From an uncultured Halobacteriovorax sp. (lineage in GTDB: Bacteria > Bdellovibrionota > Bacteriovoracia > Bacteriovoracales > Bacteriovoracaceae), in NCBI GenBank assembly GCA_913061265.1, contig CAJXVS010000003.1, forward strand, positions 124,001 through 188,000: 64,000 nt of DNA, in the 5' to 3' direction. A model generated the notes under the pieces. It saw only the letters and a program-made list of their open reading frames with translations, was not told the origin of the DNA and did not search any database. Position 1 is the first letter of the stretch. Each line of letters starts with the position of its first letter. Positions 1-64,000 of the stretch are shown in pieces. A program made the position numbers and the translations under genes.

Positions 1-997
1 ATTGTGACTGTTTCTTATTTTTAAAGTCTCGAATCAAAACATAGGAAGAGGCTACAATAATTATTAAAACGATTGGATGAGAGAAAAAGACGCCTTTATA
101 AGGTGAAAAATAAAAATCTAATACATTCATCCAATTCATATAAACTGTTTCAAGATAACCAACCTCTACGCTTCCTAGTCTTAAGTGCTCAAAGAAAATA
201 AAAGGGATGAGAACTAAGGATAGACCCAGGAATTGAAAAAACTTTCCACTAAGATTTACAGATTTTTTTGACCACCAATAAAAGACAAATAAAGCATAGA
301 GAGAAAAGTCTACTCGAATAAGAACGCCGATTCCAAAAGCCACTCCAAAATAAAGATGATTAAGCTTCGATTCTTGTTTCCTTGAGAAGTGAAAGAGTAA
401 CACCAGAGGAACAATGATTGATAAACTAGGAGTTGATTGCCCCCAAAATAGATAGTAGAAGGCCGGTCCAGACAATAGGAGTAGATAATTATAGATCTCA
501 AACAGTTTATTCTTTTCTCCCCCTAAGCCTAGCTCTTTTGAAAAGGAGGACAATAAAGAGAAGAATGAAAATAAAAAGATCAGGAAGACTCCAACTCCCA
601 TTGAAAAAGATTCGAAGTTCTCAACACTATTAGGTGAGTGATTAAAGGGTTTTAAATTGTCATTTGAAGCTCTCAGTCCATCATTTAGGGTTGTCTTCTT
701 AAGGCCTGAGATCTTTGAAAACAATTTGCCGTATAAATAGAAAGGGGTACTAATAAGGGCGTTACCATAACTATGGTGAGTATAGAAATAGCCTGATTTT
801 GTAACAACTCGGAAGTCGTCTTTATAGAAGAGTTGATTTGAAAGGTTTAAATCACCATCCTCAACAATACTCCTACTATAAGATTCATAGACCGATAGTT
901 CAGTGTTTGAAAAATTAAAATGACCAATCAAAATGAATAGAAAACAAGATAGAGCAATCAAAATGCGATGATTGAATTTTGTCATTACCCATTTCAT
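1..997 (-). CDS. GT-C-like polytopic membrane protein (C-terminal end lies beyond the left edge)
   Basis: The minus-strand frame is open from an ATG at 997 to the window edge, about 332 residues, preceded by an AGGAG site about 10 bases upstream. A hydrophobic helix covers residues 10-28. It is followed by a loop with acidic residues (ELSVYES, EDGDLNL, about 33-52) and then a Tyr/His-rich stretch (SGYFYTHHSYGNALIS, about 68-83). This arrangement is typical of GT-C/PMT/ArnT-like lipid-linked sugar transferases, where the first loop carries the acidic catalytic residue. At least five more hydrophobic helices follow. Sugar and acceptor cannot be told from the sequence. The gene diverges from the neighbour starting at 1084, which looks like the same protein class. 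Confidence 0.8.
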   Translation of the reverse strand, partial: MKWVMTKFNHRILIALSCFLFILIGHFNFSNTELSVYESYSRSIVEDGDLNLSNQLFYKDDFRVVTKSGYFYTHHSYGNALISTPFYLYGKLFSKISGLKKTTLNDGLRASNDNLKPFNHSPNSVENFESFSMGVGVFLIFLFSFFSLLSSFSKELGLGGEKNKLFEIYNYLLLLSGPAFYYLFWGQSTPSLSIIVPLVLLFHFSRKQESKLNHLYFGVAFGIGVLIRVDFSLYALFVFYWWSKKSVNLSGKFFQFLGLSLVLIPFIFFEHLRLGSVEVGYLETVYMNWMNVLDFYFSPYKGVFFSHPIVLIIIVASSYVLIRDFKNKKQSQ

Positions 998-1019
998 AAA
1001 GAGTTTTTCTCCTAGCACT

Positions 1020-1062
1020 ATAATATCTATCAATTATTAACTATAATATATTATAACACCTC
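1020..1062. promoter_or_regulatory. AT-rich divergent promoter region
   Basis: The 86-base gap between the two divergent membrane-protein genes is very AT-rich and carries a perfect TATAAT at 1042-1047 on the plus strand, with overlapping near-matches on the minus strand. No convincing -35 hexamer was found for either direction, so the assignment to a strand is open. Confidence 0.35.
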
Positions 1063-1083
1063 GAAATTAGTTGAGTAAACTTA

Positions 1084-2586
1084 GTGGCTATTAATAAGAA
1101 ATTATATCTCCTTTTACCACTATCTGCGCTATTTATAATTCTTAGTTATCACTTCTATAAAGATAACGCCTTTCTTTATGATGATGCCCCAGAGTCATTG
1201 AGCTATTACGACTCATCTTTAAAGAGCTGTCCAAATGAGTTCAGTTTTATCAAGAGGTCTAGCTTCCCTAAGCTGGTTCTTAATATCTTTGGAAATTGTC
1301 TACCGATCCTCCATACCGAAAGAAGTGGGGCTTTTGTCTTTGATACTATTCATTTTCTCAATTCTTTCTTTAGTAAGAAGAACTCACTTGTTATCTTTAA
1401 GATGACCCTCTCCCTCTTACTTCTTATCCTTTATCTGAATCTTACGATAAAGTTTTCAGAAAGATTGAGAATCAGCCCAGTAATGAGCACCCTTCTCTTT
1501 TTCTTTTCCCCATACTTCTTCTTTCTTTACGAGCCCTATCTTATAGAGAAGAGCATCCCCCTCGCCATAGTTGCTACTCATCTCCTTTTATTTTCAAAGC
1601 ACAATAAGGCAAACCTTCTAGCGGGATTATTTTCAGCACTTTGCTTATTCTTCATAAAGATGACTTTCTTATTTGAGTTAATTCCCGTGTGGATCTTGCA
1701 TTTTTCTTACTTCAAAAATAAAGACCTTAAGAAGTATACTCTCGGATTTCTAATTGGCCTGATTCCATTACTCATCTTTAACTTTGCGATGTTTTCAAAA
1801 AATTGGATGTTCCTTACTCAAGATGTAACTGCTTATAGTAGTAGTATATTCCAGAGCCTTCCTTTGTTTTTAGAATTCATCTTTATCCCTTCAAGCTTTT
1901 ATATAAATGGGCTTTTTTTTCAGCCTGAGTATCTAGAATTAACAGAATACCTGCCTCTCGTTGCCCTCACGACAAGCCTCATAATATCAACAACTTATGC
2001 CATAAAAAAGAGAAATTCGTTCACACTACACCTCTTTGCTTGTTTTATTTTATGCTTTATTGCCTCCTACCTTTTAGTAATGTCCAAGGCTAAGAGTAAT
2101 TCAATGATCTACATCTCTTCATTAGGACTTTATATTCCGCTTTTAATAAACTTTGGATTTACCAGGTTTCAGGAAAATAATTTTTTTCAAAAGGGAGCCC
2201 AGGTTATTCAATTAGCTTTGGTCTTGGTTTTTTCTTTTACTTTATTGTTTCAAATTCCCCAGTTAGATATCATCTCTAATAAAGGAGTCATTGATTATAT
2301 AAAGGTTTCTGAGATCCTAACGAAAAGGAAGATCAAGGGTCTAGTCGTAGATGACTTTGAGAAATTAAATGCTAAATATCTTATCCCAGAAGTAGACCTC
2401 TCATTTCCAAAGACATACAAAGAAGTATCATCGAGAAATGGCGGATTTGCGATACTCACTTCAGATTTAATGAAATTTCATTCATACTTAGAAACTGATT
2501 CTTCTTTAAAAAAATTCAAGAGAGAGTCTCTTGTTGTAAATAAAGAGCAAAACATTATCCTCTACCTTTTTGTTGATCACCTCTAG
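1084..2586 (+). CDS. Polytopic membrane protein, GT-C-like
   Basis: A 500-residue protein with about ten hydrophobic helices and a small soluble C-terminal domain (about residues 410-500). The first helix (7-24) is followed by an acidic loop (LYDDAPES, 31-38), the position of the catalytic Asp/Glu in GT-C glycosyltransferases. A cytosolic-type loop KFSERLRIS precedes helices 3-4. The start is GTG with no good ribosome site, so the exact start is uncertain. It may flip or modify a surface polysaccharide or lipid; no specific substrate is indicated. Its stop lies two bases from the convergent SGNH gene, with no terminator between. Confidence 0.7.
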   Translation: MAINKKLYLLLPLSALFIILSYHFYKDNAFLYDDAPESLSYYDSSLKSCPNEFSFIKRSSFPKLVLNIFGNCLPILHTERSGAFVFDTIHFLNSFFSKKNSLVIFKMTLSLLLLILYLNLTIKFSERLRISPVMSTLLFFFSPYFFFLYEPYLIEKSIPLAIVATHLLLFSKHNKANLLAGLFSALCLFFIKMTFLFELIPVWILHFSYFKNKDLKKYTLGFLIGLIPLLIFNFAMFSKNWMFLTQDVTAYSSSIFQSLPLFLEFIFIPSSFYINGLFFQPEYLELTEYLPLVALTTSLIISTTYAIKKRNSFTLHLFACFILCFIASYLLVMSKAKSNSMIYISSLGLYIPLLINFGFTRFQENNFFQKGAQVIQLALVLVFSFTLLFQIPQLDIISNKGVIDYIKVSEILTKRKIKGLVVDDFEKLNAKYLIPEVDLSFPKTYKEVSSRNGGFAILTSDLMKFHSYLETDSSLKKFKRESLVVNKEQNIILYLFVDHL

Positions 2587-2588
2587 CT

Positions 2589-3947
2589 TTAGTTTCGTTC
2601 TTCACTTTCTTCTATATAATTGGCTAAGAGCATATGCCCATGATCTGTTAGATGAATATTGTCCCACCAGTTCCAACTGAGATCATCCTTAAGTTTAAAT
2701 AGACCCGTGGGATCCATTGCTCTAATACTATATTTCCTTGCGATAGAGAGGATATTATAATGCAGAGGAGAAAGGTTATTTAATGCTTGCGTACTTGGTT
2801 CTAAGATAGCGATCACAGGAATCTTAAGCGCCGACCACTCCTTAAAAAGCAGGTCAATATTCTTTCTATGTTTTTCAGGGTCCCTGTCGTTATAGGAAAG
2901 AACAAAGAAGATCTTATCTGGACTAGATTTTATAATATCTTCTTGTAAGTCGACAAATGTCTGAGAGACGGCAGATCTAATGGCAATATTCAAACAATTA
3001 TCTATTTCTTTTTTGGCGCAATATAAATCTGTCCATCTTTTCGTTTCTTTAGAGGCTCCTTCTCCGAACGTTTGAGAGCTTCCGATAAAGAGGACTGAAT
3101 TCTTTTTTAATTTTAATTCTTCTGACACTCTTAAGCTTTCTTCAGAAATAAGATTGGCCTCACTCTCTGGCCTCTCGAAGTATTCAAATAGATAAATCCC
3201 TTGAAAGTAGAAGATATAGAAGAAATAACAAAGGACTGAAATTATGCTTACTGAAACTCCAATTGATATCGCCTTTAATGAAGAAATGAGAAAGAATGCA
3301 ACAGCAAGAACCATGACGCCTATTAAAAAGAGGCTCCATGAAAAGGAAGGCCTTAATTTCAGAGGAGATCCTTCAATAGAGATTTTTTCAAGAGAGCTTT
3401 CCTCTGTTCCATGATTTCTTATTCTGACTGCCTCAACAGAGTCAATCAACTTCTTTGAGTTTATAAAGTAAGTTCCCTTTTCATAAAGGATCTTATTCTT
3501 ATCCTCAATTTCTATTAACAACTCAATTGGGTTTGAGAGCTCACCATTAAAATCATAGAGAATAGCTTTATCTCCCTTCCTTAACCGTACAACCTGACCT
3601 CCTAAGACTAAATCAACTGTTGCTTGATTAGAGAGGAAGAGTTCAAAATAAAGACTTTCTGCCTTTTCAAACTCTAAGAACTGATGACCATGCCACATGT
3701 TCAAGTTGATTCTTTCTTTAAAAAGGGTGTAGCTCGATGTCATAAATTCATCTGCTCCCATAAGAGGAACAAAGTCTGATTTCTTTTTAAGGCTTGTTAT
3801 TAGCTTTGTAGAGTCTTCTATTGAATGATTCGAGATAGAGTAAATTCTTTCTATACAAAAAGAAATTACCATTGAAATGGCTAAGAGGATTATAAGTGAA
3901 GATCTTGAGTGTCCTTTCAAAAGACTTCCTTTTTCTCTGCACTCCAT
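2589..3947 (-). CDS. Membrane-anchored SGNH/GDSL-type hydrolase
   Basis: 452 residues: an N-terminal helix (about 17-33), a predicted extracytoplasmic beta-rich domain (about 60-195), two helices (about 205-223 and 228-252), then a C-terminal SGNH-like domain. Block I is FIGSSQTFGEG (287-297; candidate nucleophile Ser290/291). The Asn block is SYNDRD (351-356). The Asp/His pair is WWDNIHLTDHGH (Asp429, His432). This looks like a full catalytic set for an esterase/O-acetylhydrolase or an inactive relative acting on glycans. The start overlaps the end of the upstream radical-SAM gene by 31 bases, so the two are co-translated in the 7463-2589 minus-strand operon. Confidence 0.75.
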   Translation of the reverse strand: MECREKGSLLKGHSRSSLIILLAISMVISFCIERIYSISNHSIEDSTKLITSLKKKSDFVPLMGADEFMTSSYTLFKERINLNMWHGHQFLEFEKAESLYFELFLSNQATVDLVLGGQVVRLRKGDKAILYDFNGELSNPIELLIEIEDKNKILYEKGTYFINSKKLIDSVEAVRIRNHGTEESSLEKISIEGSPLKLRPSFSWSLFLIGVMVLAVAFFLISSLKAISIGVSVSIISVLCYFFYIFYFQGIYLFEYFERPESEANLISEESLRVSEELKLKKNSVLFIGSSQTFGEGASKETKRWTDLYCAKKEIDNCLNIAIRSAVSQTFVDLQEDIIKSSPDKIFFVLSYNDRDPEKHRKNIDLLFKEWSALKIPVIAILEPSTQALNNLSPLHYNILSIARKYSIRAMDPTGLFKLKDDLSWNWWDNIHLTDHGHMLLANYIEESEERN

Positions 3948-4849
3948 AGATCACAATTATTACATAGATCTAGCTCTTCTCTTTTGCGGTGAGTATGAAT
4001 TTCTCTCATCTTTGTAAAGCTATCAGATGTCCAAATTTCTTTTATACTTTGATCTGTTAGGTGACCCATCTTATACTTTGCTTTTGTGTCCATACAGCAA
4101 AGTGGAACTTCTCCACTGCTATGACAAACAAAAGTTCCCCATAAGGCGATGCAAGGATCCATATCGCTTCTAAAGCCAAGAAGTGTCTCTGGGCTAACTG
4201 CGCCGGCCCAATTATGGCCCTTTTGAACAACGACCTCGTCTTTCTCTCCTAACTTTTCTTTCCAAAACTTGATAAAGGACTCTGTTTCGGTAGAGTTTAT
4301 TTTCTGCAAGACCATTTGAATTCTAATCTTCAAAGAGCTGTTGCTCTCATTTCTCGCTTCGATTAGGGCCATCGTATTCTTAAGAACCTCTTCAAATTTA
4401 AGGCCTTTTCTTATTTCCTCATATACGGCAGGAACAAGTGAATCTATCGTAATATAGATTTGATCTAGTCCAGAATTCAAGCATTCTTGAATCTTAGCCT
4501 CATTTAACAAACTAGCATTTGTCGAGATATTGACGACTTTAATATTTGCGTCTTTAAGCTTCTTTATCCTTTTAAAGATGTCTTTATCTAGAAGTGGCTC
4601 TCCATCTAAGTAAGGCATTACCTTTTCTATATGGTGAGAATACTGTGATAACTCCTGAACAATTCCTGAAAAGAGCTCTTCGTTCATTCTTGTAAATTGT
4701 TTTTCATCAAAATTGATCCCACACATGACACATCTAGCATTACATGAATTAATAGTTTCAATATGGAGGTACTTAGGGAACTCTAAAAGTTCCTCTTCTA
4801 TAAACCCTAGTCTTTTCTCTACACTATTTTTTTTTGAAATAGACTTCAT
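3917..4849 (-). CDS. Radical-SAM protein with SPASM-type C-terminus
   Basis: 310 residues. The CxxxCxxC cluster that binds the SAM-cleaving [4Fe-4S] centre is Cys36, Cys40, Cys43 (CNARCVMC). A glycine/aspartate stretch (LDGEPLLD) and a strand reading VNISTNASLL fit the SAM-binding barrel. The C-terminus has the SPASM pattern: CC in the PLCCMD motif, a KMGHL turn, and a final CNNC. Such proteins in surface-sugar clusters modify sugars, lipids or peptides; the substrate is not deducible. An AGGA site lies just upstream of the ATG. It overlaps the GT2 gene upstream by 26 bases and the SGNH gene downstream. Confidence 0.82.
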   Translation of the reverse strand: MKSISKKNSVEKRLGFIEEELLEFPKYLHIETINSCNARCVMCGINFDEKQFTRMNEELFSGIVQELSQYSHHIEKVMPYLDGEPLLDKDIFKRIKKLKDANIKVVNISTNASLLNEAKIQECLNSGLDQIYITIDSLVPAVYEEIRKGLKFEEVLKNTMALIEARNESNSSLKIRIQMVLQKINSTETESFIKFWKEKLGEKDEVVVQKGHNWAGAVSPETLLGFRSDMDPCIALWGTFVCHSSGEVPLCCMDTKAKYKMGHLTDQSIKEIWTSDSFTKMREIHTHRKREELDLCNNCDLWSAEKKEVF

Positions 4850-5522
4850 AAGTCATCCTGCGAAAGAAGTGAAAGACCCCAAAGATATTCCCAAAGGTAA
4901 AAGCATCTGTTTTCTCTTTATTCTGAAAGTCATCTCTAAAAGGAACCTCAATATAACTGGGAGAACTTCTCTTAAAGATCTTAATCAAGATTTCCGCTTG
5001 AAAAGCATAACTTGTGGTCATTTCATTAAAATCTAGAACAAGCTCTCTTTTATAAAGAACGTAATGGTTATAATACTTAAGTCCTACTCCAAACATTATA
5101 TTTACTAGTGAGACAAAGAGCTTAGAGATGATGGCCCTAGAAAAAGGTCTCTCATTAGTATTAACTTGATAAGGAATAACTAAGTCTTCCTTTTGCGAAA
5201 AGAGGATGTCTAAGGACTCTGGCAGGATATCATTTTGCCCATGAATCATGACTATATATTCAGACTTACTTTTCTTAAGGCCGTCTTTAAAGATAAAGCC
5301 TATATTTCTTGATTCAGTATGATGGATAACAGAAACCTGCTTATCGACTAACGTTAGTTCTTCAGCAATCGCCCCAGTATTGTCCGAACTAGCATCATTG
5401 TAGATAACGACTTCGTACTCATTATAATACTTAGGTAAGGCCTCTAGGACCTTGAGAACCGTCGGTCTTAAGTTCAACTCTTCGTTTAAAGCAGGAATGA
5501 TAACTGTTATGCTAGATTTCAT
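4824..5522 (-). CDS. Family 2 glycosyltransferase (soluble, no membrane tail)
   Basis: 232 residues opening with the GT-A nucleotide-sugar fold: VIIPALNEE (7-15), YNDASSDNTG around 41-50 and a metal-site-like stretch HGQND near residue 94. Unlike the next gene it has no C-terminal membrane helices. A good AAGGGG site precedes the ATG. It belongs to the minus-strand operon of two GT2 enzymes, a DegT-like protein, a radical-SAM protein and an SGNH hydrolase, which suggests stepwise building of a surface glycan. Donor and acceptor unknown. Confidence 0.82.
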   Translation of the reverse strand: MKSSITVIIPALNEELNLRPTVLKVLEALPKYYNEYEVVIYNDASSDNTGAIAEELTLVDKQVSVIHHTESRNIGFIFKDGLKKSKSEYIVMIHGQNDILPESLDILFSQKEDLVIPYQVNTNERPFSRAIISKLFVSLVNIMFGVGLKYYNHYVLYKRELVLDFNEMTTSYAFQAEILIKIFKRSSPSYIEVPFRDDFQNKEKTDAFTFGNIFGVFHFFRRMTYEVYFKKK

Positions 5523-5533
5523 TACACCCCTTT

Positions 5534-6430
5534 TTATAAGTTTTCAGTTGATTCGATATTGTATAAGGGCCTCTTTCTAGACTGCAAATGAATCCGCCCT
5601 ACATACACTCCAATAATCAGAAGAGATAAAAAGTTTAGAAAGAACATGATAAAGATCCCTACGACCCATGGACTTATAGAGCTTACGCTAAAAAGGTAGA
5701 TAACCAGAGCAATCAAGGGGATAAGCATAAAGATCAATGGTAGATAGAGTGGTGTTATTGAAAAGGAAGTAAGTCCTATAAAGAAAGTTTCAATAGGATC
5801 CCCTCCCCAAAAGGGAAAGTGAGTTTCTCCAGAATGCCTAGCCTCTCTGTCGTAGGCTAAATTAACTTGCTTATAGCCAAGCCACTGAACATAACCTCGC
5901 AAGAAAGGGTCCTCTTCTTTAATCTTACATAATTCCGTAAGGACTTTCTTATCTACTAACTTAAAATCCCCTACCTCTACTTGAATCTTTATCTTAGAGC
6001 ATTTATTCCAGGCCTTATAAGCAAGCTTTGTTAAAAGCATCTTGATTGGATTCTCGCCATTTCTTTTACTTCTCATCATATTGACGACAAAGGCTCCCTC
6101 TTCCCACTCTTTGATCATCTTTGGAAATAACTCGGGAGGATCTTGAAGGTCTGAGTCGCAATAAAGAACAGCTTCTCCTGAAGCTGATCTAAGACCAGCG
6201 ATCAAACAAGGAATTTGGCCAAAACGGCCACTCATATTAAGGATCTTTATTCTCGAATCTTTCTTAGAGAAGCTTTGAATCACTTCAAGAGATTTATCAG
6301 TTGAATCATCATTAACAAAGATAATTTCAAACTCATAATCATCCATCGCCTTCACTGTTCGCTCAATGAGCTCACCAAGGAGACTCTCTTCATTTCTAAA
6401 GGAATAGACTATTGATATTAACTTATTCAT
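5534..6430 (-). CDS. GtrB/ArnC-like family 2 glycosyltransferase with two C-terminal helices
   Basis: About 298 residues from the ATG at 6430 (an ATG at 6445 is an alternative; both overlap the upstream gene). The N-terminal GT-A domain has SIVYSFRNEES, VNDDSTDKS and the metal-binding DSDLQDPPE motif. Two hydrophobic helices near the C-terminus match the dolichyl/undecaprenyl-phosphate glycosyltransferase architecture (GtrB, ArnC, DPM1-like). Enzymes of this type load a sugar onto undecaprenyl phosphate at the inner membrane, supplying a GT-C transferase. The GT-C-like proteins at 7465-9120, 1084-2586 and 1-997 are natural partners. Confidence 0.85.
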   Translation of the reverse strand: MNKLISIVYSFRNEESLLGELIERTVKAMDDYEFEIIFVNDDSTDKSLEVIQSFSKKDSRIKILNMSGRFGQIPCLIAGLRSASGEAVLYCDSDLQDPPELFPKMIKEWEEGAFVVNMMRSKRNGENPIKMLLTKLAYKAWNKCSKIKIQVEVGDFKLVDKKVLTELCKIKEEDPFLRGYVQWLGYKQVNLAYDREARHSGETHFPFWGGDPIETFFIGLTSFSITPLYLPLIFMLIPLIALVIYLFSVSSISPWVVGIFIMFFLNFLSLLIIGVYVGRIHLQSRKRPLYNIESTENL

Positions 6431-7463
6431 ATCTTTTAAACTCATTTAAGTTCTTTCTAATAAACTCAAAGTTTTTATTTATAGACCTTTTACTATTAAA
6501 AACAATTGTTACAGCTTCCTCTACAAATCTAGTGGCCCTTGGAAACTCTTCAGCTCTATAACCCCATTCTTCTAGATTCTTACAAGGAGATAGGTTTGTT
6601 CGTGGCCATAAGTATAAGAAAACATTTTTCTTAACGCCACTTTTCACAATGAGTGGTTTATTCTTTCCTAAGAGAATGATCTTCACTTCGCCTAAATCAC
6701 TACTGCTTTTAAAGTATATCACTCTATTACGTTTCAAATAATCGATAATATGACTTAAGTCTGAACGTTTTAATTTATTAATATACTCAAGCAAACTAGT
6801 ATATTGATGATTTGTTAGGCTGAGGGGAGTAAAGCTATCTGTTGGGAGAAGCTCTTCGTCACTGTCCTTTATGTAACGAGTTAACCGAAATAAATGCTGA
6901 TAACAATTAATTTTTTTAAGAAATCTTATGAGAATCGAGGTCCACTTAAACCAAGGGTTTTCTTTAGCCCCAAGTTTAAACTCAAAGCTCTTTCTCGTCG
7001 TCATTAAAGACCCAAGACCGAAAGCAATCTGCTTGTTCCAATGGCATGACATAAAGGCCATATCAATAGACTCGGGTAGATCATAACTGAGGAGATCACC
7101 TTGAGCCAAATCCAAGATATTATAGCAATCTTTCGAAGTGTAGAGTTTCTCCGGGATATGGCCCGAAAAGGCATGATGAATGATGGCCAAGGTTAAGGGG
7201 CCAAGCTTAGCTTCAAGAAGGATTGGATCTAGATTCAAGTTCCCTTCTTCTAGGTCAACAAAGACAGCTTTTAAGCCGAGGCAATGAATCATCTGCACGA
7301 CCGCTATGCAAGTTACAGCAGGGATTATGACTTCAATCTTAGAGGGGTTCTCTTTTTTTATCTCTTTTAAATAACAATAAAGAGCACCCCGTCCTTTAGA
7401 GAAAGGATACCAATTCAAACCATCATCTTTATAAAGACGATCTGTATTTAAGTTAAGATCCAT
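6423..7463 (-). CDS. Divergent DegT/DnrJ-fold PLP protein
   Basis: 346 residues with a fold-type-I aminotransferase outline. PFSKGRGALY near 20 resembles the substrate-entry loop, and VIIPAVTC (45-52) and VFVDLEEGNLNLDP (67-80) follow DegT spacing. LDLAQ (117-121) replaces the usual EDAAQ. CHWNKQ (140-145) puts the candidate Schiff-base lysine at Lys144, followed by FGLGSLMTT. The family core is recognisable but several signature residues differ, so it may be a sugar aminotransferase with unusual substrate or a relative with another activity. The stop overlaps the GT2 gene start, which shows operon membership. Confidence 0.65.
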   Translation of the reverse strand: MDLNLNTDRLYKDDGLNWYPFSKGRGALYCYLKEIKKENPSKIEVIIPAVTCIAVVQMIHCLGLKAVFVDLEEGNLNLDPILLEAKLGPLTLAIIHHAFSGHIPEKLYTSKDCYNILDLAQGDLLSYDLPESIDMAFMSCHWNKQIAFGLGSLMTTRKSFEFKLGAKENPWFKWTSILIRFLKKINCYQHLFRLTRYIKDSDEELLPTDSFTPLSLTNHQYTSLLEYINKLKRSDLSHIIDYLKRNRVIYFKSSSDLGEVKIILLGKNKPLIVKSGVKKNVFLYLWPRTNLSPCKNLEEWGYRAEEFPRATRFVEEAVTIVFNSKRSINKNFEFIRKNLNEFKRYE

Positions 7464-7464
7464 T

Positions 7465-9120
7465 TCAATCTCTCTCTGACTTTTTAAAGTCGAAGATCCA
7501 ATACATCTTTTTATTATTTCTTATAACCCAGGCTTGATTAGAGATCTCCACACCATAGAACCTTGACTGATCTATGACGTCCTTAGGATTAACCCCTCCC
7601 CAGCTCCAGTACCAACCAGACCATTCATCAATCATTGGAACTGCAATACTACCTTCGCTATTCTTTTCTAATAAATCTAAGAAGGTTTTGTATTTTCCTT
7701 TTGATACCTCTAGATAGAGGTGCTTCGGTCTTATGGTATTATTTGAAAGATATTCAAATTTTCCAATATCCCCTTCACCTAAGACAAAGAGGTTCTTTCT
7801 ATCCTTCATATGTGTGAGTACTTCAGAGGTGATACTCATATTATGCCAAAGGACGGGACCATTTGAATAATAACTTTTATAAGTACTAAAGGCATTAAAA
7901 CTTAAACAAGAGAATAAACTAAGACAGAAGACTCTCCCCTTAATTCCTCCTTTAAACATATTAAAAAGAATTAAGGAGAAAAAGATGGTGGACCAAATTC
8001 GTATTGGATAAATATAGTTAGCATAGGTGCTTAGCCCTCCGAGAGAGACTGTCATAGCGACAAGAAAAAGCGCAAGCCCAAGAGCATCTTTTCTAAACTC
8101 TAGTAGGCTTTTACCTTTCTCTAAGATTGACCACAGTAGTACTAAGATTAAAGAAATAATAAAGACGGGGTCTGAGATAAAATGGATTCCTTGAAATATC
8201 TCGATATCTCTATAGAATTGATTTGACCAAAGAAAGGACATTGACTCTTCAGTACTAAAGAAAAGGGTGAAAAAGTGAAAAAGGTTCTGCAAAGGCTTAA
8301 CCCTTTCACCATAGACTCCTCCGATCTGCTCAGAGAGCCTAGCATAATCAATCAAGGCTAAGTACGGCACAGTCAAAATAAGGCCTGTAAAAAAGATCTT
8401 TACTATTTTTTTTCGGCTGAGTTTTATAAAATCACAAAGAGCTGAACAGGCTAGCCATATAAAGTTGACCCTAGACCAAAAGCCTAAGGCCAAAAGAGCT
8501 CCAATTTTCAGTGCGGTTGCCTTCTTTGGAGAATGAGTCATATTTAAGATAAGTAAAAAGATGATTAAAGTATAAGATTCGGTAATAAAGAATCCATAAT
8601 CGAAGACGGTTAAAGGGTGAAGGGCAAAGACAATTGTTGAGAGCTCCTGAAGTTTCGAGTCACCAAGCCTTTTAGAAAGTAGGCTTGAAAAAAGGAAGAT
8701 CTGTATTAACCCTGCAAAGAAGTGCCAATATTTAAAGAGAAGATCAGGAAGACCAATCAAATCGTTCAAGACCTTATAGAAGCCTATGACTAAGCCACTG
8801 TGCTTATCTTGCATAAGGATGGGAAAGTAATAGCTTTCTTTTTTAATGATAAGGACAGGCGGATTGGCTCTTGAGAGAACTTCTAGTTTCTTACTATTAC
8901 TAAGATTGTTATTAATCCCTTCTATTTGGATAGGCTCTTTTACTATTCCCTCTAAACTATCGGTAGGAACTGGGGAATGAGTAGACCACATTCCCCAAAA
9001 GAGTAAAGAGTATAAAATGTAGGGCATTACCCTCGATAGACTTTCTTTTAGAAAACACCCGTTCTCTAAAGACTTAAGGTGCAACATTTCATTCTTGATC
9101 GCCATCCGTGATGCCCACAA
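7465..9120 (-). CDS. Polytopic membrane protein, PMT/GT39-like
   Basis: 551 residues from a TTG at 9120 with GAGG five bases upstream (an ATG at 9105 is the alternative). A helix at about 30-45 is followed by a large periplasmic-type loop, then about ten more helices and a soluble tail of about 110 residues. Motifs such as TESYTLI between helices and a loop ARLSEQIGG fit lipid-linked sugar transferases (GT39/ArnT class). The start overlaps the giant pilin gene by 55 bases, although the two are functionally different; the overlap implies translational coupling or a compact arrangement. Two bases separate it from the next gene. Confidence 0.7.
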   Translation of the reverse strand: MWASRMAIKNEMLHLKSLENGCFLKESLSRVMPYILYSLLFWGMWSTHSPVPTDSLEGIVKEPIQIEGINNNLSNSKKLEVLSRANPPVLIIKKESYYFPILMQDKHSGLVIGFYKVLNDLIGLPDLLFKYWHFFAGLIQIFLFSSLLSKRLGDSKLQELSTIVFALHPLTVFDYGFFITESYTLIIFLLILNMTHSPKKATALKIGALLALGFWSRVNFIWLACSALCDFIKLSRKKIVKIFFTGLILTVPYLALIDYARLSEQIGGVYGERVKPLQNLFHFFTLFFSTEESMSFLWSNQFYRDIEIFQGIHFISDPVFIISLILVLLWSILEKGKSLLEFRKDALGLALFLVAMTVSLGGLSTYANYIYPIRIWSTIFFSLILFNMFKGGIKGRVFCLSLFSCLSFNAFSTYKSYYSNGPVLWHNMSITSEVLTHMKDRKNLFVLGEGDIGKFEYLSNNTIRPKHLYLEVSKGKYKTFLDLLEKNSEGSIAVPMIDEWSGWYWSWGGVNPKDVIDQSRFYGVEISNQAWVIRNNKKMYWIFDFKKSERD

Positions 9121-11237
9121 TTAAACCTCATGTACTGTCTTTGCATACCAACAACAACTCTATTGGCCCCACAGTTCACAGTTATAGCGCCTTGGTTGCC
9201 GCTATTAGAGTTTGAAGGGTTCACATCAGTATAAAGATGTCGGTATTCAGGATAAGTACAAGAAGTGGTCACACTCAAGGTTGTACTAGGCCAACTAGTA
9301 CGGCAAACAGCTCCAATACAAACTCTAGTACAAACATTAGGATCATCACATCGAGTATCTGGTGTATCAAAGTCACAACCTGTAGCTCCACTACGAAGTG
9401 TGTACCCTCCACTTTTATTTCTGATTCTAATCCTATTACAAGTAAAAGATGATTGAGTGATTAAGGCGAAATCGTTACCTTCCTCACTCGCCAAGATATC
9501 TGCTAAAGTATTGGCTAAGGTCACACCTGCTTCTGGTGATAGTACTCTCGCAATGATTTCTCTTACTGTTCCTAGATTAGGAACCACATTATCTGAGGCC
9601 GTTCGTGAAGGCTCCGGAGAGAGGGTCATCACACCTTGGACTGTAATCGATTCATTGTTTTCATTACCAATACGAATATTATCTCCGTTTAATCTCGTAT
9701 TGCCGTTAATAGTAATATTGTCCGCATCTGCATTCCCAATAACAATATTAGTTCCAGTAAGAGTAGTGTTTCCATTGATTGTGTGGGTCCCCCCGTTCAT
9801 TACGGTAGTTCCATTAATGGTTACACTATCCCCTGTATTATCTCCGACAGTTATATTGTTCCCTCTTAAGACAGTTGTCCCTTGGATTGTTACTGTATCA
9901 GCATTTTGATTTCCTACAACAATAGTAGGTCCTGTTAGAGTCGTAACCCCTGTTATATTGGTAATATCCGTGACACCATCACCTATATTAACAAGGGGAC
10001 CTATAAAGGTAGTTTCCCCTTGAATGGTATTAACGTCAGCATCTTCATTACCAATATTATTAAAAGCTCCATTAAGAGTTGTGTTGGCCTGTACTGTTGT
10101 ATTTCCATTAAAGGTAGAGACTGCATTTACTGTCAAGATATCGGCGATGGGGTCATCTCCAATAACTGTATTTCCTGAAACATTTAATGTACCAGAGACG
10201 CCAACCTGTATATTATCTCCGCTACCAAAATTAACCTCACCACCATCTTCATTAATCTTTAAAGTGCTGGGCACCGCGGGTGCCCCGGCTGGCCCGACCC
10301 AATCAATAGCTTGAATTTCATCATCATCAATAATTAATGCCCTAACATCTCTTTGAAGATCATTTCTAAGGATTTTAAGAGATGTTGAATTATGGTTAGC
10401 AAGAGAAGCATCTCTGGATAAAGCTGAACCGATATTTGCAGCAACTGCACCATCAGGAGTACCACCTAGAGCAGCATTCCCCGCACCAGTAAAGATGTGA
10501 ACCTCAGTACAACGGCCATTCCCGTCTAATAAGCCACCTAGGGCCGTACAAGTTGCTGTAATATACTCATCCTGATTACCGAAGCAATCTTGAAAATCAT
10601 AGGTAGCATTAGTAACAACATTAAGAGGTACTAAGATTGTTTTGGTAATACCACCAAGGGTTTTTGAAGCAACTTGATCGTCAGTTAGAGCGGCATTAGA
10701 AGTCTTTCTTACCTGTACTTCCAGATCTACACCACCCTGGTACATTTGAGCTCCAGCTGGATCATTAAATGGATTTCTTAAAGGAGAAGTTACACTGTAA
10801 GTTCTAGGATTTGAAGGAGCTGTTGAAAACCCCCTTAGTCTAATACTAGTAATTCTTAAGGCTCCAGGGGTCCCTATTGCTATGGTGTCCCCAACGGACA
10901 TAACATCGTTATCATCTTTATCTTTAATATCAGTGATAACTGCACCAGCATCAGAGATCGTCAAACCTGCAAATGTATTTTGACAAGCGGTTTGGGTAGT
11001 CCCAAGTCCAGCGGAAGTAGAACTAAGAAGTCCTTTTAATCTATTTCTTAAATCTTGAGATTCAGCTTCTTGGTATAATTTTTTAGAAGACTTACTCATA
11101 TTTGTAGTAAGCCTCATCACACCCAAGGAGACAACACCAAGCATGCCGGCCGCCACCATAATCTCAACCAAACTAAAACCATTTTGATTTTTGTTAAGGG
11201 CCACCGCTTTGAATAATTTCTTCATTAGTTTTTTCAT
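9066..11237 (-). CDS. Giant type IV pilin-like protein with a 23-residue repeat array
   Basis: 723 residues with a class III signal: a basic leader, then GFSLVEIMVAAG with the Gly/Phe prepilin peptidase site (residues 20-21) and the conserved Glu, followed by a hydrophobic helix. Most pilins have 130-200 residues, so this is 4-5 times the usual size. The middle (about 385-535) is a regular array of 23-residue units of the form LxGxNIxIGNxxADxxTINGTT, predicted to form a beta-solenoid. The C-terminus is Cys-rich, with nine or more Cys in the last 120 residues, probably disulfide-bonded outside the cell. It may be a minor pilin or adhesin. A candidate promoter lies at 11273-11303. Confidence 0.82.
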   Translation of the reverse strand: MKKLMKKLFKAVALNKNQNGFSLVEIMVAAGMLGVVSLGVMRLTTNMSKSSKKLYQEAESQDLRNRLKGLLSSTSAGLGTTQTACQNTFAGLTISDAGAVITDIKDKDDNDVMSVGDTIAIGTPGALRITSIRLRGFSTAPSNPRTYSVTSPLRNPFNDPAGAQMYQGGVDLEVQVRKTSNAALTDDQVASKTLGGITKTILVPLNVVTNATYDFQDCFGNQDEYITATCTALGGLLDGNGRCTEVHIFTGAGNAALGGTPDGAVAANIGSALSRDASLANHNSTSLKILRNDLQRDVRALIIDDDEIQAIDWVGPAGAPAVPSTLKINEDGGEVNFGSGDNIQVGVSGTLNVSGNTVIGDDPIADILTVNAVSTFNGNTTVQANTTLNGAFNNIGNEDADVNTIQGETTFIGPLVNIGDGVTDITNITGVTTLTGPTIVVGNQNADTVTIQGTTVLRGNNITVGDNTGDSVTINGTTVMNGGTHTINGNTTLTGTNIVIGNADADNITINGNTRLNGDNIRIGNENNESITVQGVMTLSPEPSRTASDNVVPNLGTVREIIARVLSPEAGVTLANTLADILASEEGNDFALITQSSFTCNRIRIRNKSGGYTLRSGATGCDFDTPDTRCDDPNVCTRVCIGAVCRTSWPSTTLSVTTSCTYPEYRHLYTDVNPSNSNSGNQGAITVNCGANRVVVGMQRQYMRFNCGHHGWRSRMKCCTLSL
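9640..10078 (-). repeat. Tandem 69-bp (23-codon) repeats inside the pilin gene
   Basis: Translated on the minus strand, the units begin LNGAFNNIGN, FIGPLVNIGD, LTGPTIVVGN, LRGNNITVGD, a short MNGGTHTING unit, LTGTNIVIGN and LNGDNIRIGN. Full units are 23 residues; the short one is 13. Degenerate DNA similarity (recurring attgttccc/ccattaat blocks on the plus strand) indicates old duplications under protein-level selection. Confidence 0.75.
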
Positions 11238-11272
11238 AAACCCAGTACCTGTAAGTCTGTAAATATAAACAA

Positions 11273-11303
11273 ATTATAACATGTTTTCTGAGTTTGAATC
11301 CAA
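11273..11303 (-). promoter_or_regulatory. Candidate extended -10 promoter of the giant pilin gene
   Basis: On the minus strand the sequence reads ATGTTATAAT, an extended -10 (TGn plus TATAAT; hexamer at 11278-11273). A TTGGAT lies 19 bases upstream as a weak -35. It sits 36 bases before the ATG, in a 164-base gap that holds no gene. Confidence 0.5.
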
Positions 11304-11401
11304 GTGATAAATTTTTCTTTCCTAACTTATTAATATTAAAAGACAAATTCTCTCGGTTTTAGAACAGGCCGATTCTAGAGTTTTGAATATCTGCAAACTT
11401 T

Positions 11402-12409
11402 TTAACCCTCTTTACGCAGTTGTGAAGAGAAGAACATATTTGGCTTATTTGCCCAAGTATCACAGCCCTTACAAACAGAGCAGTGGTTATCGAGCTTCCC
11501 ACTGAGGTGCTCTTGGCGCATTTCATTTAATAGGGGGCTATCCCACATTTTGGCAATTGAACTTGTTTGGCTATCCCCGATCTTAAGCTTCATCTGACTA
11601 TCAACGCAGCAAACCGTGGCCTCACCAAAGATGTTGACCGTTGTTGTCAGCCATGGATGATAGCAAGGCCAACGTTTTTCTTTTTTAACCTCGCTCCAAG
11701 ATTCACGATCCCCTGCGGAATTATCATAATAATCAAATTCAAAGTCGGCGCCGAGTTTTCTATACTCAGCAATCTTATCTTTATAGTCTTTTAATTTCTC
11801 ATCACTATCAAAGAGTCTAATAATGACATTCGTTTTCTTAGAGCGCTCCTTTAATTCTTTAAGCAGATCCTTTACCCTCTGTTCTACTAGGCTAAGCTCT
11901 ATCTCTTTTCCTACCCTCACTTTGTATTCCACCTCATCAAAGGTGTGCAGGCTAATCACAATCTGATCAATCTTGGTTTTTATAAGGAGGTCAATATTGT
12001 TCTTTGTTAATAAGTAGCCATTGGTAGTCATGCTAGCAAAGTGCTCTATCTTTCTTGTCTTTATATAATCAACAATTGCATGCCATTTGGGATTCAGCAT
12101 GGGCTCTCCCCACATATGAAGAGCAAAGATTGTCGTTTTCTTTAGGTCGGTCGCTTCATCAACAACTTTTTTAGCTACATCAAAATTGATATGATTTCCT
12201 TCTACCGTTTCATTTCGGGCGCAAAAAGGACAATCATAATTACAGGCCCGTGAGAGTTCTAGATTTATTTGAAAAGGAAACTCAGAATCATAGGTTAACT
12301 GAGAAGCTATCTTATAGAGAAACCGATTTGGGAGAAAGCTGCCTAGATCTTCAACCTTAGAAGAGACAATTCTTTTAGCCACAAAGTATCTAATCAGTTT
12401 CTTTAACAT
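11402..12409 (-). CDS. Radical-SAM/SPASM protein
   Basis: 335 residues. The CxxxCxxC motif is Cys56, Cys60, Cys63 (CNYDCPFC); LHMWGEPMLNP and ASMTTNGYLL are typical radical-SAM barrel motifs. A SPASM-like C-terminus has CCVD, KIGD and a final CSVCKGC. The gene begins one base after the cupin gene ends and ends a DegT-cupin-radical-SAM operon. It resembles the radical-SAM protein at 3917-4849 in layout, so the two may act on related substrates. Function beyond SAM radical chemistry is not deducible. Confidence 0.82.
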   Translation of the reverse strand: MLKKLIRYFVAKRIVSSKVEDLGSFLPNRFLYKIASQLTYDSEFPFQINLELSRACNYDCPFCARNETVEGNHINFDVAKKVVDEATDLKKTTIFALHMWGEPMLNPKWHAIVDYIKTRKIEHFASMTTNGYLLTKNNIDLLIKTKIDQIVISLHTFDEVEYKVRVGKEIELSLVEQRVKDLLKELKERSKKTNVIIRLFDSDEKLKDYKDKIAEYRKLGADFEFDYYDNSAGDRESWSEVKKEKRWPCYHPWLTTTVNIFGEATVCCVDSQMKLKIGDSQTSSIAKMWDSPLLNEMRQEHLSGKLDNHCSVCKGCDTWANKPNMFFSSQLRKEG

Positions 12410-12828
12410 TACTTAGTTTCCATATTTTCAGGCTTAAAAGGGCCTGATGAGATTTCATGGAAGACGACGAAATCATCTAAAGGATAATTCTTATGCCAGG
12501 TGTTTCTTTTGATCCTAAGGATCCCCGCATTTTCTTCTCTATCTAAGAGGATAGATTTCGTTTTATTAAGGCTCTCATCGTAAAGAACAACTTCCATTCT
12601 TCCCTCAAGAACTGAGATCACTTCATCAGTATTTTTATGCCTATGAACTTTACCCTCTTTATTGGTTAAGCAAATAATCATCTGCTGCAGGCCATCTTCA
12701 AAAGAGTCATGGCAATTGAGTCTATAGACTCCTTCCTCTGATTCTTTTGCTTTAGCGATCAAGGCCTTAATAGCATCAAGGCTTAGTGAGGATGAATCAA
12801 TGTTTAAGAATTCATAAGACTTATTCAT
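12409..12828 (-). CDS. WbuC-like cupin
   Basis: 139 residues. A small cupin: the metal-site motif HRHKNTDEVISVLEGRMEV (about 82-100) provides His/His/Glu, and a later WHKNYP provides another histidine. The N-terminal RLNCHDSFEDGLQQMI region is the hallmark of the WbuC family found in O-antigen clusters. Eight bases overlap the upstream DegT gene and it abuts the radical-SAM gene, so all three are one operon. The catalytic role of WbuC proteins is unsettled; sugar isomerase or lyase activity is possible. Confidence 0.75.
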   Translation of the reverse strand: MNKSYEFLNIDSSSLSLDAIKALIAKAKESEEGVYRLNCHDSFEDGLQQMIICLTNKEGKVHRHKNTDEVISVLEGRMEVVLYDESLNKTKSILLDREENAGILRIKRNTWHKNYPLDDFVVFHEISSGPFKPENMETK

Positions 12829-13894
12829 AGAACCTCAGCACTTCTTCGATTATATAACCTTGATCTTCAGTATCTAAATTATCATAGAACGGAATGCTTA
12901 ATATTTTATTTACTAGTTTTTCAGCATTCTTGGTCTCTTTCCTAGCATTTTTAAAGACTTGTTGCTCTGACATTAAGGGCTGATGCTGTACTCTTGTAGA
13001 GATTCCCTTTTCATCTAAATGCCTAATAAGCTCCTCTCGCCGCTGAGCAAAGAGAGTGAACCCGTATGGGCAAGCCTCTTCTTGAAGCTCTAGGAATTCA
13101 ACCTTAGATCGAAAAGAGTTAGCGTAAGAGTCATAGAGTTTCTTTCTTTTACTCTTTCTATTTTTAAAGTCTTCTAACTGAATTTTAAGAAAGGCTGCTT
13201 GAAGATCATCCATTCTAAAGTTTAAGCTACTGCATTCATTTTTTTCTCTATTTCTCATGCCGCAGTATTTCAATATTGAGAGCCTCTCTTTATATTCTTC
13301 ATCTTTACACAAGATCATACCGGCGTCCCCTAAAGCTGAAAGGGACTTCATAGGGTTTAAGCTAATACAACCAAAGTCCCCCATTGTTCCAGCAAACTCA
13401 CCTTCAACAAAAGAGCCAAAGGCCTGAGAGGCATCTTCAATAAGAGGAATATCAAACTCTTTAAGCTTCCTCATCTTGGCCATATTCCCCATAAAATGCA
13501 CAGGAATGATGGCCTTCGTTTTCTTAGTTATCAGCCTCGAAACTGATTCACTTGAAATATTCAAATCTTCGTCAATATCAGCGAAGACAGTAGTCGCTCC
13601 TAATTCTTTAGAAACTATCGCGGTTGAAAACCATGAAAGAGCAGGAACAATGACTTCGTCTTCAGGGCCTATGTCTAAGCACTTTAGGGCCATGTACAAA
13701 GCTGAGGTGCCAGAACTGCAGCCAACAGAGAATGGAGAATTTGTGTATTCACAGATTTTTCTTTCAAGCTCGGCTACTTGATCACCACTAATAAATTGCC
13801 CACTATTAAGGAGGCCTTCAAGCGCTCCATGCATTTCTTCTCGCAGATTGGGATCATCCATTTTAAGTGAAAGAAACGGTATCGTTTTTATCAA
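12821..13894 (-). CDS. DegT/DnrJ/EryC1/StrS sugar aminotransferase
   Basis: 357 residues with full family features: SGQFISGDQV N-terminal loop, GCSSGTSALYMAL (58-70, PLP phosphate), VPALSWFST (83-91), EDASQAFGS (153-161) and SLNPMKSLSALGDAG with Schiff-base Lys183. Transfers an amino group to a keto-sugar nucleotide (or related substrate), with glutamate as usual donor, in surface-glycan biosynthesis. A good GGAGG site precedes the ATG. Head of the leftward operon 13894-11402; diverges from the PhyH gene at 13992. Confidence 0.88.
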   Translation of the reverse strand: MIKTIPFLSLKMDDPNLREEMHGALEGLLNSGQFISGDQVAELERKICEYTNSPFSVGCSSGTSALYMALKCLDIGPEDEVIVPALSWFSTAIVSKELGATTVFADIDEDLNISSESVSRLITKKTKAIIPVHFMGNMAKMRKLKEFDIPLIEDASQAFGSFVEGEFAGTMGDFGCISLNPMKSLSALGDAGMILCKDEEYKERLSILKYCGMRNREKNECSSLNFRMDDLQAAFLKIQLEDFKNRKSKRKKLYDSYANSFRSKVEFLELQEEACPYGFTLFAQRREELIRHLDEKGISTRVQHQPLMSEQQVFKNARKETKNAEKLVNKILSIPFYDNLDTEDQGYIIEEVLRFYE

Positions 13895-13991
13895 GAGAAT
13901 CCTCCTTCAATAAAAGCAATTAACTCTCCAAATTGAATCTTGAATGACTTTAGCATAAGATATATTAACACCTCTTCAACTATATAGAATT

Positions 13992-14753
13992 ATGAAAACA
14001 ACATCCTTAACCGACAACTTCGATCAGCCTTTTGCCCTTAGTGCAAAAGAGATTGCGGACTATGATGATAATGGCTATTTAATCCTTGAAGATTTCTTAG
14101 AACTCTCCTCTTGTGAGAAGTTAACTAAAGATGCCTTTGAATTTGCAAAAGAAGATATTCATAACTATCTCAGCTTCCATAGAGAACTGCCTTCTTTTAA
14201 ATCTTTGATCACTCACCCCTTTCTATTAGATGCAGCTGATCAAGTACAGCGGGCCCGGATGGTTCCGATAGGCTCTATCTTCTTTTTTGGAAAGCCTAAT
14301 AACCCACTAGAGAATGGATCTCTTCCTCATCAAGATAATTATGCAGCGAAAGCCCCAACAGGCAGTTACTTTGTTGTGGCCTTGGCCTTAGATGATTGCG
14401 ATGAAGAAAATGGGGCCCTGGGTGTTTACCCTGGAAGTCATAAGCTAGGAGAGCTCCCTTTTACAGAAACAAAGAACTTTGTTTTTGATACTAAAGGAAA
14501 ACTCGAGCAGTGCTTTCCTATTGGAAACGAAGTCTCTATTCCAAATGATTTAGAGCCTAAAGTCTTAAATTACAAGAAAGGCTCTCTTATATTACTTCAC
14601 TCAAACACCATTCACTTTGCCAGTAAGAATATTAATAAAGATGATCGCTGGAGAAAGATGATCTACATGCATTTTATTAAAGATGGAGATCCTTTCTGGC
14701 CTGGTTGGAACGCAAGAAGACAAATCATGGATAGAATCCCTAGAAGATTATAA
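13992..14753 (+). CDS. Phytanoyl-CoA dioxygenase (PhyH) family Fe(II)/2-oxoglutarate oxygenase
   Basis: 253 residues. The double-stranded beta-helix iron site is visible: SLPHQDNY gives the HxD pair (about His112, Asp114) and HSNTIHFASKN gives the distal His (about 206). A downstream RWRKMIYMHF supplies the Arg expected for 2-oxoglutarate. GVYPGSHKLG is the typical PhyH signature around the core. In sugar and natural-product clusters such enzymes hydroxylate small substrates. It heads a rightward operon followed 11 bases later by a DegT aminotransferase and a B12-type radical-SAM protein. Confidence 0.85.
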   Translation: MKTTSLTDNFDQPFALSAKEIADYDDNGYLILEDFLELSSCEKLTKDAFEFAKEDIHNYLSFHRELPSFKSLITHPFLLDAADQVQRARMVPIGSIFFFGKPNNPLENGSLPHQDNYAAKAPTGSYFVVALALDDCDEENGALGVYPGSHKLGELPFTETKNFVFDTKGKLEQCFPIGNEVSIPNDLEPKVLNYKKGSLILLHSNTIHFASKNINKDDRWRKMIYMHFIKDGDPFWPGWNARRQIMDRIPRRL

Positions 14754-14764
14754 ATGAGGATCAG

Positions 14765-15904
14765 TTGAAAAGATTGGATCAGAAAATACCTATTAATAGG
14801 CCTTCTTTTGAAGGGAATGAAAGAAAGTATCTTCTTGATTGCATCGATACGGGCTGGATTTCTTCTCAGGGTAGTTATATTAAGAAGTTTGAAGATGCCA
14901 TGAAGGAAAGATGCAAGCGAAAGTTTGCTGTAGCGGTCTCGAGCGGAACAGCCGCTCTAGAGATTTCAATGAAGGTCTTAGGCATTGGAGTAGGAGACGA
15001 AGTTATCACTTCTGATTTTTCCATCATCTCTTGCACTAATTCAATAATCAAGGCCCAAGGGCTCCCTGTCCTTATTGATTCTTCTGAAGAGGACTTCAAT
15101 TTAAACACAGATGAAATAGAAAAAAAAATCACGCCTAAGACAAAGGCCATTCTAGTTCCTCATATCTATGGGCTCCCAGCCAATATGATAAAAATAGAAG
15201 ATCTAGCAAAAAAGCATAAGCTTAAGATAATTGAAGATGCGGCAGAGATGCATGGTCAAACTTATAATAGTCGTCCCTGCGGAAGCTTTGGCGAGATAAG
15301 TATCTTTTCTTTTTATGTTAATAAATTAGTGACCACTGGTGAAGGAGGAATGCTCCTCACTGATGATGAAGAAATCTATAAGAAGGCATGCTCCCTTAGA
15401 AACCATTCCTTTATGGAAGGAAGACGGTTTGTTCATGACGATATAGGTTTTAATTATCGTATGACTAATATTCAAGCAGCCATTGGGCTGGCTCAAGTGG
15501 AGCAGCTAGATAAGTTTGTTAAACGAAGACGAGAGATTGGTCTTTATTATATTGAAAAGCTAAAGCATCTAAGTTGTCTTAGTCTTCCAAAGATTAAGAA
15601 TGATCAAGCTGAGAATATCTTTTGGAATTTTTCAGTAGTTATTAACAATTACTCAATGACTGCTGAAGAAGCTATAAAGAAATTAGCAGATCTCAATATT
15701 GAGGCCAAAGAAATGTTCTGGCCTCTCCATGATCAACCTATTTATAAAGAAACTAAGATCTTTAACGCATCTGATTCAGAGTTTCCAAATTCGAAGTACT
15801 TTAGTGAGTATGGTCTTAACCTTCCCACTTCAAATAGTTTAAGAAACTCTGAGATAGATTCTATCTGCTCGGCCTTAAATGAGATCTTTAAAGAATATGA
15901 CTGA
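14765..15904 (+). CDS. DegT/DnrJ/EryC1/StrS aminotransferase
   Basis: 379 residues from a TTG start with GAGG six bases upstream (the ATG at 14754 runs into a stop after four codons). Family motifs: TGWISSQG (29-36), VSSGTAALEIS (58-68), EDAAEMHG (157-164), and FSFYVNKLVTTGEGG with Schiff-base Lys187. Second clear DegT enzyme of the cluster; the ARNLxTGEGGM-type motif is nearer to the perosamine/AHBA-like branch than the enzyme at 12821. Eight-base overlap with the next gene. Confidence 0.88.
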   Translation: MKRLDQKIPINRPSFEGNERKYLLDCIDTGWISSQGSYIKKFEDAMKERCKRKFAVAVSSGTAALEISMKVLGIGVGDEVITSDFSIISCTNSIIKAQGLPVLIDSSEEDFNLNTDEIEKKITPKTKAILVPHIYGLPANMIKIEDLAKKHKLKIIEDAAEMHGQTYNSRPCGSFGEISIFSFYVNKLVTTGEGGMLLTDDEEIYKKACSLRNHSFMEGRRFVHDDIGFNYRMTNIQAAIGLAQVEQLDKFVKRRREIGLYYIEKLKHLSCLSLPKIKNDQAENIFWNFSVVINNYSMTAEEAIKKLADLNIEAKEMFWPLHDQPIYKETKIFNASDSEFPNSKYFSEYGLNLPTSNSLRNSEIDSICSALNEIFKEYD

Positions 15905-17387
15905 TATAATCTTAATCAATCCCTCTGGTAGAAAGAAAACATATCAAGAACTAGATTCTGGCTTTACCGCTATTGAAATTCCTATCTGGGCGGGATTAAT
16001 CACGACTTTCTTAAGAAATAAGGATCATCAGGTTAAACTAATTGACGCCAATGCCCTGGGCCTAGGCCCTGAAGAAACCCTAGAGTTAGTCTTAAAAGAA
16101 AGTCCTCTTCTCGTTGCCGTTATAGCCTATGGCCACAATCCATCAGCTTCAACTCAAACGATGCCAGCAACTTTAGGACTCATTGAGAAGATCAATGAAT
16201 CAAGTTTTAAAGGGAAGAGTATTATAGTTGGTGGACATGCCGCCGCTTTACCGAAAAAGACCTTGGATGAAAGTAGCGCTGACTTTGTTTGCTCTGGCGA
16301 AGGTCCACATACTTTAGATAAACTTTTGCGGGCCCTAAAAGAAGATCTTCCCATCAAAGATGTAGAAGGACTCTGCTTTAAGATCAATGACCAAGTTATT
16401 CAAACCAATCCCTCTCCCTTTGTTGAAAAATTAGATCTTGAGATGGGATCTATTCCTTGGGACGACTTTCCTATTCAAAACTATAGGTCTCATAACTGGC
16501 ATGCCTTTGGTCATGACAGCAGGCAGCCCTATATTTCTTTATACACAACTTTAGGATGTCCTTACAGCTGTAGCTTTTGTTGTATCCAAGCCCCTTTTAA
16601 AGAAGGCGAACTCTCTGTTGGGCTAAAGCCGCAGTCTAGCTCCTATAGAAAGTGGAGCAGTGAATCCATCCTAAGCCAGATCGATCATGTGGTAACAAAG
16701 TATAAAGTAAAGCATATCAAGTTTGCTGATGAACTCTTTGTCCTTGATAAGAATCATGTAACTAAGATTTGCGATGGACTAATAGAGAGAAATTACGACC
16801 TTAATATCTGGGCCTATTCTAGAGTCGATACCATTACAGAGTCCCTCGTTAAGAAGCTTTCAATGGCCGGTGTTAAGTGGATATGCCTTGGCATTGAAAG
16901 TTTTAATGAAGAATCTTTAGATGATGTAAACAAGAACTTTACCAAGGCGCAGTTAAAAGACTCCATTAAAATGCTAAAGGAGAACAAGATAAATATTATT
17001 GGCAATTTTATTTTTGGACTTCCAAGCGACACTATTTCATCAATGACTGAAACCTTAAAACTTGCCATGGAACTAGAGCTTGATTTTGCAAACTTCTATT
17101 CCGCCATGGCCTACCCTGGGTCAGAACTCTATAAAGAAGCGGTTCAAAAAGGCTTTCCCCTTCCAGAGAATTGGGATGGCTACTCTCAGCATTCTTTTAA
17201 TTGCCTCCCTCTCCCTACTAATAGTCTATCAGGATCAGAGGTTTTAAACTTTAGAGACTCAGCGTTTCATCAATACTTTGAAGATCCGGCTTATCTCGAA
17301 TATGTTAATGGTAAGTTTGGACCAAGCGCAAAGGCTGAGATTGAATCCTTTACCAAGATCAAACTAAAGAGAAAGCATTCTAAATAA
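15897..17387 (+). CDS. B12-binding-domain radical-SAM protein
   Basis: 496 residues from the ATG at 15897, which overlaps the previous stop (ATGACTGA); an upstream in-frame start at 15879 is less likely. N-terminal Rossmann-like cobalamin-binding domain (about 1-180; DIILINPSG, LIDANALG, VGGHAAALP). The usual DxHxxG histidine is absent, as in many class B enzymes. Radical-SAM core with CxxxCxxC at Cys221, 225, 228 (CPYSCSFC), then FADELF, LGIESF and NFIFGLP. Such proteins catalyse methylations or rearrangements at unactivated carbons. Co-transcribed with PhyH and DegT, so probably part of the same modified-sugar or lipid pathway. Confidence 0.85.
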   Translation: MTDIILINPSGRKKTYQELDSGFTAIEIPIWAGLITTFLRNKDHQVKLIDANALGLGPEETLELVLKESPLLVAVIAYGHNPSASTQTMPATLGLIEKINESSFKGKSIIVGGHAAALPKKTLDESSADFVCSGEGPHTLDKLLRALKEDLPIKDVEGLCFKINDQVIQTNPSPFVEKLDLEMGSIPWDDFPIQNYRSHNWHAFGHDSRQPYISLYTTLGCPYSCSFCCIQAPFKEGELSVGLKPQSSSYRKWSSESILSQIDHVVTKYKVKHIKFADELFVLDKNHVTKICDGLIERNYDLNIWAYSRVDTITESLVKKLSMAGVKWICLGIESFNEESLDDVNKNFTKAQLKDSIKMLKENKINIIGNFIFGLPSDTISSMTETLKLAMELELDFANFYSAMAYPGSELYKEAVQKGFPLPENWDGYSQHSFNCLPLPTNSLSGSEVLNFRDSAFHQYFEDPAYLEYVNGKFGPSAKAEIESFTKIKLKRKHSK

Positions 17388-17424
17388 CCCTCAAGAGCTT
17401 TAGTAAAGACATCCTTTCAAACCA

Positions 17425-17433
17425 TGTTATAAT
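17425..17433 (+). promoter_or_regulatory. Extended -10 promoter before the transketolase pair
   Basis: TGT followed by a perfect TATAAT (17428-17433), giving a TGnTATAAT extended -10. The -35 region (AAAGAC, 17405-17410) is poor, as expected for extended -10 promoters. Located 58 bases before the ATG at 17492. Confidence 0.55.
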
Positions 17434-17491
17434 ATCCATATTAAAAAATTTAACGAGTTTCATAGTCGAGCTTTTTAGCATTGAGGACAAT

Positions 17492-18307
17492 ATGGACATT
17501 AAACAATTAGAAGAGAAGTGCTTATTTCTTAGAAAGAAAGTCTTAGAGATGTGCCTAAAGGCCGAAACAGGTCATGTTACTTCCTCTTTTTCTTCTATCG
17601 AGATACTCGCCTCTTTATATTACCAAGGTCATATTAAGAATGACCCCACTGATGAAAAGATGAAAGACCGTGATCGCCTCATCCTTAGTAAGGCCCAGGC
17701 CAGTCCACTGATCTACACCATCATGGCCGACTTAGGTTATTACGATATGGCCGAGCTAGATAAGTTTGCTCAAAAAGATGGAATCTTCGGTGTTCATCTT
17801 CAAGATACTGTTCCAGGAATTGAGACAACGGCAGGAGCGCTTGGCCATGGGCTTGGCGTTGCGTCAGGAGTTGCCTTAAATGCTAAGATGAACAGAGAGT
17901 TGTACTTCACTTATTGTCTTCTAGGCGATGGAGAATTGTACGAAGGATCTATCTGGGAATCCATGATGTTTGCCTCTCATAATAATCTTAACAACCTTGT
18001 TGGTATTATCGACCGTAACTTTCTTTGCACCACTGAGTTCACTGAAAACTTAATTGAATTAGAGCCATTAGATGAAAAGATAAAGGCCTTTGGCTGGAAC
18101 TGTCATATTATCGATGGCCATAACTTAGAAGAACTAGATAAGGCCTTTAAAAGACTTCGCAATAGACCTTCACGAAAGCCAACCATGCTTATCTGTGAAA
18201 CAGTCAAAGGAAAGGGACTCGAAAGCATGAGCTACCAGCCTCTTTGCCATGGAGTTCCACCTAAGGGTGATGCCATTGAAATAGCTAAAAAGGAAATTGG
18301 CTTATGA
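17492..18307 (+). CDS. Transketolase, N-terminal (TPP-binding) subunit
   Basis: 271 residues, the usual size of split transketolase alpha subunits. ETGHVTSSFSSIEIL near 24-38, GALGHGLGVASG (115-126), and the thiamine-diphosphate Mg motif GDGELYEGSIWE with NRNFL-like partner (IDRNFLC). Ends with the KGKGLES loop and H.GVPP motif. It needs the C-terminal subunit encoded next; start and stop overlap as ATGA. Located in a surface-glycan cluster rather than near central metabolism, so it probably builds a ketose or branched-chain precursor for the glycan. Confidence 0.9.
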   Translation: MDIKQLEEKCLFLRKKVLEMCLKAETGHVTSSFSSIEILASLYYQGHIKNDPTDEKMKDRDRLILSKAQASPLIYTIMADLGYYDMAELDKFAQKDGIFGVHLQDTVPGIETTAGALGHGLGVASGVALNAKMNRELYFTYCLLGDGELYEGSIWESMMFASHNNLNNLVGIIDRNFLCTTEFTENLIELEPLDEKIKAFGWNCHIIDGHNLEELDKAFKRLRNRPSRKPTMLICETVKGKGLESMSYQPLCHGVPPKGDAIEIAKKEIGL

Positions 18308-19221
18308 AAACTCAGCGTGATTCTTTCTGGGATAAGATCTATGAATTGGCCCAAAAAGATAGAGATATAATCGTTATCAGTGCTGACATGGGAGCTCCGG
18401 CTCTTGATAAGTTCAGGACTAATCTTCCTTCTCAGTTTATTAACACAGGAATCGCTGAACAAAATGCCATCTTAGTTGCAAGTGGCTTGGCCAAAGAAGG
18501 CAAGAAAGTCTTCGTCTACGCAATCGCATCATTTCTAACTTTAAATTGTATTGAAAAGATTCGTGTCCAATCAGGCATGATGAATATACCTATTAATATT
18601 GTAGGAGTCGGGGCAGGCTTTAGTTACCCAGATTCAGGACCTACCCATCACCTCTCTGAAGATATTGCCATTATGCGGGCCATACCGAATATAACAACGA
18701 TTTCAGTAAGTGATGAGTTTGTGGCAGAGAAGATCGCCATTGATTATAAGAACTTTAATAATACTTATTATATTAGGCTTGAAAGACAGCCTGATGGTGT
18801 CGTCTTTAACTCTAGTGATGAAGTTGATTTAGATAAAGGAATCCATCTCCTCTCTAAAGGTAAGAAGACACTTGTCCTCTCAAACGGAAACCTCTTATTT
18901 AAATGTAGAGATATTATTAAAGAGAACAAACTCGACCTAGGTCTTTGTGATCTCTATAGATATCCCGTTAACCTAGAATCATTTAAAGAAGTAGTCTCTA
19001 ACTATGAAAAAATCATTTGCGTGGAAGAAAGTTTTCTCCCAGGTGGGATTGGCTCAGCAGTTCTAGAGGCCTTAAGTGATTTAGAACTTAGTATTCCATG
19101 TAAAAGAATTGGCGCCGATACTAAAAACGGATACTGCTATTCTTATGGTGGAAGAGAAGAGATTCATAAGTTTTATGGTTTCGATACTAAGGCCTTAACA
19201 AAGATTTTATCCGAGGCTTAA
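18304..19221 (+). CDS. Transketolase, C-terminal subunit
   Basis: 305 residues. SADMGAPALDKF, the conserved FINTGIAEQN with catalytic Glu, a pyrimidine-binding region (VFVYAIASFL), GPTHHLSEDIAIM and a C-terminal regulatory-like domain ending in GGIGSAVLEAL. Four-base ATGA overlap with the N-terminal subunit shows coupled translation of a heteromer. Homologous pairs occur in O-antigen and natural-product clusters. No terminator is evident after the stop. Confidence 0.9.
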   Translation: MKTQRDSFWDKIYELAQKDRDIIVISADMGAPALDKFRTNLPSQFINTGIAEQNAILVASGLAKEGKKVFVYAIASFLTLNCIEKIRVQSGMMNIPINIVGVGAGFSYPDSGPTHHLSEDIAIMRAIPNITTISVSDEFVAEKIAIDYKNFNNTYYIRLERQPDGVVFNSSDEVDLDKGIHLLSKGKKTLVLSNGNLLFKCRDIIKENKLDLGLCDLYRYPVNLESFKEVVSNYEKIICVEESFLPGGIGSAVLEALSDLELSIPCKRIGADTKNGYCYSYGGREEIHKFYGFDTKALTKILSEA

Positions 19222-19286
19222 GCTCAATCTAAACGCTCCTTTTTCATCTTGAATAAAGACTAAACTGACTAGAAATCTCAAGTACT

Positions 19287-19330
19287 TAGGTCTTCAACGT
19301 TTTCAACACGTTAGAAGCGTAACGTGAAGG
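19287..19330. repeat. Inverted repeat in the 270-base gap 19222-19491
   Basis: CACGTT (19307-19312) and AACGTG (19321-19326) form a perfect 6-bp inverted repeat; a longer alternative pairs CTTCaACGTT with AACGTGAAG around 19293-19329. No U-tract follows, so it is unlikely to be a simple terminator. The rest of the gap is AT-rich and holds no ORF with a ribosome site; the promoter of the next gene should lie at its 3' end (gTTGATAATAG around 19466). Confidence 0.35.
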
Positions 19331-19491
19331 GATCATCATCTTTAAATAATACCTGTCTAAAATACTTGGCATTAACTCAAGTGCAAAAAAATAGCGGCCT
19401 TTATAAGTACGGGAATTTTGGATGTAGTTTAAATTACCTATGGTTATGTTATTATTATCTCATATTGATAATAGATACTTAGGGGTAAAAG

Positions 19492-22083
19492 ATGAAATTA
19501 AAAAAGGGATTCCTTTTTCTAGCGTTCGCAGGTTTAGCACTGCTTTCTTTAAATTCTTGCATGAAAAAAGAAGTGAATAGTGCAGCCACTTTTGGAGTTG
19601 GTACTGGCTCTAATCACCAAGAGGAAGGTCGCTCGAAACATAAAGAAATCTTAAGTAAGATTAATCTTAAGATCGATGGTTCAAAGATCTCAAAGTACTA
19701 TGGCGGCTCAAATGAAAAGCATAATCATAAAAATACAGTAGAGTTATGCTTAGCCGATGAGCAGCTTTTTGAATATATCCAAAGAGATGTTATTTATAAC
19801 CTCGAAGAGGCCTATAGAACTAAGAACCTCTCAAAGCTAGAGTCCACACTTACAAAAGATAGCAATCTTTTCTTATACCAAAAGAGAATCAATAGAGTTG
19901 CTAAGAACGTTGTAGAAGGGATTCAAGAATTTCATTGGTCAACAAGTAACAAGAACTCTAATAAGTACCCTATTGCTAAAGAAGATCTTAATAAATATCT
20001 AGGTAGCTTTAAAAAGATTGATGACTTTGATCTCTCAACCTTTAAGTTTGTCTCTCCTATAAGATTTAGAAACCCCGCTGACTTATCGATGAAACGTGCT
20101 AAATTACTCGCGCGTTTTGACTTAAGAGGAATTACTCAAAATGGTGAAAGAAGAAACGATAGAGGTATGTGGGCTATTGACGTGGTACTTCAAGAAGGGA
20201 AATGGAAAGTATTAGAAATTGATCTACTAAAAGGAGAGACCTTAGTTAAGGCTGATGCGCCATCCTTTGTAGATACAACCAAAAAGACAATCGGTGACAT
20301 CATTCCTTCTTACTTAAGAACAGAGGCCATTAGAAGAGGTGGCTACGCCCTATCTATCAGTGATTATGATGGAGATGGTAATCATGATATTTATGTCGGT
20401 ACTCGTGAAGAAGGACTTCTTTTAAAAAGTACGGCGGAATTGAAGTTTAAGAAAGTAAACGTTGGAACTGACGGAAATAGATTAGTTAAAACCGCTATCT
20501 TTGGTGACTTCTTCAATACTGGTAGAGAAGACCTTGTTCTCGTAAGGTTTGTCCCTAATCATTTAAAGAAAGAAGAAGATAAAACGGGGAATGAAGCCTT
20601 TAGTTTCTCTGACATCGTTTTCTATGAAAATGTTGGTGAAGGAAATTTTAAGAAGATAGACAAGATTATTGAAAACAGACAACTTTCAGGCAATGCCATG
20701 CCAGCAGCTATCGCTGACTTTAATGGTGATAGTAAACTAGATTTTTATATTGGTTTCCCTGGTCCTTTAGATTTTACATTTATCAATGGAGCTACTGGAG
20801 TTAGTCAAGGAACCCAAGTTCAAGGTCTCTTCATCAACGACGGAACTAGAAAAAAGTTTGTTGACCGTACTGAAGAAGGAATCGAATATGCAGAGATTGA
20901 GTATTTATTTGCTCACTCAACGGCAAGTGTCGATATTGATCAAGATGGAGATATGGACCTAATCGTTTTAGATGACAGAGGGAATCTAAGCCCCGTCTAC
21001 CTTAATAACGGAAAAGGAAAGTTCACAGAAAGTTCAAAGAAGACTGGTATCGTTAATAGTGACCTCGCCATGAGTTTAGCTAGTGGGGATGTTAATAATG
21101 ATGGTCATTTAGACTTTGCTATCACGAATGTAAACTTTGTCGCAGCTGACAGATGGAGCCAGTCTTGTTCATCGAACTGGCCAGGTCTTGAGTACAATGA
21201 CTATGCCAGAGAAGGTCTACGTCTTTTTCAAGGTGTAGGTAAAGGAAAGGCTAAGTTTAGTGAAGTGACAGACATAACAGGTCTTGAATGGGCTGGCGAA
21301 GGAATGGCCGGAGTAGAGTTTATTGATTTTAATAATGATGGTCTCTTAGATATTTATGTCGCCAATGGTCTTTGGTCAGGGACAACGAGAAAGCAAGACC
21401 TCTCAAGTACTTTCGTTAGAGCACTCCAGACTGGGTATACTCAAACAGGGTTTGAACTTACTGAAGAAGGTACGGCCTCAAACTTTATGAAGGTTCTCGC
21501 TTATTTTAAGGGAGATCTTCTAGCTCCGGACGCTAACACTCATAAAAATGCTAGTGCCCATCTTGCAGGATTTCAAAGAAACCGTCTTTTTAGAAATAAT
21601 GGTAATGATAGCTTCACCGAGATTGGTTATTTAGAAGGTGTTGATAGTATCGCTGACGGTTATATCATCACTCTTGCCGATCTTAATAAAGATGGAAAGA
21701 TGGATATGGTAATTCGAAATGGAGATCCTGGAGTTAAGGGCGTCAATTTCGAACCAGTTCAAGTTCTAATGAATCAAAATAAGTTAAAAAGAAATAGCTT
21801 AGTCGTAGATCTAGAAGGTACGGAGTCTAACCGCAATGGTATTGGTGCCTTCGTAACCGCCCATATTAAAGGAAAGTCTTATCTTCGTCACTTAATAGGA
21901 AATAATGGAACGGCTCAATCAGAGAAGATCCTTCATTTTGGTTTAGATAAGAATGAACATGTTGATAAGCTTGTCGTGAAGTGGCCTTCAGGAAAGATTC
22001 AAACTCTCAAGAATGTTGCTGCTGGTAGAATTAAGATTAAAGAACCAACTAAAGATGTTAGAAAGTTCGCATTAGATAACTAA
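19492..22083 (+). CDS. FG-GAP/VCBS-repeat lipoprotein with ASPIC/UnbV C-terminal domain
   Basis: 863 residues. Lipoprotein signal with lipobox LNSC (Cys23). An N-terminal alpha/beta region of about 270 residues precedes the repeats. At least six Asp-rich calcium-loop repeats follow (DYDGDGNHDIYV, DFNGDSKLDFYI, DIDQDGDMDLIV, DVNNDGHLDFAI, DFNNDGLLDIYV, DLNKDGKMDMVI): an integrin-type beta-propeller. The last 80 residues match ASPIC/UnbV (NRNGIGAFV, GQ-like LIGNNGTAQSE, HFGLDKNEHVDKLVVKWPSG). Surface or periplasmic calcium-binding scaffold. GGGG site before the ATG. It leads a four-gene exported module. Confidence 0.88.
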   Translation: MKLKKGFLFLAFAGLALLSLNSCMKKEVNSAATFGVGTGSNHQEEGRSKHKEILSKINLKIDGSKISKYYGGSNEKHNHKNTVELCLADEQLFEYIQRDVIYNLEEAYRTKNLSKLESTLTKDSNLFLYQKRINRVAKNVVEGIQEFHWSTSNKNSNKYPIAKEDLNKYLGSFKKIDDFDLSTFKFVSPIRFRNPADLSMKRAKLLARFDLRGITQNGERRNDRGMWAIDVVLQEGKWKVLEIDLLKGETLVKADAPSFVDTTKKTIGDIIPSYLRTEAIRRGGYALSISDYDGDGNHDIYVGTREEGLLLKSTAELKFKKVNVGTDGNRLVKTAIFGDFFNTGREDLVLVRFVPNHLKKEEDKTGNEAFSFSDIVFYENVGEGNFKKIDKIIENRQLSGNAMPAAIADFNGDSKLDFYIGFPGPLDFTFINGATGVSQGTQVQGLFINDGTRKKFVDRTEEGIEYAEIEYLFAHSTASVDIDQDGDMDLIVLDDRGNLSPVYLNNGKGKFTESSKKTGIVNSDLAMSLASGDVNNDGHLDFAITNVNFVAADRWSQSCSSNWPGLEYNDYAREGLRLFQGVGKGKAKFSEVTDITGLEWAGEGMAGVEFIDFNNDGLLDIYVANGLWSGTTRKQDLSSTFVRALQTGYTQTGFELTEEGTASNFMKVLAYFKGDLLAPDANTHKNASAHLAGFQRNRLFRNNGNDSFTEIGYLEGVDSIADGYIITLADLNKDGKMDMVIRNGDPGVKGVNFEPVQVLMNQNKLKRNSLVVDLEGTESNRNGIGAFVTAHIKGKSYLRHLIGNNGTAQSEKILHFGLDKNEHVDKLVVKWPSGKIQTLKNVAAGRIKIKEPTKDVRKFALDN

Positions 22084-22092
22084 TAGAGATTC

Positions 22093-22121
22093 ACTCCCTC
22101 TAGCGAGGGAGTCTCTCTTTT
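22093..22121 (+). terminator. Hairpin after the FG-GAP lipoprotein gene
   Basis: ACTCCCTC (22093-22100), loop TAGC, GAGGGAGT (22105-22112), then CTCTCTTTT. An 8-bp perfect stem with a mediocre U-tract. It may give partial termination and lower expression of the three downstream genes, or stabilise the upstream mRNA 3' end. Confidence 0.6.
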
Positions 22122-22127
22122 AAATAA

Positions 22128-23768
22128 ATGGATGATACAAATCGAAGAATATTCTTAAAACAACTTCTCTCTACTTTAGGCTACAGTCTATTACCTTCCA
22201 ATATTTCGGCCAAAACCAAAACAACAGATATTAACTACGTACAGATCAATATAGCAGGTGGACCTTCAAGGTGGAGCTTTGATAACCCTATTGCTCCATT
22301 GGTGGGCAGCTCTTATGTCCCTCACCCTATGATTGTTAATAATTTTTCAAATACTGGGCCTATCGCTAGCCTTGCAGGACTCGATTATCAGCGCTTTAAA
22401 GTAAATGATTGGTATATGCCTCAGTTTTGGAAGGACAAGCTTCTCACAAGCACTGGGGAAGTTCAGGCTTCAAGTTTATTAAATAACTGCCTTATCGTTA
22501 GAGGCTGCCATATGAGAAATGATGGTCATAGCCTAAATAATAGAAAACTTTCTGCTCCAATCCCTGGAGGCTCGAGCATAACGGGGCTTCTCGCCGATAA
22601 AATGGGTGAAAAGCTATTTCCATCGATCAATCTCGTAGGTGACTCCGGTGTTGAAGCGGTGGCAGGTGGGGCTTTTAAATCTAAAGAGAATTCAATTCAA
22701 ATCAACACGCCTCAAAATGATAAGAATCCCCTCTCTTACTTACTTAGTCCTTTTTTAATAAGTAAGCCGCATAAAGCAAGGTGGCTTCATTTAATAAAAG
22801 AAGAGTTAGGTGAGGTGGGATTAAGAAACTACAAAAAGATGCTTCAAGACTTTAATAAACGAGTCACAGAATACCAAAGAATCATAAATTTTTCTTTAGA
22901 CGCTTCATACTATACAAGTATTGGAGAGAGGCCAGTCCAAGGGGCTGATCTAAAGGCCATAAAAGAAGGAAGAGTTGATCCTACTCTAGCTAAGTATTTA
23001 AACTATGACTTTTTAATCGGAAACTCTGACTTTAGAACCATTCTGGTTAAGGCCAAGGTTAAGAACTTAGCTGAGCAATTCGCCACGGCGGAGCTTCTCT
23101 TAACTCACGGGCTATGTGGAAATATCACGATTAATGTAAATACAGTTAGTAATCTTTTTTATGAAAATAGTATAGCTAACGATAAATTTAGTAGAGAGAT
23201 CCTTTCAGTTGGTTCTACTCAACTTTCTTATAAAGGTGGTAATGATAGATACACTGGGGCTAAGCACCTGAATAACTTTCAATTAGATAGTCATGATACA
23301 GGACTCTTACCAAATATATTCTTAACCCATGCTCTCTTTAAATCAATTTCAAGCTGCCTTGCTGAGTTTAAGCTTAATCTTGAAGGGAAAAGTTTATATG
23401 ATAAAACCTTTATCCATCTCGCCTCTGAGTTCGATAGAGACCCGAGAGCTGATTGCTCTGGAAGTGAGCATGGTTGGAACGGGCACATAAGCAGCTTTTA
23501 TTCAGGCTCCATTAAAGGTCTTAAGGTTGTAGGAAATATATTCACCCAAAGCCCAGGAGATAGTTACTATACTAAGAATGGAACATGGGGGCAGGGAGCT
23601 CCCGTTAAAGAAAATGGTAATAGGCCTATTAGTTATGGAAATATTGCTTCATCCCTAGCAAATGTCTTAAATATTGAGAGTCCCTCTCCTAATGATAGGC
23701 CCCTCTTTGAAAGGAAAGCTGGTAAAGTGAATTCATTTATTAATGAGGTTAAAAATATTGATTCTTAA
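22128..23768 (+). CDS. Tat-exported DUF1501-like protein
   Basis: 546 residues. The N-terminus has a twin-arginine motif (NRRIFLKQLL, Arg6-Arg7) and a hydrophobic stretch ending SNISA, so it is exported folded through Tat. Core motifs: INIAGGPSRW at the start, DSHDTG near 387, and ASEFDRDPR followed by SEHGW, resembling the DUF1501 (alkaline-phosphatase/sulfatase-like) signature of SEFGR and DHG. Catalytic function of DUF1501 proteins is unproven. No good ribosome site precedes the ATG, so translation may depend on the preceding gene. Next gene overlaps it by 26 bases. Confidence 0.65.
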   Translation: MDDTNRRIFLKQLLSTLGYSLLPSNISAKTKTTDINYVQINIAGGPSRWSFDNPIAPLVGSSYVPHPMIVNNFSNTGPIASLAGLDYQRFKVNDWYMPQFWKDKLLTSTGEVQASSLLNNCLIVRGCHMRNDGHSLNNRKLSAPIPGGSSITGLLADKMGEKLFPSINLVGDSGVEAVAGGAFKSKENSIQINTPQNDKNPLSYLLSPFLISKPHKARWLHLIKEELGEVGLRNYKKMLQDFNKRVTEYQRIINFSLDASYYTSIGERPVQGADLKAIKEGRVDPTLAKYLNYDFLIGNSDFRTILVKAKVKNLAEQFATAELLLTHGLCGNITINVNTVSNLFYENSIANDKFSREILSVGSTQLSYKGGNDRYTGAKHLNNFQLDSHDTGLLPNIFLTHALFKSISSCLAEFKLNLEGKSLYDKTFIHLASEFDRDPRADCSGSEHGWNGHISSFYSGSIKGLKVVGNIFTQSPGDSYYTKNGTWGQGAPVKENGNRPISYGNIASSLANVLNIESPSPNDRPLFERKAGKVNSFINEVKNIDS

Positions 23769-24279
23769 AATAATCTTAATTTTCCTATTCAGTTTTTCTG
23801 TTTTTTCAGAGAGTAAGAACTTAAACAGAAAAGAGGTTTTTCTTAACAGGTTTCAATTAGCAAACACCCTCGCGGAAAAGTTTGGACCTAACTCAAAGCC
23901 GATTATCGAAAAGTATATTTTTTCAAGACCAAGTATTTTTTATGGTCCTTGTGATATATATGGACAGGTTTATAAAAAAGAAAAAGACCTCCCCGTTAAT
24001 ATTCTACCATCAAGTACCTGTTATAGCGGTCTCACTGAAAACAAGATCACTCTTAACGCCACAACGAGTAAACTAAGACAAGCACTTATGTTAAAAAGCT
24101 GCATCGCCTTTGTAGAAAATGAATCAACTTTTAATTTCTTTAAAGCTAAGTATAAAATAAATAAGAAAGAACAGGTCTCTCTGGCTTTCTATCCTTCAAG
24201 GAATTTCTCATTTAAAAGCACAAAACTAGAAGATGCCGTCGTAGAGATCTGTATTTCTAAAGGGTGGCAAAAGATATGA
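23743..24279 (+). CDS. Small secreted protein of unknown function
   Basis: 178 residues with a Sec signal peptide (MRLKILILKIILIFLFSF, cleavage near SVFS/ES). A TTG at 23758 with GAGG nine bases upstream is an alternative start that leaves the hydrophobic core intact. Five Cys in the mature part suggest disulfides. I do not recognise the family. It overlaps the DUF1501-like gene and its stop overlaps the heme lipoprotein start (ATGA), so it is a structural part of this module. Confidence 0.7.
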   Translation: MRLKILILKIILIFLFSFSVFSESKNLNRKEVFLNRFQLANTLAEKFGPNSKPIIEKYIFSRPSIFYGPCDIYGQVYKKEKDLPVNILPSSTCYSGLTENKITLNATTSKLRQALMLKSCIAFVENESTFNFFKAKYKINKKEQVSLAFYPSRNFSFKSTKLEDAVVEICISKGWQKI

Positions 24280-26027
24280 AGTTCCTATTCATTTTCACTC
24301 TCATATCTATCCTTAGTTCTTGTAACAAGTTTACTTCTAGCTTCTATGAACCTAAGACGGCGAAGGACGTTCTAAGGAACCGCTGCGTCTCTTGCCATGG
24401 CTATCTTGAGAAAGACGATCAATACTTAACTCAGCTTGGCTATATAAAACCAGGCTTCCCAAGCCAATCAGTTATCTATAAATACATCAAGAAAAGTAAG
24501 GCAAAAGGTCCCCAAAGTATGCCTCCTCGAGGTGAGTTATCTGAAAAAGAACTTAGTCTTATTGAGAGCTGGATTAAGAATGTTAAGCCTAGACCAGTCC
24601 TAGTTGGCGAGAAAAACGTTCATAGTATAACTCCTTTAAGTAATCTTGAGGTCTTTGATAGGTGCTCCTTACAGTTAACAAACTTTGATTATTCCAAGGC
24701 CCCAAAAAGCTTAATAACAAGTATTAAGCATGGTGATATCTCAGGTGTTCAAGGCTGCTTAAAGATCATTGAGAGCTCTTACCTAAAAAAAGATGGATCG
24801 CTAAAAGAAGAAACTTCTTTAAATAGGAACACCCTCTTAACCTTTCAAAAACTGCATAATAATTGGTTCAATGAATGGAACTTCTTTGTCGCCATGAGTA
24901 GTTGGGGAACCTTTGAAGTCTTAGATCCCGGTTCAATGGGTTACTTTTTCTCAAAGAGTTTGCTTGATAAGGAGATGAGTTTTAAAGAAATCTTTAAGGG
25001 TAGTCAAAGCTATGAAGCGATTAGAAAGTCTCCTCTAAAAACACAGTACCTTGTATATAAATTTAAAGATGAGCCAAGATATAAGGTAGAAGATTACAGA
25101 TTTATTTACGGACTAAGTGAAGGAAGTGATTACAAAGAATGGTTTCCAAATAGAGTACCCTCAGGTGTCTTGGTGGGTATAAAAGAAATCCCGAAGAACC
25201 GAGATATCCTTAAGAATGTAGTGAATTCAAAAGATAATCAAAAAGAGATAAATCCAGCTGTTGAGATTAAGATTAATAAGGATATTCACGAAGGGCTTGG
25301 GGGAGGGATCTTAGGTAGCGAAGTTTTCGTTAATCTAAATTTGGGTCAAGACTTAGGAAAGAAGATGAATGGGGGAAGAATCATTCCTAGAAGATGGTCG
25401 AAGGCGATTATCAATGAACTTCTTTGTAGAGACTTACCCGTCATCCCCATTAAAAAGGCGATTGGTTTTGTACAAAAGAATTCACAGATCTCATTCAGAA
25501 AAAAAGAAAGCTGTATGGCCTGTCATGCAACAATGGATCCTCTCGCGAATCTCGTCAGGAATGTTGAACAATCTTATTCCGCTGACGCCGGAGGTGATGG
25601 AATGATCCACTCCACCCATTTAAGGTTTCATAAAGAAGATAAGAAATACCCTAGGGAGTTATCTCCAGTGGATGACGATCCCTTCTTTCACCTACGTCCT
25701 GCTTACGGCCGTTTTATTTATCAGGATGTCAGAGGGAATTATATAGATAAAGAAATTAAATCTCTTGATGAGTTAGGAGCTGCCCTCTTAGAAACTGATG
25801 ACCTCTATCTTTGCACCGTTAAGAAGTACTTCAATTTCTTCACCGGCATTGACGTTCATATGAATCTCTTTATTCAAGGCGCCCAGACACCAGAAGAACT
25901 TTATATTAAAAACCTCTTAGAAGAGTCTTCTCAGAGTTTAAAACAAAGTGGTGACCTTACTCAGGCGATTGGAATCTTATTGAACTCTAAGATTTATCGC
26001 TCAAAAAACTTTAAAGTCTCAGAGTAA
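24276..26027 (+). CDS. Di-heme lipoprotein with DUF1588-like cytochrome region
   Basis: 583 residues from the ATG at 24276, overlapping the previous stop (ATGA); a GTG at 24264 is an alternative. Lipobox ILSSC (Cys16). First heme site CVSCH (37-41), with a MPPRGELSEKE stretch carrying a candidate Met ligand. Second heme site CMACH followed by ATMDPLANLVRN, which matches the DUF1588 pattern CxxCHxxxDPLG. The spacing suits a periplasmic or outer-membrane multi-domain cytochrome like the DUF1592/DUF1588 proteins of myxobacteria and planctomycetes. Likely electron partner of the DUF1501-like protein; substrate unknown. Confidence 0.78.
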   Translation: MKFLFIFTLISILSSCNKFTSSFYEPKTAKDVLRNRCVSCHGYLEKDDQYLTQLGYIKPGFPSQSVIYKYIKKSKAKGPQSMPPRGELSEKELSLIESWIKNVKPRPVLVGEKNVHSITPLSNLEVFDRCSLQLTNFDYSKAPKSLITSIKHGDISGVQGCLKIIESSYLKKDGSLKEETSLNRNTLLTFQKLHNNWFNEWNFFVAMSSWGTFEVLDPGSMGYFFSKSLLDKEMSFKEIFKGSQSYEAIRKSPLKTQYLVYKFKDEPRYKVEDYRFIYGLSEGSDYKEWFPNRVPSGVLVGIKEIPKNRDILKNVVNSKDNQKEINPAVEIKINKDIHEGLGGGILGSEVFVNLNLGQDLGKKMNGGRIIPRRWSKAIINELLCRDLPVIPIKKAIGFVQKNSQISFRKKESCMACHATMDPLANLVRNVEQSYSADAGGDGMIHSTHLRFHKEDKKYPRELSPVDDDPFFHLRPAYGRFIYQDVRGNYIDKEIKSLDELGAALLETDDLYLCTVKKYFNFFTGIDVHMNLFIQGAQTPEELYIKNLLEESSQSLKQSGDLTQAIGILLNSKIYRSKNFKVSE

Positions 26028-26160
26028 GGACAAGCTTCTTATTGCTCTGTTACATCTAACATAAGGAAAGAAATCAGCAGAATTGCTCTAAAAAAGAGAT
26101 GCCTCTCTGCGCAAGCGCTGTGCAAAATGCAATAAAACCGCTCTAAAGGCCAAAATTCGG

Positions 26161-26189
26161 TTGAAAACATGGCTTTTCTTAATAAGAAT
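26161..26189 (+). promoter_or_regulatory. Candidate promoter of the histone gene
   Basis: TTGAAA (26161-26166), 17-base spacer, AAGAAT (26184-26189), about 50 bases before the histone ATG. The 213-base gap 26028-26240 contains no other ORF with a ribosome site. Confidence 0.4.
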
Positions 26190-26240
26190 AATCTACGTCA
26201 TTTTAATAAAAAATTATGTCATCATTAAAAGGAGAAAATA

Positions 26241-26426
26241 ATGAGTAAAGAAACTGAAATGTTACTAGTAGGATCAAAAACTAAAGAAGCCCTTAAGAGC
26301 GGTGGACTAAATGTATCTTCAGATGCACTTGAGAAACTAAACGAAAGAGTTCACGCTATGGTTAAAGACGCTCAAGCGCGTTGTTCAGCCAATGGACGTA
26401 AGACAGTTCGTTCAAGCGACTTCTAG
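26241..26426 (+). CDS. Bacterial histone (singlet histone fold, Bd0055/HBb-like)
   Basis: 61 residues. It aligns without gaps to the core of archaeal histones: short helix 1 (SKTKEALKSGG), loop NVSSD, long helix 2 (ALEKLNERVHAMVKDAQARC), then NGRKTVRSSDF. GRKTV is the loop-2 DNA-contact motif and the final Asp is the Arg-Asp clamp partner. Helix 3 is almost missing: the protein stops right after DF, as in the Bdellovibrio histone Bd0055, which is also about 61 aa and a major chromatin protein there. Strong AAAGGAG site, own candidate promoter and strong terminator indicate a monocistronic, highly expressed gene. Confidence 0.88.
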   Translation: MSKETEMLLVGSKTKEALKSGGLNVSSDALEKLNERVHAMVKDAQARCSANGRKTVRSSDF

Positions 26427-26450
26427 AAATTATTTAAATTCTAGTTATTA

Positions 26451-26480
26451 AGGCCAAGGTTAATCCTTGGCCTCTTTTTT
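26451..26480 (+). terminator. Rho-independent terminator of the histone gene
   Basis: AGGCCAAGG (26451-26459), loop TTAAT, CCTTGGCCT (26465-26473), then CTTTTTT. A 9-bp perfect stem with a U-tract, 25 bases after the stop. Confidence 0.9.
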
Positions 26481-26488
26481 GGAAAAAT

Positions 26489-26818
26489 ATGGAAGGAAGA
26501 AAACAAGAAGTCATCGAAGAATTAGAAGCCCTCGTTGTTGAAGGTTCTTGGAATGAACTACTGCCTTACTTTAAAAGTGGGAAGCTTCTTATCTGCCAAG
26601 AAGAAACCAATATGGTCGAGATCGGCGCTATGATGGTCTTAGATAATAATGACAAGATTAGTAAGCTTGCTGAGATTGGAGCTATTTCTCCTCCCTTAAA
26701 TGAATCAATCATAGAGTGGAACGATAACCCCGAAGAAAAAATATTTAAGTTCGTCGAGGTGATTCCCTATTGTCTCGCCCAAGTTACTAGCAAAGGAAAA
26801 TCCCGTGGACCTCTTTAA
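26489..26818 (+). CDS. DUF2288 family protein
   Basis: 109 residues. The pattern GSWNELLPYFKSGKLLI ... EIGAMMVLDNNDKISKLAEIGAI ... FVEVIPYCLAQV matches DUF2288 (W-EL-F-G ... LD ... D ... W ... PwVLVQ), a short cytosolic family of unknown function found in proteobacteria. Starts nine bases after the histone terminator, so it must be transcribed by readthrough or a promoter inside that region. It overlaps the DUF1499 gene by 14 bases. Confidence 0.65.
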   Translation: MEGRKQEVIEELEALVVEGSWNELLPYFKSGKLLICQEETNMVEIGAMMVLDNNDKISKLAEIGAISPPLNESIIEWNDNPEEKIFKFVEVIPYCLAQVTSKGKSRGPL

Positions 26819-27245
26819 GTTATTCTTTTTAATCTTTATCGTTTCTTCTTGTTCTGCACCAAGACCTAATAACTTAGGCATAGTCGAGGCAAAGTTATCT
26901 CCTTGCCCAGATAAACCAAATTGTGTTTCAAGCTTTGCTGCCAGTGAAGATGAACATTTCTTACCAGCTATTAAAATCATCTCTAATAAAGAAAGAGCTC
27001 ATTTAAAGATTTCAGGGATCCTTACTAAGAATGGATCAGCGAAGATTATTTCTACAACGGCAGATTATATTCACGCAGAGTACACGAGTTCGGTCTTTAA
27101 GTTCGTCGATGATGTTGAGTTCTATTTTGGAATTGATCAGCTTGTTCATTTTAAGTCAGCCTCAAGAACAGGTCGATCAGACTTAGGTGTTAATAAGAAA
27201 AGAATGGAAGAGATAAGATTTAAATTTCAGCAGAATGACTTTTAG
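26805..27245 (+). CDS. DUF1499 lipoprotein
   Basis: 146 residues from a GTG start with AAAGGA upstream. Signal MDLFKLFFLIFIVSSC gives a lipobox (VSSC, Cys16). SPCPDKPNCVSSFA is the DUF1499 signature, with Cys residues that may bind a ligand or each other; HAEYTSSVFKFVDDVEFYF and SASRTGRSDLGVN complete the family pattern. Function of DUF1499 is unknown. Convergent with the carbonic-anhydrase-like gene: the two stop codons overlap. Confidence 0.8.
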   Translation: MDLFKLFFLIFIVSSCSAPRPNNLGIVEAKLSPCPDKPNCVSSFAASEDEHFLPAIKIISNKERAHLKISGILTKNGSAKIISTTADYIHAEYTSSVFKFVDDVEFYFGIDQLVHFKSASRTGRSDLGVNKKRMEEIRFKFQQNDF

Positions 27246-27772
27246 TCTAAGAGCTTAATAAGATCTGGATTTGAAAAATCATTCTTTGCTTCAAGATAAG
27301 AATTAAAATGCTGTCCATAGCCTTTTAACTCTTCAGGACTCAGTTCTCTTACCACTTTTGCCGGTGAGCCCATTATCATACTACCCTCTGGAAAACTCTT
27401 TCCTGGTGCTACCACAGAGCCAGCTGCTACAACTGAGTTCTTTCCAATATGGGCACCATCAAGAACAATCGCACCCATACCTATCAAACAATTATCTTCA
27501 ACAGTACAGGCATGCAATATAGCGTTGTGACCGACGCTTACTCCCGCTCCAATGATAAGAGCAGTACCTTCAATTACATGAAGCATAGTGAGATCTTGAA
27601 TATTAGTGTTTTCACCTATGATAATTTCATTAATATCACCTCGAGCTACAACTCCATACCAAAGGCTTGAATTTGCTCCAAGCTTGACTTGCCCTATAAC
27701 GTCAGCAGAAGGTGCAATAAAGCATCCCTCACCGACTTCAGGCTTATGATCTTTGAATGAGTAAAGAGGCAT
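27242..27772 (-). CDS. Gamma-carbonic-anhydrase-like hexapeptide-repeat protein
   Basis: 176 residues, left-handed beta-helix with hexapeptide repeats (VIGQVKLGANSSLWYGVVARGD, IGENTNIQDLTMLHV, IGAGVSVGHNAILHACTVED). The metal-ligand histidines are present at HVI, GHNAILH, so it may be zinc-active. Same family as YrdA/PaaY/CaiE. Three bases separate it from the upstream cytochrome gene. Confidence 0.85.
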   Translation of the reverse strand: MPLYSFKDHKPEVGEGCFIAPSADVIGQVKLGANSSLWYGVVARGDINEIIIGENTNIQDLTMLHVIEGTALIIGAGVSVGHNAILHACTVEDNCLIGMGAIVLDGAHIGKNSVVAAGSVVAPGKSFPEGSMIMGSPAKVVRELSPEELKGYGQHFNSYLEAKNDFSNPDLIKLLD

Positions 27773-27775
27773 GGG

Positions 27776-28258
27776 CTATTTTCCCCAAGGAATCTTTGAA
27801 AGATAAACTGAAAGGTCTTTTACATCTTGAGATGAAAGTTTCTTAATATAAGGTAACATCTTTTGATTAATTCTTTTTCCACTTTGCATGGCCAAGATCT
27901 GTTCTTCTAGATAGCTAGAGAATTGGCCGCCGATACGTGGTGCATTCTGAGACTTCTTACCTTCACCTCTTTTACCGTGGCAAACAATACATTTTTTATA
28001 TAAGTCACTTCCGCTTTGAAGCTGAGGAGTATCTAAAACAACTAAAGGCGCTTCCGGCTTATCATCTTCGACAACAGCTACAGCTGGTTTTTGCATTAAG
28101 GCCAATTCTGCAAGCTCTTTAATATGAGCAGCATGGGCCTCTTCAGCTTTTGCCATACTAAATTTTTCATTTGATATAGGAAGAGACTTATAATTCTTAA
28201 GAGTCAAAACAGTAACAAGGGCTACCATCAAAAAACTAAAAACAACCAAACGGTTCAT
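27776..28258 (-). CDS. Membrane-anchored c-type cytochrome
   Basis: 160 residues. One N-terminal helix (about 3-20) acts as anchor, then an Ala/Lys/Glu-rich linker (30-80) and a class I cytochrome domain. Heme motif CIVCH (90-94) with axial His94, APRIGGQ loop, and KMLPYIKKLS with candidate axial Met. Probably a small electron carrier on the outer face of the inner membrane, resembling cytochrome c553/c4 single domains. Confidence 0.85.
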   Translation of the reverse strand: MNRLVVFSFLMVALVTVLTLKNYKSLPISNEKFSMAKAEEAHAAHIKELAELALMQKPAVAVVEDDKPEAPLVVLDTPQLQSGSDLYKKCIVCHGKRGEGKKSQNAPRIGGQFSSYLEEQILAMQSGKRINQKMLPYIKKLSSQDVKDLSVYLSKIPWGK

Positions 28259-28401
28259 TGTTTCACCTTAGAAAAGCATATGCGTTAATAGACTGAAATT
28301 ATAGGTGAGTCTTATCAAAATGAGAAGCTCGTTTTATGCCAGAAAAGCCCACTCACTAAGTATTAAAGAGAGTTAGGCCAACTTTAGAAGTGCTCAGAAA
28401 A

Positions 28402-29139
28402 CTAGTTTTGCGATGCTTCTGATTCTTTCTTCTTCCAAGCTCCATAAATTAAATAGCAAAGGACAAAGAAGACCCAATAAGGAAAGGCCACGTTGGCACA
28501 CTGCCCAAAATCTATATCTCCCAGCATCGGTACTTCAAAACCAAGGAAGCTCAAAAAGGAAATACAAAGGACGAAAAAATCAAAGATTAAAAAGGCTGCT
28601 GCCAAATACAGTAAACCTTTATTAAATTTATAGCTCTTTAGGATAAAGACAATAGCAAAGCCTCTTACAAATTCTAAAACCGGGCTAAAGATCAAACTCA
28701 TAACATCGTTAATCAACACGCTAATCAATTCAAAAGTAGGAACGAAGTAGTCTATCAATGTATTTTTTTCTGCGAGTGCTTCAATACTAATCAAGTTCTT
28801 AATCGCGATAAAAATATAAACACCAAATCCGTAGATGATCATATTATTTATAATTAAGAGAACTGTTGAAACAAGAAAGAGGACAAGAGGTAGGTTTTTA
28901 TTTTTTAAAAAGTCTTTATCGATAAAACAAAAGGCTAAAAGAAGTGTGATGGGCATCGAGGTTCTAAAAAAAGTTGTAAAGAGAACATGCAGAATATTAG
29001 TCTCAGAATTAATAAGCTCATCAAGGTTATGAAAATCCAAGAGCCCTTCATTAAGAGAAAAGCTACTCCCAATCATATTTATGAGATAGATAGCCATAAA
29101 AGCTATAGTGATATTAAAAAAACTTTTCGACTTTATCAT
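28402..29139 (-). CDS. Polytopic membrane protein of unknown function
   Basis: 245 residues with about six hydrophobic helices (residues 8-25, 55-70, 82-108, 148-170, 178-203, 218-238) and few charged residues. I do not recognise a family. Upstream on the minus strand are two TATAAT hexamers (29180-29175 and 29189-29184), a plausible promoter. Isolated between the cytochrome gene and the RNA-rich ABC locus. Confidence 0.6.
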   Translation of the reverse strand: MIKSKSFFNITIAFMAIYLINMIGSSFSLNEGLLDFHNLDELINSETNILHVLFTTFFRTSMPITLLLAFCFIDKDFLKNKNLPLVLFLVSTVLLIINNMIIYGFGVYIFIAIKNLISIEALAEKNTLIDYFVPTFELISVLINDVMSLIFSPVLEFVRGFAIVFILKSYKFNKGLLYLAAAFLIFDFFVLCISFLSFLGFEVPMLGDIDFGQCANVAFPYWVFFVLCYLIYGAWKKKESEASQN

Positions 29140-29388
29140 AGAGACTCAACCCTTCTTAATGTTATCTAGTCATTATTATACCCATTATAGAAATGAGTTG
29201 AGAAAAGATTAAGGGTATAGCTGACGAGTGAGCTCAGCTTTAATTTTACCTAGAGAATCTATATATACTAATTACTTACAGCATTTTCCCAATGAAGATC
29301 CGCTCTTAATTAAACGGTTAACGAAAGAATCAATAAGCTTCAATCTCCTTCTCATTTCAAATTAAATAATTTTATTTGAAAAAAAAGT

Positions 29389-29416
29389 TTGACAAATTTT
29401 TTTAATGCGTTACTTT
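29389..29416 (+). promoter_or_regulatory. Sigma-70-type promoter of the ABC/DUF1854 locus
   Basis: Perfect TTGACA (29389-29394), 16-base AT-rich spacer, TACTTT (29411-29416). Transcription would begin near 29423, directly before a 6-bp hairpin GAAGAC-GCTAAA-GTCTTC (29427-29444) that would protect the 5' end of the mRNA. 29140-29388 contains no supported gene. Confidence 0.7.
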
Positions 29417-29469
29417 AGAAACAACTGAAGACGCTAAAGTCTTCTTTCATCCGAATACAGGAGGCTAAA

Positions 29470-29595
29470 ATGGAAAATATTATCATCTCAAATAAAATGA
29501 GAACGGTAATCAACGGAAACGTTGTCTGTGATGTGGCCTCTACCTTAAAGCCGTTAGGCTACACATCGACGATATTTCTGAGACTTAGAAAGTAA
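29470..29595 (+). CDS. 41-residue peptide, first ORF of the ABC/DUF1854 transcript
   Basis: AGGAGG (29459-29464) is five bases before an ATG; the frame gives 41 residues (MENIIISNKMRTVINGNVVC..., ending GYTSTIFLRLRK). One Cys, a basic C-terminus and no signal peptide. The ribosome site is among the best in the window, and the ORF sits 50 bases downstream of a promoter, so translation is likely. It could be a leader peptide that senses translation, a substrate of the exporter encoded downstream, or a small regulator; the sequence does not decide. No homologue recognised. Confidence 0.6.
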   Translation: MENIIISNKMRTVINGNVVCDVASTLKPLGYTSTIFLRLRK

Positions 29596-29625
29596 CGTCA
29601 TACCAAAAAACTAAAATTTACTAAA

Positions 29626-29732
29626 GAACTGAACTGGAACGGAGTTTCTCCGCGCAGGGATTCGCTATTTCAGTTCAAGAACCGCTCTAGGTTCCCATTT
29701 TTACGATCGATTAGGCCCTCGATCGCAAAAAT
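29626..29732 (+). ncRNA. Structured intergenic RNA element with three or four hairpins
   Basis: Stem 1: GAACTGAA (29626-29633) with TTCAGTTC (29669-29676), enclosing CGGAG-TTT-CTCCG (29640-29652). Stem 2: GAACC (29679-29683) with GGTTC (29690-29694). Stem 3: ATTTTTACGATCGA (29697-29710) with TCGATCGCAAAAAT (29719-29732), 13 of 14 pairs, loop TTAGGCCC. GGAAC (29636-29640) could instead pair with GTTCC (29691-29695), so two folds compete. No U-tract follows, so it is not a plain terminator. Likely a cis-acting leader or a processed small RNA between the 41-codon and 87-codon ORFs. Confidence 0.5.
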
Positions 29733-29773
29733 CGGCACCCAGAACATAAACAAACAACAAAAACGGAGAATAT

Positions 29774-30037
29774 ATGTACCGCAAACTAGAATTTTTAAAC
29801 GTTAGTCATGAACTAATAAATTGGATGAGAGCTTGGGAGCTTCTTTGGAGAAGATCTTGGAGACTACTTAGTTATTCATCAAAACTTTTACTCGGTGGGA
29901 TCTACCTATTGGCCAAGACTCTTCTCAACGGAAGAAATCTTAGAAGATCAGTAGCCCCTGGGAGATATGAGAATGTCTTAGATAATGCACCCTCAGGTCA
30001 TTATGCAAACTACACTCATCCTCCCAATTTAAATTAA
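29774..30037 (+). CDS. 87-residue Trp/Arg-rich small protein
   Basis: ATG with GGAG seven bases upstream. The first half is unusually rich in Trp, Arg and Leu (WMRAWELLWRRSWRLL), strongly amphipathic, then a hydrophobic segment (LLLGGIYLLAKTLL, about 38-52) and a hydrophilic Asn/Pro/Tyr tail. Probably membrane-associated. It lies between the structured RNA and the ABC exporter gene. I recognise no family. It could be an accessory subunit of the exporter or its substrate; an antimicrobial-type amphipathic peptide is possible but unproven. Confidence 0.6.
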   Translation: MYRKLEFLNVSHELINWMRAWELLWRRSWRLLSYSSKLLLGGIYLLAKTLLNGRNLRRSVAPGRYENVLDNAPSGHYANYTHPPNLN

Positions 30038-30054
30038 TCTCAAGAAAATTGAGA
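30038..30054 (+). promoter_or_regulatory. Hairpin over the ribosome-binding region of the ABC gene
   Basis: TCTCAA (30038-30043), loop GAAAA, TTGAGA (30049-30054). The right arm includes the only GAG near the ABC start (TTG 30057 or ATG 30069), so folding could limit translation. Confidence 0.4.
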
Positions 30055-30068
30055 ACTTGGAAATAGAA

Positions 30069-32363
30069 ATGGAAAATTTAAATAGAAAACAACAATTTAT
30101 TAAGACCCACCTTCGCCAAGAAGGTGGGCTTCCAAAGGAAGTGAAGACTCTTTTGGAAAAGATGGAGGTTGACCCAAGGATTGAGCTCTACGGACTTTCA
30201 GATTTAAATGAGAATCTGTTATTCCATGAGGCTTGGGTTGTTTTAACTAAAAAGAATCTTTTTATCGTAAAGCGAGATGAAGACTCTTTAAAAATAGAAG
30301 TGCGAGTTCCCCTTGAACGAATCAGCGACATTATCGAGAACTCCTCTTTAAGCTGTAGCACTTTGATTTGCTTGACCTCAAATGATCTTCCTCCTGTGGC
30401 AACCTGGCGGTTTACTCAGAGACAAAAGATCATCATGGGTCACCTCAAGTATGTCATTGAGGAAAAGATTAAGAACGCTGAGTTTCAAATGGATGAAGGC
30501 TCTGACGCTGATGAGGAATATGCCGACTCAGTATTAAAGCCAGTCCTAGAAGCTCAAAACTCTGTCAGTACAGATAAGAAGCAAGCCCTTTGGCGATTAC
30601 TCGCCTACTTGCTTCCGTACCGTAAAGAGTTGATCTATGGGACGGTCGGTGCTGTTTTAACAACGGCCGTCTCATTAGTTCCAGCCTATGTGTCTGGATA
30701 CTTAATCGATAAGGTTGTGAAGCCTTTTCAAGATGGAACTCTATCTGTGAATGAAGCTTCAACAACCGCTTGGATTTTAGTTGGTGCCCTTAGCGCTACT
30801 TACATACTTCGAGAATTTTTTGTTTGGCTACGGCTTAATAAGATGTCGATCTTGGGGGAAAAGGTAGCTCGGGACTTGAGAGATGAACTTTATGCTCACC
30901 TGCAAACATTGAGCATGGATTTTTACTCTAAGAAACAAACAGGTTCGATTATTACGCGAGTAAGTTCGGACACCGACAGAATTTGGGACTTTGTCGCTTT
31001 TGGCGTGGTTGAGGTCGGAATCGCCCTCATCACTCTATCAGGATTAAGTGCCGTCTTGATTTCAATGGACTGGAAGTTAGGTCTTATTATGACTGTTCCG
31101 GTTCCTGTTCTTCTTTACGCGATTTATCGCCACGGGGAAGGAATGAAGAGGTTGTTTCTTAAGGCCTGGAGAAAGTGGTCGGATCTAACTGATGTGTTGT
31201 CAGATACGATCCCGGGGGTGCAGGTCGTAAAGGCCTTCAACCAAGAAGAGCGAGAGAAGAAAAGGTTTAGTGACAGAAACGGAATCATCATGGATGAGTT
31301 TAACAACATCCACAAAGCATGGACCGGATTTTGGCCGGTGCTTATGATGGGCATCCACGTGATTGTTATTGGTGTTTGGGCATTTGCTACGCCAAGACTA
31401 ATCGCAGGACCAACAGAAGCGCATTACTTATCTGCTGGTACCTTTGTGAGTTTTTTATTGTACCTCACAATGTTTTCCCAGCCGATTGAAGTGATTGGTC
31501 AAGTTGCTAGAATGTTAAATAGGGCCTTATCAAGTGCCTATAGAATCTTTGAGGTTTTAGATACAAACCCAACGATTAGGGACATTGATAACCCTGTTAA
31601 GATTGAAAAGGTCGAAGGCCGTATTCAATTTAACAACGTGAGTTTTAGTTATGACGGAGTTAGGAAGATCTTAAAAGGCGTTAACTTTGATGTTAAACCA
31701 GGCGAGATGATCGGACTTGTAGGAACGAGTGGTGGTGGAAAATCTACTATCACAAAATTAATCGCTCGTTTTTATGACATCGATGGAGGAGAGATCCTTA
31801 TTGATGGTCATAATATCAAGTCCCTTGACCTTGGTTCGTATAGAAGACAGGTAGGTATGGTTTTACAAGACCCTTATCTCTTTCATGGAACGATTTTGGA
31901 TAATATCGGTTACGGTGTTCCAGGAGTTTCAAGGAAAGAGGTTATTGAGGCGGCCAAGGTGGCCAATGCTCATAACTTTATAGGTAAGCTCCCTCACGGT
32001 TACGACACCGTTGTAGGAGAGAGAGGCCATACCCTATCTGGTGGAGAAAGGCAGAGAGTTAGTATAGCAAGGGCCATTTTGGCGAATCCTCGTGTTCTCA
32101 TCCTCGATGAAGCGACTAGTGCTGTTGATACAGAAACTGAGCGTAACATCCAAGAGGCGTTAGACAGGTTGATTGAAGGCCGTACTGTTTTTGCTGTTGC
32201 TCACAGGCTCTCTACTCTACGAAAAGCTAATCGAATCTTCGTGATCGATAATGGTGAAATCGTAGAACGAGGAACTCACGAGGAACTTCTTTCAAAAGAG
32301 GAAGGCGAATACCGCAAGCTTCACAGAATGCAACAAGAAATGAGCGAGTTTTTCGCTCTATAA
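30069..32363 (+). CDS. ABC exporter with an extra PH-like N-terminal domain
   Basis: 764 residues from the ATG at 30069 (TTG at 30057 is an alternative). About residues 30-140 form an extra soluble domain ending in VATWRFTQRQK, like the PH-like domain of transporters that some databases annotate as cyanophycin-metabolism-associated. Six-helix exporter domain (about 180-465) follows. Nucleotide-binding domain: Walker A GTSGGGKST, Q-loop VLQDPYLF, signature LSGGERQRV, Walker B VLILDEATS, H-loop AHRLS; all intact. A single half-transporter that should homodimerise. Paired with the DUF1854 gene at 32506; no cyanophycin synthetase is present here. Substrate unknown. Confidence 0.9.
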   Translation: MENLNRKQQFIKTHLRQEGGLPKEVKTLLEKMEVDPRIELYGLSDLNENLLFHEAWVVLTKKNLFIVKRDEDSLKIEVRVPLERISDIIENSSLSCSTLICLTSNDLPPVATWRFTQRQKIIMGHLKYVIEEKIKNAEFQMDEGSDADEEYADSVLKPVLEAQNSVSTDKKQALWRLLAYLLPYRKELIYGTVGAVLTTAVSLVPAYVSGYLIDKVVKPFQDGTLSVNEASTTAWILVGALSATYILREFFVWLRLNKMSILGEKVARDLRDELYAHLQTLSMDFYSKKQTGSIITRVSSDTDRIWDFVAFGVVEVGIALITLSGLSAVLISMDWKLGLIMTVPVPVLLYAIYRHGEGMKRLFLKAWRKWSDLTDVLSDTIPGVQVVKAFNQEEREKKRFSDRNGIIMDEFNNIHKAWTGFWPVLMMGIHVIVIGVWAFATPRLIAGPTEAHYLSAGTFVSFLLYLTMFSQPIEVIGQVARMLNRALSSAYRIFEVLDTNPTIRDIDNPVKIEKVEGRIQFNNVSFSYDGVRKILKGVNFDVKPGEMIGLVGTSGGGKSTITKLIARFYDIDGGEILIDGHNIKSLDLGSYRRQVGMVLQDPYLFHGTILDNIGYGVPGVSRKEVIEAAKVANAHNFIGKLPHGYDTVVGERGHTLSGGERQRVSIARAILANPRVLILDEATSAVDTETERNIQEALDRLIEGRTVFAVAHRLSTLRKANRIFVIDNGEIVERGTHEELLSKEEGEYRKLHRMQQEMSEFFAL

Positions 32364-32366
32364 CCG

Positions 32367-32392
32367 AAGGGGGGTAAAACCCCTTTCTCTTT
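32367..32392 (+). terminator. Hairpin after the ABC gene
   Basis: AAGGGG (32367-32372), loop GGTAAAA, CCCCTT (32380-32385), then TCTCTTT. Terminator-like, with an interrupted U-tract; immediately followed by the AAGGAGG site of an 11-codon ORF. Confidence 0.6.
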
Positions 32393-32405
32393 CAAGGAGG
32401 TATTA

Positions 32406-32441
32406 ATGTTTACTTCTTCAAAGCGAAGAATGCTGAGCTAG
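32406..32441 (+). CDS. 11-codon ORF with a perfect ribosome site (leader peptide candidate)
   Basis: AAGGAGG (32394-32400) then ATG at 32406; reads MFTSSKRRMLS, stop TAG at 32439-32441. It contains adjacent Arg codons CGA AGA. The stop lies in a stem GCTAG (32437-32441) / CTAGC (32449-32453), and CTAGT (32438-32442) can instead pair with ACTAG (32457-32461) at the base of the next terminator. This is the layout of a translation-controlled attenuator for the DUF1854 gene. The ORF is too short for coding statistics, so this rests on signal quality and position. Confidence 0.5.
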   Translation: MFTSSKRRMLS

Positions 32442-32459
32442 TACTTTGCTAGCAGAACT

Positions 32460-32486
32460 AGGGGGGAACCGGAATCCCCCCTTTTT
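32460..32486 (+). terminator. Strong intrinsic terminator or attenuator before the DUF1854 gene
   Basis: AGGGGGGA (32460-32467), loop ACCGGAA, TCCCCCCT (32475-32482), followed by TTTT to 32486. An 8-bp stem with six G-C pairs, only eight bases before the AGGAGG of the DUF1854 gene, so the gene is expressed only by readthrough or from a promoter hidden in the hairpin region. Confidence 0.8.
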
Positions 32487-32505
32487 AACCAGTAGGAGGT
32501 TTTTT

Positions 32506-32985
32506 ATGACTGCTTTAAAAATAGTCGATGACTACAAAATTTATATGGGAGATTCTCACCAACTTACTTTTGAACAACAAGGTAAGAAGACTGAAGTTAA
32601 GGTTAAGCAATGTTTTCCTTGGTCTCAGCCTAATGAGTTCCTCTCCCTACGTGATGAAAAAGGAAATGAAGTTTTCCTAATTGAAGATTTAAAAGAATTG
32701 GATGTATTAACGAGATTAACTGTTGAGGAATACTTAAAGACAGCCGAATTTGTCATGAAGATAGAAAAAGTTCTTCATATTGAAGAAGATGTTGAGCTCC
32801 GTGAATACACGGTCTTAACAGGACAGGGTAAGCGAATTTTCCATACAAAATTGGAAGACTGGCCAGAGTTCCTACCCGATGGATCTATCTTGATTGAGGA
32901 TTTAGCCGGCGATATATTTAAGATCGATGACGTAAGTCTACTCGATCCTATTTCTCAAAAGAATCTGTCACCATATGTTCATTAG
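32506..32985 (+). CDS. DUF1854 family protein
   Basis: 159 residues from the ATG at 32506, with AGGAGG seven bases upstream; an in-frame start at 32446 would run through the terminator and is rejected. Motifs: VKQCFPWSQPNEFLSLRDEKGNEV, IEDLKELDVLTR and the C-terminal ILIEDLAGDIFKIDDVSLLDPISQKNL match DUF1854. DUF1854 genes are repeatedly found beside PH-domain ABC exporters, often near cyanophycin genes. Cytosolic by sequence; possibly a regulator or adaptor of the exporter. Confidence 0.8.
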   Translation: MTALKIVDDYKIYMGDSHQLTFEQQGKKTEVKVKQCFPWSQPNEFLSLRDEKGNEVFLIEDLKELDVLTRLTVEEYLKTAEFVMKIEKVLHIEEDVELREYTVLTGQGKRIFHTKLEDWPEFLPDGSILIEDLAGDIFKIDDVSLLDPISQKNLSPYVH

Positions 32986-32991
32986 GATTTT

Positions 32992-33020
32992 AGCTCCTGG
33001 GGAAACTCAGGAGCTTTTTT
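32992..33020. terminator. Terminator between DUF1854 and aroA (convergent)
   Basis: AGCTCCTG (32992-32999), loop GGGAAACT, CAGGAGCT (33008-33015), then TTTTT. Perfect 8-bp stem for the plus-strand transcript; its U-tract touches the stop codon of the convergent aroA gene. Confidence 0.9.
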
Positions 33021-34230
33021 AATCCATCACTTCAAAGAAGTTAGGAAAAGACTTTTTAACATGTTCAAAGTTATGAAGCTTCCCACCACTGTTCATTCTC
33101 ATAAACAGGTAGGCCACCATGACAATTCGATGGTCTTCAGGGGGATAATACTCAACAGAGCCAATCTTCTTTGAAGGATCGCCATAGATGATCAGGTTGT
33201 TTTTCTCGCTATCAAATTCATGTTCAATACAAAAAGTTTCTAGAAGAGATAAGACTTCTTCGACTCTATCAGATTCTTTATGCCTAAGAATCTCAATATT
33301 TCGAATGATACTCGCACCAGAGGCGTAAGCTGCCAAGAAAGCCAGTGTCGGAACGAGATCAGGGCTCTTAGATCCATCAGCTTCAAAAGGCATTAAGTAT
33401 TCAGGCTTTTTTAAGAAAAGGCTCCCCTCTTTAAATTCAGGACTAGCCCCTGCTTCTTCAAGGATCTTTATAAAAATTGAGTCTGCTTGGAAAGAATCTA
33501 CCTCTTTGCAATTAGTTACTTCTATATTTCCCGTAGTACACGCCAAGGCTAATGGGTAACTAAGCCCAGAGAAATCAACGGGAATAGTCCACTCTGACCT
33601 TTGAGACTTAAATTCTTCAATAAGGTTCTCAGTCATTAAGAAATACGAGAGGCTTGCTTCTAAGTTTAAGGCCTTTATTTCAATATCAAGATCAGCCGTT
33701 GCTAAAGAGAGGCCTGTTATAAACTGAGTTGAATCCTTACAGTCGACTTCAACCTTAGAGCTCTTATTTTGATAAGGGCCTTTAACTTTAATCCAGTAAT
33801 CTTCCCCGCCCATAGAGACATCAACACCAAGAGAGGTTAACCCGAGGATAAGAGGCTCCATTGGCCTTTTTCTCATATGGCCTTTAGCCTCAAGAGTATA
33901 ACAATTTGATCCTCTCGCCAGTAAAGGCAATAAGAATCTATTGGTTGTTCCGCCGTCCCCTGTTTCTAAAATAAGATCATCGCTACCTTCACATTCAGGA
34001 AAACTATTCTTTATATAGACCGTGTCTTCTTTTCTTTCTATTTCTAATCCAATTCTTTGAAGCAAGTTCAGCATGGTTTCAACGTCACTAGACTTAGGAA
34101 CTTGATCAATCTGAACCAGACCAGGAGTGATAGCGCCTAAGATAAGAACGCGATTAGCATAAGATTTTGAAGTTGGAACTTCTATCTTTTTTACAAATTC
34201 ATTTAGAGAAACATTATAAGGTGAAGTCAC
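33019..34230 (-). CDS. aroA: 3-phosphoshikimate 1-carboxyvinyltransferase (EPSP synthase)
   Basis: 403 residues, slightly shorter than the usual 420-440. Sixth enzyme of the shikimate pathway: joins PEP to shikimate-3-phosphate. Motifs: PTSKSYANR (19-27; substrate Lys), GDGGTTNRFLLPLLA (PEP-binding LGNAGTA-equivalent, here with GGT), KRPMEPL, DSTQFITGL, RHKESDRVEEV and PPEDHRIVM. The TTNR variant of the usual AGTxxR is characteristic of distant bacterial AroA. Overlaps aroB by 17 bases in an aroC-aroB-aroA operon. Confidence 0.92.
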   Translation of the reverse strand: MTSPYNVSLNEFVKKIEVPTSKSYANRVLILGAITPGLVQIDQVPKSSDVETMLNLLQRIGLEIERKEDTVYIKNSFPECEGSDDLILETGDGGTTNRFLLPLLARGSNCYTLEAKGHMRKRPMEPLILGLTSLGVDVSMGGEDYWIKVKGPYQNKSSKVEVDCKDSTQFITGLSLATADLDIEIKALNLEASLSYFLMTENLIEEFKSQRSEWTIPVDFSGLSYPLALACTTGNIEVTNCKEVDSFQADSIFIKILEEAGASPEFKEGSLFLKKPEYLMPFEADGSKSPDLVPTLAFLAAYASGASIIRNIEILRHKESDRVEEVLSLLETFCIEHEFDSEKNNLIIYGDPSKKIGSVEYYPPEDHRIVMVAYLFMRMNSGGKLHNFEHVKKSFPNFFEVMD

Positions 34231-35242
34231 TTAACTTATCCTTCATGCTCTCAAGCAGTCTTTCTAATTCACTAATCTCTACAGACTGATATTTTATTTT
34301 TCCGACTTTTTCCACGAGGACAAATTCTACGACGGAACTTGAAATCATCTTCTTATCTTTCTTAACATAATCAATTATCTTTTCAGTTGGAAAAGTCTTT
34401 TTATACCAAGGCACTGGCTTTTCATGAATTCCTAATTTCTTAGCATATTTTTTTAGCTGATCAAGAAACTCACCCTCTTGGAATACTTCTAAAGCAAGAG
34501 CTATTCCCCAAAATACGGCTTCCCCATGAGGAAGTGAATAGATCTTCTCAAGGGCATGACCCAAAGTATGCCCAAGGTTCAGGCTTTTTCTTAAACCTGC
34601 TTCTTTAAAGTCTTTCTCAGTTAAGTTTAACTTAAAATCCGCGCACTCAAAGATGATTTCATTCAGATCAAACTTCTTTGCTAGAAGTGACTTACTAATC
34701 CTTTCATCTAAGAAAGCATATTTAATCAATTCTCCGTAGCCATTAACCAATTCGTCTTCTGGAAGAGAATCAACAAAGTCCACGTTCAACCAAACATTCT
34801 GAGGTTTATGAAAGGCCCCAATTAAGTTCTTTCCAGCTTTTGAGTTAATAGCCGTTTTCCCACCAATGGAAGCATCTATCATAGAAAGTAAGGTGGTTGG
34901 GATAATAGACCAATCAATCCCTCTTAAGAGTGAAGCCGCTATATAACCCGCAAAATCAGAAAGGCTCCCGCCTCCAAAGGCCACAATATGGCATTTTCTA
35001 TGAACCCCTTTATCAAGAAGAAATTCAGAACAAGAAGCGAACTCCTCAAAGGTCTTAACATCTTCACCTGAAGGATTAGTTCTTAAGATAATTCTTTTAT
35101 CTTTAATCTGATCAAGAGGCAGCTTCTCTTTATAAAGCTCCCATACTTTTTGATCAGCTAAGATAATAAGGGTATCTGTTTCTAAAGATTCTATCTCGCT
35201 AAGGATCTTTTCAAAATTGGCTTTAATTATTTTAGTTTTCAT
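34214..35242 (-). CDS. aroB: 3-dehydroquinate synthase
   Basis: 342 residues. NAD- and Zn-dependent second enzyme of the shikimate pathway. GGGSLSDFAGYIAASLLRGIDWSIIPTTLLSMIDASIGGKTAIN is the diagnostic cofactor/active-site block; NLGHTLGHALE supplies metal-binding His, with a second HGEAV motif and catalytic Lys-rich KKDKKM loop near the end. Four bases overlap aroC and 17 overlap aroA, so the three are translated as one operon. Confidence 0.93.
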   Translation of the reverse strand: MKTKIIKANFEKILSEIESLETDTLIILADQKVWELYKEKLPLDQIKDKRIILRTNPSGEDVKTFEEFASCSEFLLDKGVHRKCHIVAFGGGSLSDFAGYIAASLLRGIDWSIIPTTLLSMIDASIGGKTAINSKAGKNLIGAFHKPQNVWLNVDFVDSLPEDELVNGYGELIKYAFLDERISKSLLAKKFDLNEIIFECADFKLNLTEKDFKEAGLRKSLNLGHTLGHALEKIYSLPHGEAVFWGIALALEVFQEGEFLDQLKKYAKKLGIHEKPVPWYKKTFPTEKIIDYVKKDKKMISSSVVEFVLVEKVGKIKYQSVEISELERLLESMKDKLSDFTL

Positions 35243-36231
35243 AAGTTTGAATAAGCTCTCTGTCTTAAGTAATGATCCGCAAGGACTAGTTTTACCATTC
35301 CTTCAATAACCGGAATGGCTCGGGGAATGATACAAGGATCATGCCTTCCTTCCGTGGCCTTTTCACCAATAGTCGAAGTAGGTTTAAAGGTGACTTTTAA
35401 AGTAATCCTGTCTCCATTAGAGATACCGCCTTCGATCCCTCCAAAGTTTTCAGTATTAGCAGAAACAAACGATCCATCATGATCGGCCATCTCTTCTCCA
35501 AGCCCAAAGCTAAAGGAGAAACAGGCACCAATTGAAATCAAAGCTTTCGCCAGGTCGGCCTTTAATTTATCAAAAGCTGGTTCGCCTAAACCAACAGGGC
35601 AATGATCAATAGCAATTCTCACAGAACCACCACGAGACTCACCAGAGCCTTTGAGCCCAACGAGGTATTTTTCTATTTCATCAGTTTTACTAGTATCAGG
35701 AAATGAATAAGCTCCAAAGTCTGCATCAAGGTTTGGAATCTCCTTATACTCAAAGGGTCCAACCTTACTAATCCAGGCCCTAACTTTTACTTTTTTGAGA
35801 ATAAGCCCAGCAAAGTAGCCGCCAATAACTCTTGCTACTGTCTCTCTACCACTTGCACGACCACCACCTCGGTGATCTCTTATTCCGTACTTTGCTTGAG
35901 TCGTCTTATCAGCATGACCCGGGCGATAATTATCTTTCAACTTATCGTAATCCCCGCTTCTTTGATTTGTATTTCTAACGATAACAGCAATTGGGGTCCC
36001 TAAAGTTTTTCCCTCGAAGACACCACTTAGAATCTCAGCTTGATCTGCTTCGACCCGCGCTGTTGCTCCTTTTAGTTTACCTGGAGCTCTTCTATCCAAA
36101 TCCTTTTGTAATCCCTCAAGAGTAAAATCTACTCCAGGCGGCATTCCATCGATAACGACTCCAATAGCCGCTCCATGAGATTCACCGAAAGATGAGATTG
36201 AGAGCATTTTACCGAAAGAATTTCCTCGCAT
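35239..36231 (-). CDS. aroC: Chorismate synthase
   Basis: 330 residues; FMN-dependent final enzyme of the shikimate pathway. SFGESHGAAIGVVIDGMPPG at the N-terminus, DHRGGGRASGRETVARVIGG in the middle and EGRHDPCIIPRAIPVIEGM near the C-terminus are all family signatures, including the two catalytic His regions (GESHG and the RHDPC). First gene of the aroCBA operon. Diverges from the zinc-ribbon gene at 36333 across a 101-base gap. Confidence 0.94.
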   Translation of the reverse strand: MRGNSFGKMLSISSFGESHGAAIGVVIDGMPPGVDFTLEGLQKDLDRRAPGKLKGATARVEADQAEILSGVFEGKTLGTPIAVIVRNTNQRSGDYDKLKDNYRPGHADKTTQAKYGIRDHRGGGRASGRETVARVIGGYFAGLILKKVKVRAWISKVGPFEYKEIPNLDADFGAYSFPDTSKTDEIEKYLVGLKGSGESRGGSVRIAIDHCPVGLGEPAFDKLKADLAKALISIGACFSFSFGLGEEMADHDGSFVSANTENFGGIEGGISNGDRITLKVTFKPTSTIGEKATEGRHDPCIIPRAIPVIEGMVKLVLADHYLRQRAYSNL

Positions 36232-36332
36232 TGGACACCACTTAATTACTTAGTTATACCTAGGTTATTATACTCCTTTTTCTGTCCTCGGCAGACTTTT
36301 GTAGTTTATATAATTCATCGGAATTAGCGCGC

Positions 36333-37055
36333 ATGGCCATCGAAGATTTTAAACATTTAATAGAAGCTCAATCTCTTGAAAAAACTATTAAAGAGCATCT
36401 TGATGGTATTTCTGAACAAGTTAATCGTGTACTCCATATCGAAAAACAAAGGGAAATTTTTTCTAAAGAGACAAACCTGCTTTCCTCTGAGTTAAAAGAG
36501 AAAATGACCTTAGTTGCAGGATTAGAAAATGACTTGGCCTCGGCAGAATCAAAGCTAGAGAAAACTAACGAACATATTCCTTTAGCTAGAAATGAAAATG
36601 AGGCCAATGCTTTGCAGACTGAGGTTGATACTCTGACTCCTAAGATTGAACTTCTTCAAAATCAAATATTAGAAATCTTAGAAGAAACTGAAGTTCTAGA
36701 AGAGGCCATAAAAGAGAAAGAAGAGTTTCTTGCTGGTAGTGCTAAATCACTTGAGTTGATCAGTAACGAAGCAGATAAAGAAAAGTTAGCCCATCAATCT
36801 AAGATTGACTCTCTTGAGCAAAGAGTAAGCTCTCTGTTAGAGCAGGCTGATGAGAATCACAGAATGGCCTATCTACTTTCGTGTAAAACGCATAAATTCA
36901 ACCATCCACTTTGTTTTGTTTCGACTGGTTCTTGTAGTGTCTGCAGGTACACTTTAAATCAAATGCAGGCCAACGATATTGAAAAGGGCTTTGCTACCGA
37001 ATCATGCCCCGGTTGCGGAAGACTCTTGACTCCTCTTAGTGCCAAAACCCTTTAG
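36333..37055 (+). CDS. CdsZ-like coiled-coil protein with C-terminal zinc ribbon
   Basis: 240 residues: about 175 residues of long antiparallel coiled coil (heptads such as LLSSELKEKMTLVAGLENDLASAESKLEKTNE) then a zinc ribbon with two CxxC knuckles (CSVC and CPGC). Same architecture as Chlamydia CT398/CdsZ and the bacterial C4-type zinc-ribbon family (zf-RING_7), tied to type III secretion or sigma-54 in chlamydiae and of unknown role elsewhere. 54 bases at its 3' end overlap the convergent RND gene. Confidence 0.85.
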   Translation: MAIEDFKHLIEAQSLEKTIKEHLDGISEQVNRVLHIEKQREIFSKETNLLSSELKEKMTLVAGLENDLASAESKLEKTNEHIPLARNENEANALQTEVDTLTPKIELLQNQILEILEETEVLEEAIKEKEEFLAGSAKSLELISNEADKEKLAHQSKIDSLEQRVSSLLEQADENHRMAYLLSCKTHKFNHPLCFVSTGSCSVCRYTLNQMQANDIEKGFATESCPGCGRLLTPLSAKTL

Positions 37056-40000
37056 TTTTTTTCTACCAAACCAACTGATTATCTTTTGATAAACTAAGAA
37101 GTTGCTTGGAATAAAGACAAGTGTGATAACAGAAGCAAAAAGAAGTCCCCATGCAAAAGCTAAGGCCATTGGTTTTAAAAAAGGATCCCCACCAGGCATA
37201 TGGGCGATAGGAAGGAGGCCTGCGACAGTCGTAACAGTTGTTAAAACAACCGGTCTAAATCTTGAGACAGAAGCCTCTAAAATAGATGTTACTAAGTCCT
37301 TCTGTTCCTCTCTTACTTTTTGATTAATAAATGAAACTAGTACAATAGAATCATTTACCACAACCCCAATAAGTGCGACGACTCCCATAAGCGCCATAAA
37401 TCCTAATGATTGATTGAAGATAAGAAAGGTATAGATAACGCCAATCATGCCCAAAGGAATGGCCATCATAACCACAAAAGGCTGACCAAGACTTCCAAAC
37501 ATCATCACCAAGATAAAGAAGATCGCGAACATGGCGATAGCAAAGGACTTTAGAAGCCCTGCCATAGACTCTTCCGTATTTTTATTCTCTCCACCATAAT
37601 TGGCCTTAATATCAGGATAGTCTTTCATTATAGGAGGGAGAACCGTTTTCATTTGTTTTACAAGCTCTCTCGGTGAAGTAACTTCTTTATTGATCTCCCC
37701 TGAGACTGAAAAGATTCTTTTTCTATCGAGCCTTCTAATAATAAAGGCTCCAGGATTCGACTCAAAACTTACCACTTTGGAAAGAGGAATCCTGCGTCCT
37801 TGATTATTGATTATATGCAGAAGGTTTAAGGTCTCCTTCTTTGATTTTGCTTCATCATTTAAAACTAATTTAATATCAACATCTTCTTCTGACTTTCTAA
37901 TTTCTGTTATTGTATCTGCAGCGAAACCTTGTCTTAATTCAATGGCAATCTGTGAAGTTGAAAGACCTAGTCTCTTAGCCTCTACTTCGTTTACTTTAAC
38001 AATAATTTGATCATTTCCTTCTTCAAAATCTATTTCCGTTGTCGTGACACCTTTTTGTTTTATAAGCAGTTCGCGCACCTTCTTTGATACCTCTTTAAGC
38101 CTTGGAATAGACTCTCCAAGAAGTTCGATATCAATAGGTTTTCCACTTGGTGGTCCGCCCTTTTGCTTAGCGGTGATGACTGTATAATCAGTAGAAACCA
38201 CAGCTTTTGCTTTTTTTGCAAGTAGAGATAAGAGTTCATCAGTAGAGCGCTCTCTCTCATTTGGAGGAGTCAAATAAAGAACAATAGAACCGTAATGATT
38301 TCCTGTTTTAGAGTTTTGGTTCGCTCCTATTAATCGACCTACTTCGGTACTAAATTGAAGGAGTTCATCTTTACGCATCTCTTTAGTAACAACATCTTCA
38401 AGTTGCTTCATAGCCTCATCTGTTTTATTCAGAGGATCCCCTACTCTTCCTTTAAGTTGCAAATAAACCGTTCGTACATCGTCACCGGGAAAAAGTTCAA
38501 ACCGCATAGTTTTTGCAACTCCCGCAGTGAAAATAAGGAGAAACGCAAAAAAGATAATTGTGACAAAAGGCATCTTTCCTTTCCATCCCTTTAAAAAAAA
38601 GAGAAGCCACTTAGAATATAGATCCGTAAGTGTGTCGTACCAACGGCGTTTTTTTTCAGTTACTTTAACTCGGCAAAATTCAGCTAAATGACTTGGTAAA
38701 ATAAAAAAGCATTCAAACCATGAAGCAATGAGGCAGATTATAACGACTGCTGGAACAGGCCATAAGAACTTCCCCATAATACCGCCCATAAAGAAAAGGG
38801 CCCCGAAAGCTACCATTGTGGTTAAGATAGTTGCGGTGACAGGCTTAATAGTTTCCATTGCTGCTTTCGTGGCGGCCTCTTTAGGATCTTCGCCATTCTC
38901 TAATCTTTGATAAAACTGCTCAGCCACAATAATTGAATCATCCACCAGCATTCCGAGGACCAGAATTAAAGCAAACATCGAGATAAGGTTTATCGTCACC
39001 CCCATAAGGGACATCACAATAAAGGCAACCATAAAAGCAATAGGCGCACCTAACGAAGTAACAATAGACGTTGATAAGTTTAAGAAAAGTAAAAGGCAGA
39101 AAAAGACAAGGACTAGCCCCATGACGCCACTATCAGTCAGAATACTTAATCTTCTTTTTACAAAATAGGAGTAATCATCAGCGTATTTAAATTGTACATT
39201 GCTGTACTTTTCATTCTTAAAAAATTTCTCTACTTTCTCTTTAAGGATCTTTGTCGAAGTGATGGCATCTGCGGAGCCTTTTACTTTAATATCTAGAAAA
39301 ATCGCCCGTTCGCCATTGGAGCGCAGAAGAATCGTATTTTTTTCAGGGGCAATCTTTACTTCCGAGACATCTGAGACAACAACATTTTGCCCTGAACTAT
39401 TTGAGCTAATGACTACCTTTTCAATATCAGAGGCTTGCTCGAATTCTCCGACTGTTCGGATAAAGATATCACCCTCTTCAGTTTCAATTTTACCAGCTGA
39501 GAGGTTTAGATTTCTCTGACGAATCGAGCGACTTATTTCACCAAGCGTGACGTCATAACTGTTCAACCTCTCGGGAGAAACTTCAACTCTGATTTCGTCA
39601 GGCCTATAACCTTTTAAGTTGATAAAAGAAATATCTTTTATCTCTCTTTCAAGTTCGTCTCTTAACTCTTTAGACGTAAACCTTAAATCGTCATAGTTTT
39701 CAGATGTAAGAACAACCTTTATGATTCCACGATTCTTATTATTGGCCGATGTAACAATGGGAGTTTTTGAATCTTCTGGTAAATCTTCGGTTCCATCTAC
39801 GGCAGTTTTAATATCTTCTACAACTTCTTTTAGATCATAATCTGGATCTACTTCCATAAACATAATGGAAGCCCCTTCCGCTGAGAGCCCATTTAATGTC
39901 TTTATACCTTCCACTTCTTTAATCTTTCTTTCTACTGGAATTGTAATTAACTTTTCAACATCTTCTGATGAAGACCCTGGGTAATTAACCCTAACCACAA

Positions 40001-40136
40001 CGACATCAAAGTCCACTTGTGGAAATGTCTCCTTCTGTAGTCCATAAACAGTTATTGCGCCAACAACTATGATCATCACCGTAAGAAGGTTAACGAGAAC
40101 AGAGTTTTTGATAAAGAAAGAGATGAGATTTTTCAT
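37002..40136 (-). CDS. RND-family efflux transporter
   Basis: 1044 residues, standard AcrB/MdtC/CzcA size, twelve helices with two large periplasmic loops. MKNLISFFIKNSVLVNLLTVM start, FPQVDFDVVVVRVNYPGSSSEDVE, proton-relay pair in TM4 (GMLVDDSIIVAEQ) and TM10 (GVVVNDSIVLV), and the GGIMGKFLWP/ALTIVTT-type conserved turns. It is most similar to the heavy-metal/multidrug HAE-1 class by eye. Overlaps the TolC-like gene by four bases (ATGA). No periplasmic adaptor (MFP) gene is adjacent, which is unusual. Confidence 0.9.
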   Translation of the reverse strand: MKNLISFFIKNSVLVNLLTVMIIVVGAITVYGLQKETFPQVDFDVVVVRVNYPGSSSEDVEKLITIPVERKIKEVEGIKTLNGLSAEGASIMFMEVDPDYDLKEVVEDIKTAVDGTEDLPEDSKTPIVTSANNKNRGIIKVVLTSENYDDLRFTSKELRDELEREIKDISFINLKGYRPDEIRVEVSPERLNSYDVTLGEISRSIRQRNLNLSAGKIETEEGDIFIRTVGEFEQASDIEKVVISSNSSGQNVVVSDVSEVKIAPEKNTILLRSNGERAIFLDIKVKGSADAITSTKILKEKVEKFFKNEKYSNVQFKYADDYSYFVKRRLSILTDSGVMGLVLVFFCLLLFLNLSTSIVTSLGAPIAFMVAFIVMSLMGVTINLISMFALILVLGMLVDDSIIVAEQFYQRLENGEDPKEAATKAAMETIKPVTATILTTMVAFGALFFMGGIMGKFLWPVPAVVIICLIASWFECFFILPSHLAEFCRVKVTEKKRRWYDTLTDLYSKWLLFFLKGWKGKMPFVTIIFFAFLLIFTAGVAKTMRFELFPGDDVRTVYLQLKGRVGDPLNKTDEAMKQLEDVVTKEMRKDELLQFSTEVGRLIGANQNSKTGNHYGSIVLYLTPPNERERSTDELLSLLAKKAKAVVSTDYTVITAKQKGGPPSGKPIDIELLGESIPRLKEVSKKVRELLIKQKGVTTTEIDFEEGNDQIIVKVNEVEAKRLGLSTSQIAIELRQGFAADTITEIRKSEEDVDIKLVLNDEAKSKKETLNLLHIINNQGRRIPLSKVVSFESNPGAFIIRRLDRKRIFSVSGEINKEVTSPRELVKQMKTVLPPIMKDYPDIKANYGGENKNTEESMAGLLKSFAIAMFAIFFILVMMFGSLGQPFVVMMAIPLGMIGVIYTFLIFNQSLGFMALMGVVALIGVVVNDSIVLVSFINQKVREEQKDLVTSILEASVSRFRPVVLTTVTTVAGLLPIAHMPGGDPFLKPMALAFAWGLLFASVITLVFIPSNFLVYQKIISWFGRKKLKGFGTKRSQESSATGA

Positions 40137-41536
40137 TTTGTTAGATACTCTTCAAGGGTTCCATATAAACTGGCTAGGCGATAAACAAGGTTCTCTCGTT
40201 GCGCTAGGTATTGAATAAAGTTTCTTTCTGTATTGATCAAAGACTCTTCTGCGCGAATAACTTGGTCAAGATCAGCACGGCCTCTATTATAGAGTTTCGT
40301 CATTTCTTTAAGAGCACTCTTTGTTAGTTCTTTTCTCTGCTTTACTGAGACAAGATTTTTCTCTAATAACTCTAGTTGAGAAAGAAGAGATTCTTCTGTC
40401 TTTAAGAAATTAAGTTTTAACTTCTTAGTTTCCATCTCAGTCACTCGAAGGTCTATATTATTAAGAGCTCTTGAAACTTTTTGAGATTCACTCCCTATGC
40501 TCCAGATCACGTTCAGTGAAAGGATCGTTTCGTCTGAGTTTCGGCTACCTATAAGTGAGCCCTCATCTAAAGCAGTCGATTTCTGATTATCATAGTCGTT
40601 TGTATTATAAGTAATTCCTGCATTGATAGTAGGCCAAAAGCTATAATCCACTTGATCTTTAGAAGACCTCAAGGATCTAAGCTTACTTTCTAAAGATTGA
40701 ATTTCAAGGTTTCCAGTAGAAGTTCCAGCTGGGATTGATTTAAAATCTAATTCTTTTGAGTCAAAGGGATCTACTTCAATTCGAGTGACGTTTCTATGAA
40801 GAGCATTTGAAAGTGACTCTAGGCTTGATTTTCTCTGCATCTCTGCTGACTTTACCTGCTCTTCTGAAGAGAGGAGTTCAATACGGGCCTGAATAAGATC
40901 AACCTTTTCTTTCAGCCCATCTCTTACTCGTCTTCTAATAAGTTCTTTTCTTCGCTTTGCTCTATCACGAGCCGCTTCTTGAAGTTTTAATAATGAGAAG
41001 TTTAATTTTGCTTGAGAATAAGAAACAACAAATGAGTAAAGTGAAGACTGAAGAGCATTGTCGATTGCAGCTTTAGTCGAGTTATAATCTTCTTCTACTG
41101 AATCTAGTCCTCTATAGAAACTTCTTCCTAAGAAGTTAGCCCCTAAGTCCTGAGTATAAGAGAGTCCTTGTTGAAATCCATTTTTAGGGTTTGTTAGACT
41201 CGGAGAATTGTATTTAAGAAGTGAGTTATTAAGTGAGAATTCACCACCCCAGTTAAAATCCTTTCCAACAGATAATGAATGATTCGTAGTCGAAGTATCT
41301 CTTGTAGAGAAAGCACTAACAGTTTCTAAGTTATCTGTTTCTTTTGAACCTGAATAAGAAAGTGACCAAGTCTTTGAAGCCTTATAAGAAGAAATGCCCA
41401 AGAAGCTTGAGTCCGCTTTCGCTTTTGATTTAAGAACACTAGAGTTATTTTCTAAGTACTCCTGAGTCATCTTTTTTAAAGACGCATTTGAAGAAAAAGA
41501 AAAACATACTAAAGTTAAGAGACATAATATTTTCAC
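40133..41536 (-). CDS. TolC-family outer-membrane efflux protein
   Basis: 467 residues from a GTG at 41536, with GAGGG six bases upstream; this start exposes a normal signal peptide (MKILCLLTLVCFSFSSNAS), whereas the longer frame from 41572 adds 12 residues before it. Two OEP repeats: long helical coiled-coil segments (KLQEAARDRAKRRKELIRRRVRDGLKEKVD and the C-terminal SVKQRKELTKSALKEMTKLYNRGRADLDQV) and beta segments of an outer-membrane barrel. Translationally coupled to the RND gene, so it is the exit duct of that pump. Confidence 0.88.
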   Translation of the reverse strand: MKILCLLTLVCFSFSSNASLKKMTQEYLENNSSVLKSKAKADSSFLGISSYKASKTWSLSYSGSKETDNLETVSAFSTRDTSTTNHSLSVGKDFNWGGEFSLNNSLLKYNSPSLTNPKNGFQQGLSYTQDLGANFLGRSFYRGLDSVEEDYNSTKAAIDNALQSSLYSFVVSYSQAKLNFSLLKLQEAARDRAKRRKELIRRRVRDGLKEKVDLIQARIELLSSEEQVKSAEMQRKSSLESLSNALHRNVTRIEVDPFDSKELDFKSIPAGTSTGNLEIQSLESKLRSLRSSKDQVDYSFWPTINAGITYNTNDYDNQKSTALDEGSLIGSRNSDETILSLNVIWSIGSESQKVSRALNNIDLRVTEMETKKLKLNFLKTEESLLSQLELLEKNLVSVKQRKELTKSALKEMTKLYNRGRADLDQVIRAEESLINTERNFIQYLAQRENLVYRLASLYGTLEEYLTK

Positions 41537-41619
41537 TAATTTACCCTCGATCAAGTTCATACTATCTATCATTTAAAGAATTAATTGACTATCCATATAC
41601 TGTGCTGCATAAATCCCTT

Positions 41620-41933
41620 GAGAGAAAGGAAAGTTGTCGCCGGTCTAAGCTTTTTCGAAGGGTTAGACGGGAGGAAAGTCCGGGCACCATATAGCAATCT
41701 AGTGGGTAACGCCCATCCACCGTGAGGTGAGGACAAGTGCAACAGAAAGTATGTACGGTGACTTCGGTCACGCAGTAGTGAAACCAGGTAAACTCTAGAC
41801 GGTGCAAGCTCAAATAGGCCTACGTTTAGGACGGCTAGTCCAAGTAGGCGGGTAGAGTGCTCGAGCCAAGGGGTAACCTTTGGCCTAGATGAATGACAAC
41901 TCACGACAGGACCCGGCTTATCTCTTTTCTCTT
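41620..41933 (+). ncRNA. rnpB: RNase P RNA
   Basis: About 314 nucleotides. Conserved core elements in order: GTCGCCGGTC with P3 hairpin (GTCTAA ... TTAGAC), the GGAGGAAAGTCCGGGC block, GGGTAACGCCC, CAACAGAAAGTA, GTGAAACC with GGTAAACTCTAGACGG, CAAATAGGCC, TAGATGAATGACAACTC and the 3' ACAGGACCCGGCTTAT. P1 pairs GAGAGAAAGGA (from 41620) with TCTCTTTTCTCTT (to 41933). Catalytic RNA that matures tRNA 5' ends. Open frames on both strands here are shadows of its high GC core. Confidence 0.95.
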
Positions 41934-41934
41934 A

Positions 41935-41978
41935 AATTCGGGCCACTTCTCTTCGGAGGGGTGGCCTCCGAATTTTTT
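41935..41978 (+). terminator. Terminator of rnpB
   Basis: AATTCGG ... CCGAATT enclosing CCACTTCTC-TTCG-GAGgGGTGG, a long stem with a UUCG tetraloop (41935-41974) and TTTTTT to 41978. The tract touches the stop of the convergent downstream gene. Confidence 0.88.
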
Positions 41979-42636
41979 ATGACTTCTTATCAGTACAGTT
42001 TCTAGCTTTTTCTAATTGAATTTCGTGGTAGCGCTCTTTTTCTTTCTTCCACTTCTTTTTCATCTCCCGTGTAGGCTCATTATCCATTTGTTTAATTAGA
42101 CCATATAAACGTTTTAAATTAAGCGCCGTATCTTGAACGACCAATGTCCCATTCACTTTATTATCAATGATCCTGCCGTAGCGAGACATAAAAGGTCTAA
42201 GAGATCTTGTGACTACTGAGGAAATGTCGGGGTAGCGCATTTGATAGGACATCATATGATAATCAGTTGTATTAGGAAGAACCGGCTCATTTTCAAAGCT
42301 GCCATTCACCTGAGGTACTGGAGTGTAGCGCACATCTCTTGCGTTAATGATTCTATAAGTTTTTTTGTCTTCTAATAGGATTCTTGTATATCCATTTTCA
42401 TTAAGGATTTGTGAGTACAGAGAGTCTGCATTTTCAGCAGTAAATTCGACGCCCTCTGTACCTAAAACCTTTCCCTTGAGATGACCGGGGAAAATATACT
42501 GTCTATTGGTTAATTGGCTAACTGTTTCAGCACAGATCTCTAAAGTGCTGCATTTTGTTTTCAAGTTACCAGCATCAGCAGTGAGGACGAAAAAGCTAGG
42601 AATGATGACGGCAGTTACTAGAGCGATGATTCTCAT
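41977..42636 (-). CDS. Secreted protein with secretin N0/N1-like domains, no secretin pore domain
   Basis: 219 residues. Signal peptide (MRIIALVTAVIIPSFFVLTADA). The mature part follows the GspD N-domain pattern: CAETVSQLTNRQYIFPGHLKGKV, VEFTAENADSLYSQILNENGYTRILLEDKKTYRIINARDV, then YHMMSYQMRYPDISSVVTRSLRPFMSRYGRIIDNKVNGTLVVQDTALNLKRLYGLIKQMD. The secretin barrel that should follow is absent; a Lys/Glu-rich tail of about 30 residues ends it. A stand-alone partner of a secretin, for example a pilotin-like or assembly factor. Confidence 0.65.
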   Translation of the reverse strand: MRIIALVTAVIIPSFFVLTADAGNLKTKCSTLEICAETVSQLTNRQYIFPGHLKGKVLGTEGVEFTAENADSLYSQILNENGYTRILLEDKKTYRIINARDVRYTPVPQVNGSFENEPVLPNTTDYHMMSYQMRYPDISSVVTRSLRPFMSRYGRIIDNKVNGTLVVQDTALNLKRLYGLIKQMDNEPTREMKKKWKKEKERYHEIQLEKARNCTDKKS

Positions 42637-42742
42637 TAAACAAACTCCTTATTTAGTTGTTTGTTCTACAATGCCCGAGTCTTAGGTCAACTCATTCAGC
42701 TGCCTGCCACTTTACTGTCAATTTTAAGTAAACTGTCTTGAT

Positions 42743-43777
42743 TTAGGCTTTAGCGATGGTCTTAAGGGTAGCCGTTGAAAAGTTCTCCGTCTCAACATTG
42801 TTTTCAACAAAGCAATACTCAGCTTTATTTCCAACTAGTTTTTCGAATTCTTTCAGTTCAACTTCATAGATGTAATTTGTGATCTTATATTTGGTTATGC
42901 CTGTTTTAAATTTCTTAAGCCCCTTAAGATTTAACTCTCCTCCGAGCTTTGGGTATTGCTTCATTTTAGGATCACTAGTCTTTAAGACATAAGTAGGAAT
43001 CTCTAATTGACCAGCAAGCCATTGCTTTTTTGATTTCTTATAGGCCAAGATTTTCTTGCCTCTCTTAACGACAAACCTAACTAGTTCAAGATCAAAGCTT
43101 TCCTTTTTCTTTTCAATAACAACAGGAAATTTTTCAACTGCGCCCATTTGGTAGGCTTGGCAATTCTTTTTTAAAGGACAAAGGTTGCAGTCGGTTTTAT
43201 TCGCTTGGCAAAAGACTCTACCTAAATCCATCAATGCTTCGTTCACGGCCCTAGGACCGGATTTCTCTAAATGAGGAAAAACAAAACCACTTTTATAAAG
43301 CTCTTGAATCTTCTTCTGGAGCTTCAATCCCTTAGGTTCTTTAATCATATAGAGCCGACTAATAACTCTTTCTAAATTAGCATCTAATGCTAAGGCCGGC
43401 TTATTTCTACCGATCGCAATAAGAGCACTAGCAGTGTAGTCACCTATTCCATGAATCTCTTTTAGCTCTTCGTGTTTTGTTGGGACTCTTGAATTTCTTG
43501 CTGCAATATCAATGGCCGCAAGCCGCAAGTTTCTGGCTCTTCTATAATAGCCAAGACCTTTCCAGGCCATACAGATCTCTTCTTCAGTTGTTGCCGCAAG
43601 AGATTCAAAGTTAGGATAAGCTTCGATGAACCTATCAAAATGATTAACCACAGTTGAAACAGTCGTCTGCTGAAGCATAATCTCTGAGACTAACGTCTTA
43701 TAAAGAGTTCTAGATCTTCTCCAAGGAAGGTCTTTGTAATTTGAATTTGACCAAATAAGAAGGTGCTTAAGATCCAT
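42743..43777 (-). CDS. mutY: A/G-specific adenine DNA glycosylase
   Basis: 344 residues. Removes A mispaired with 8-oxoG. DLPWRRSRTLYKTLVSEIMLQQTTV is the MutY signature, GIGDYTASAL the HhH motif, ALDANLERVISR carries the catalytic Asp, and FCQANKTDCNLCPLKKNCQ the Cys6-2-5 [4Fe-4S] cluster. The C-terminal NUDIX-like 8-oxoG-recognition domain is present (about 220-344). The Glu of the catalytic pair lies in SEIMLQQ. No neighbour suggests an operon. Confidence 0.93.
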   Translation of the reverse strand: MDLKHLLIWSNSNYKDLPWRRSRTLYKTLVSEIMLQQTTVSTVVNHFDRFIEAYPNFESLAATTEEEICMAWKGLGYYRRARNLRLAAIDIAARNSRVPTKHEELKEIHGIGDYTASALIAIGRNKPALALDANLERVISRLYMIKEPKGLKLQKKIQELYKSGFVFPHLEKSGPRAVNEALMDLGRVFCQANKTDCNLCPLKKNCQAYQMGAVEKFPVVIEKKKESFDLELVRFVVKRGKKILAYKKSKKQWLAGQLEIPTYVLKTSDPKMKQYPKLGGELNLKGLKKFKTGITKYKITNYIYEVELKEFEKLVGNKAEYCFVENNVETENFSTATLKTIAKA

Positions 43778-43836
43778 CGGATGAAAGTAAGAAATTCGGC
43801 GGGTTATGGCCAGTAGAAGTTGGTCTTATGGATTAT

Positions 43837-44736
43837 TTACAGAGTTTTACAAGATTTCGTGATCTTAGGAATAAAGTTACTTAGGTCTTTAGCTGCTATT
43901 TGAGTCGCCCCAATACCGTGAACGGTAGCGCCTGATCTCTCTAAATACTCTCTAAAGGGCCCATGGTATTCATCAACATCAGTAACGATAACTAAGTGCT
44001 TGGCCGAGTTTGCCTCAATCCAGTTAACCATGCGGCGACCATCATTGCTTCCTACGTAATCACAGAGAGTGTCATAAGAGCCTAGGCTTCTTCTTGAAGT
44101 ATCAAAAATAGAAAAGCTCACTCCGGCTTTACAGTCATTCTTCAACTTAGAAGCAAAGAAGCGTCTTTCACAATATTTTTCTTCAGAAGTGTAGTCGATA
44201 TTACGAAGGGAAGAACTTGTATCGATCCATATTTCTAAGTCCGCCGTCTTGATAGTCTTTCTTGATTCCTTACCACAAAAGATATCAAAGTATCTTCCCT
44301 CTTGGCATTCAACGAGAGAGATATCATCAGCATTAAAAGTATTCAGTTTAAAAGGATCTTCCTTCTTTTCAGTTTTGACTTCTTCTTTTAGTTTTTTATT
44401 TGGTTTTAAAGCACCTGGTACTTCACTTAGATAACCTAATTGAGGATGAAAACATCCGTCTCCCATAGGCGTGCATTCTAAGTTCCTCATAGGAGTTGCG
44501 TCTTCAAATCCTTCAGGGTCAGAGAAGTCGATAACATATTCCTCTTCATAACCTTCAGTCTTATTTTGAGCAATCGACTTGGAGAGAAAGATGTTCTTTG
44601 TTTTTTTATTTAAGAAATTAATGATGGATGCAGACTTAGCTTGGCTTAGAAAGATAACTTCTAAGCGATCGGGAGAGCCCCAGCAATTGCTTGCTAGAAT
44701 AAAAAGCGAAAATGTTAAAACAAATGGCTTCTTCAA
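43837..44736 (-). CDS. Secreted VWA-like protein
   Basis: 299 residues. Signal peptide MKKPFVLTFSLFILASNCWG. The C-terminal third fits a von Willebrand A fold: LEIWIDTSSSLRNID gives DxSxS of the MIDAS metal site, followed by VVTDVDEYHGP with an acidic residue at the expected strand. Eight or more Cys suggest disulfides. The N-terminal half is low complexity with Lys/Glu repeats. Start overlaps the regulator gene by four bases (ATGA), so the pair is one operon under that regulator. Confidence 0.6.
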   Translation of the reverse strand: MKKPFVLTFSLFILASNCWGSPDRLEVIFLSQAKSASIINFLNKKTKNIFLSKSIAQNKTEGYEEEYVIDFSDPEGFEDATPMRNLECTPMGDGCFHPQLGYLSEVPGALKPNKKLKEEVKTEKKEDPFKLNTFNADDISLVECQEGRYFDIFCGKESRKTIKTADLEIWIDTSSSLRNIDYTSEEKYCERRFFASKLKNDCKAGVSFSIFDTSRRSLGSYDTLCDYVGSNDGRRMVNWIEANSAKHLVIVTDVDEYHGPFREYLERSGATVHGIGATQIAAKDLSNFIPKITKSCKTL

Positions 44737-45353
44737 AAATCAATTCCCTTTTGCCTAAGATAAGTAATAATATTCTTTCCAATATCTACAACTAAGTCTT
44801 TTCCATCAGTATCTAAGCTTAAGAAGTCGGTTAAGAATCCTCTCTGCCTTGCTGATAAAGATCTCAGCTTATCTTTTATTTCGCTATCCCCGCCCGCTTG
44901 TCCGGATTGGTTATAACTAACTGTATGAGACTTTCCGCCTACTTTAATCCTGGCCGAGGTACTCTTTTGAGCTGTTCCTTCGTCCCCGCTTAAGGCATCT
45001 GCAAAGTCATCATCCTCTTCAACATCCTCGGTAGGCTCTGGAGTATTAAGACTTGGTTCACTATCGCCACCTTCGTCTTTATAGAGCTTCACTAGTCTAA
45101 TGAAGTGATCACTAAATCCCTCTTCGACAAAATCGATCATTTCGTGAAGGGGAATGTTCAATTTAGCGACTATTTTGGCTATTAGCTGAGGATTTAGGTC
45201 TGTTGTTCTTTGGTTGAGAAAGCGGCTCATAGTAGAGACGCCGACTCCGACGAGCTCAGAGAGGTCTTTCTGTGTCAGAGAGCCACGAACTTGCATGTAC
45301 TTCCGTACAACTCCTAAGAATAGGTCCACTTTTGTTTCATCAAATTGTGCCAT
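44733..45353 (-). CDS. XRE/Cro-type HTH regulator
   Basis: 206 residues from the ATG at 45353 with GGGAGG five bases upstream (an upstream in-frame start at 45383 lacks a site). HTH in residues about 20-65 (LTQKDLSELVGVGVSTMSRFLNQRTTDLNPQLIAKIVAKLNI). A long acidic Ser/Glu/Asp-rich linker (about 105-140) and a C-terminal helical domain follow. It probably controls its own operon and the divergent gene through the GCAAT/ATTGC palindromes at 45394-45482. Coupled to the VWA-like gene downstream. Confidence 0.78.
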   Translation of the reverse strand: MAQFDETKVDLFLGVVRKYMQVRGSLTQKDLSELVGVGVSTMSRFLNQRTTDLNPQLIAKIVAKLNIPLHEMIDFVEEGFSDHFIRLVKLYKDEGGDSEPSLNTPEPTEDVEEDDDFADALSGDEGTAQKSTSARIKVGGKSHTVSYNQSGQAGGDSEIKDKLRSLSARQRGFLTDFLSLDTDGKDLVVDIGKNIITYLRQKGIDF

Positions 45354-45393
45354 TGCAACCTCCCTTTTCGGGATATTAACCACTTAGCTCATA

Positions 45394-45482
45394 GCAATTG
45401 CACGTAATTGCAATATAAGCCCTTATTATTCCTATCGGAATGCAAAATTATTTCTTTACGCAATTTTATTGCTTGACGCAAT
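45394..45482. promoter_or_regulatory. Cluster of GCAAT/ATTGC palindromes, probable XRE operators
   Basis: GCAATTGC (45394-45401), ATTGCAAT (45407-45414), GCAAT-TTT-ATTGC (45460-45472) and ACGCAAT (45476-45482). The third site touches the -35 of the rightward promoter. They lie in the divergent gap between the XRE gene and the pentapeptide gene, which is the normal place for an autoregulatory operator. Confidence 0.55.
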
Positions 45483-45501
45483 GAGTCAGGTATTGTATTA
45501 T
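45473..45501 (+). promoter_or_regulatory. Sigma-70-type promoter of the pentapeptide-repeat gene
   Basis: TTGACG (45473-45478), 17-base spacer, TATTAT (45496-45501); predicted start near 45508. The upstream palindrome GCAATtttATTGC (45460-45472) would place a bound repressor over the -35. Confidence 0.75.
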
Positions 45502-45554
45502 GAAATTGAGCGACACACACTGTCACTTAAAACGACACAAGGCTTGGAGGCAAC

Positions 45555-46106
45555 ATGAATTCTTTAACCAAATTTATTGACCAGACCCTAGCGCTTCACT
45601 CAGACCCCGAAGCAACGGAATCGGTTAAGGTTGATAAGTTTCTTGATAGCACTCAGTACGAAGTTATTGAAAACGAAGTACTAATGAACAGTGATATTAA
45701 GGGGTTAAAAATTTCTGGCTCTCTATTTTCTCTCACTACCTTTAAGAACGTTACCTTTGAGTCTTGTGTTTTTTTTGGATCAAAGATTGAAAATTGCAGA
45801 TTTGTAGGATGCAAATTCATTGATTGCGACTTTCAATTTACGAATCTTGCGTTTTGCAACTTTATTGCTACAGATTTTACGAATACCAGATGGGAATGCT
45901 CTCCAATGAAGAAGAGTGATTTCTCAAGCTGCGGTATGGACGCCAAGACTCTCTACTTCGTTGCCAAGGAAGATAACAAGATTGAGTCATGTTTTATGAC
46001 AGAGGAAGTCGAATGGGTTGATGCTCCTATAAATGAGGACGGTACTCAAGACCCAACTAAAACAATGAATGTGCTTTTAAGCCACTTTGGCAAAAAAGCC
46101 GCCTAA
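45555..46106 (+). CDS. Pentapeptide-repeat protein
   Basis: 183 residues. Repeats of the A/C-x-F-x-x type run from about 48 to 130 (SDIKGLKISGSLFSLTTFKNVTFESCVFFGSKIENCRFVGCKFIDCDFQFTNLAFCNFIATDF), predicting a right-handed beta-helix rod. Ends with a flexible acidic tail. Family members bind DNA gyrase or act as scaffolds; nothing here identifies a target. GGAGG site eight bases before the ATG. Its promoter overlaps the likely XRE operator, so it is co-regulated with the regulator. Confidence 0.85.
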   Translation: MNSLTKFIDQTLALHSDPEATESVKVDKFLDSTQYEVIENEVLMNSDIKGLKISGSLFSLTTFKNVTFESCVFFGSKIENCRFVGCKFIDCDFQFTNLAFCNFIATDFTNTRWECSPMKKSDFSSCGMDAKTLYFVAKEDNKIESCFMTEEVEWVDAPINEDGTQDPTKTMNVLLSHFGKKAA

Positions 46107-46260
46107 ACGAAAAAACAAATTTGGCTAGAGATGAACGCTTGGTCGCTTCAAGGATTTATCTGCCAAAAACCAATCTAATGAGAAGCGGCCATATATATCT
46201 TCTTCGGAGTTTGGCAAAAGGATTTGCCCCCGAACTTATCTTAAATATCACCACCCCCAT

Positions 46261-46280
46261 GCCGGGCCCTCGGGTCCGGC
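46261..46280 (+). repeat. GC-rich hairpin before the 29-residue ORF
   Basis: GCCGGGCC-CTCG-GGTCCGGC, 8 bp with one G-U pair, in an AT-rich gap (46107-46306) with no other supported gene. No U-tract. Possibly an mRNA stabiliser or a translation control element for the small ORF 26 bases downstream. Confidence 0.5.
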
Positions 46281-46306
46281 TGGCACTTCACTTTAGGGAG
46301 ATCAAA

Positions 46307-46396
46307 ATGGAAAGAAAAGAGCAACTCATAGAACTACTACTCAATGTCTTTATCACACTTCTTTTTGTTTTAATGTTAAGTGGAGTTACGGCTTAA
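46307..46396 (+). CDS. 29-residue single-helix membrane peptide
   Basis: GGGAG site six bases before the ATG; MERKEQLIELLLNVFITLL... with a hydrophobic helix from about 8 to 28. An in-frame extension to 46121 exists but lacks a ribosome site and has random composition, so the short form is the likely product. Small single-helix proteins usually modulate larger membrane complexes; nothing indicates which. Its stop overlaps the convergent nadB stop. Confidence 0.5.
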   Translation: MERKEQLIELLLNVFITLLFVLMLSGVTA

Positions 46397-47958
46397 GAGT
46401 TCGATCTGTAAAAACAACCAATAGATTCTTTATTCCTAGCTGAGGCATTAAGAACAAGATAACCAACTTCTACAGCATTACGTAAACCAATCAATTCATC
46501 ATTCAAGATAGCATCTTTATAAAATTTCTGAATTTCATCATAGAGCTCGCTAAGCATAGCTTCTGCGCGCTTTATTCTATTGGGTGTTCTTGTTAACCCA
46601 ACATAGTTCCACATGGTTTGCTTTAAAGTTAACCAGTCCTGGTGAATAAGCGCTGGATCAGCAGGAACACTTCCTAGGCGCCATTCTTGAATATTGTTTT
46701 CTGAATAGATCTTAATATTAGTGATTTCTTTTTCTATATTGGCAGCTGCAAGATAACCCCAAGTCACACCTTCAGCTAAAGAAGTAGAGGCCAAGCGGTT
46801 GGCGCCATGAAGACCTGTACAAGCGACTTCCCCTACAGCGTAGAGGTTAGTGAGACTTGTTTTACCAGTAAGGTCCGTCTTAATTCCACCACAAGTATAA
46901 TGAGCTGCAGGAACCACTGGTATTGGTCTTTGCGTGATATCAACGTCTTTACCTAAACAGTGCTTATAAATAGTTGGGAATCTCTCTTTAATCCAGCCCT
47001 CGTCTTTATGACTAATATCTAAATAAACACAATCGTGCTTTGTTCGAATCATTTCTTGGTCAATTGACCTGGCCACTACGTCACGAGGAGCAAGCTCTCT
47101 ATCAGGATGATATTTTCCCATAAAGGCTTCGCCATCAGAATTAACTAAAATCCCACCTTCACCTCTGATCGCTTCGCTGACAAGGAACCTACGGTGAGCA
47201 GACTTATCAAAGAAAGTAGTAGGGTGAAATTGAATGAACTCCATATCAGTTATGGTGGCCCCAGCTCTCTTGGCCATGGCATGCCCATCCCCTCTCGCTC
47301 CTTCAGAGTTAGAGTGATGCAAATAAAGAGAACCAATTCCGCCAGTAGCAAGAACAGTCACCTTTGAGAGGGCCTTATCAATCTGCCTAGTTTCTTGATT
47401 GTATACGTAAGCACCAAGAACCTTATTTTCTTCATAGCGCTGCGAGATTTTCACGCCGTGATGAATAGCCGTTAGTAAATCAATTGCCGTATGACCGGTT
47501 AAGATCGTTACATTAGGAAATCTATTCTTATCTTTTAAGTAATTTAAGAGCGAGACCTGAATCTCTCTCCCTGTAAAATCCCCTTTATAAAGGATTCTAG
47601 AAACCGTATGAGCCGCTTCTTTAGTAAAAGCTAGTTCACCATTTTCATCTTTTTCAAAATCCGTTTGAGCCTTATCAAGAAGAATCTCTTTTAGGATCGC
47701 TTGAGATTCTTCCACCATCTTCTTAACTGCAGGACGGTAAGAAGTATGACTTGAAGCTTTTAAGATATCTTTTTCAAGGCCATCGTTAGCTTCAGGATAG
47801 ATCACTCCCCCTTGAGCCCAGAATGTATTTGAAATATTTGGATCTTTCTCACGGGTAATGATGCCGACTTTCGCGCCAGACTCACCAAGCTTGATTGCAG
47901 TAGTTAAACCTGCAACGCCGCAACCAATAATAAGAACATCAAAGTTATACGCGCTCAT
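46393..47958 (-). CDS. nadB: L-aspartate oxidase
   Basis: 521 residues, the normal size. FAD-dependent first enzyme of de novo NAD synthesis (aspartate to iminoaspartate). DVLIIGCGVAGLTTAI (FAD), the ANRLASTSLAEG motif and the succinate-dehydrogenase-like SEAIRGEGGILVN active-site block with MEFIQFHPTT. C-terminal FRD/SDH-type helical domain. Overlaps nadC by 14 bases. Confidence 0.93.
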   Translation of the reverse strand: MSAYNFDVLIIGCGVAGLTTAIKLGESGAKVGIITREKDPNISNTFWAQGGVIYPEANDGLEKDILKASSHTSYRPAVKKMVEESQAILKEILLDKAQTDFEKDENGELAFTKEAAHTVSRILYKGDFTGREIQVSLLNYLKDKNRFPNVTILTGHTAIDLLTAIHHGVKISQRYEENKVLGAYVYNQETRQIDKALSKVTVLATGGIGSLYLHHSNSEGARGDGHAMAKRAGATITDMEFIQFHPTTFFDKSAHRRFLVSEAIRGEGGILVNSDGEAFMGKYHPDRELAPRDVVARSIDQEMIRTKHDCVYLDISHKDEGWIKERFPTIYKHCLGKDVDITQRPIPVVPAAHYTCGGIKTDLTGKTSLTNLYAVGEVACTGLHGANRLASTSLAEGVTWGYLAAANIEKEITNIKIYSENNIQEWRLGSVPADPALIHQDWLTLKQTMWNYVGLTRTPNRIKRAEAMLSELYDEIQKFYKDAILNDELIGLRNAVEVGYLVLNASARNKESIGCFYRSNS

Positions 47959-48778
47959 ATTTTAAGGAGATATCCACAGGAGGTGCACCGTAAGTGATAC
48001 GACCAACGCTTATGGCGTCGACTCCGGGTAAGAGGTAATTATCAATTGTCTCTAAAGTGATTCCGCCACTAACTTCATAAGTGACTTTATCTTTCTTAAG
48101 TAAGACTGCTTTTTTTATTTGCTCTGCCGAGAAGTTATCCAGCATAAGATGATTGATTCCCATCTCAAGAGCTTTTTCTAATTCTTTCAAGTCGTGAATC
48201 TCAACTTCAATTTCATTATAAAAAGAGCCTACTGAATTAAAGAAGCTTACCGCTTGTTCAACTCCACCAAAGAATTTTTTATGATTATCTTTAACCATCC
48301 AAAGATCTGTCTGACCAAGACGATGATTATAACCCCCGCCACATCTAACAGAGTATTTCTCTAACGAACGAAGACCAGGTGTTGTCTTTCTTGTATCAAG
48401 AATCTTAATCCCAGTCCCCTTCGCTTTTTCAACAAAGAGATTAGTAAAGCTAGCAATAGCACTTCCATGAGAGAGAAGATTAAGGGCAATCCTTTCTCCG
48501 TTCAAAGCGATATTAAAAGGAAGATCGAAATTTAACTCATCTCCCTTTTTTAACTCGGATCCTTCAAAGGACATGATTTCATGAGATAATTTGAATCCTT
48601 CATCTAAGTATTGAAAGGCCGCTTCAAACCATGGAAGACCCGCTAGGATAAGATCACTCTTAATCTTAAGCTGACAGCTAACCTTGTCTGTAGGTAGGGC
48701 CTTTTGATAAAAGATGTTCCTCGTAAGATCATCTTCTTCAAAGAAACTCGAAATTGTTTTGCTAAAGGTACTTTTCAT
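47945..48778 (-). CDS. nadC: Nicotinate-nucleotide pyrophosphorylase (quinolinate phosphoribosyltransferase)
   Basis: 277 residues. Converts quinolinate plus PRPP to nicotinate mononucleotide. LNLLSHGSAIASFT, LDTRKTTPGLRSLEKYSVRCGGGYNHR and EVSGGITLETIDNYLLPGVDAISVG are the family signatures (Arg and Lys of the substrate site). First gene of the nadC-nadB operon; nadA is not adjacent. Confidence 0.94.
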   Translation of the reverse strand: MKSTFSKTISSFFEEDDLTRNIFYQKALPTDKVSCQLKIKSDLILAGLPWFEAAFQYLDEGFKLSHEIMSFEGSELKKGDELNFDLPFNIALNGERIALNLLSHGSAIASFTNLFVEKAKGTGIKILDTRKTTPGLRSLEKYSVRCGGGYNHRLGQTDLWMVKDNHKKFFGGVEQAVSFFNSVGSFYNEIEVEIHDLKELEKALEMGINHLMLDNFSAEQIKKAVLLKKDKVTYEVSGGITLETIDNYLLPGVDAISVGRITYGAPPVDISLKYERV

Positions 48779-48832
48779 TTACTGCCTATTCATTATGTGA
48801 ACGAACACTCTTCATAACCCCTTAATTTCAAT

Positions 48833-49948
48833 GTGTTAAGGAAGATTATAGAGCCTTTAGTTTTCAATAGCTTGCGTGTGAACGGGCGCCTCTTTTTGAT
48901 CTATTTAATCGGATTTCTCCTCCTGTTTAGCTCCTACCGAGATACCCCTAAGTTTAACAAAGGGTACAAAAAGGAGCGCTCGTTCACCACCTCTCGGATG
49001 CTCACCCTCTCAAAACACTTCAAAAGCCGCTCCATGGCGACTCTCTTAAATGCCTTTATCACTGGAGATAAGAGAAAGATTAATCCTACTGTTAAGAAGA
49101 AGTTCGATAACCTGGCCCTCTCACACCTATTCACACCTTCAGGGATACATTTAGCCAGCCTCTATTTTCTGCTTCTCCCCTTTCTTAATCGAGCTAAGAA
49201 TAAGCTCTTCATCCTTATTCCCCTTTTGGGTTTTAGCTATTTCTTTACTCCCTTTCATTCCATTAAAAGAATCCTCCTCATGAAGGTAACTTCTGTTTGG
49301 CTTGATCAAAGAGATATCTTTAAAGTCTTTCTCTTAAGCTTTACTTGGGATTTTATTTTAGGGACTTATTCACTTAGTCCTCTAAGCTATAGTTATAGTT
49401 TTTTATTTCTTGGAATAATTATCAGCTTTCAGAATAGGCCAAAGCTCTTTCTTCCCCTAGCTCTTCTTGGCGGACAAATCATCACTCAGTTCTTTAGTGA
49501 AGTGCCTTTAACAACCACTGGCTTTCTTTGGAACTTCGCCCTTACTTCACTTTTTAGTTTTCTCTATCCCTTTTTCTTTCTCTTCTACCTCTTCCCTCAA
49601 GTTCCTTTTTCTGAAGAGCTAATCTCCCTCTTTTATCAACTTGTTTCTTTCTCTAGCGCAATTGCTCTTTCAATAGGAAGTTTTATGGCCACCTTTAATT
49701 TGATTCTCCTAACCTTGTATCTTTCTATTGGAGGTAGGAAGTCGCTGATCATTGCTCTTCTCCTTATTTTTTGTTCACAGCCGCTGCTTAACGTGAAGAA
49801 ACAAAAACCATACAGGAAGTCACATAAGAGGCTTCCCTATCAGATTATAGAAAAGAATAAATTAGGATATAAGACTTGGCATTCAGACCGGACCTGCCAC
49901 CATAGGCTAGGTCCGAGTGATTATAAGATTAAATGCAATATCAATTAG
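48833..49948 (+). CDS. Minimal ComEC/Rec2-like competence membrane protein
   Basis: 371 residues, about half of a normal ComEC (700-800). The central competence domain is present: FITGDKRKINPTVKKKFDNLALSHLFTPSGIHLASLYF, the characteristic ALLlG ... GLSHL-apSGlH pattern. Seven to eight helices follow. The N-terminal DUF4131 region and the C-terminal metallo-beta-lactamase domain are missing, though a basic tail with KTWHSDRTCHHRLGPSDYKIKC resembles the final loop of that domain. GTG start without a good ribosome site, so the start is uncertain. Could be a DNA-uptake channel or a degenerate copy. Confidence 0.75.
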   Translation: MLRKIIEPLVFNSLRVNGRLFLIYLIGFLLLFSSYRDTPKFNKGYKKERSFTTSRMLTLSKHFKSRSMATLLNAFITGDKRKINPTVKKKFDNLALSHLFTPSGIHLASLYFLLLPFLNRAKNKLFILIPLLGFSYFFTPFHSIKRILLMKVTSVWLDQRDIFKVFLLSFTWDFILGTYSLSPLSYSYSFLFLGIIISFQNRPKLFLPLALLGGQIITQFFSEVPLTTTGFLWNFALTSLFSFLYPFFFLFYLFPQVPFSEELISLFYQLVSFSSAIALSIGSFMATFNLILLTLYLSIGGRKSLIIALLLIFCSQPLLNVKKQKPYRKSHKRLPYQIIEKNKLGYKTWHSDRTCHHRLGPSDYKIKCNIN

Positions 49949-52116
49949 TAGTTAAGAAGTTTTCTTAGCTCAATTTCAACATCATCAACTTGAGGAAGGA
50001 TATACTCTTCTTGTTGAGGACAATAAGCCACGTGAACATCTTTTGCCGCCACTCTTAAGATTGGAGCGTCTAGAGATTCAAAACATTCTTCGTTGATTCG
50101 CGCGGCAATCTCACCAGCAAATCCACTTGTCTTAGTCTCTTCATGAGCGATCATGATTCTGCTTGTTTTACCAAGAGACTTTATAATCGCGTCCATATCT
50201 AAAGGAGCAAGTGTACGAAGATCGATCACCTCAACAGAGAATCCATCAGCGGCCACTCTCTTAGCAGCATCAATAGATTTTTGAACTAAAGCGCCCCAGG
50301 CAACGATAGTTGCATCAGTTCCCTCTAGTGCGATTCTCGCTTTACCAAAAGGAATCATGAAGTTCTCATCAGCTTCCGCTGATCTATTGTAACCTTGATA
50401 ATATAAATGCTTATGCTCTAGGAACATAACCGGATCATCAGCTCTAATAGCAGTTCTTAAAAGCCCAGCAGCATCAGTAGCGTTCGACGGGAAGGCCACA
50501 TAGATTCCTGGAATATGTGTAAAGAGAGACTCTCCACATTGGCTATGATAGATCGATCCACCTCTCAGGTAACCACCGATTGGAACTCTAACGACCATAG
50601 GGCATTTAAAGTCTCCACCAGATCTATACCTAGTCGTGGCCATCTCATTCTTGAGCTGCATATAAGCAGTCCAAATATAATCAAAAAATTGAATCTCTAC
50701 GATAGGCTTTAGGCCACGCATGGCCATGCCGATAGCACGTCCTACGATATTGGCTTCAGCAAGTGGAGAATTAAAGACTTGTCCTTCACGGCTATCTCTT
50801 TGAACGCCTGAAGTAATCTTAAAAACTCCGCCCTTACCTTTAAGGTCTGGGTTATCAAATTTTTCAAGTTGGCTAAAATCAGCAACGTCTTCACCAAACA
50901 TTCTAAGAAGCGGGTTCTTAGCAAACTCAGAACGAAGAACTTTATTGATAGCTCCTGCCATTGGGATATCATCTTTTCCTGTGAAATTAGGCTCTGTCTC
51001 AAAATCAGTCGAGCTAATATCAACATCCATACTATGGAGGTGATCCATGCTCGATTCAATACTAGGCCAAGGAGTTTCAATGGCCTTTGCCATGGCCTCT
51101 TTAACTTCAGCACTAACATCTTGAAGAATCTGATCATTTTCTTTTTGAGTGATCACACCTGCTTCAATAAGTGTCTTTGGATATGAATTAAAAACATCAA
51201 TGATCTTTTCTTCAGCTAGCTCTTCTTTGGTTCTGTACATCGTTTGATCATCAGAAAGAGAGTGAGAATAAGGTCTTGTTACACTAGCGTGAACAAGAAC
51301 TGGCCCGAGGCGTTTCCTTGTATGCTCAACAGCTTCGATCATAGCGGCGTAAGATTCAATAGGACAACTTCCGTTAGTCGTAATGATCTTAAGATCAGGA
51401 AAGCTCTCTAAGGCTTTAGAAATTGATCCGCCCGGAGTTTGAACAAAAGTAGGAGTCGATATTGCGTAACCATTATCTTCAACACAGAAGATAACCGGAA
51501 GCTTATTAACACAAGCTGTAGTAATCCCTTCCCAGAACTCACCTTGAGAAGTAGTTCCATCTCCACATGAAGTATAAACAACTTCGTCGTTCTCAAATGG
51601 GATTTCAGCATTCAATACTTTTTTAGTCTTAAGGTCTTCTAGAAACATTCCGGCTTCAGCAACGCCACAAGCTTGTAAGAACTGAGTTCCTGTACAAGAA
51701 GATTTTGTTACAATATTAAGATCAACATTTCCCCAATGAGCAGGCATTTGTCTACCATGGCTGGCCGTATCACCAATATTTCCATTGGCCTGGCAAAGCA
51801 TTTCGTAAGCTGTTACACCAAGACCAGTACATAGGGCGCGGTCTCTATAATAAGGGATGAACCAATCGTACTTAGGTTTCATAGCCTTCGCTACAGCTGA
51901 AAGAATTCCTTCATGACCAGCACCAGAGATCTGAAAGTAAGCCTTTGATTGCTTCTTCATTGAAATCTCAGCGTCGTCTAATTTTCTAGAAAGATAAACA
52001 TTTCTTAACATCCAAACGAGGTCATCTTTTTTAAGACCAATCTCTTTTGCGAGTTTTAATTTATCTTCAACGGAAATCATCTTCGTATTTGCCTTAGGCT
52101 TAGTTTTTTCTAGCAT
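49945..52116 (-). CDS. Branched-chain 2-oxoacid dehydrogenase E1, fused alpha-beta subunits
   Basis: 723 residues. Alpha half: GAGHEGILSAVAKAM, TGLGVTAYEML, SSCTGTQFLQACGVAEAGM and the TPP Mg motif GDGTTSQGEFWEG with NGYAIS partner. Beta half from about 360: AINKVLRSEFAKNP, RMFGEDVADF, FNSPLAEANIVGRAIGMAMRG, IFFDYIW and REGLRTLAPLD-type end (VIDLRTLAPLD). Decarboxylates branched-chain 2-oxoacids (or pyruvate) as part of an E1-E2-E3 complex; E2 and E3 are not in the window. Fits with leucine dehydrogenase nearby. Confidence 0.9.
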   Translation of the reverse strand: MLEKTKPKANTKMISVEDKLKLAKEIGLKKDDLVWMLRNVYLSRKLDDAEISMKKQSKAYFQISGAGHEGILSAVAKAMKPKYDWFIPYYRDRALCTGLGVTAYEMLCQANGNIGDTASHGRQMPAHWGNVDLNIVTKSSCTGTQFLQACGVAEAGMFLEDLKTKKVLNAEIPFENDEVVYTSCGDGTTSQGEFWEGITTACVNKLPVIFCVEDNGYAISTPTFVQTPGGSISKALESFPDLKIITTNGSCPIESYAAMIEAVEHTRKRLGPVLVHASVTRPYSHSLSDDQTMYRTKEELAEEKIIDVFNSYPKTLIEAGVITQKENDQILQDVSAEVKEAMAKAIETPWPSIESSMDHLHSMDVDISSTDFETEPNFTGKDDIPMAGAINKVLRSEFAKNPLLRMFGEDVADFSQLEKFDNPDLKGKGGVFKITSGVQRDSREGQVFNSPLAEANIVGRAIGMAMRGLKPIVEIQFFDYIWTAYMQLKNEMATTRYRSGGDFKCPMVVRVPIGGYLRGGSIYHSQCGESLFTHIPGIYVAFPSNATDAAGLLRTAIRADDPVMFLEHKHLYYQGYNRSAEADENFMIPFGKARIALEGTDATIVAWGALVQKSIDAAKRVAADGFSVEVIDLRTLAPLDMDAIIKSLGKTSRIMIAHEETKTSGFAGEIAARINEECFESLDAPILRVAAKDVHVAYCPQQEEYILPQVDDVEIELRKLLNY

Positions 52117-52228
52117 TTATAGATCTCTTGCTCAGCGTTAAAATAGTCATCATTTCGCTAAGACTTTATCTAATAGAGTCCTATTTGTCTAAGAAACTGA
52201 AAAATTACAAGGTGTTAAGTCATTAGAA

Positions 52229-53341
52229 TTAGAAGCCTGATGATAAGGTCATAGAAAACCTTCTGTCTTCGACTCCTCTAAAGGAAGATCCTGAAGTATC
52301 AACAGCATAAGTGGTTAGGTCAAACTCTAGCCTACGTGTTCGAAGACCAAGCCCCGCAGACCCAAAACCATCTCCCCAACCAAAACGAACAAAGAAAGTT
52401 CTATTGAGATCAAACTCTGATCCGAAAGTTAATCTTCTAGCAGAAGAGGTTCCGTACTTATCAGAAAAATCTTTATAGTTAACTTCTAAATGCAGCCTTG
52501 TTGTCTTACCGATTTGCGGAGTTAGTGAAAAACCTAGATCAAAGGTTTGCTTTATCTTAGTTGGTCTTCCGAGTCCTCCAGAATGAGAAAATTTTTGAGA
52601 ACCAAGGTTATGAATGGTGGCCGCAAAAGTAGGAAGAAAAGTCACAGGAAAAGTTAACTTCGTTCCAGCCGTAATGACGAAGGCCGTTCCTTTATTTGTA
52701 TCGTTATCACCAAGCTCTAAAGTAACATCTTTGTCTTTAGTGCCAACAGCTTCCTTTCTTCTTATTAAAGCCCCTGTAAAACCAACCTTAAAAACCCCAC
52801 CTAGTAAGGAGAGATTAAAAGCAGCATAAGGTCCATGATCTATTCTTTGAGCATACTCAAAATCACTAGTCGCTGTTTGTATCGTGGCCAATGTTTGTTT
52901 TGAATAGAGATATCCAGCGCTAAAGTAACGGGTCGTAAAATTAGGTAGCATATGAAATCTTGTGTAAGCGAGCTTTCCAAAACTTCCTGGCTTATTTAAA
53001 AGCTCTCTTTGTCCATCTAAGGAAATACTTTTTCCGAAACTTGAAGTGGCATCAAAGAGACCCCCACCAGTTCCGATATTCATCCAGCCGCGGTTTGTTT
53101 CTAAATGAAAGTTTGAAAAGTGAAAGTGCCCATGACGGACAGATCCTAAACCTGCTGGGTTATAAAAAACTGCTGAGCTATCATCAACTCTTGAAATAAA
53201 AGCATTCCCCATTGCAAGGGCGCGCCCAGAAGTGGCGAGTTCAGGAAAGGTGGCATCACTAAACCCAATGGCATGACCATTACTTGAAAAAGTGATGAAA
53301 AAAGCGGTAATCAAAATAGAGAAAATTCTTAGAAGTTTCAC
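52229..53341 (-). CDS. FadL/PorV-like outer-membrane beta-barrel protein
   Basis: About 370 residues from the GTG at 53341 (GTG at 53362 is an alternative; the longest frame from 53434 starts inside a terminator and is rejected). Signal peptide MKLLRIFSILITAFFITFSSNGHA, then the diagnostic GRALAMGNAFISRVDDSSAVFYNPAGLGSVR of the OmpP1/FadL/PorV class, followed by alternating beta-strands and a terminal GF. Exposed on the cell surface or part of an outer-membrane transport system. Its stop is 112 bases from the E1 gene start. Confidence 0.82.
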   Translation of the reverse strand: MKLLRIFSILITAFFITFSSNGHAIGFSDATFPELATSGRALAMGNAFISRVDDSSAVFYNPAGLGSVRHGHFHFSNFHLETNRGWMNIGTGGGLFDATSSFGKSISLDGQRELLNKPGSFGKLAYTRFHMLPNFTTRYFSAGYLYSKQTLATIQTATSDFEYAQRIDHGPYAAFNLSLLGGVFKVGFTGALIRRKEAVGTKDKDVTLELGDNDTNKGTAFVITAGTKLTFPVTFLPTFAATIHNLGSQKFSHSGGLGRPTKIKQTFDLGFSLTPQIGKTTRLHLEVNYKDFSDKYGTSSARRLTFGSEFDLNRTFFVRFGWGDGFGSAGLGLRTRRLEFDLTTYAVDTSGSSFRGVEDRRFSMTLSSGF

Positions 53342-53392
53342 ACTCTTATTATAGTTTTTCACATAGCGAGATAATAGGTTGCAGACTTTGCC

Positions 53393-53422
53393 AAAAAAAA
53401 GCCCGACATTTCTAGTCGGGCT
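53393..53422 (-). terminator. Terminator of the leucine dehydrogenase gene
   Basis: GCCCGAC (53421-53415 on the minus strand), loop, GTCGGGC, then a run of eight T. A 7-bp GC-rich stem, ending 28 bases after the leucine dehydrogenase stop. It also shows that the barrel gene cannot start at 53434. Confidence 0.88.
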
Positions 53423-53450
53423 TATAATAATCACAGCTATTTAGTCAGTT

Positions 53451-54569
53451 TTATCTGAGATGAGCCCCTTTTCTACCTGGAAAACGGTGGCTTCTATTCT
53501 CACCAAGGAACTTACCTTGGATCTTCTTTATAGATTCAATTCTGCTTTCAGCCAGAATATCAGTGGCTTCGTTAACAGGAATATTTTGTTCATCAGAGAT
53601 CTTGAAGATCTTTAAAGTTGTATCAAAGATAGTATCAACCATTCTTGTCGCTTTATCATCTGACCAACCTTCAAATTCAATTGAAACATTCATCAGTCCA
53701 CCAGCATTAATTAAATAATCAGGAGCGTAGAGGATTCCTTTATCTTTTAAGATCTGTCCGTGTCTTGATTCTGAAAGTTGATTATTGGCGGCTCCCGCAA
53801 CGATCTTACACTTAAGGCGGTTGATCGTGTCGTCATTAATAGTCGCTCCAAGAGCACAAGGTGCGTAGATATCACATTCAACATCATAGATTTCTTCAAC
53901 ACCAACAAACTTTGCGTCTGGTACAGCTTCTTTAAAAAGCTCAATATTTTTTTCATTAATATCAGTAAAGATTATCTTAGCTCCACTTTGATAAAGGAGT
54001 TCTCCTAAGTGTCTTCCAACTGATCCAGCACCTTGAAGGGCCACTGTTTTTCCTCTTACAGAACGATCGCCATAAACTTTTACACAAGAAGCTTCAAGTC
54101 CTCTAAAGACTCCACGTGCTGTCCAAGGAGAAGGATCTCCAGAACCACCATGAATCTGTGCAACACCACAAACATTACTTGTCTCTGTAAAGATATGTTC
54201 AATATCTTCAACACCGATGTTCACATCTTCTGCCGTTATATATCTTCCGTTTAATGATTCTAGAAAACGTCCGTAACTTCTAAAAAGAGCTTCAGACTTA
54301 TCTTTAGTAGGGTCCCCAATGATAACTGCTTTTCCGCCCCCAAGATTTAATCCTGAAACCGCAGCTTTATAAGTCATCCCTTTTGATAGACGAAGAACAT
54401 CAGTGATGGCCTCTTCTTCAGAAGCATATTGCCATAGACGAGTTCCACCTAAGGCTGGACCTAGAGTAGTATCGTGGATTGCTACGATGGCCTTTAAATT
54501 ACAACTTGGATCAGAAAAGAAAACGACTTCTTCGTGTCCTTCGCTGTACAACTTTTCGAAAGTTAACAT
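53451..54569 (-). CDS. Leucine/phenylalanine/valine dehydrogenase
   Basis: 372 residues. Deaminates branched-chain amino acids to 2-oxoacids with NAD. HDTTLGPALGGTRLWQYASEEEAITDVLRLSKGMTYKAAVSGLNLGGGKAV is the signature block with catalytic Lys, then the Rossmann motif VALQGAGSVGRHLGELL. The 2-oxoacid product is the substrate of the E1 enzyme at 49945. GAG-rich site before ATG. Confidence 0.93.
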   Translation of the reverse strand: MLTFEKLYSEGHEEVVFFSDPSCNLKAIVAIHDTTLGPALGGTRLWQYASEEEAITDVLRLSKGMTYKAAVSGLNLGGGKAVIIGDPTKDKSEALFRSYGRFLESLNGRYITAEDVNIGVEDIEHIFTETSNVCGVAQIHGGSGDPSPWTARGVFRGLEASCVKVYGDRSVRGKTVALQGAGSVGRHLGELLYQSGAKIIFTDINEKNIELFKEAVPDAKFVGVEEIYDVECDIYAPCALGATINDDTINRLKCKIVAGAANNQLSESRHGQILKDKGILYAPDYLINAGGLMNVSIEFEGWSDDKATRMVDTIFDTTLKIFKISDEQNIPVNEATDILAESRIESIKKIQGKFLGENRSHRFPGRKGAHLR

Positions 54570-54612
54570 TCTTGCTCCTTAATAGTGCTTTGTTTTTTTA
54601 TGTGCCTCAAAT

Positions 54613-54656
54613 AACCTAAGTCATCAAAATAAAAGACTTTTATTGCGCCCTAGGTT
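54613..54656. repeat. Nested inverted repeat between leucine dehydrogenase and ferredoxin
   Basis: AACCTA (54613-54618) with TAGGTT (54651-54656), enclosing ATAAAA-GAC-TTTTAT (54629-54643). In the divergent promoter region, so it may be an operator rather than a terminator. Confidence 0.4.
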
Positions 54657-54696
54657 AGAATTGGTCGAATCTTAAAACTTCAAGGACAAAAACCGT

Positions 54697-55038
54697 ATGC
54701 CCAGCGTGTCATTAGCCCCAGATTTAGAAAAGCCAGAGGAGTATAAGACTCTAGAAGTAGAATTGAGCCAGACTCTCTATGACGAATGTGAAAGGCAAGC
54801 AGTCCCTCTTCCTCATGGGTGCTTAGCCGGCTCCTGTGGTTCCTGCCGCATTGAAGTTGTTGAAGGTGCTGACAACCTTAAGCCCGCCAGTCTTATCGAG
54901 CAAAACACCATAGACGCTCTTAAAGAGGAACTTGTTGAAAGGTATGGAGCGGAGTTCGTGGAAGGAAAAGAAATACGCCTCGCCTGTAGAGCGAGACTTG
55001 TTAAAGATGGTAAAGTTAAGTTTAGACCTTTTAAGTAG
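54697..55038 (+). CDS. Adrenodoxin-type 2Fe-2S ferredoxin
   Basis: 113 residues. Cluster ligands Cys42, Cys47, Cys50 (CLAGSCGSC) and Cys97 (RLACRAR), the CX4CX2C plus distal Cys pattern. AAGGA ten bases before the ATG. A stand-alone electron carrier; no partner oxidase or reductase is adjacent. Convergent with the CorC/HlyC-type gene. Confidence 0.92.
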   Translation: MPSVSLAPDLEKPEEYKTLEVELSQTLYDECERQAVPLPHGCLAGSCGSCRIEVVEGADNLKPASLIEQNTIDALKEELVERYGAEFVEGKEIRLACRARLVKDGKVKFRPFK

Positions 55039-55039
55039 A

Positions 55040-56389
55040 TTAGCTCTCTAGAAGTTTATCTGACTCAGCAGTTTCATCTTCAGCTTCAGTGGCCTCTTTC
55101 TTAGAGAAGATATGCTTTTCGCCATCAACATCTCTAATTCTCATTTGACGAATTTCATAGTCATCAACTTTTGATAGCTCAAAACTCAATCCTTCCCAGA
55201 CAATAATTTGTCCTTCTTCAGGAAAGTTGTTTCCAAGCATATCTAGGATAAATCCAGCAAGTGTCGAATAATTATCATTCAGAGGAATCTTAATATCGTA
55301 ATCGTTATAGAGTTCTCTTAAAGAAGTTGTCCCGTCGACAAAGATACCGTCTTCAAGATCAGCTTCGCTATATTCTTCTAAAACTTCAGCAATTTCTTCA
55401 TCATGCTCATCTTGAATTTCACCAAGGATCTCTTCGATAATATCTTCAAGAGTAATGATCCCTACGATCATACCCGTCTCATCTTTTACCATGGCAAGAT
55501 GAACCTTCTTACGGTTCATATGATCAAAGACGGCTGAGATCTTCATATGTTCATAGACAAAGAAAGGGTCTTTGAGAATGGACTTCATATCAAAGCTTCC
55601 CTTCATCTCACCCCTTACAAAGGCCAAGTCTTTTACATGAAGAAAACCAACGGTATTATCTAGCTCACCCTCGCTAACTGGATAGCGACTGTGACCAGCT
55701 TCTTTAACCATCTCAATAACTTTATGAAAGTCCCAATCAATGCTAATTGCCTTAACTTCAAGTCTAGGAATCATGATGTCTTTAACTTTGATGGTCGGAA
55801 AATCTAGAATATTGTTAAGCATATCGATCTGCTTAGAATCCATTGTGTTTTCTTTTTCTGCTTTATCGAGCATGTACTCAAAATCATTCTTAGTAATAAG
55901 ACGCCCATTGATCTGAGCGTTCTTTCCAAGAACAGTTTCAATCACCCAAACCATGGTGTGGATAATTGGGTATAAAAGAAAGTAACAAAATTGAAGAGTT
56001 CTAATTGTTCCATAAGCTAATTTCTCAGCATGGTTTCTTGCAAATGTTTTTGGAATGATCTCACCAAAGATAAGAATCGCTAAAGTCGTAACACCAACAG
56101 AAATAGTGATGGCATCTTCTGCGAAGTATCTAGCGGCGATGGCCGTGTTCAAAGAAGCGGCTAAGATATTAACAACATTGTTTCCTACGAGGATAGTCGT
56201 TAGAAGCTCATTTGGTTTCTCAACCATAAAAGTAAAGGCCTTCCCTTGGGATCCACCTTTATCAATTAATTGCTTAGCTCTATCGACACCAATCGACATT
56301 AGGACGGCTTCGGAGCCTGAGAAGAAACCAGATCCGAAGAAACAAAAGATCAAAGCAGCAATTTCATAATAGCTAGTTACTGGCTCCAT
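55040..56389 (-). CDS. CNNM/CorC-HlyC-type hemolysin family membrane protein
   Basis: 449 residues: DUF21/CNNM domain of about four helices (1-190; SGSEAVLMSIGVDRA, GNNVVNILAASL), two CBS repeats (about 205-330; IMIPRLEVKAI, ITLEDIIEEILGEIQDEHDEE) and a C-terminal CorC_HlyC (transporter-associated) domain. Members export or sense Mg and other cations. Ends in an acidic Glu-rich tail. Confidence 0.9.
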   Translation of the reverse strand: MEPVTSYYEIAALIFCFFGSGFFSGSEAVLMSIGVDRAKQLIDKGGSQGKAFTFMVEKPNELLTTILVGNNVVNILAASLNTAIAARYFAEDAITISVGVTTLAILIFGEIIPKTFARNHAEKLAYGTIRTLQFCYFLLYPIIHTMVWVIETVLGKNAQINGRLITKNDFEYMLDKAEKENTMDSKQIDMLNNILDFPTIKVKDIMIPRLEVKAISIDWDFHKVIEMVKEAGHSRYPVSEGELDNTVGFLHVKDLAFVRGEMKGSFDMKSILKDPFFVYEHMKISAVFDHMNRKKVHLAMVKDETGMIVGIITLEDIIEEILGEIQDEHDEEIAEVLEEYSEADLEDGIFVDGTTSLRELYNDYDIKIPLNDNYSTLAGFILDMLGNNFPEEGQIIVWEGLSFELSKVDDYEIRQMRIRDVDGEKHIFSKKEATEAEDETAESDKLLES

Positions 56390-56601
56390 GAGAGCCTCGT
56401 AAATTTCGTGAATTTTCTAGGATTATTAACGGGCATTGCAATTATCTGCGAGAGGCCCTTGAATAGCGGAACTTTTATTACGGTCCTACCTTGTGAGGTT
56501 AACATCATGACTAGGTCCAATTTGTTTAAGACCTTAGCGGATGCATCTTATATTTTACTCCTTTTCAGAAGTAAAGTCCAAAGAGCTGTGATTACGATAA
56601 T
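56390..56601. other. 212-base gap without a supported gene
   Basis: A 65-codon plus-strand frame is present but has no ribosome site and no family; nothing else in the gap is supported. It should contain the promoter of the CorC/HlyC-type gene. Confidence 0.6.
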
Positions 56602-57057
56602 TTAGTGGTGCTCTAAGGGCTTCCCTTCGAAGTCATGATCCGAATAAATGATACGATCATTCATCTCGTGATTAAACTGTGGAATCTCTTTTAGATTTGA
56701 AACTCCCCGAAAATTGGTCTGGCACTTATAACAAATCACTACATTTGGGATTCTTCTAAACAGAAAGAGGTCGACTAACCAAAGAACGATTAAGCTAATC
56801 CCATAAGTCCATGGAACAAAGCAGGCCGCGATGACGAACAAAAGAACACCTATCTTGCGGCTAAAATCTTTTTGTTGAAAGAAGTCTTTTCTCTCACAAA
56901 CGGGACAATCACAAAGTTGCCCTTCTGTATGTTCAACATTGAACTTAGTAGGCACGCTATGCTGACAAACATCACAATCAGCCGTCTTAGCTTCAACTGA
57001 AGGATAAATATTTATTCCAGAGCCACAATCAGGGCAGGTAATTTCAACGGTCATCAT
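56602..57057 (-). CDS. Zinc-ribbon membrane protein of unknown function
   Basis: 151 residues. CPDCG and CDVC near the N-terminus form a ribbon, CDCPVC a second, then two helices (about 70-105), then CYKC. Six or more Cys are in CxxC knuckles. Coupled to the membrane protein upstream through ATGATGA overlap. I do not recognise a named family. Confidence 0.65.
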   Translation of the reverse strand: MMTVEITCPDCGSGINIYPSVEAKTADCDVCQHSVPTKFNVEHTEGQLCDCPVCERKDFFQQKDFSRKIGVLLFVIAACFVPWTYGISLIVLWLVDLFLFRRIPNVVICYKCQTNFRGVSNLKEIPQFNHEMNDRIIYSDHDFEGKPLEHH

Positions 57058-57821
57058 AGGAACATCCCAAAACTAAAATACATATATTGTGCGCAGAGCT
57101 CGCCTATAATAACAAAAAAAGTCATGGCGTAAAGCATTCCTGTAGCACTTTGGGTTGAACGTAATTTCACCAACTTCCAGTTAAAGATAGACATGATCCC
57201 AATCACTAAATAACCCCAGCCCACTCTCATAAGAAGCATCATCCAGTTAAAGCTATAACCAGCTCCCTTAGTTGTGCCTTCCACAAAGAAATCAAAGTTA
57301 TTATACGTGAAGTAACCTGCTTGAGTGATCTTAACCGCCAGGATTATAAACAAGATAATATTGGCAATAAGAAGCGGCCTCACTGTAAGCTTTGGAACCA
57401 CCAAGTAGTAGTGACCTAAAAGCATTGAATAAAGGATAATCCCAAGCAAGAAAGTACTCGAGAGAAAATAAAGATAAGTTAACCCGTGATAATTAAAAGT
57501 GATAATTACCAGATAAAGCAAACATATATTTTGAATTAGGTAGAGCAGCCACATAAAGAGGCTTTTTTCGTCTTTGTGAAAGAGCCAAACCAAGACCATG
57601 CAAATCATAGGAATATAATGAAGGTAGGAAGGCAAAATAAAAGGAGATGCGTACCTAAGATATAGGATCGTCGATATGAGTAAGGGCGCCAAGGCCACGG
57701 GCATAATCAATTTAACCAGGCCAACTCCCGTTAACTTTGAATCAGCAATTGGCATAAAAAGACCTAGTCCAAAGGCCATCGTTAACAAAAAGGTTTCTGT
57801 GACCATCAGCACTTCTGCCAT
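57054..57821 (-). CDS. Seven- to eight-helix membrane protein with GHYYLVVP motif
   Basis: 255 residues, hydrophobic throughout. Conserved-looking motifs LGHYYLVVPKL (about 135-145) with several His/Tyr on one helix face, and SATGMLYAMTFFVIIGELCAQY near the C-terminus. Related membrane proteins with GHWYLV motifs occur in acidobacteria and deltaproteobacteria, without assigned function; His residues could bind heme or metal. Overlaps the Nudix gene by 16 bases and the zinc-ribbon gene by four. Confidence 0.6.
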   Translation of the reverse strand: MAEVLMVTETFLLTMAFGLGLFMPIADSKLTGVGLVKLIMPVALAPLLISTILYLRYASPFILPSYLHYIPMICMVLVWLFHKDEKSLFMWLLYLIQNICLLYLVIITFNYHGLTYLYFLSSTFLLGIILYSMLLGHYYLVVPKLTVRPLLIANIILFIILAVKITQAGYFTYNNFDFFVEGTTKGAGYSFNWMMLLMRVGWGYLVIGIMSIFNWKLVKLRSTQSATGMLYAMTFFVIIGELCAQYMYFSFGMFL

Positions 57822-58258
57822 AATCTCTCCACGTGGTTTCCTAAGTATTGTTTTTCTATATACTCGAGAAATAGATCTATAAACTCATGATTCACTTTAG
57901 GAATCTTTCCCTCTAAAAACTGACTTGATTCTCCAAAATGAAACTCAAACCATTCCCCAGAAGAAGAGGGGATTTCATCAAATTTTGAAAAGTGTACATG
58001 AAGTAAGATCGTCTTATCTCCATTCACATAAGAGTGGCGCTTAAAAAGGGGAAGGTATTCTTCAACCCTTACTCCAACTTCTTCATGTACTTCACGCCTA
58101 CCCGCTTCTTCGCTTGATTCACCAGGCTCTATCTTGCCACCTGGGAATTCCATAAGCCCGTTAAGGGGTCCGTTAGAAACCCTCGTTTGCATCCAGAGTT
58201 TTAAGCCCTTAGGTCCTATATCTTTTACAAACATAACAATGGAAACTGGCAAAATCAT
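57806..58258 (-). CDS. Nudix hydrolase (MutT-like)
   Basis: 150 residues. A complete Nudix box GX5EX7REUXEEXGU runs from Gly41 to Val63 (GKIEPGE ... REVHEEVGV). The N-terminal strand FVKDIGPKGLKLWMQTRVS suits a MutT/8-oxo-dGTP diphosphatase or nucleoside-diphosphate hydrolase. First gene of a three-gene operon with the two membrane proteins. Confidence 0.88.
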   Translation of the reverse strand: MILPVSIVMFVKDIGPKGLKLWMQTRVSNGPLNGLMEFPGGKIEPGESSEEAGRREVHEEVGVRVEEYLPLFKRHSYVNGDKTILLHVHFSKFDEIPSSSGEWFEFHFGESSQFLEGKIPKVNHEFIDLFLEYIEKQYLGNHVERLWQKC

Positions 58259-58321
58259 TATGTAGAGCTACCATGAGGTTTTTAAATTGGCCCATTTGAC
58301 ACAATCAGTCTATATAAGCTT

Positions 58322-59308
58322 ATGGAAAACAGATTACCTTTCAAACCAGGATCCCTTCTCTTCGCCCCAATGGAAGGCGTTACTGAAGAGTCTTACCGAA
58401 TAGCGGTTTCAAGAGCTTTCCCTGAATGGGATCTCTTTGCCACAGACTTCCTAAGAGTTCCTTCTCAAGGTCTTTATAAGACTCAAAAGATCCTCTCTCA
58501 CTTTGGTGAGTCTGTTTATCAAAATGAATCCCTTAAAAAGAAGACGACCTTTCAAATCCTCACCTCAGAGAGGGCCAATACCATTCAAACAGTCCAGCTT
58601 ATAGATGCCTTAGGCTTTGAACACCTAGACCTCAACCTTGGTTGTCCATCTAAAAAAGTAAACGCCCATAAAGGTGGCGCCTATCTTTTAAGTGACCTCC
58701 CTGTTCTTAGAAAAATTCTAAAAGATGTGAGATCAAACTTTAGTAAATGCTTCACCGTAAAGATAAGGATCGGTTACCGCGATACCAATAATTTCGAAGA
58801 CCTCCTAAAGCTCTTCGAAGACGAAGGTGTTGAGGCCATAACTATTCACGGCAGAACACGTGACCAACTTTATAGAGGACTTGCTGACTGGAGCTATATA
58901 AAGAAGGCCGTCGAGCTGAGCAATCTTCCTATTATTGGAAATGGTGATGTTTGGAATACGGACGACATCACTAGAATGTTTAAAGAGACAGGTTGTCATT
59001 CAGTTATGGCCGCAAGAGGCGCCCTTAAAACACCTTGGCTGGCTACTTTATATAGAGATTATCAAGATGAATTAAACGAAGCCTTTCTCATGATTGAAAG
59101 AAAGAAGTTTGTAGAAATCTATTTTTACGAATTAGAGAAAGAGTATAGAAGAGAAGGAAAGAAGACTGAAAACATCTTAAAGAGGTTTAAAGCACTAAGC
59201 AGGTATATCTTTGACGATTTTGATGAAGATGGTGTTTTAAGAGATAGCTTCTTGAGGTCTCGTAGCTATAACGAATTCTCAGATAAACTAGGCTCTTTGT
59301 TCTCATAG
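58322..59308 (+). CDS. tRNA-dihydrouridine synthase family protein
   Basis: 328 residues. FMN-dependent reduction of uridines in tRNA. APMEGVTEESYR at the N-terminus, LDLNLGCPSKKVNAHKGGAYLL with the catalytic Cys, VKIRIGYRD, ITIHGRTRDQLYRGLADW and GNGDVWNTDD are family motifs. The DLNLGCPS variant fits the DusC-like branch. Ends within the 3' end of the convergent small membrane protein (43 bases). Confidence 0.9.
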   Translation: MENRLPFKPGSLLFAPMEGVTEESYRIAVSRAFPEWDLFATDFLRVPSQGLYKTQKILSHFGESVYQNESLKKKTTFQILTSERANTIQTVQLIDALGFEHLDLNLGCPSKKVNAHKGGAYLLSDLPVLRKILKDVRSNFSKCFTVKIRIGYRDTNNFEDLLKLFEDEGVEAITIHGRTRDQLYRGLADWSYIKKAVELSNLPIIGNGDVWNTDDITRMFKETGCHSVMAARGALKTPWLATLYRDYQDELNEAFLMIERKKFVEIYFYELEKEYRREGKKTENILKRFKALSRYIFDDFDEDGVLRDSFLRSRSYNEFSDKLGSLFS

Positions 59309-59712
59309 GCCTTCGGGTAATGCCTCTTATTATAATAAAGCCAAGACTCTCCTAAGATTAAACCAAGAAGACATGAAAGGAATATTTCAAATCCCCCTAT
59401 AAGGGAGAGGATAAAGCTAAAAAGAATAGGTCCTAAGATTCGCGAAATAAACTTCAAACTAAACTTAGATTCAAAAAACATTTGTCCTTCGATTTGATCT
59501 TCAAGCCAAAACATTAATCTAAAGAAAGAAAACCTATAGCGAGGTGATCTCACTTTCTCTCGAAGTTCAGGAGTAAGAAGTCCCCAAGGCCAAAGAAAGC
59601 CTAAAGTAAAAAAGACAATCCAGGTAAGCTTTAGGGGTAATAAAAAAGCTGTGATCAGTAATAATAAAAGAAAAGGAAAAACTAGGAGATAGTGCCGTTT
59701 AAGTTCTTTCAC
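59266..59712 (-). CDS. Small polytopic membrane protein of unknown function
   Basis: 148 residues with about four helices (9-25, 28-46, 92-108, 110-124) and a positively charged middle loop (REKVRSPRYRFSFFR). No family recognised. Overlaps the SDR gene by four bases (ATGA). Confidence 0.6.
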   Translation of the reverse strand: MKELKRHYLLVFPFLLLLLITAFLLPLKLTWIVFFTLGFLWPWGLLTPELREKVRSPRYRFSFFRLMFWLEDQIEGQMFFESKFSLKFISRILGPILFSFILSLIGGFEIFLSCLLGLILGESWLYYNKRHYPKAYENKEPSLSENSL

Positions 59713-60407
59713 GGCTCTAATCCACCAGACTCGTGAAGAAAAGTTACATCTGGGAATTGAATATGCGGTGCTGATTTTATGATCATGTCAAAGACCGAAA
59801 TAAAATCATCGAGGTTAAGCATAGAGCCTCTATCATATTCACTAAATTCATCCATGACATCATCCCACATAGGAGTATCAATCGGGCCTGGGAATAGATT
59901 AGTAAAGCGTACTTTTTTAGACTTCCATTCCTCTTTAACTGAATCAACCAATCCCTTTAAAGCAAACTTTGAAGCACAATAAGCGCTTACATTAGGAAAA
60001 CCTTTTTGAGAGGCAACAGAGAGAAGAGTCACAAAATGTGTTTCACTTTCAATGAGAAGGTCATCAATATACTTAAAGACATGAAAGGCACCTAGCACAT
60101 TAGTATCTAGATGATCTCGAAAGGTTTTTGACTCCATTTCAATCAAAGGGCAAGCATCAAAGACCCCAGCGCATTGAACGACTAAGTGAAGCCCGCCGTC
60201 TATCTGCTCAGAGATCTCAGAGAAAAGTTCTCTCACTTCCCCGTCCCTTCTTATATCAATTTCAATGTCTATGTAGTTATCATGATCTAGTGGTGAACCG
60301 GAACGGCTGGCCCCGAACACTGTATACCCTTCTTCTAAAAGGTACTGACAGGCCTCGAAGCCAATTCCAGAAGATGCCCCGGTTACCAGGGCATTTAAGC
60401 TACTCAT
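59709..60407 (-). CDS. Short-chain dehydrogenase/reductase
   Basis: 232 residues. Classical SDR: TGASSGIG (9-16, NAD(P) site), NAG-equivalent CAGVFD, catalytic Ser in SVASQKG and YCASK (Tyr/Lys). PGPIDTPMW follows the usual loop. Substrate not deducible. Two bases from the rny gene, in the 64000-59266 leftward gene row. Confidence 0.88.
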   Translation of the reverse strand: MSSLNALVTGASSGIGFEACQYLLEEGYTVFGASRSGSPLDHDNYIDIEIDIRRDGEVRELFSEISEQIDGGLHLVVQCAGVFDACPLIEMESKTFRDHLDTNVLGAFHVFKYIDDLLIESETHFVTLLSVASQKGFPNVSAYCASKFALKGLVDSVKEEWKSKKVRFTNLFPGPIDTPMWDDVMDEFSEYDRGSMLNLDDFISVFDMIIKSAPHIQFPDVTFLHESGGLEP

Positions 60408-60409
60408 AT

Positions 60410-61969
60410 CTATTTAGCCACGCCAATGGCTTTTGTCTCTCTAAGAACAGTTACTTTAATTGTTCCTGGATATGACATTTCTTCTTCAATCTTTTTGGCG
60501 ATATCTCTAGAGAGCATAACAGTTTGTTGATCATCAACTTTATCATTCTCAACAAAGACTCTCACTTCTCTACCACCACTGATGGCATAAGATTTATTAA
60601 CACCTTCAAAAGAGTTAACAATCTGCTCAATATCAGTAAGCCTAGAAACATAAGATTCCATCATGGCCTTTCTAGCACCTGGACGAGCGCCACTTAAAGC
60701 GTCTCCTGCAGCTACAAGGTGAGCCAGAACACTCTCTGGCTTCTCATCATCATGGTGAGCACGGATAGCGTGAACAATGTCTGGTGCTTCTCCATATTTC
60801 TTCGCAAAGTCAGCACCGATAACAGCGTGAGATCCTTCAGCCGAAGCATCAATCACTTTACCGATATCGTGAAGAAGACCTGCTCTTCTTGCTTGTTTAA
60901 CATTAAGACCCATCTCAGCTGCCATGGCCCCGCAAATAAAAGCGGCTTCAAGAGCATGCTGGTATTGGTTTTGAGTATAAGAAGTTCTCCAATTAAGAGC
61001 TCCTACAAGTTTTAGAATTTCAGGATGAATACCATGTACACCGATTTCCATCTGAGCTTTCTCACCAAGAAGAAGCATTTGCTTTTCCATCTCGGCTTTT
61101 GATTTATCATGAAACTCTTCAATCTTAGCTGGGTGAATACGACCATCGGCAATTAGTTTACCAATTGTCTGTCTTGCAATCTCTCTTCTCACAACGTTGA
61201 AAGAAGAAATCACAACAACTTCAGGAGTATCATCAATAATTAAATCGACACCACAGATCTGCTCGAAGGCACGAATATTACGGCCCTCTCTACCAATCAA
61301 GCGACCTTTAACATCATCAGATGGAAGATCAACAGCGGAGATAGATTTTTCAGCTACATACTCTCCGGCAAACCTTTGAATAGCGATACCAACGATTCTT
61401 TTAGATTTCTCTTCAGCTTCATTTTTCGCTTCTTCTTCAAGATCACCATATTTCTTAGCAAAATCAACCTTGGCTTCTTCTTCCATATTAGCAAGTAAGA
61501 TAGCTTTGGCTTCTTCTCTACTCATGCCACTAACTTCGGCCATACGGTCAGAGAGTTCATTTTGTTTTGCTTTGAACTTTTCAACTTCTACTTCAACTCT
61601 TTTTTGAGATTCTTTTAACTCTTCTTCTTTGCTAGCAACTCTTGCTACGTCTTTTTCATGATCAGTCGTTTTTTGCTCAAACTTGGCTTCTCTGGCTTGC
61701 AGTTCACCTTCTTGGCTTTTCCAATCATTTCTAAGCTTCTTAATCTCTTCTTCAACTTCTTCTTTTTCTTCTTTGGCGGCGTGCTTGGCATCTTTACGAG
61801 CCTTGTACTTGATATCGTTGGCGTCTTTCTTCGCTTTTTCAATAATCTCATCAGCTTTACCCGTACGTTCTTTAACGTCGGCCATAACTTTTGCGTGGCG
61901 AACAAACCAACCAAGTCCCGCCCCGATTAGAGCGGCTAGTACTGCTGCTAAAACTAGGGTCGTATCCAT
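60410..61969 (-). CDS. rny: Ribonuclease Y
   Basis: 519 residues, normal size. N-terminal membrane helix (4-22), long charged coiled coil (about 30-180), KH domain (VKGRLIGREGRNIRAFEQICGVDLIIDDTPE) and HD domain (about 330-425, HDIGK, RAHHDDEKP). Endoribonuclease that starts mRNA decay at the membrane. A perfect AAAGGAG site precedes the ATG. Next to zapA/5-FCL and upstream of an SDR. Confidence 0.95.
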   Translation of the reverse strand: MDTTLVLAAVLAALIGAGLGWFVRHAKVMADVKERTGKADEIIEKAKKDANDIKYKARKDAKHAAKEEKEEVEEEIKKLRNDWKSQEGELQAREAKFEQKTTDHEKDVARVASKEEELKESQKRVEVEVEKFKAKQNELSDRMAEVSGMSREEAKAILLANMEEEAKVDFAKKYGDLEEEAKNEAEEKSKRIVGIAIQRFAGEYVAEKSISAVDLPSDDVKGRLIGREGRNIRAFEQICGVDLIIDDTPEVVVISSFNVVRREIARQTIGKLIADGRIHPAKIEEFHDKSKAEMEKQMLLLGEKAQMEIGVHGIHPEILKLVGALNWRTSYTQNQYQHALEAAFICGAMAAEMGLNVKQARRAGLLHDIGKVIDASAEGSHAVIGADFAKKYGEAPDIVHAIRAHHDDEKPESVLAHLVAAGDALSGARPGARKAMMESYVSRLTDIEQIVNSFEGVNKSYAISGGREVRVFVENDKVDDQQTVMLSRDIAKKIEEEMSYPGTIKVTVLRETKAIGVAK

Positions 61970-61992
61970 GGTTATCTCCTTTTAAAGGAATA

Positions 61993-62574
61993 TTATCTAT
62001 TGAAGCGTAGTATTTGATTTTCCATTATCACCCCATCCATTTTAATATCATGGGGCTCTGTTGGAATTTCATCTAATAGCTGTTCGCTAGTACATATTCC
62101 TATTTTTAAACCGTTATATTTTTCTAAAAACTTATCGTAAAATCCTTTTCCTCTTCCAAGGCGCTCACCTGTTTTCCCAAAAGCTAACCCGGGAATTATA
62201 AGCAGATCTGGCATAACTTCCTTAGAACCGGGCGGAGGACTCTTAATCACAACACCAAATTCTCTCAACTCAACCAAATCCTCATACCGAGATTCTAAGA
62301 AGATCATCTCTCCTGAATCGTTCGTACTTGGAAAAGCCAATCGTCTGCTATCCTTTAAATCAAGCATCCAATTTACTTCGTCGACCATTGGGGCAAATCC
62401 GCCAATAATCAAACTCGATGAATAGTTTGGAAATTCTTTTGGCAAAACTTCATCAAGAAACTTGGAGATGTTTTTAGAAACCCCGAGACTCTTTTTCTGT
62501 TTTGTTACTTCAGAAAAACTCTTAAGCAATTGCTTAATTCGTTTTCGGCTTTCGCCCTTTGATTGATAAGACAT
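61993..62574 (-). CDS. 5-formyltetrahydrofolate cyclo-ligase family
   Basis: 193 residues. N-terminal basic KGESRKRIKQLLKSF, then FAPMVDEVNWM, and the C-terminal LLIIPGLAFGKTGERLGRGKGFYDKFLEKY block that binds MgATP and folate. Its location directly downstream of zapA mirrors the ygfA position in proteobacteria. Confidence 0.9.
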   Translation of the reverse strand: MSYQSKGESRKRIKQLLKSFSEVTKQKKSLGVSKNISKFLDEVLPKEFPNYSSSLIIGGFAPMVDEVNWMLDLKDSRRLAFPSTNDSGEMIFLESRYEDLVELREFGVVIKSPPPGSKEVMPDLLIIPGLAFGKTGERLGRGKGFYDKFLEKYNGLKIGICTSEQLLDEIPTEPHDIKMDGVIMENQILRFNR

Positions 62575-62581
62575 ATCCTAA

Positions 62582-62887
62582 CTAGTTTGTAGCTGGCGAC
62601 ACTTCCTCAATAAACTTAAGCGCATCACCTGCAGTTAACTGCAATTGATTAATGGCATCTTTGCATTCAATTTCCATTGAAACTTTTTCTGATGCAATTT
62701 GTAATGCTGCTAATATGGCCACTTGGCCTTGGTCTAAGTGAGGAACCTTATCTTTAATCTTAGAAGCTTCTTCACGAACGTAGTCTACGATTTTTTGCGC
62801 AGTACTGCTGTCGGCGAAATGGTCAGGCTTAAAACTAACCTTGAAACCTAAGATATCAAAATCCAAATTTTCTTGTTTACTATTCAT
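62582..62887 (-). CDS. zapA: Cell division protein ZapA
   Basis: 101 residues: an N-terminal globular part (LDFDILGFKVSFK) and a C-terminal coiled-coil helix (VAILAALQIASEKVSMEIECK). The VAILAALxIA pattern is typical. It cross-links FtsZ filaments at the division ring. Seven bases separate it from the 5-FCL gene, leaving no room for 6S RNA. Confidence 0.88.
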   Translation of the reverse strand: MNSKQENLDFDILGFKVSFKPDHFADSSTAQKIVDYVREEASKIKDKVPHLDQGQVAILAALQIASEKVSMEIECKDAINQLQLTAGDALKFIEEVSPATN

Positions 62888-62945
62888 CTACCAATAGAAT
62901 AGTTCAACTAGGGAATACCGTCAATTTAGACGTGCCTCATTAGGC

Positions 62946-64000
62946 CTAGTGAGTCATGTCCAAGAGCGCCTTCAAATAATCATCTAGATCGAATGCGTTT
63001 AAGTCTTCGACACTCTCACCCACACCAATATAAGCAATTGGGACTTTTAACTGCTGCACTATACCAATTGCTGACCCAGCTTTCGAAGAACCGTCGCACT
63101 TTGTAAATATAAGACCCGTTAAGTCGAGCGCCTTGTTAAACTCTTCCGCTTGCCTCATTGCATTCTGACCAGTGATGGCATCGATGACCAATAAGGTGTG
63201 ATGAGGCGCAGAGTCATCTAGTTTTTTAAGAACATTCTTACTCTTAGTTAATTCAACCATGAGGTTATCTTTAGTATGGAGCCTTCCTGCCGTATCTAGG
63301 ATGCAATAATCGGCTCCCATAGCAATCGCTTTTTGAAGAGCGTCAAAACCAACACCACTTGGATTCGCCCCTTCTTTTGCGCGAACCATCTCAGCACCTG
63401 ACCTCTCACACCACACCTGAAGCTGATCTACAGCAGCGGCCCTGAAAGTATCACAAGCTCCAACAACGACCTTGGCCCCTTGTCTGGTTAGCTTAGTGGA
63501 CAGTTTTCCAATAGTTGTTGTCTTTCCAGCACCATTCACTCCAACAACCATTATGACTTCAGGCTTATTTTTAGAGTCAGCACTAAATTCATATAAGGCC
63601 TTTGGGGTTTCTTTTTGAATGCCTTCCATTTTTTCTGAGAGAAAAGAAAAAAGAAATTCTTTAAATTGCTCTTCTCCAAAACCTTCTTTCTTTAGTTTTT
63701 CTTGAAGCTCATCCATTAATTCTGCCACTGTAGCAGGACCAATATCTGCTCCATAAAGAAGCTCTTCAATTTCCTCAATGGCATCTTCGCTTAAAGAGTT
63801 TCCATTAAATATCTTTCCAAGCTTTCCCCAAACTTCAGAACGTGATCTGCCTAAACCTTTCTTTAGGCGCTCAGACCAAGAAACTTCGGGTTTCGCCGGA
63901 GTGGCAACTACCGCTGGCTTTTCTTCTTCAACTTTTACTTCTTCGGCAACAGGAGCTTCTTCTTTTGGAATGGCTTCTTTTTTCGCTTCAACAGGAATTT
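62946..64000 (-). CDS. ftsY: Signal recognition particle receptor FtsY (N-terminus lies beyond the right edge)
   Basis: The frame continues upstream of the internal start at 63728 to the window edge, at least 351 residues. An acidic/Lys-rich A region (KKEAIPKEEAPVAEEVKVEEE) is followed by the SRP54_N helical bundle (SWSERLKKGLGRSRSEVW) and the GTPase G domain: GVNGAGKTTTIGKL (G1), DTFRAAAVDQL (insertion box), DTAGRLH (G3), TKCDGSSKAGSAIG (G4/G5) and C-terminal GVGESVEDLNAFD. Membrane receptor for cotranslational targeting. Reading only from 63728 would drop the N domain. Confidence 0.95.
   Translation of the reverse strand, partial: IPVEAKKEAIPKEEAPVAEEVKVEEEKPAVVATPAKPEVSWSERLKKGLGRSRSEVWGKLGKIFNGNSLSEDAIEEIEELLYGADIGPATVAELMDELQEKLKKEGFGEEQFKEFLFSFLSEKMEGIQKETPKALYEFSADSKNKPEVIMVVGVNGAGKTTTIGKLSTKLTRQGAKVVVGACDTFRAAAVDQLQVWCERSGAEMVRAKEGANPSGVGFDALQKAIAMGADYCILDTAGRLHTKDNLMVELTKSKNVLKKLDDSAPHHTLLVIDAITGQNAMRQAEEFNKALDLTGLIFTKCDGSSKAGSAIGIVQQLKVPIAYIGVGESVEDLNAFDLDDYLKALLDMTH

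Follow-up and report, generated by a model that had tools for sequence, protein, structure and literature searches.

The stretch of DNA analysed here (the window, 64,000 nucleotides) comes from an uncultured Halobacteriovorax sp. with a genome of 3.97 Mb that is assigned to the Bacteriovoracaceae/Halobacteriovoraceae. It contains a short gene at 26241-26426 on the forward strand, with its own expression signals and a neighbouring gene beyond them. The features of the locus are as follows.

26161-26189, + strand: sigma-70-type promoter consisting of TTGAAA (26161-26166), a 17-nt spacer and AAGAAT (26184-26189); found by scan and recurring upstream of about 20 cellular orthologues
26228-26234, + strand: Shine-Dalgarno site AAAGGAG, 6 nt upstream of the ATG; from sequence and conservation
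26241-26426, + strand: histone open reading frame, ATG to TAG, 61 amino acids; probable face-to-face (FtF) type alpha3 histone of clade A of the Bacteriovoracaceae
26379-26381, + strand: codon of R47, the equivalent of HLp R49, with a predicted contact to the C-terminal end of the facing dimer; from alignment and the role described in HLp and D4GZE0 (PMC12701072, PMC11390915)
26391-26393, + strand: codon of N51 (HLp N53), predicted dimer-dimer hydrogen bond; from alignment (PMC12701072, PMC11390915)
26397-26423, + strand: codons of R53-F61, comprising the RKTV loop 2, the RD clamp (R53/D60), the one-turn helix 3 and the free C-terminus
26451-26481, + strand: intrinsic terminator with a 9-bp stem, AGGCCAAGG/CCTTGGCCT, and a T run; from a scan of the sequence, which called it at 26451-26473, and from orthologue counterparts
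26489-26818, + strand: DUF2288 protein, the neighbour past the terminator and outside the histone unit; from Pfam and neighbourhood comparison

The 61-residue translation, MSKETEMLLVGSKTKEALKSGGLNVSSDALEKLNERVHAMVKDAQARCSANGRKTVRSSDF, carries a net charge of only about +3 (11 Lys/Arg and 8 Asp/Glu). A phmmer search of the PDB sequences matched it to HLp of Leptospira perolatii with an E value of 2e-10, compared with 8e-4 for HBb/Bd0055 and 2.6e-3 for HTkC. The curated models miss this histone, as its scores of 16 bits against Pfam CBFD_NFYB_HMF and 19.8 bits against the NCBIfam archaeal histone model lie under the respective cut-offs of 21.4 and 50; these scores are uninformative on the histone subtype. 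A search of Rfam around the gene gave no match. The single-chain AlphaFold2 model, for which the input was an alignment of 31 relatives, has a pLDDT of 90.5 and contains helices at residues 11-19 and 27-50 and a one-turn, three-residue helix at 58-60. HLp is the top Foldseek match (E value of 1.2e-4, TM scores of 0.87/0.94), with HBb and HTkC next (runner-up E value of 1.9e-3), and the HLp monomer superposes on the model with an r.m.s.d. of 0.8-0.9 Å. On sequence comparison and modelling together, we regard it as confirmed that 26241-26426 encodes a true histone-fold protein. The preliminary description had proposed a bacterial histone at this position, and these matches and the conserved orthologues described below bear it out; its outline of helix 1, loop 1, helix 2, a GRKTV loop 2 and a chain that stops where helix 3 begins is correct as given.

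In the model, the shortened helix 2 and the one-turn helix 3 are those of the alpha3 fold. The helix 3 of about ten residues and the four-helix-bundle contact of nucleosomal-type histones are absent, the chain stopping one residue past the one-turn helix. Just 5-6 residues lie N-terminal to the fold, so that the N-terminal ZZ zinc finger of ZZ histones is also missing, and the 61 residues form one histone fold, not the two of DUF1931 (PF09123). As monomers, HLp, HBb and HTkC have almost the same fold; the VIA-align Z scores of 8.7 for HLp, 8.1 for HBb (8fvx) and 8.1 for HTkC amount to a tie, and an HLp type of assembly is thus not separable from an HBb type by fold. The comparison with Bd0055/HBb that had been recommended at the outset returned a histone fold for the single chain and this tie.

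Histones of this type (clade A) are present in 21 Bacteriovoracaceae genomes. Two further members of the genus have orthologues that are 92% identical, and those in about 18 more Bacteriovoracaceae genomes are approximately 66-90% identical. The closest records that bear a name, MAGs with the label Halobacteriovorax sp., encode a protein that is 92% identical. Across 16 aligned clade-A proteins, 27 columns are invariant. Measured against the congeneric 92% orthologue (genome G001), dN is 0.043 and dS is 0.73, giving a dN/dS of about 0.06; the clade-A histone is therefore under strong purifying selection.

The promoter is accepted because it recurs across genera and not because of the scan match, since the scan alone performed no better than on shuffled sequences (two found, 2.8 expected). 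In essentially all 20 cellular orthologues, a -35/-10 pair of the form TTGA(AA)-16/17-TAGAAT is located in register, 33-56 nt before the start, and the exact TTGAAA-16-TAGAAT (12/12) occurs in ten genomes. The consensus was taken from the same upstream alignment, which makes the per-genome p-values somewhat circular, and, taken singly, 5 of the 20 orthologue promoters do not reach a p-value below 0.1. GGAG is found upstream of every clade-A start, and a hairpin with a T run follows the gene in 15 of the 20 cellular orthologues, with stem sequences that differ. Conservation of this kind indicates that the promoter, the Shine-Dalgarno site and the terminator are real, in agreement with the three signals first proposed for the gene. 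Genes for DUF2288 and DUF1499 proteins often adjoin the histone gene downstream, beyond the terminator; an operon with them was considered and rejected because the terminator lies in between.

The codon log-odds of the gene towards ribosomal genes, a figure that rests on only 61 codons, is 0.107 per codon. Ribosomal genes themselves score 0.083 ± 0.036, whereas a background made up of the 64-kb window and three 20-kb stretches of the genome scores -0.106 ± 0.056 (p 0.0005 versus background codons). High expression of the 61-residue histone is likely, given the conserved promoter, ribosome site and terminator and the ribosomal-type codon usage. The abundant protein of the preliminary description thus gains conserved signals and a codon bias in the ribosomal-protein range, from which we infer the abundance itself.

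The alpha3 histones of this phylum have been divided by class: Bacteriovoracia have FtF histones and Bdellovibrionia have bacterial dimers, which are defined by the absence of the profile residues R48 and N52 (PMC11390915). The equivalents of both residues (R49 and N53 in HLp) are present in the 61-residue histone, as R47 and N51, and are invariant. In the HLp tetramer, R49, S52 and N53 of one chain contact R55, T61 and F63 of the opposing chain (PMC12701072), and in the phmmer alignment these six residues map to R47, A50, N51, R53, S59 and F61; the changes of HLp S52 to A50 and of HLp T56 to K54 were counted against the match. In the model of a Haloferax FtF histone (D4GZE0), the partner of the arginine equivalent to HLp R49 is the carboxylate at the C-terminus of the opposing dimer (PMC11390915). 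R47, N51, R53 and D60 are invariant in 21 of 21 clade-A proteins, position 59 is Ser or Thr in 20 of them, and all 21 chains end at position 61, HLp ending at the equivalent F63. The RxTxxxxD motif (RD clamp) is represented in the clade-A alignment by the invariant R53, T55 and D60. With a clade-A profile, the scores are 67.5 bits for HLp, 35.3 bits for HBb and 34.9 bits for the archaeal HTkC. In the tree, clade A falls within the bacterial R-N-R histones (branches of 98/90 and 99/90), while HBb clusters with other proteins from this bacterial family (99/96), including the ZZ-like L032 and the natural doublet L033; HLp forms a long branch with a poorly resolved exact position and was not used as proof. 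Taken together, these features indicate that the 61-residue histone is probably of the FtF alpha3 type.

The preliminary description had assigned the protein the truncated plan of Bd0055 and its end-on mode of DNA binding. Both proteins are indeed short at helix 3, but this feature is common to all of the alpha3 superfamily and is no sign of a Bd0055 type; to annotate a histone as Bd0055-like on these grounds would be an easy mistake, and the annotation is corrected in this respect. Bd0055 was described, from one crystal form, as a sheath on straight DNA that binds end-on (PMC10627809), and a DNA-bending model for Bd0055/HBb contests end-on coating even there (PMC11317129). Bd0055 has S45 and D49 at the positions of R47 and N51, and a version of it changed at S45, A48 and I61 brought DNA ends together (PMC10627809), so this surface decides the binding mode. 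A dimer of the Bd0055/HBb kind, which makes no tetramers and either sheathes straight DNA end-on or bends the DNA, would fit the shared phylum, the short helix 2, the one-turn helix 3 and the near-equal monomer fold (VIA-align Z of 8.1 for 8fvx). We consider it very unlikely here, as the R48/N52 equivalents are present and invariant in clade A, HBb reaches only half the score of HLp with the profile and groups with other family sequences rather than with clade A. Because R47, N51 and R53 are present and the match to HLp is far better, end-on coating by Bd0055 should not be transferred to this protein.

By analogy with HLp, two 61-residue chains would form the usual histone handshake dimer, and two dimers would close into a ring-like tetramer, held together at both ends by R47, N51, R53 and S59-D60-F61. 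Basic and polar residues on the rim, namely S12, K13, K15 and K19 of helix 1 and K54 and T55 of loop 2, would grip the DNA backbone, with about 60 bp of DNA wrapped per tetramer without sequence preference, if HLp is a guide. The protein is likely to be produced abundantly as a single-gene transcript from its own constitutive-looking promoter and would have a general role in the nucleoid, together with HU and another FtF histone. The tetramer, the wrapping, the abundance and the global role are all proposed by homology to HLp. A histone that bridges DNA or regulates genes at modest abundance, and is not one for general packaging, seems unlikely: the conserved, strong-looking promoter, the good ribosome site, the own terminator and the ribosomal-type codon usage weigh against it, while the retention of HU/IHF-family proteins in the genome, the fact that bridging by HLp in vivo was not excluded by its authors (PMC12701072) and the expression of the FtF histone HTkC at a level 34 times less than that of HTkA (PMC11390915) speak in its favour.

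The second FtF histone is encoded at G000:C6:34760-34933 (L002:1486-1686, minus strand); it has 66 residues, is 64% identical to the first and belongs to a separate clade (clade B). Its best solved relative is likewise HLp (E value of 2e-12), and its AlphaFold2 model (pLDDT of 88.5) has the same fold with a slightly longer helix 3 (60-63). The codon score of 0.100 corresponds to a very strong ribosomal-type bias. Clade B has Lys or Arg at position 47, keeps N51 and R53 and has Tyr or His at position 59; most members are extended by 2-3 residues at the C-terminus, and many of its relatives carry an AlgP/H1-like lysine-rich N-terminal tail of up to about 40 residues. With A and B assigned by eye from the match table, 14 of the 21 clade-A genomes also carry B, seven have A without B at the search depth used and many genomes carry B alone. 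HU/IHF-family proteins are present in 59 of 59 genomes tested, with three copies in the source genome; the 61-residue histone need not therefore be the main organiser. Histones are thus added to HU here, unlike in the Leptospira species, which lack HU and Dps and possess a single histone (PMC12701072). The search for an additional histone-doublet gene that had been proposed gave no match to the DUF1931 doublet (PF09123) anywhere in the source genome, and it was the second FtF histone that was found instead.

Several related arrangements were seen elsewhere. In other members of the family, natural doublets with two HBb-like folds in one frame of 137-160 residues occur in the L033:1702 region and at G006:C26:1771-2145, G025:C126:182-553 and G022:C1:374833-375219, and L032 has a zinc-finger-like domain N-terminal to the histone (ZZ type). 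Contigs L071, L072, L089, L091, L096 and L109, with the label Candidatus Omnitrophota, encode clade-B histones that closely resemble the Bacteriovoracaceae ones, owing either to horizontal transfer or to mis-binning. In L123, L126 and L127, which are MAG contigs labelled Euryarchaeota, two R-N-R folds are fused in one chain with repeats unlike each other.

The A and B chains might form mixed dimers or tetramers, in which B would contribute an N-terminal tail rich in lysine as well as an extended C-terminus. Such a partnership is compatible with the FtF reading and would be consistent with the 64% identity, the similar dimer-interface positions, the ribosomal-type codon usage of both genes and the 14 of 21 A genomes with B; we nevertheless doubt it, as the genomes with A and no B (seven, at the search depth used) and the many with B alone speak against it, and B differs exactly at the dimer-dimer contact (47, 59 and the C-terminus), which would tend to keep A and B apart.

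A histone of 63 residues that is 73% identical to the present one was found at L034:4980-5168 on a tailed-phage contig of 108,875 bp (IMGVR_UViG_3300037755_000497), which encodes a terminase above the curated cut-off. It nests inside clade A in the tree, and its neighbours are a phage DNA helicase, endonuclease VII and a primase-helicase; a promoter and terminator of the host type are absent at this gene. The published 'phage histones' are of a different type, without RxTxxxD (PMC11390915), and a search of the INPHARED phages gave no histone match. Other R-N-R (FtF-type) histones in IMG/VR are located at L135:4977-5168, L137:4887-5162, L035:284-613 and L136:5001-5183; two of these four are near thymidylate-kinase-like genes, and lysine-rich tails occur in two. 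The putatively viral contig L136 is 618 kb long, with a GC content of 61% in the stretch read.

A broader scheme, rather speculative and in our view unlikely as a whole, would be a two-histone chromatin of the Bacteriovoracaceae on top of HU in which the tailless A, with its free C-terminus, builds tetramers and the co-expressed B, lysine-tailed in many relatives and altered precisely at the contact between dimers, modifies or caps them. At least one tailed phage of the family would have captured A and would use it, while replicating, for the packaging or shielding of phage DNA.

FtF histones have already been reported in Bacteriovoracia (PMC11390915), and the present protein adds a further one. 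Three features are not described in the cited literature: the conserved promoter, the orthologue on the phage contig and the conserved presence of two paralogues alongside HU. If the FtF reading holds, the DNA-wrapping type of histone extends from Leptospira to a conserved clade in a predator-rich family, and one phylum holds both dimer-type and tetramer-type histones. The coexistence of HU/IHF with a paralogous histone that has a different assembly surface offers a natural comparison for the sharing of a chromosome between histones and HU, and the phage copy provides a chance to test the borrowing of bacterial histones by phages.

Among the known systems, HLp (PDB entries 9QT0-9QT2; PMC12701072), an FtF histone whose tetramers wrap about 60 bp of DNA, is 45% identical over the domain, is of equal length and has the same DF ending, the R-N-R tetramer residues, the RD clamp and the helix-1 lysines. 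It differs in loop 2, with RTT where the present protein has RKT, and in S52 where the latter has A50; the source genome differs from Leptospira in that two FtF paralogues coexist with HU/IHF-family proteins. The clade-B paralogue shares N51, R53 and the codon bias, but has Lys at 47, Y59 and a C-terminal extension, DILAE. HTkC of Thermococcus kodakarensis (9F2C) is also an FtF alpha3 histone, with a known tetramer, but is only about 36% identical, has Glu at the N51 position and has a longer loop 1. Bd0055/HBb of Bdellovibrio bacteriovorus (8FVX, 8CMP) has the alpha3 fold with a short helix 2, a one-turn helix 3 and the RKTV...D pattern, whereas its identity is approximately 32%, S45 and D49 stand in place of R47 and N51, loop 1 has one extra residue and the protein forms a dimer only.
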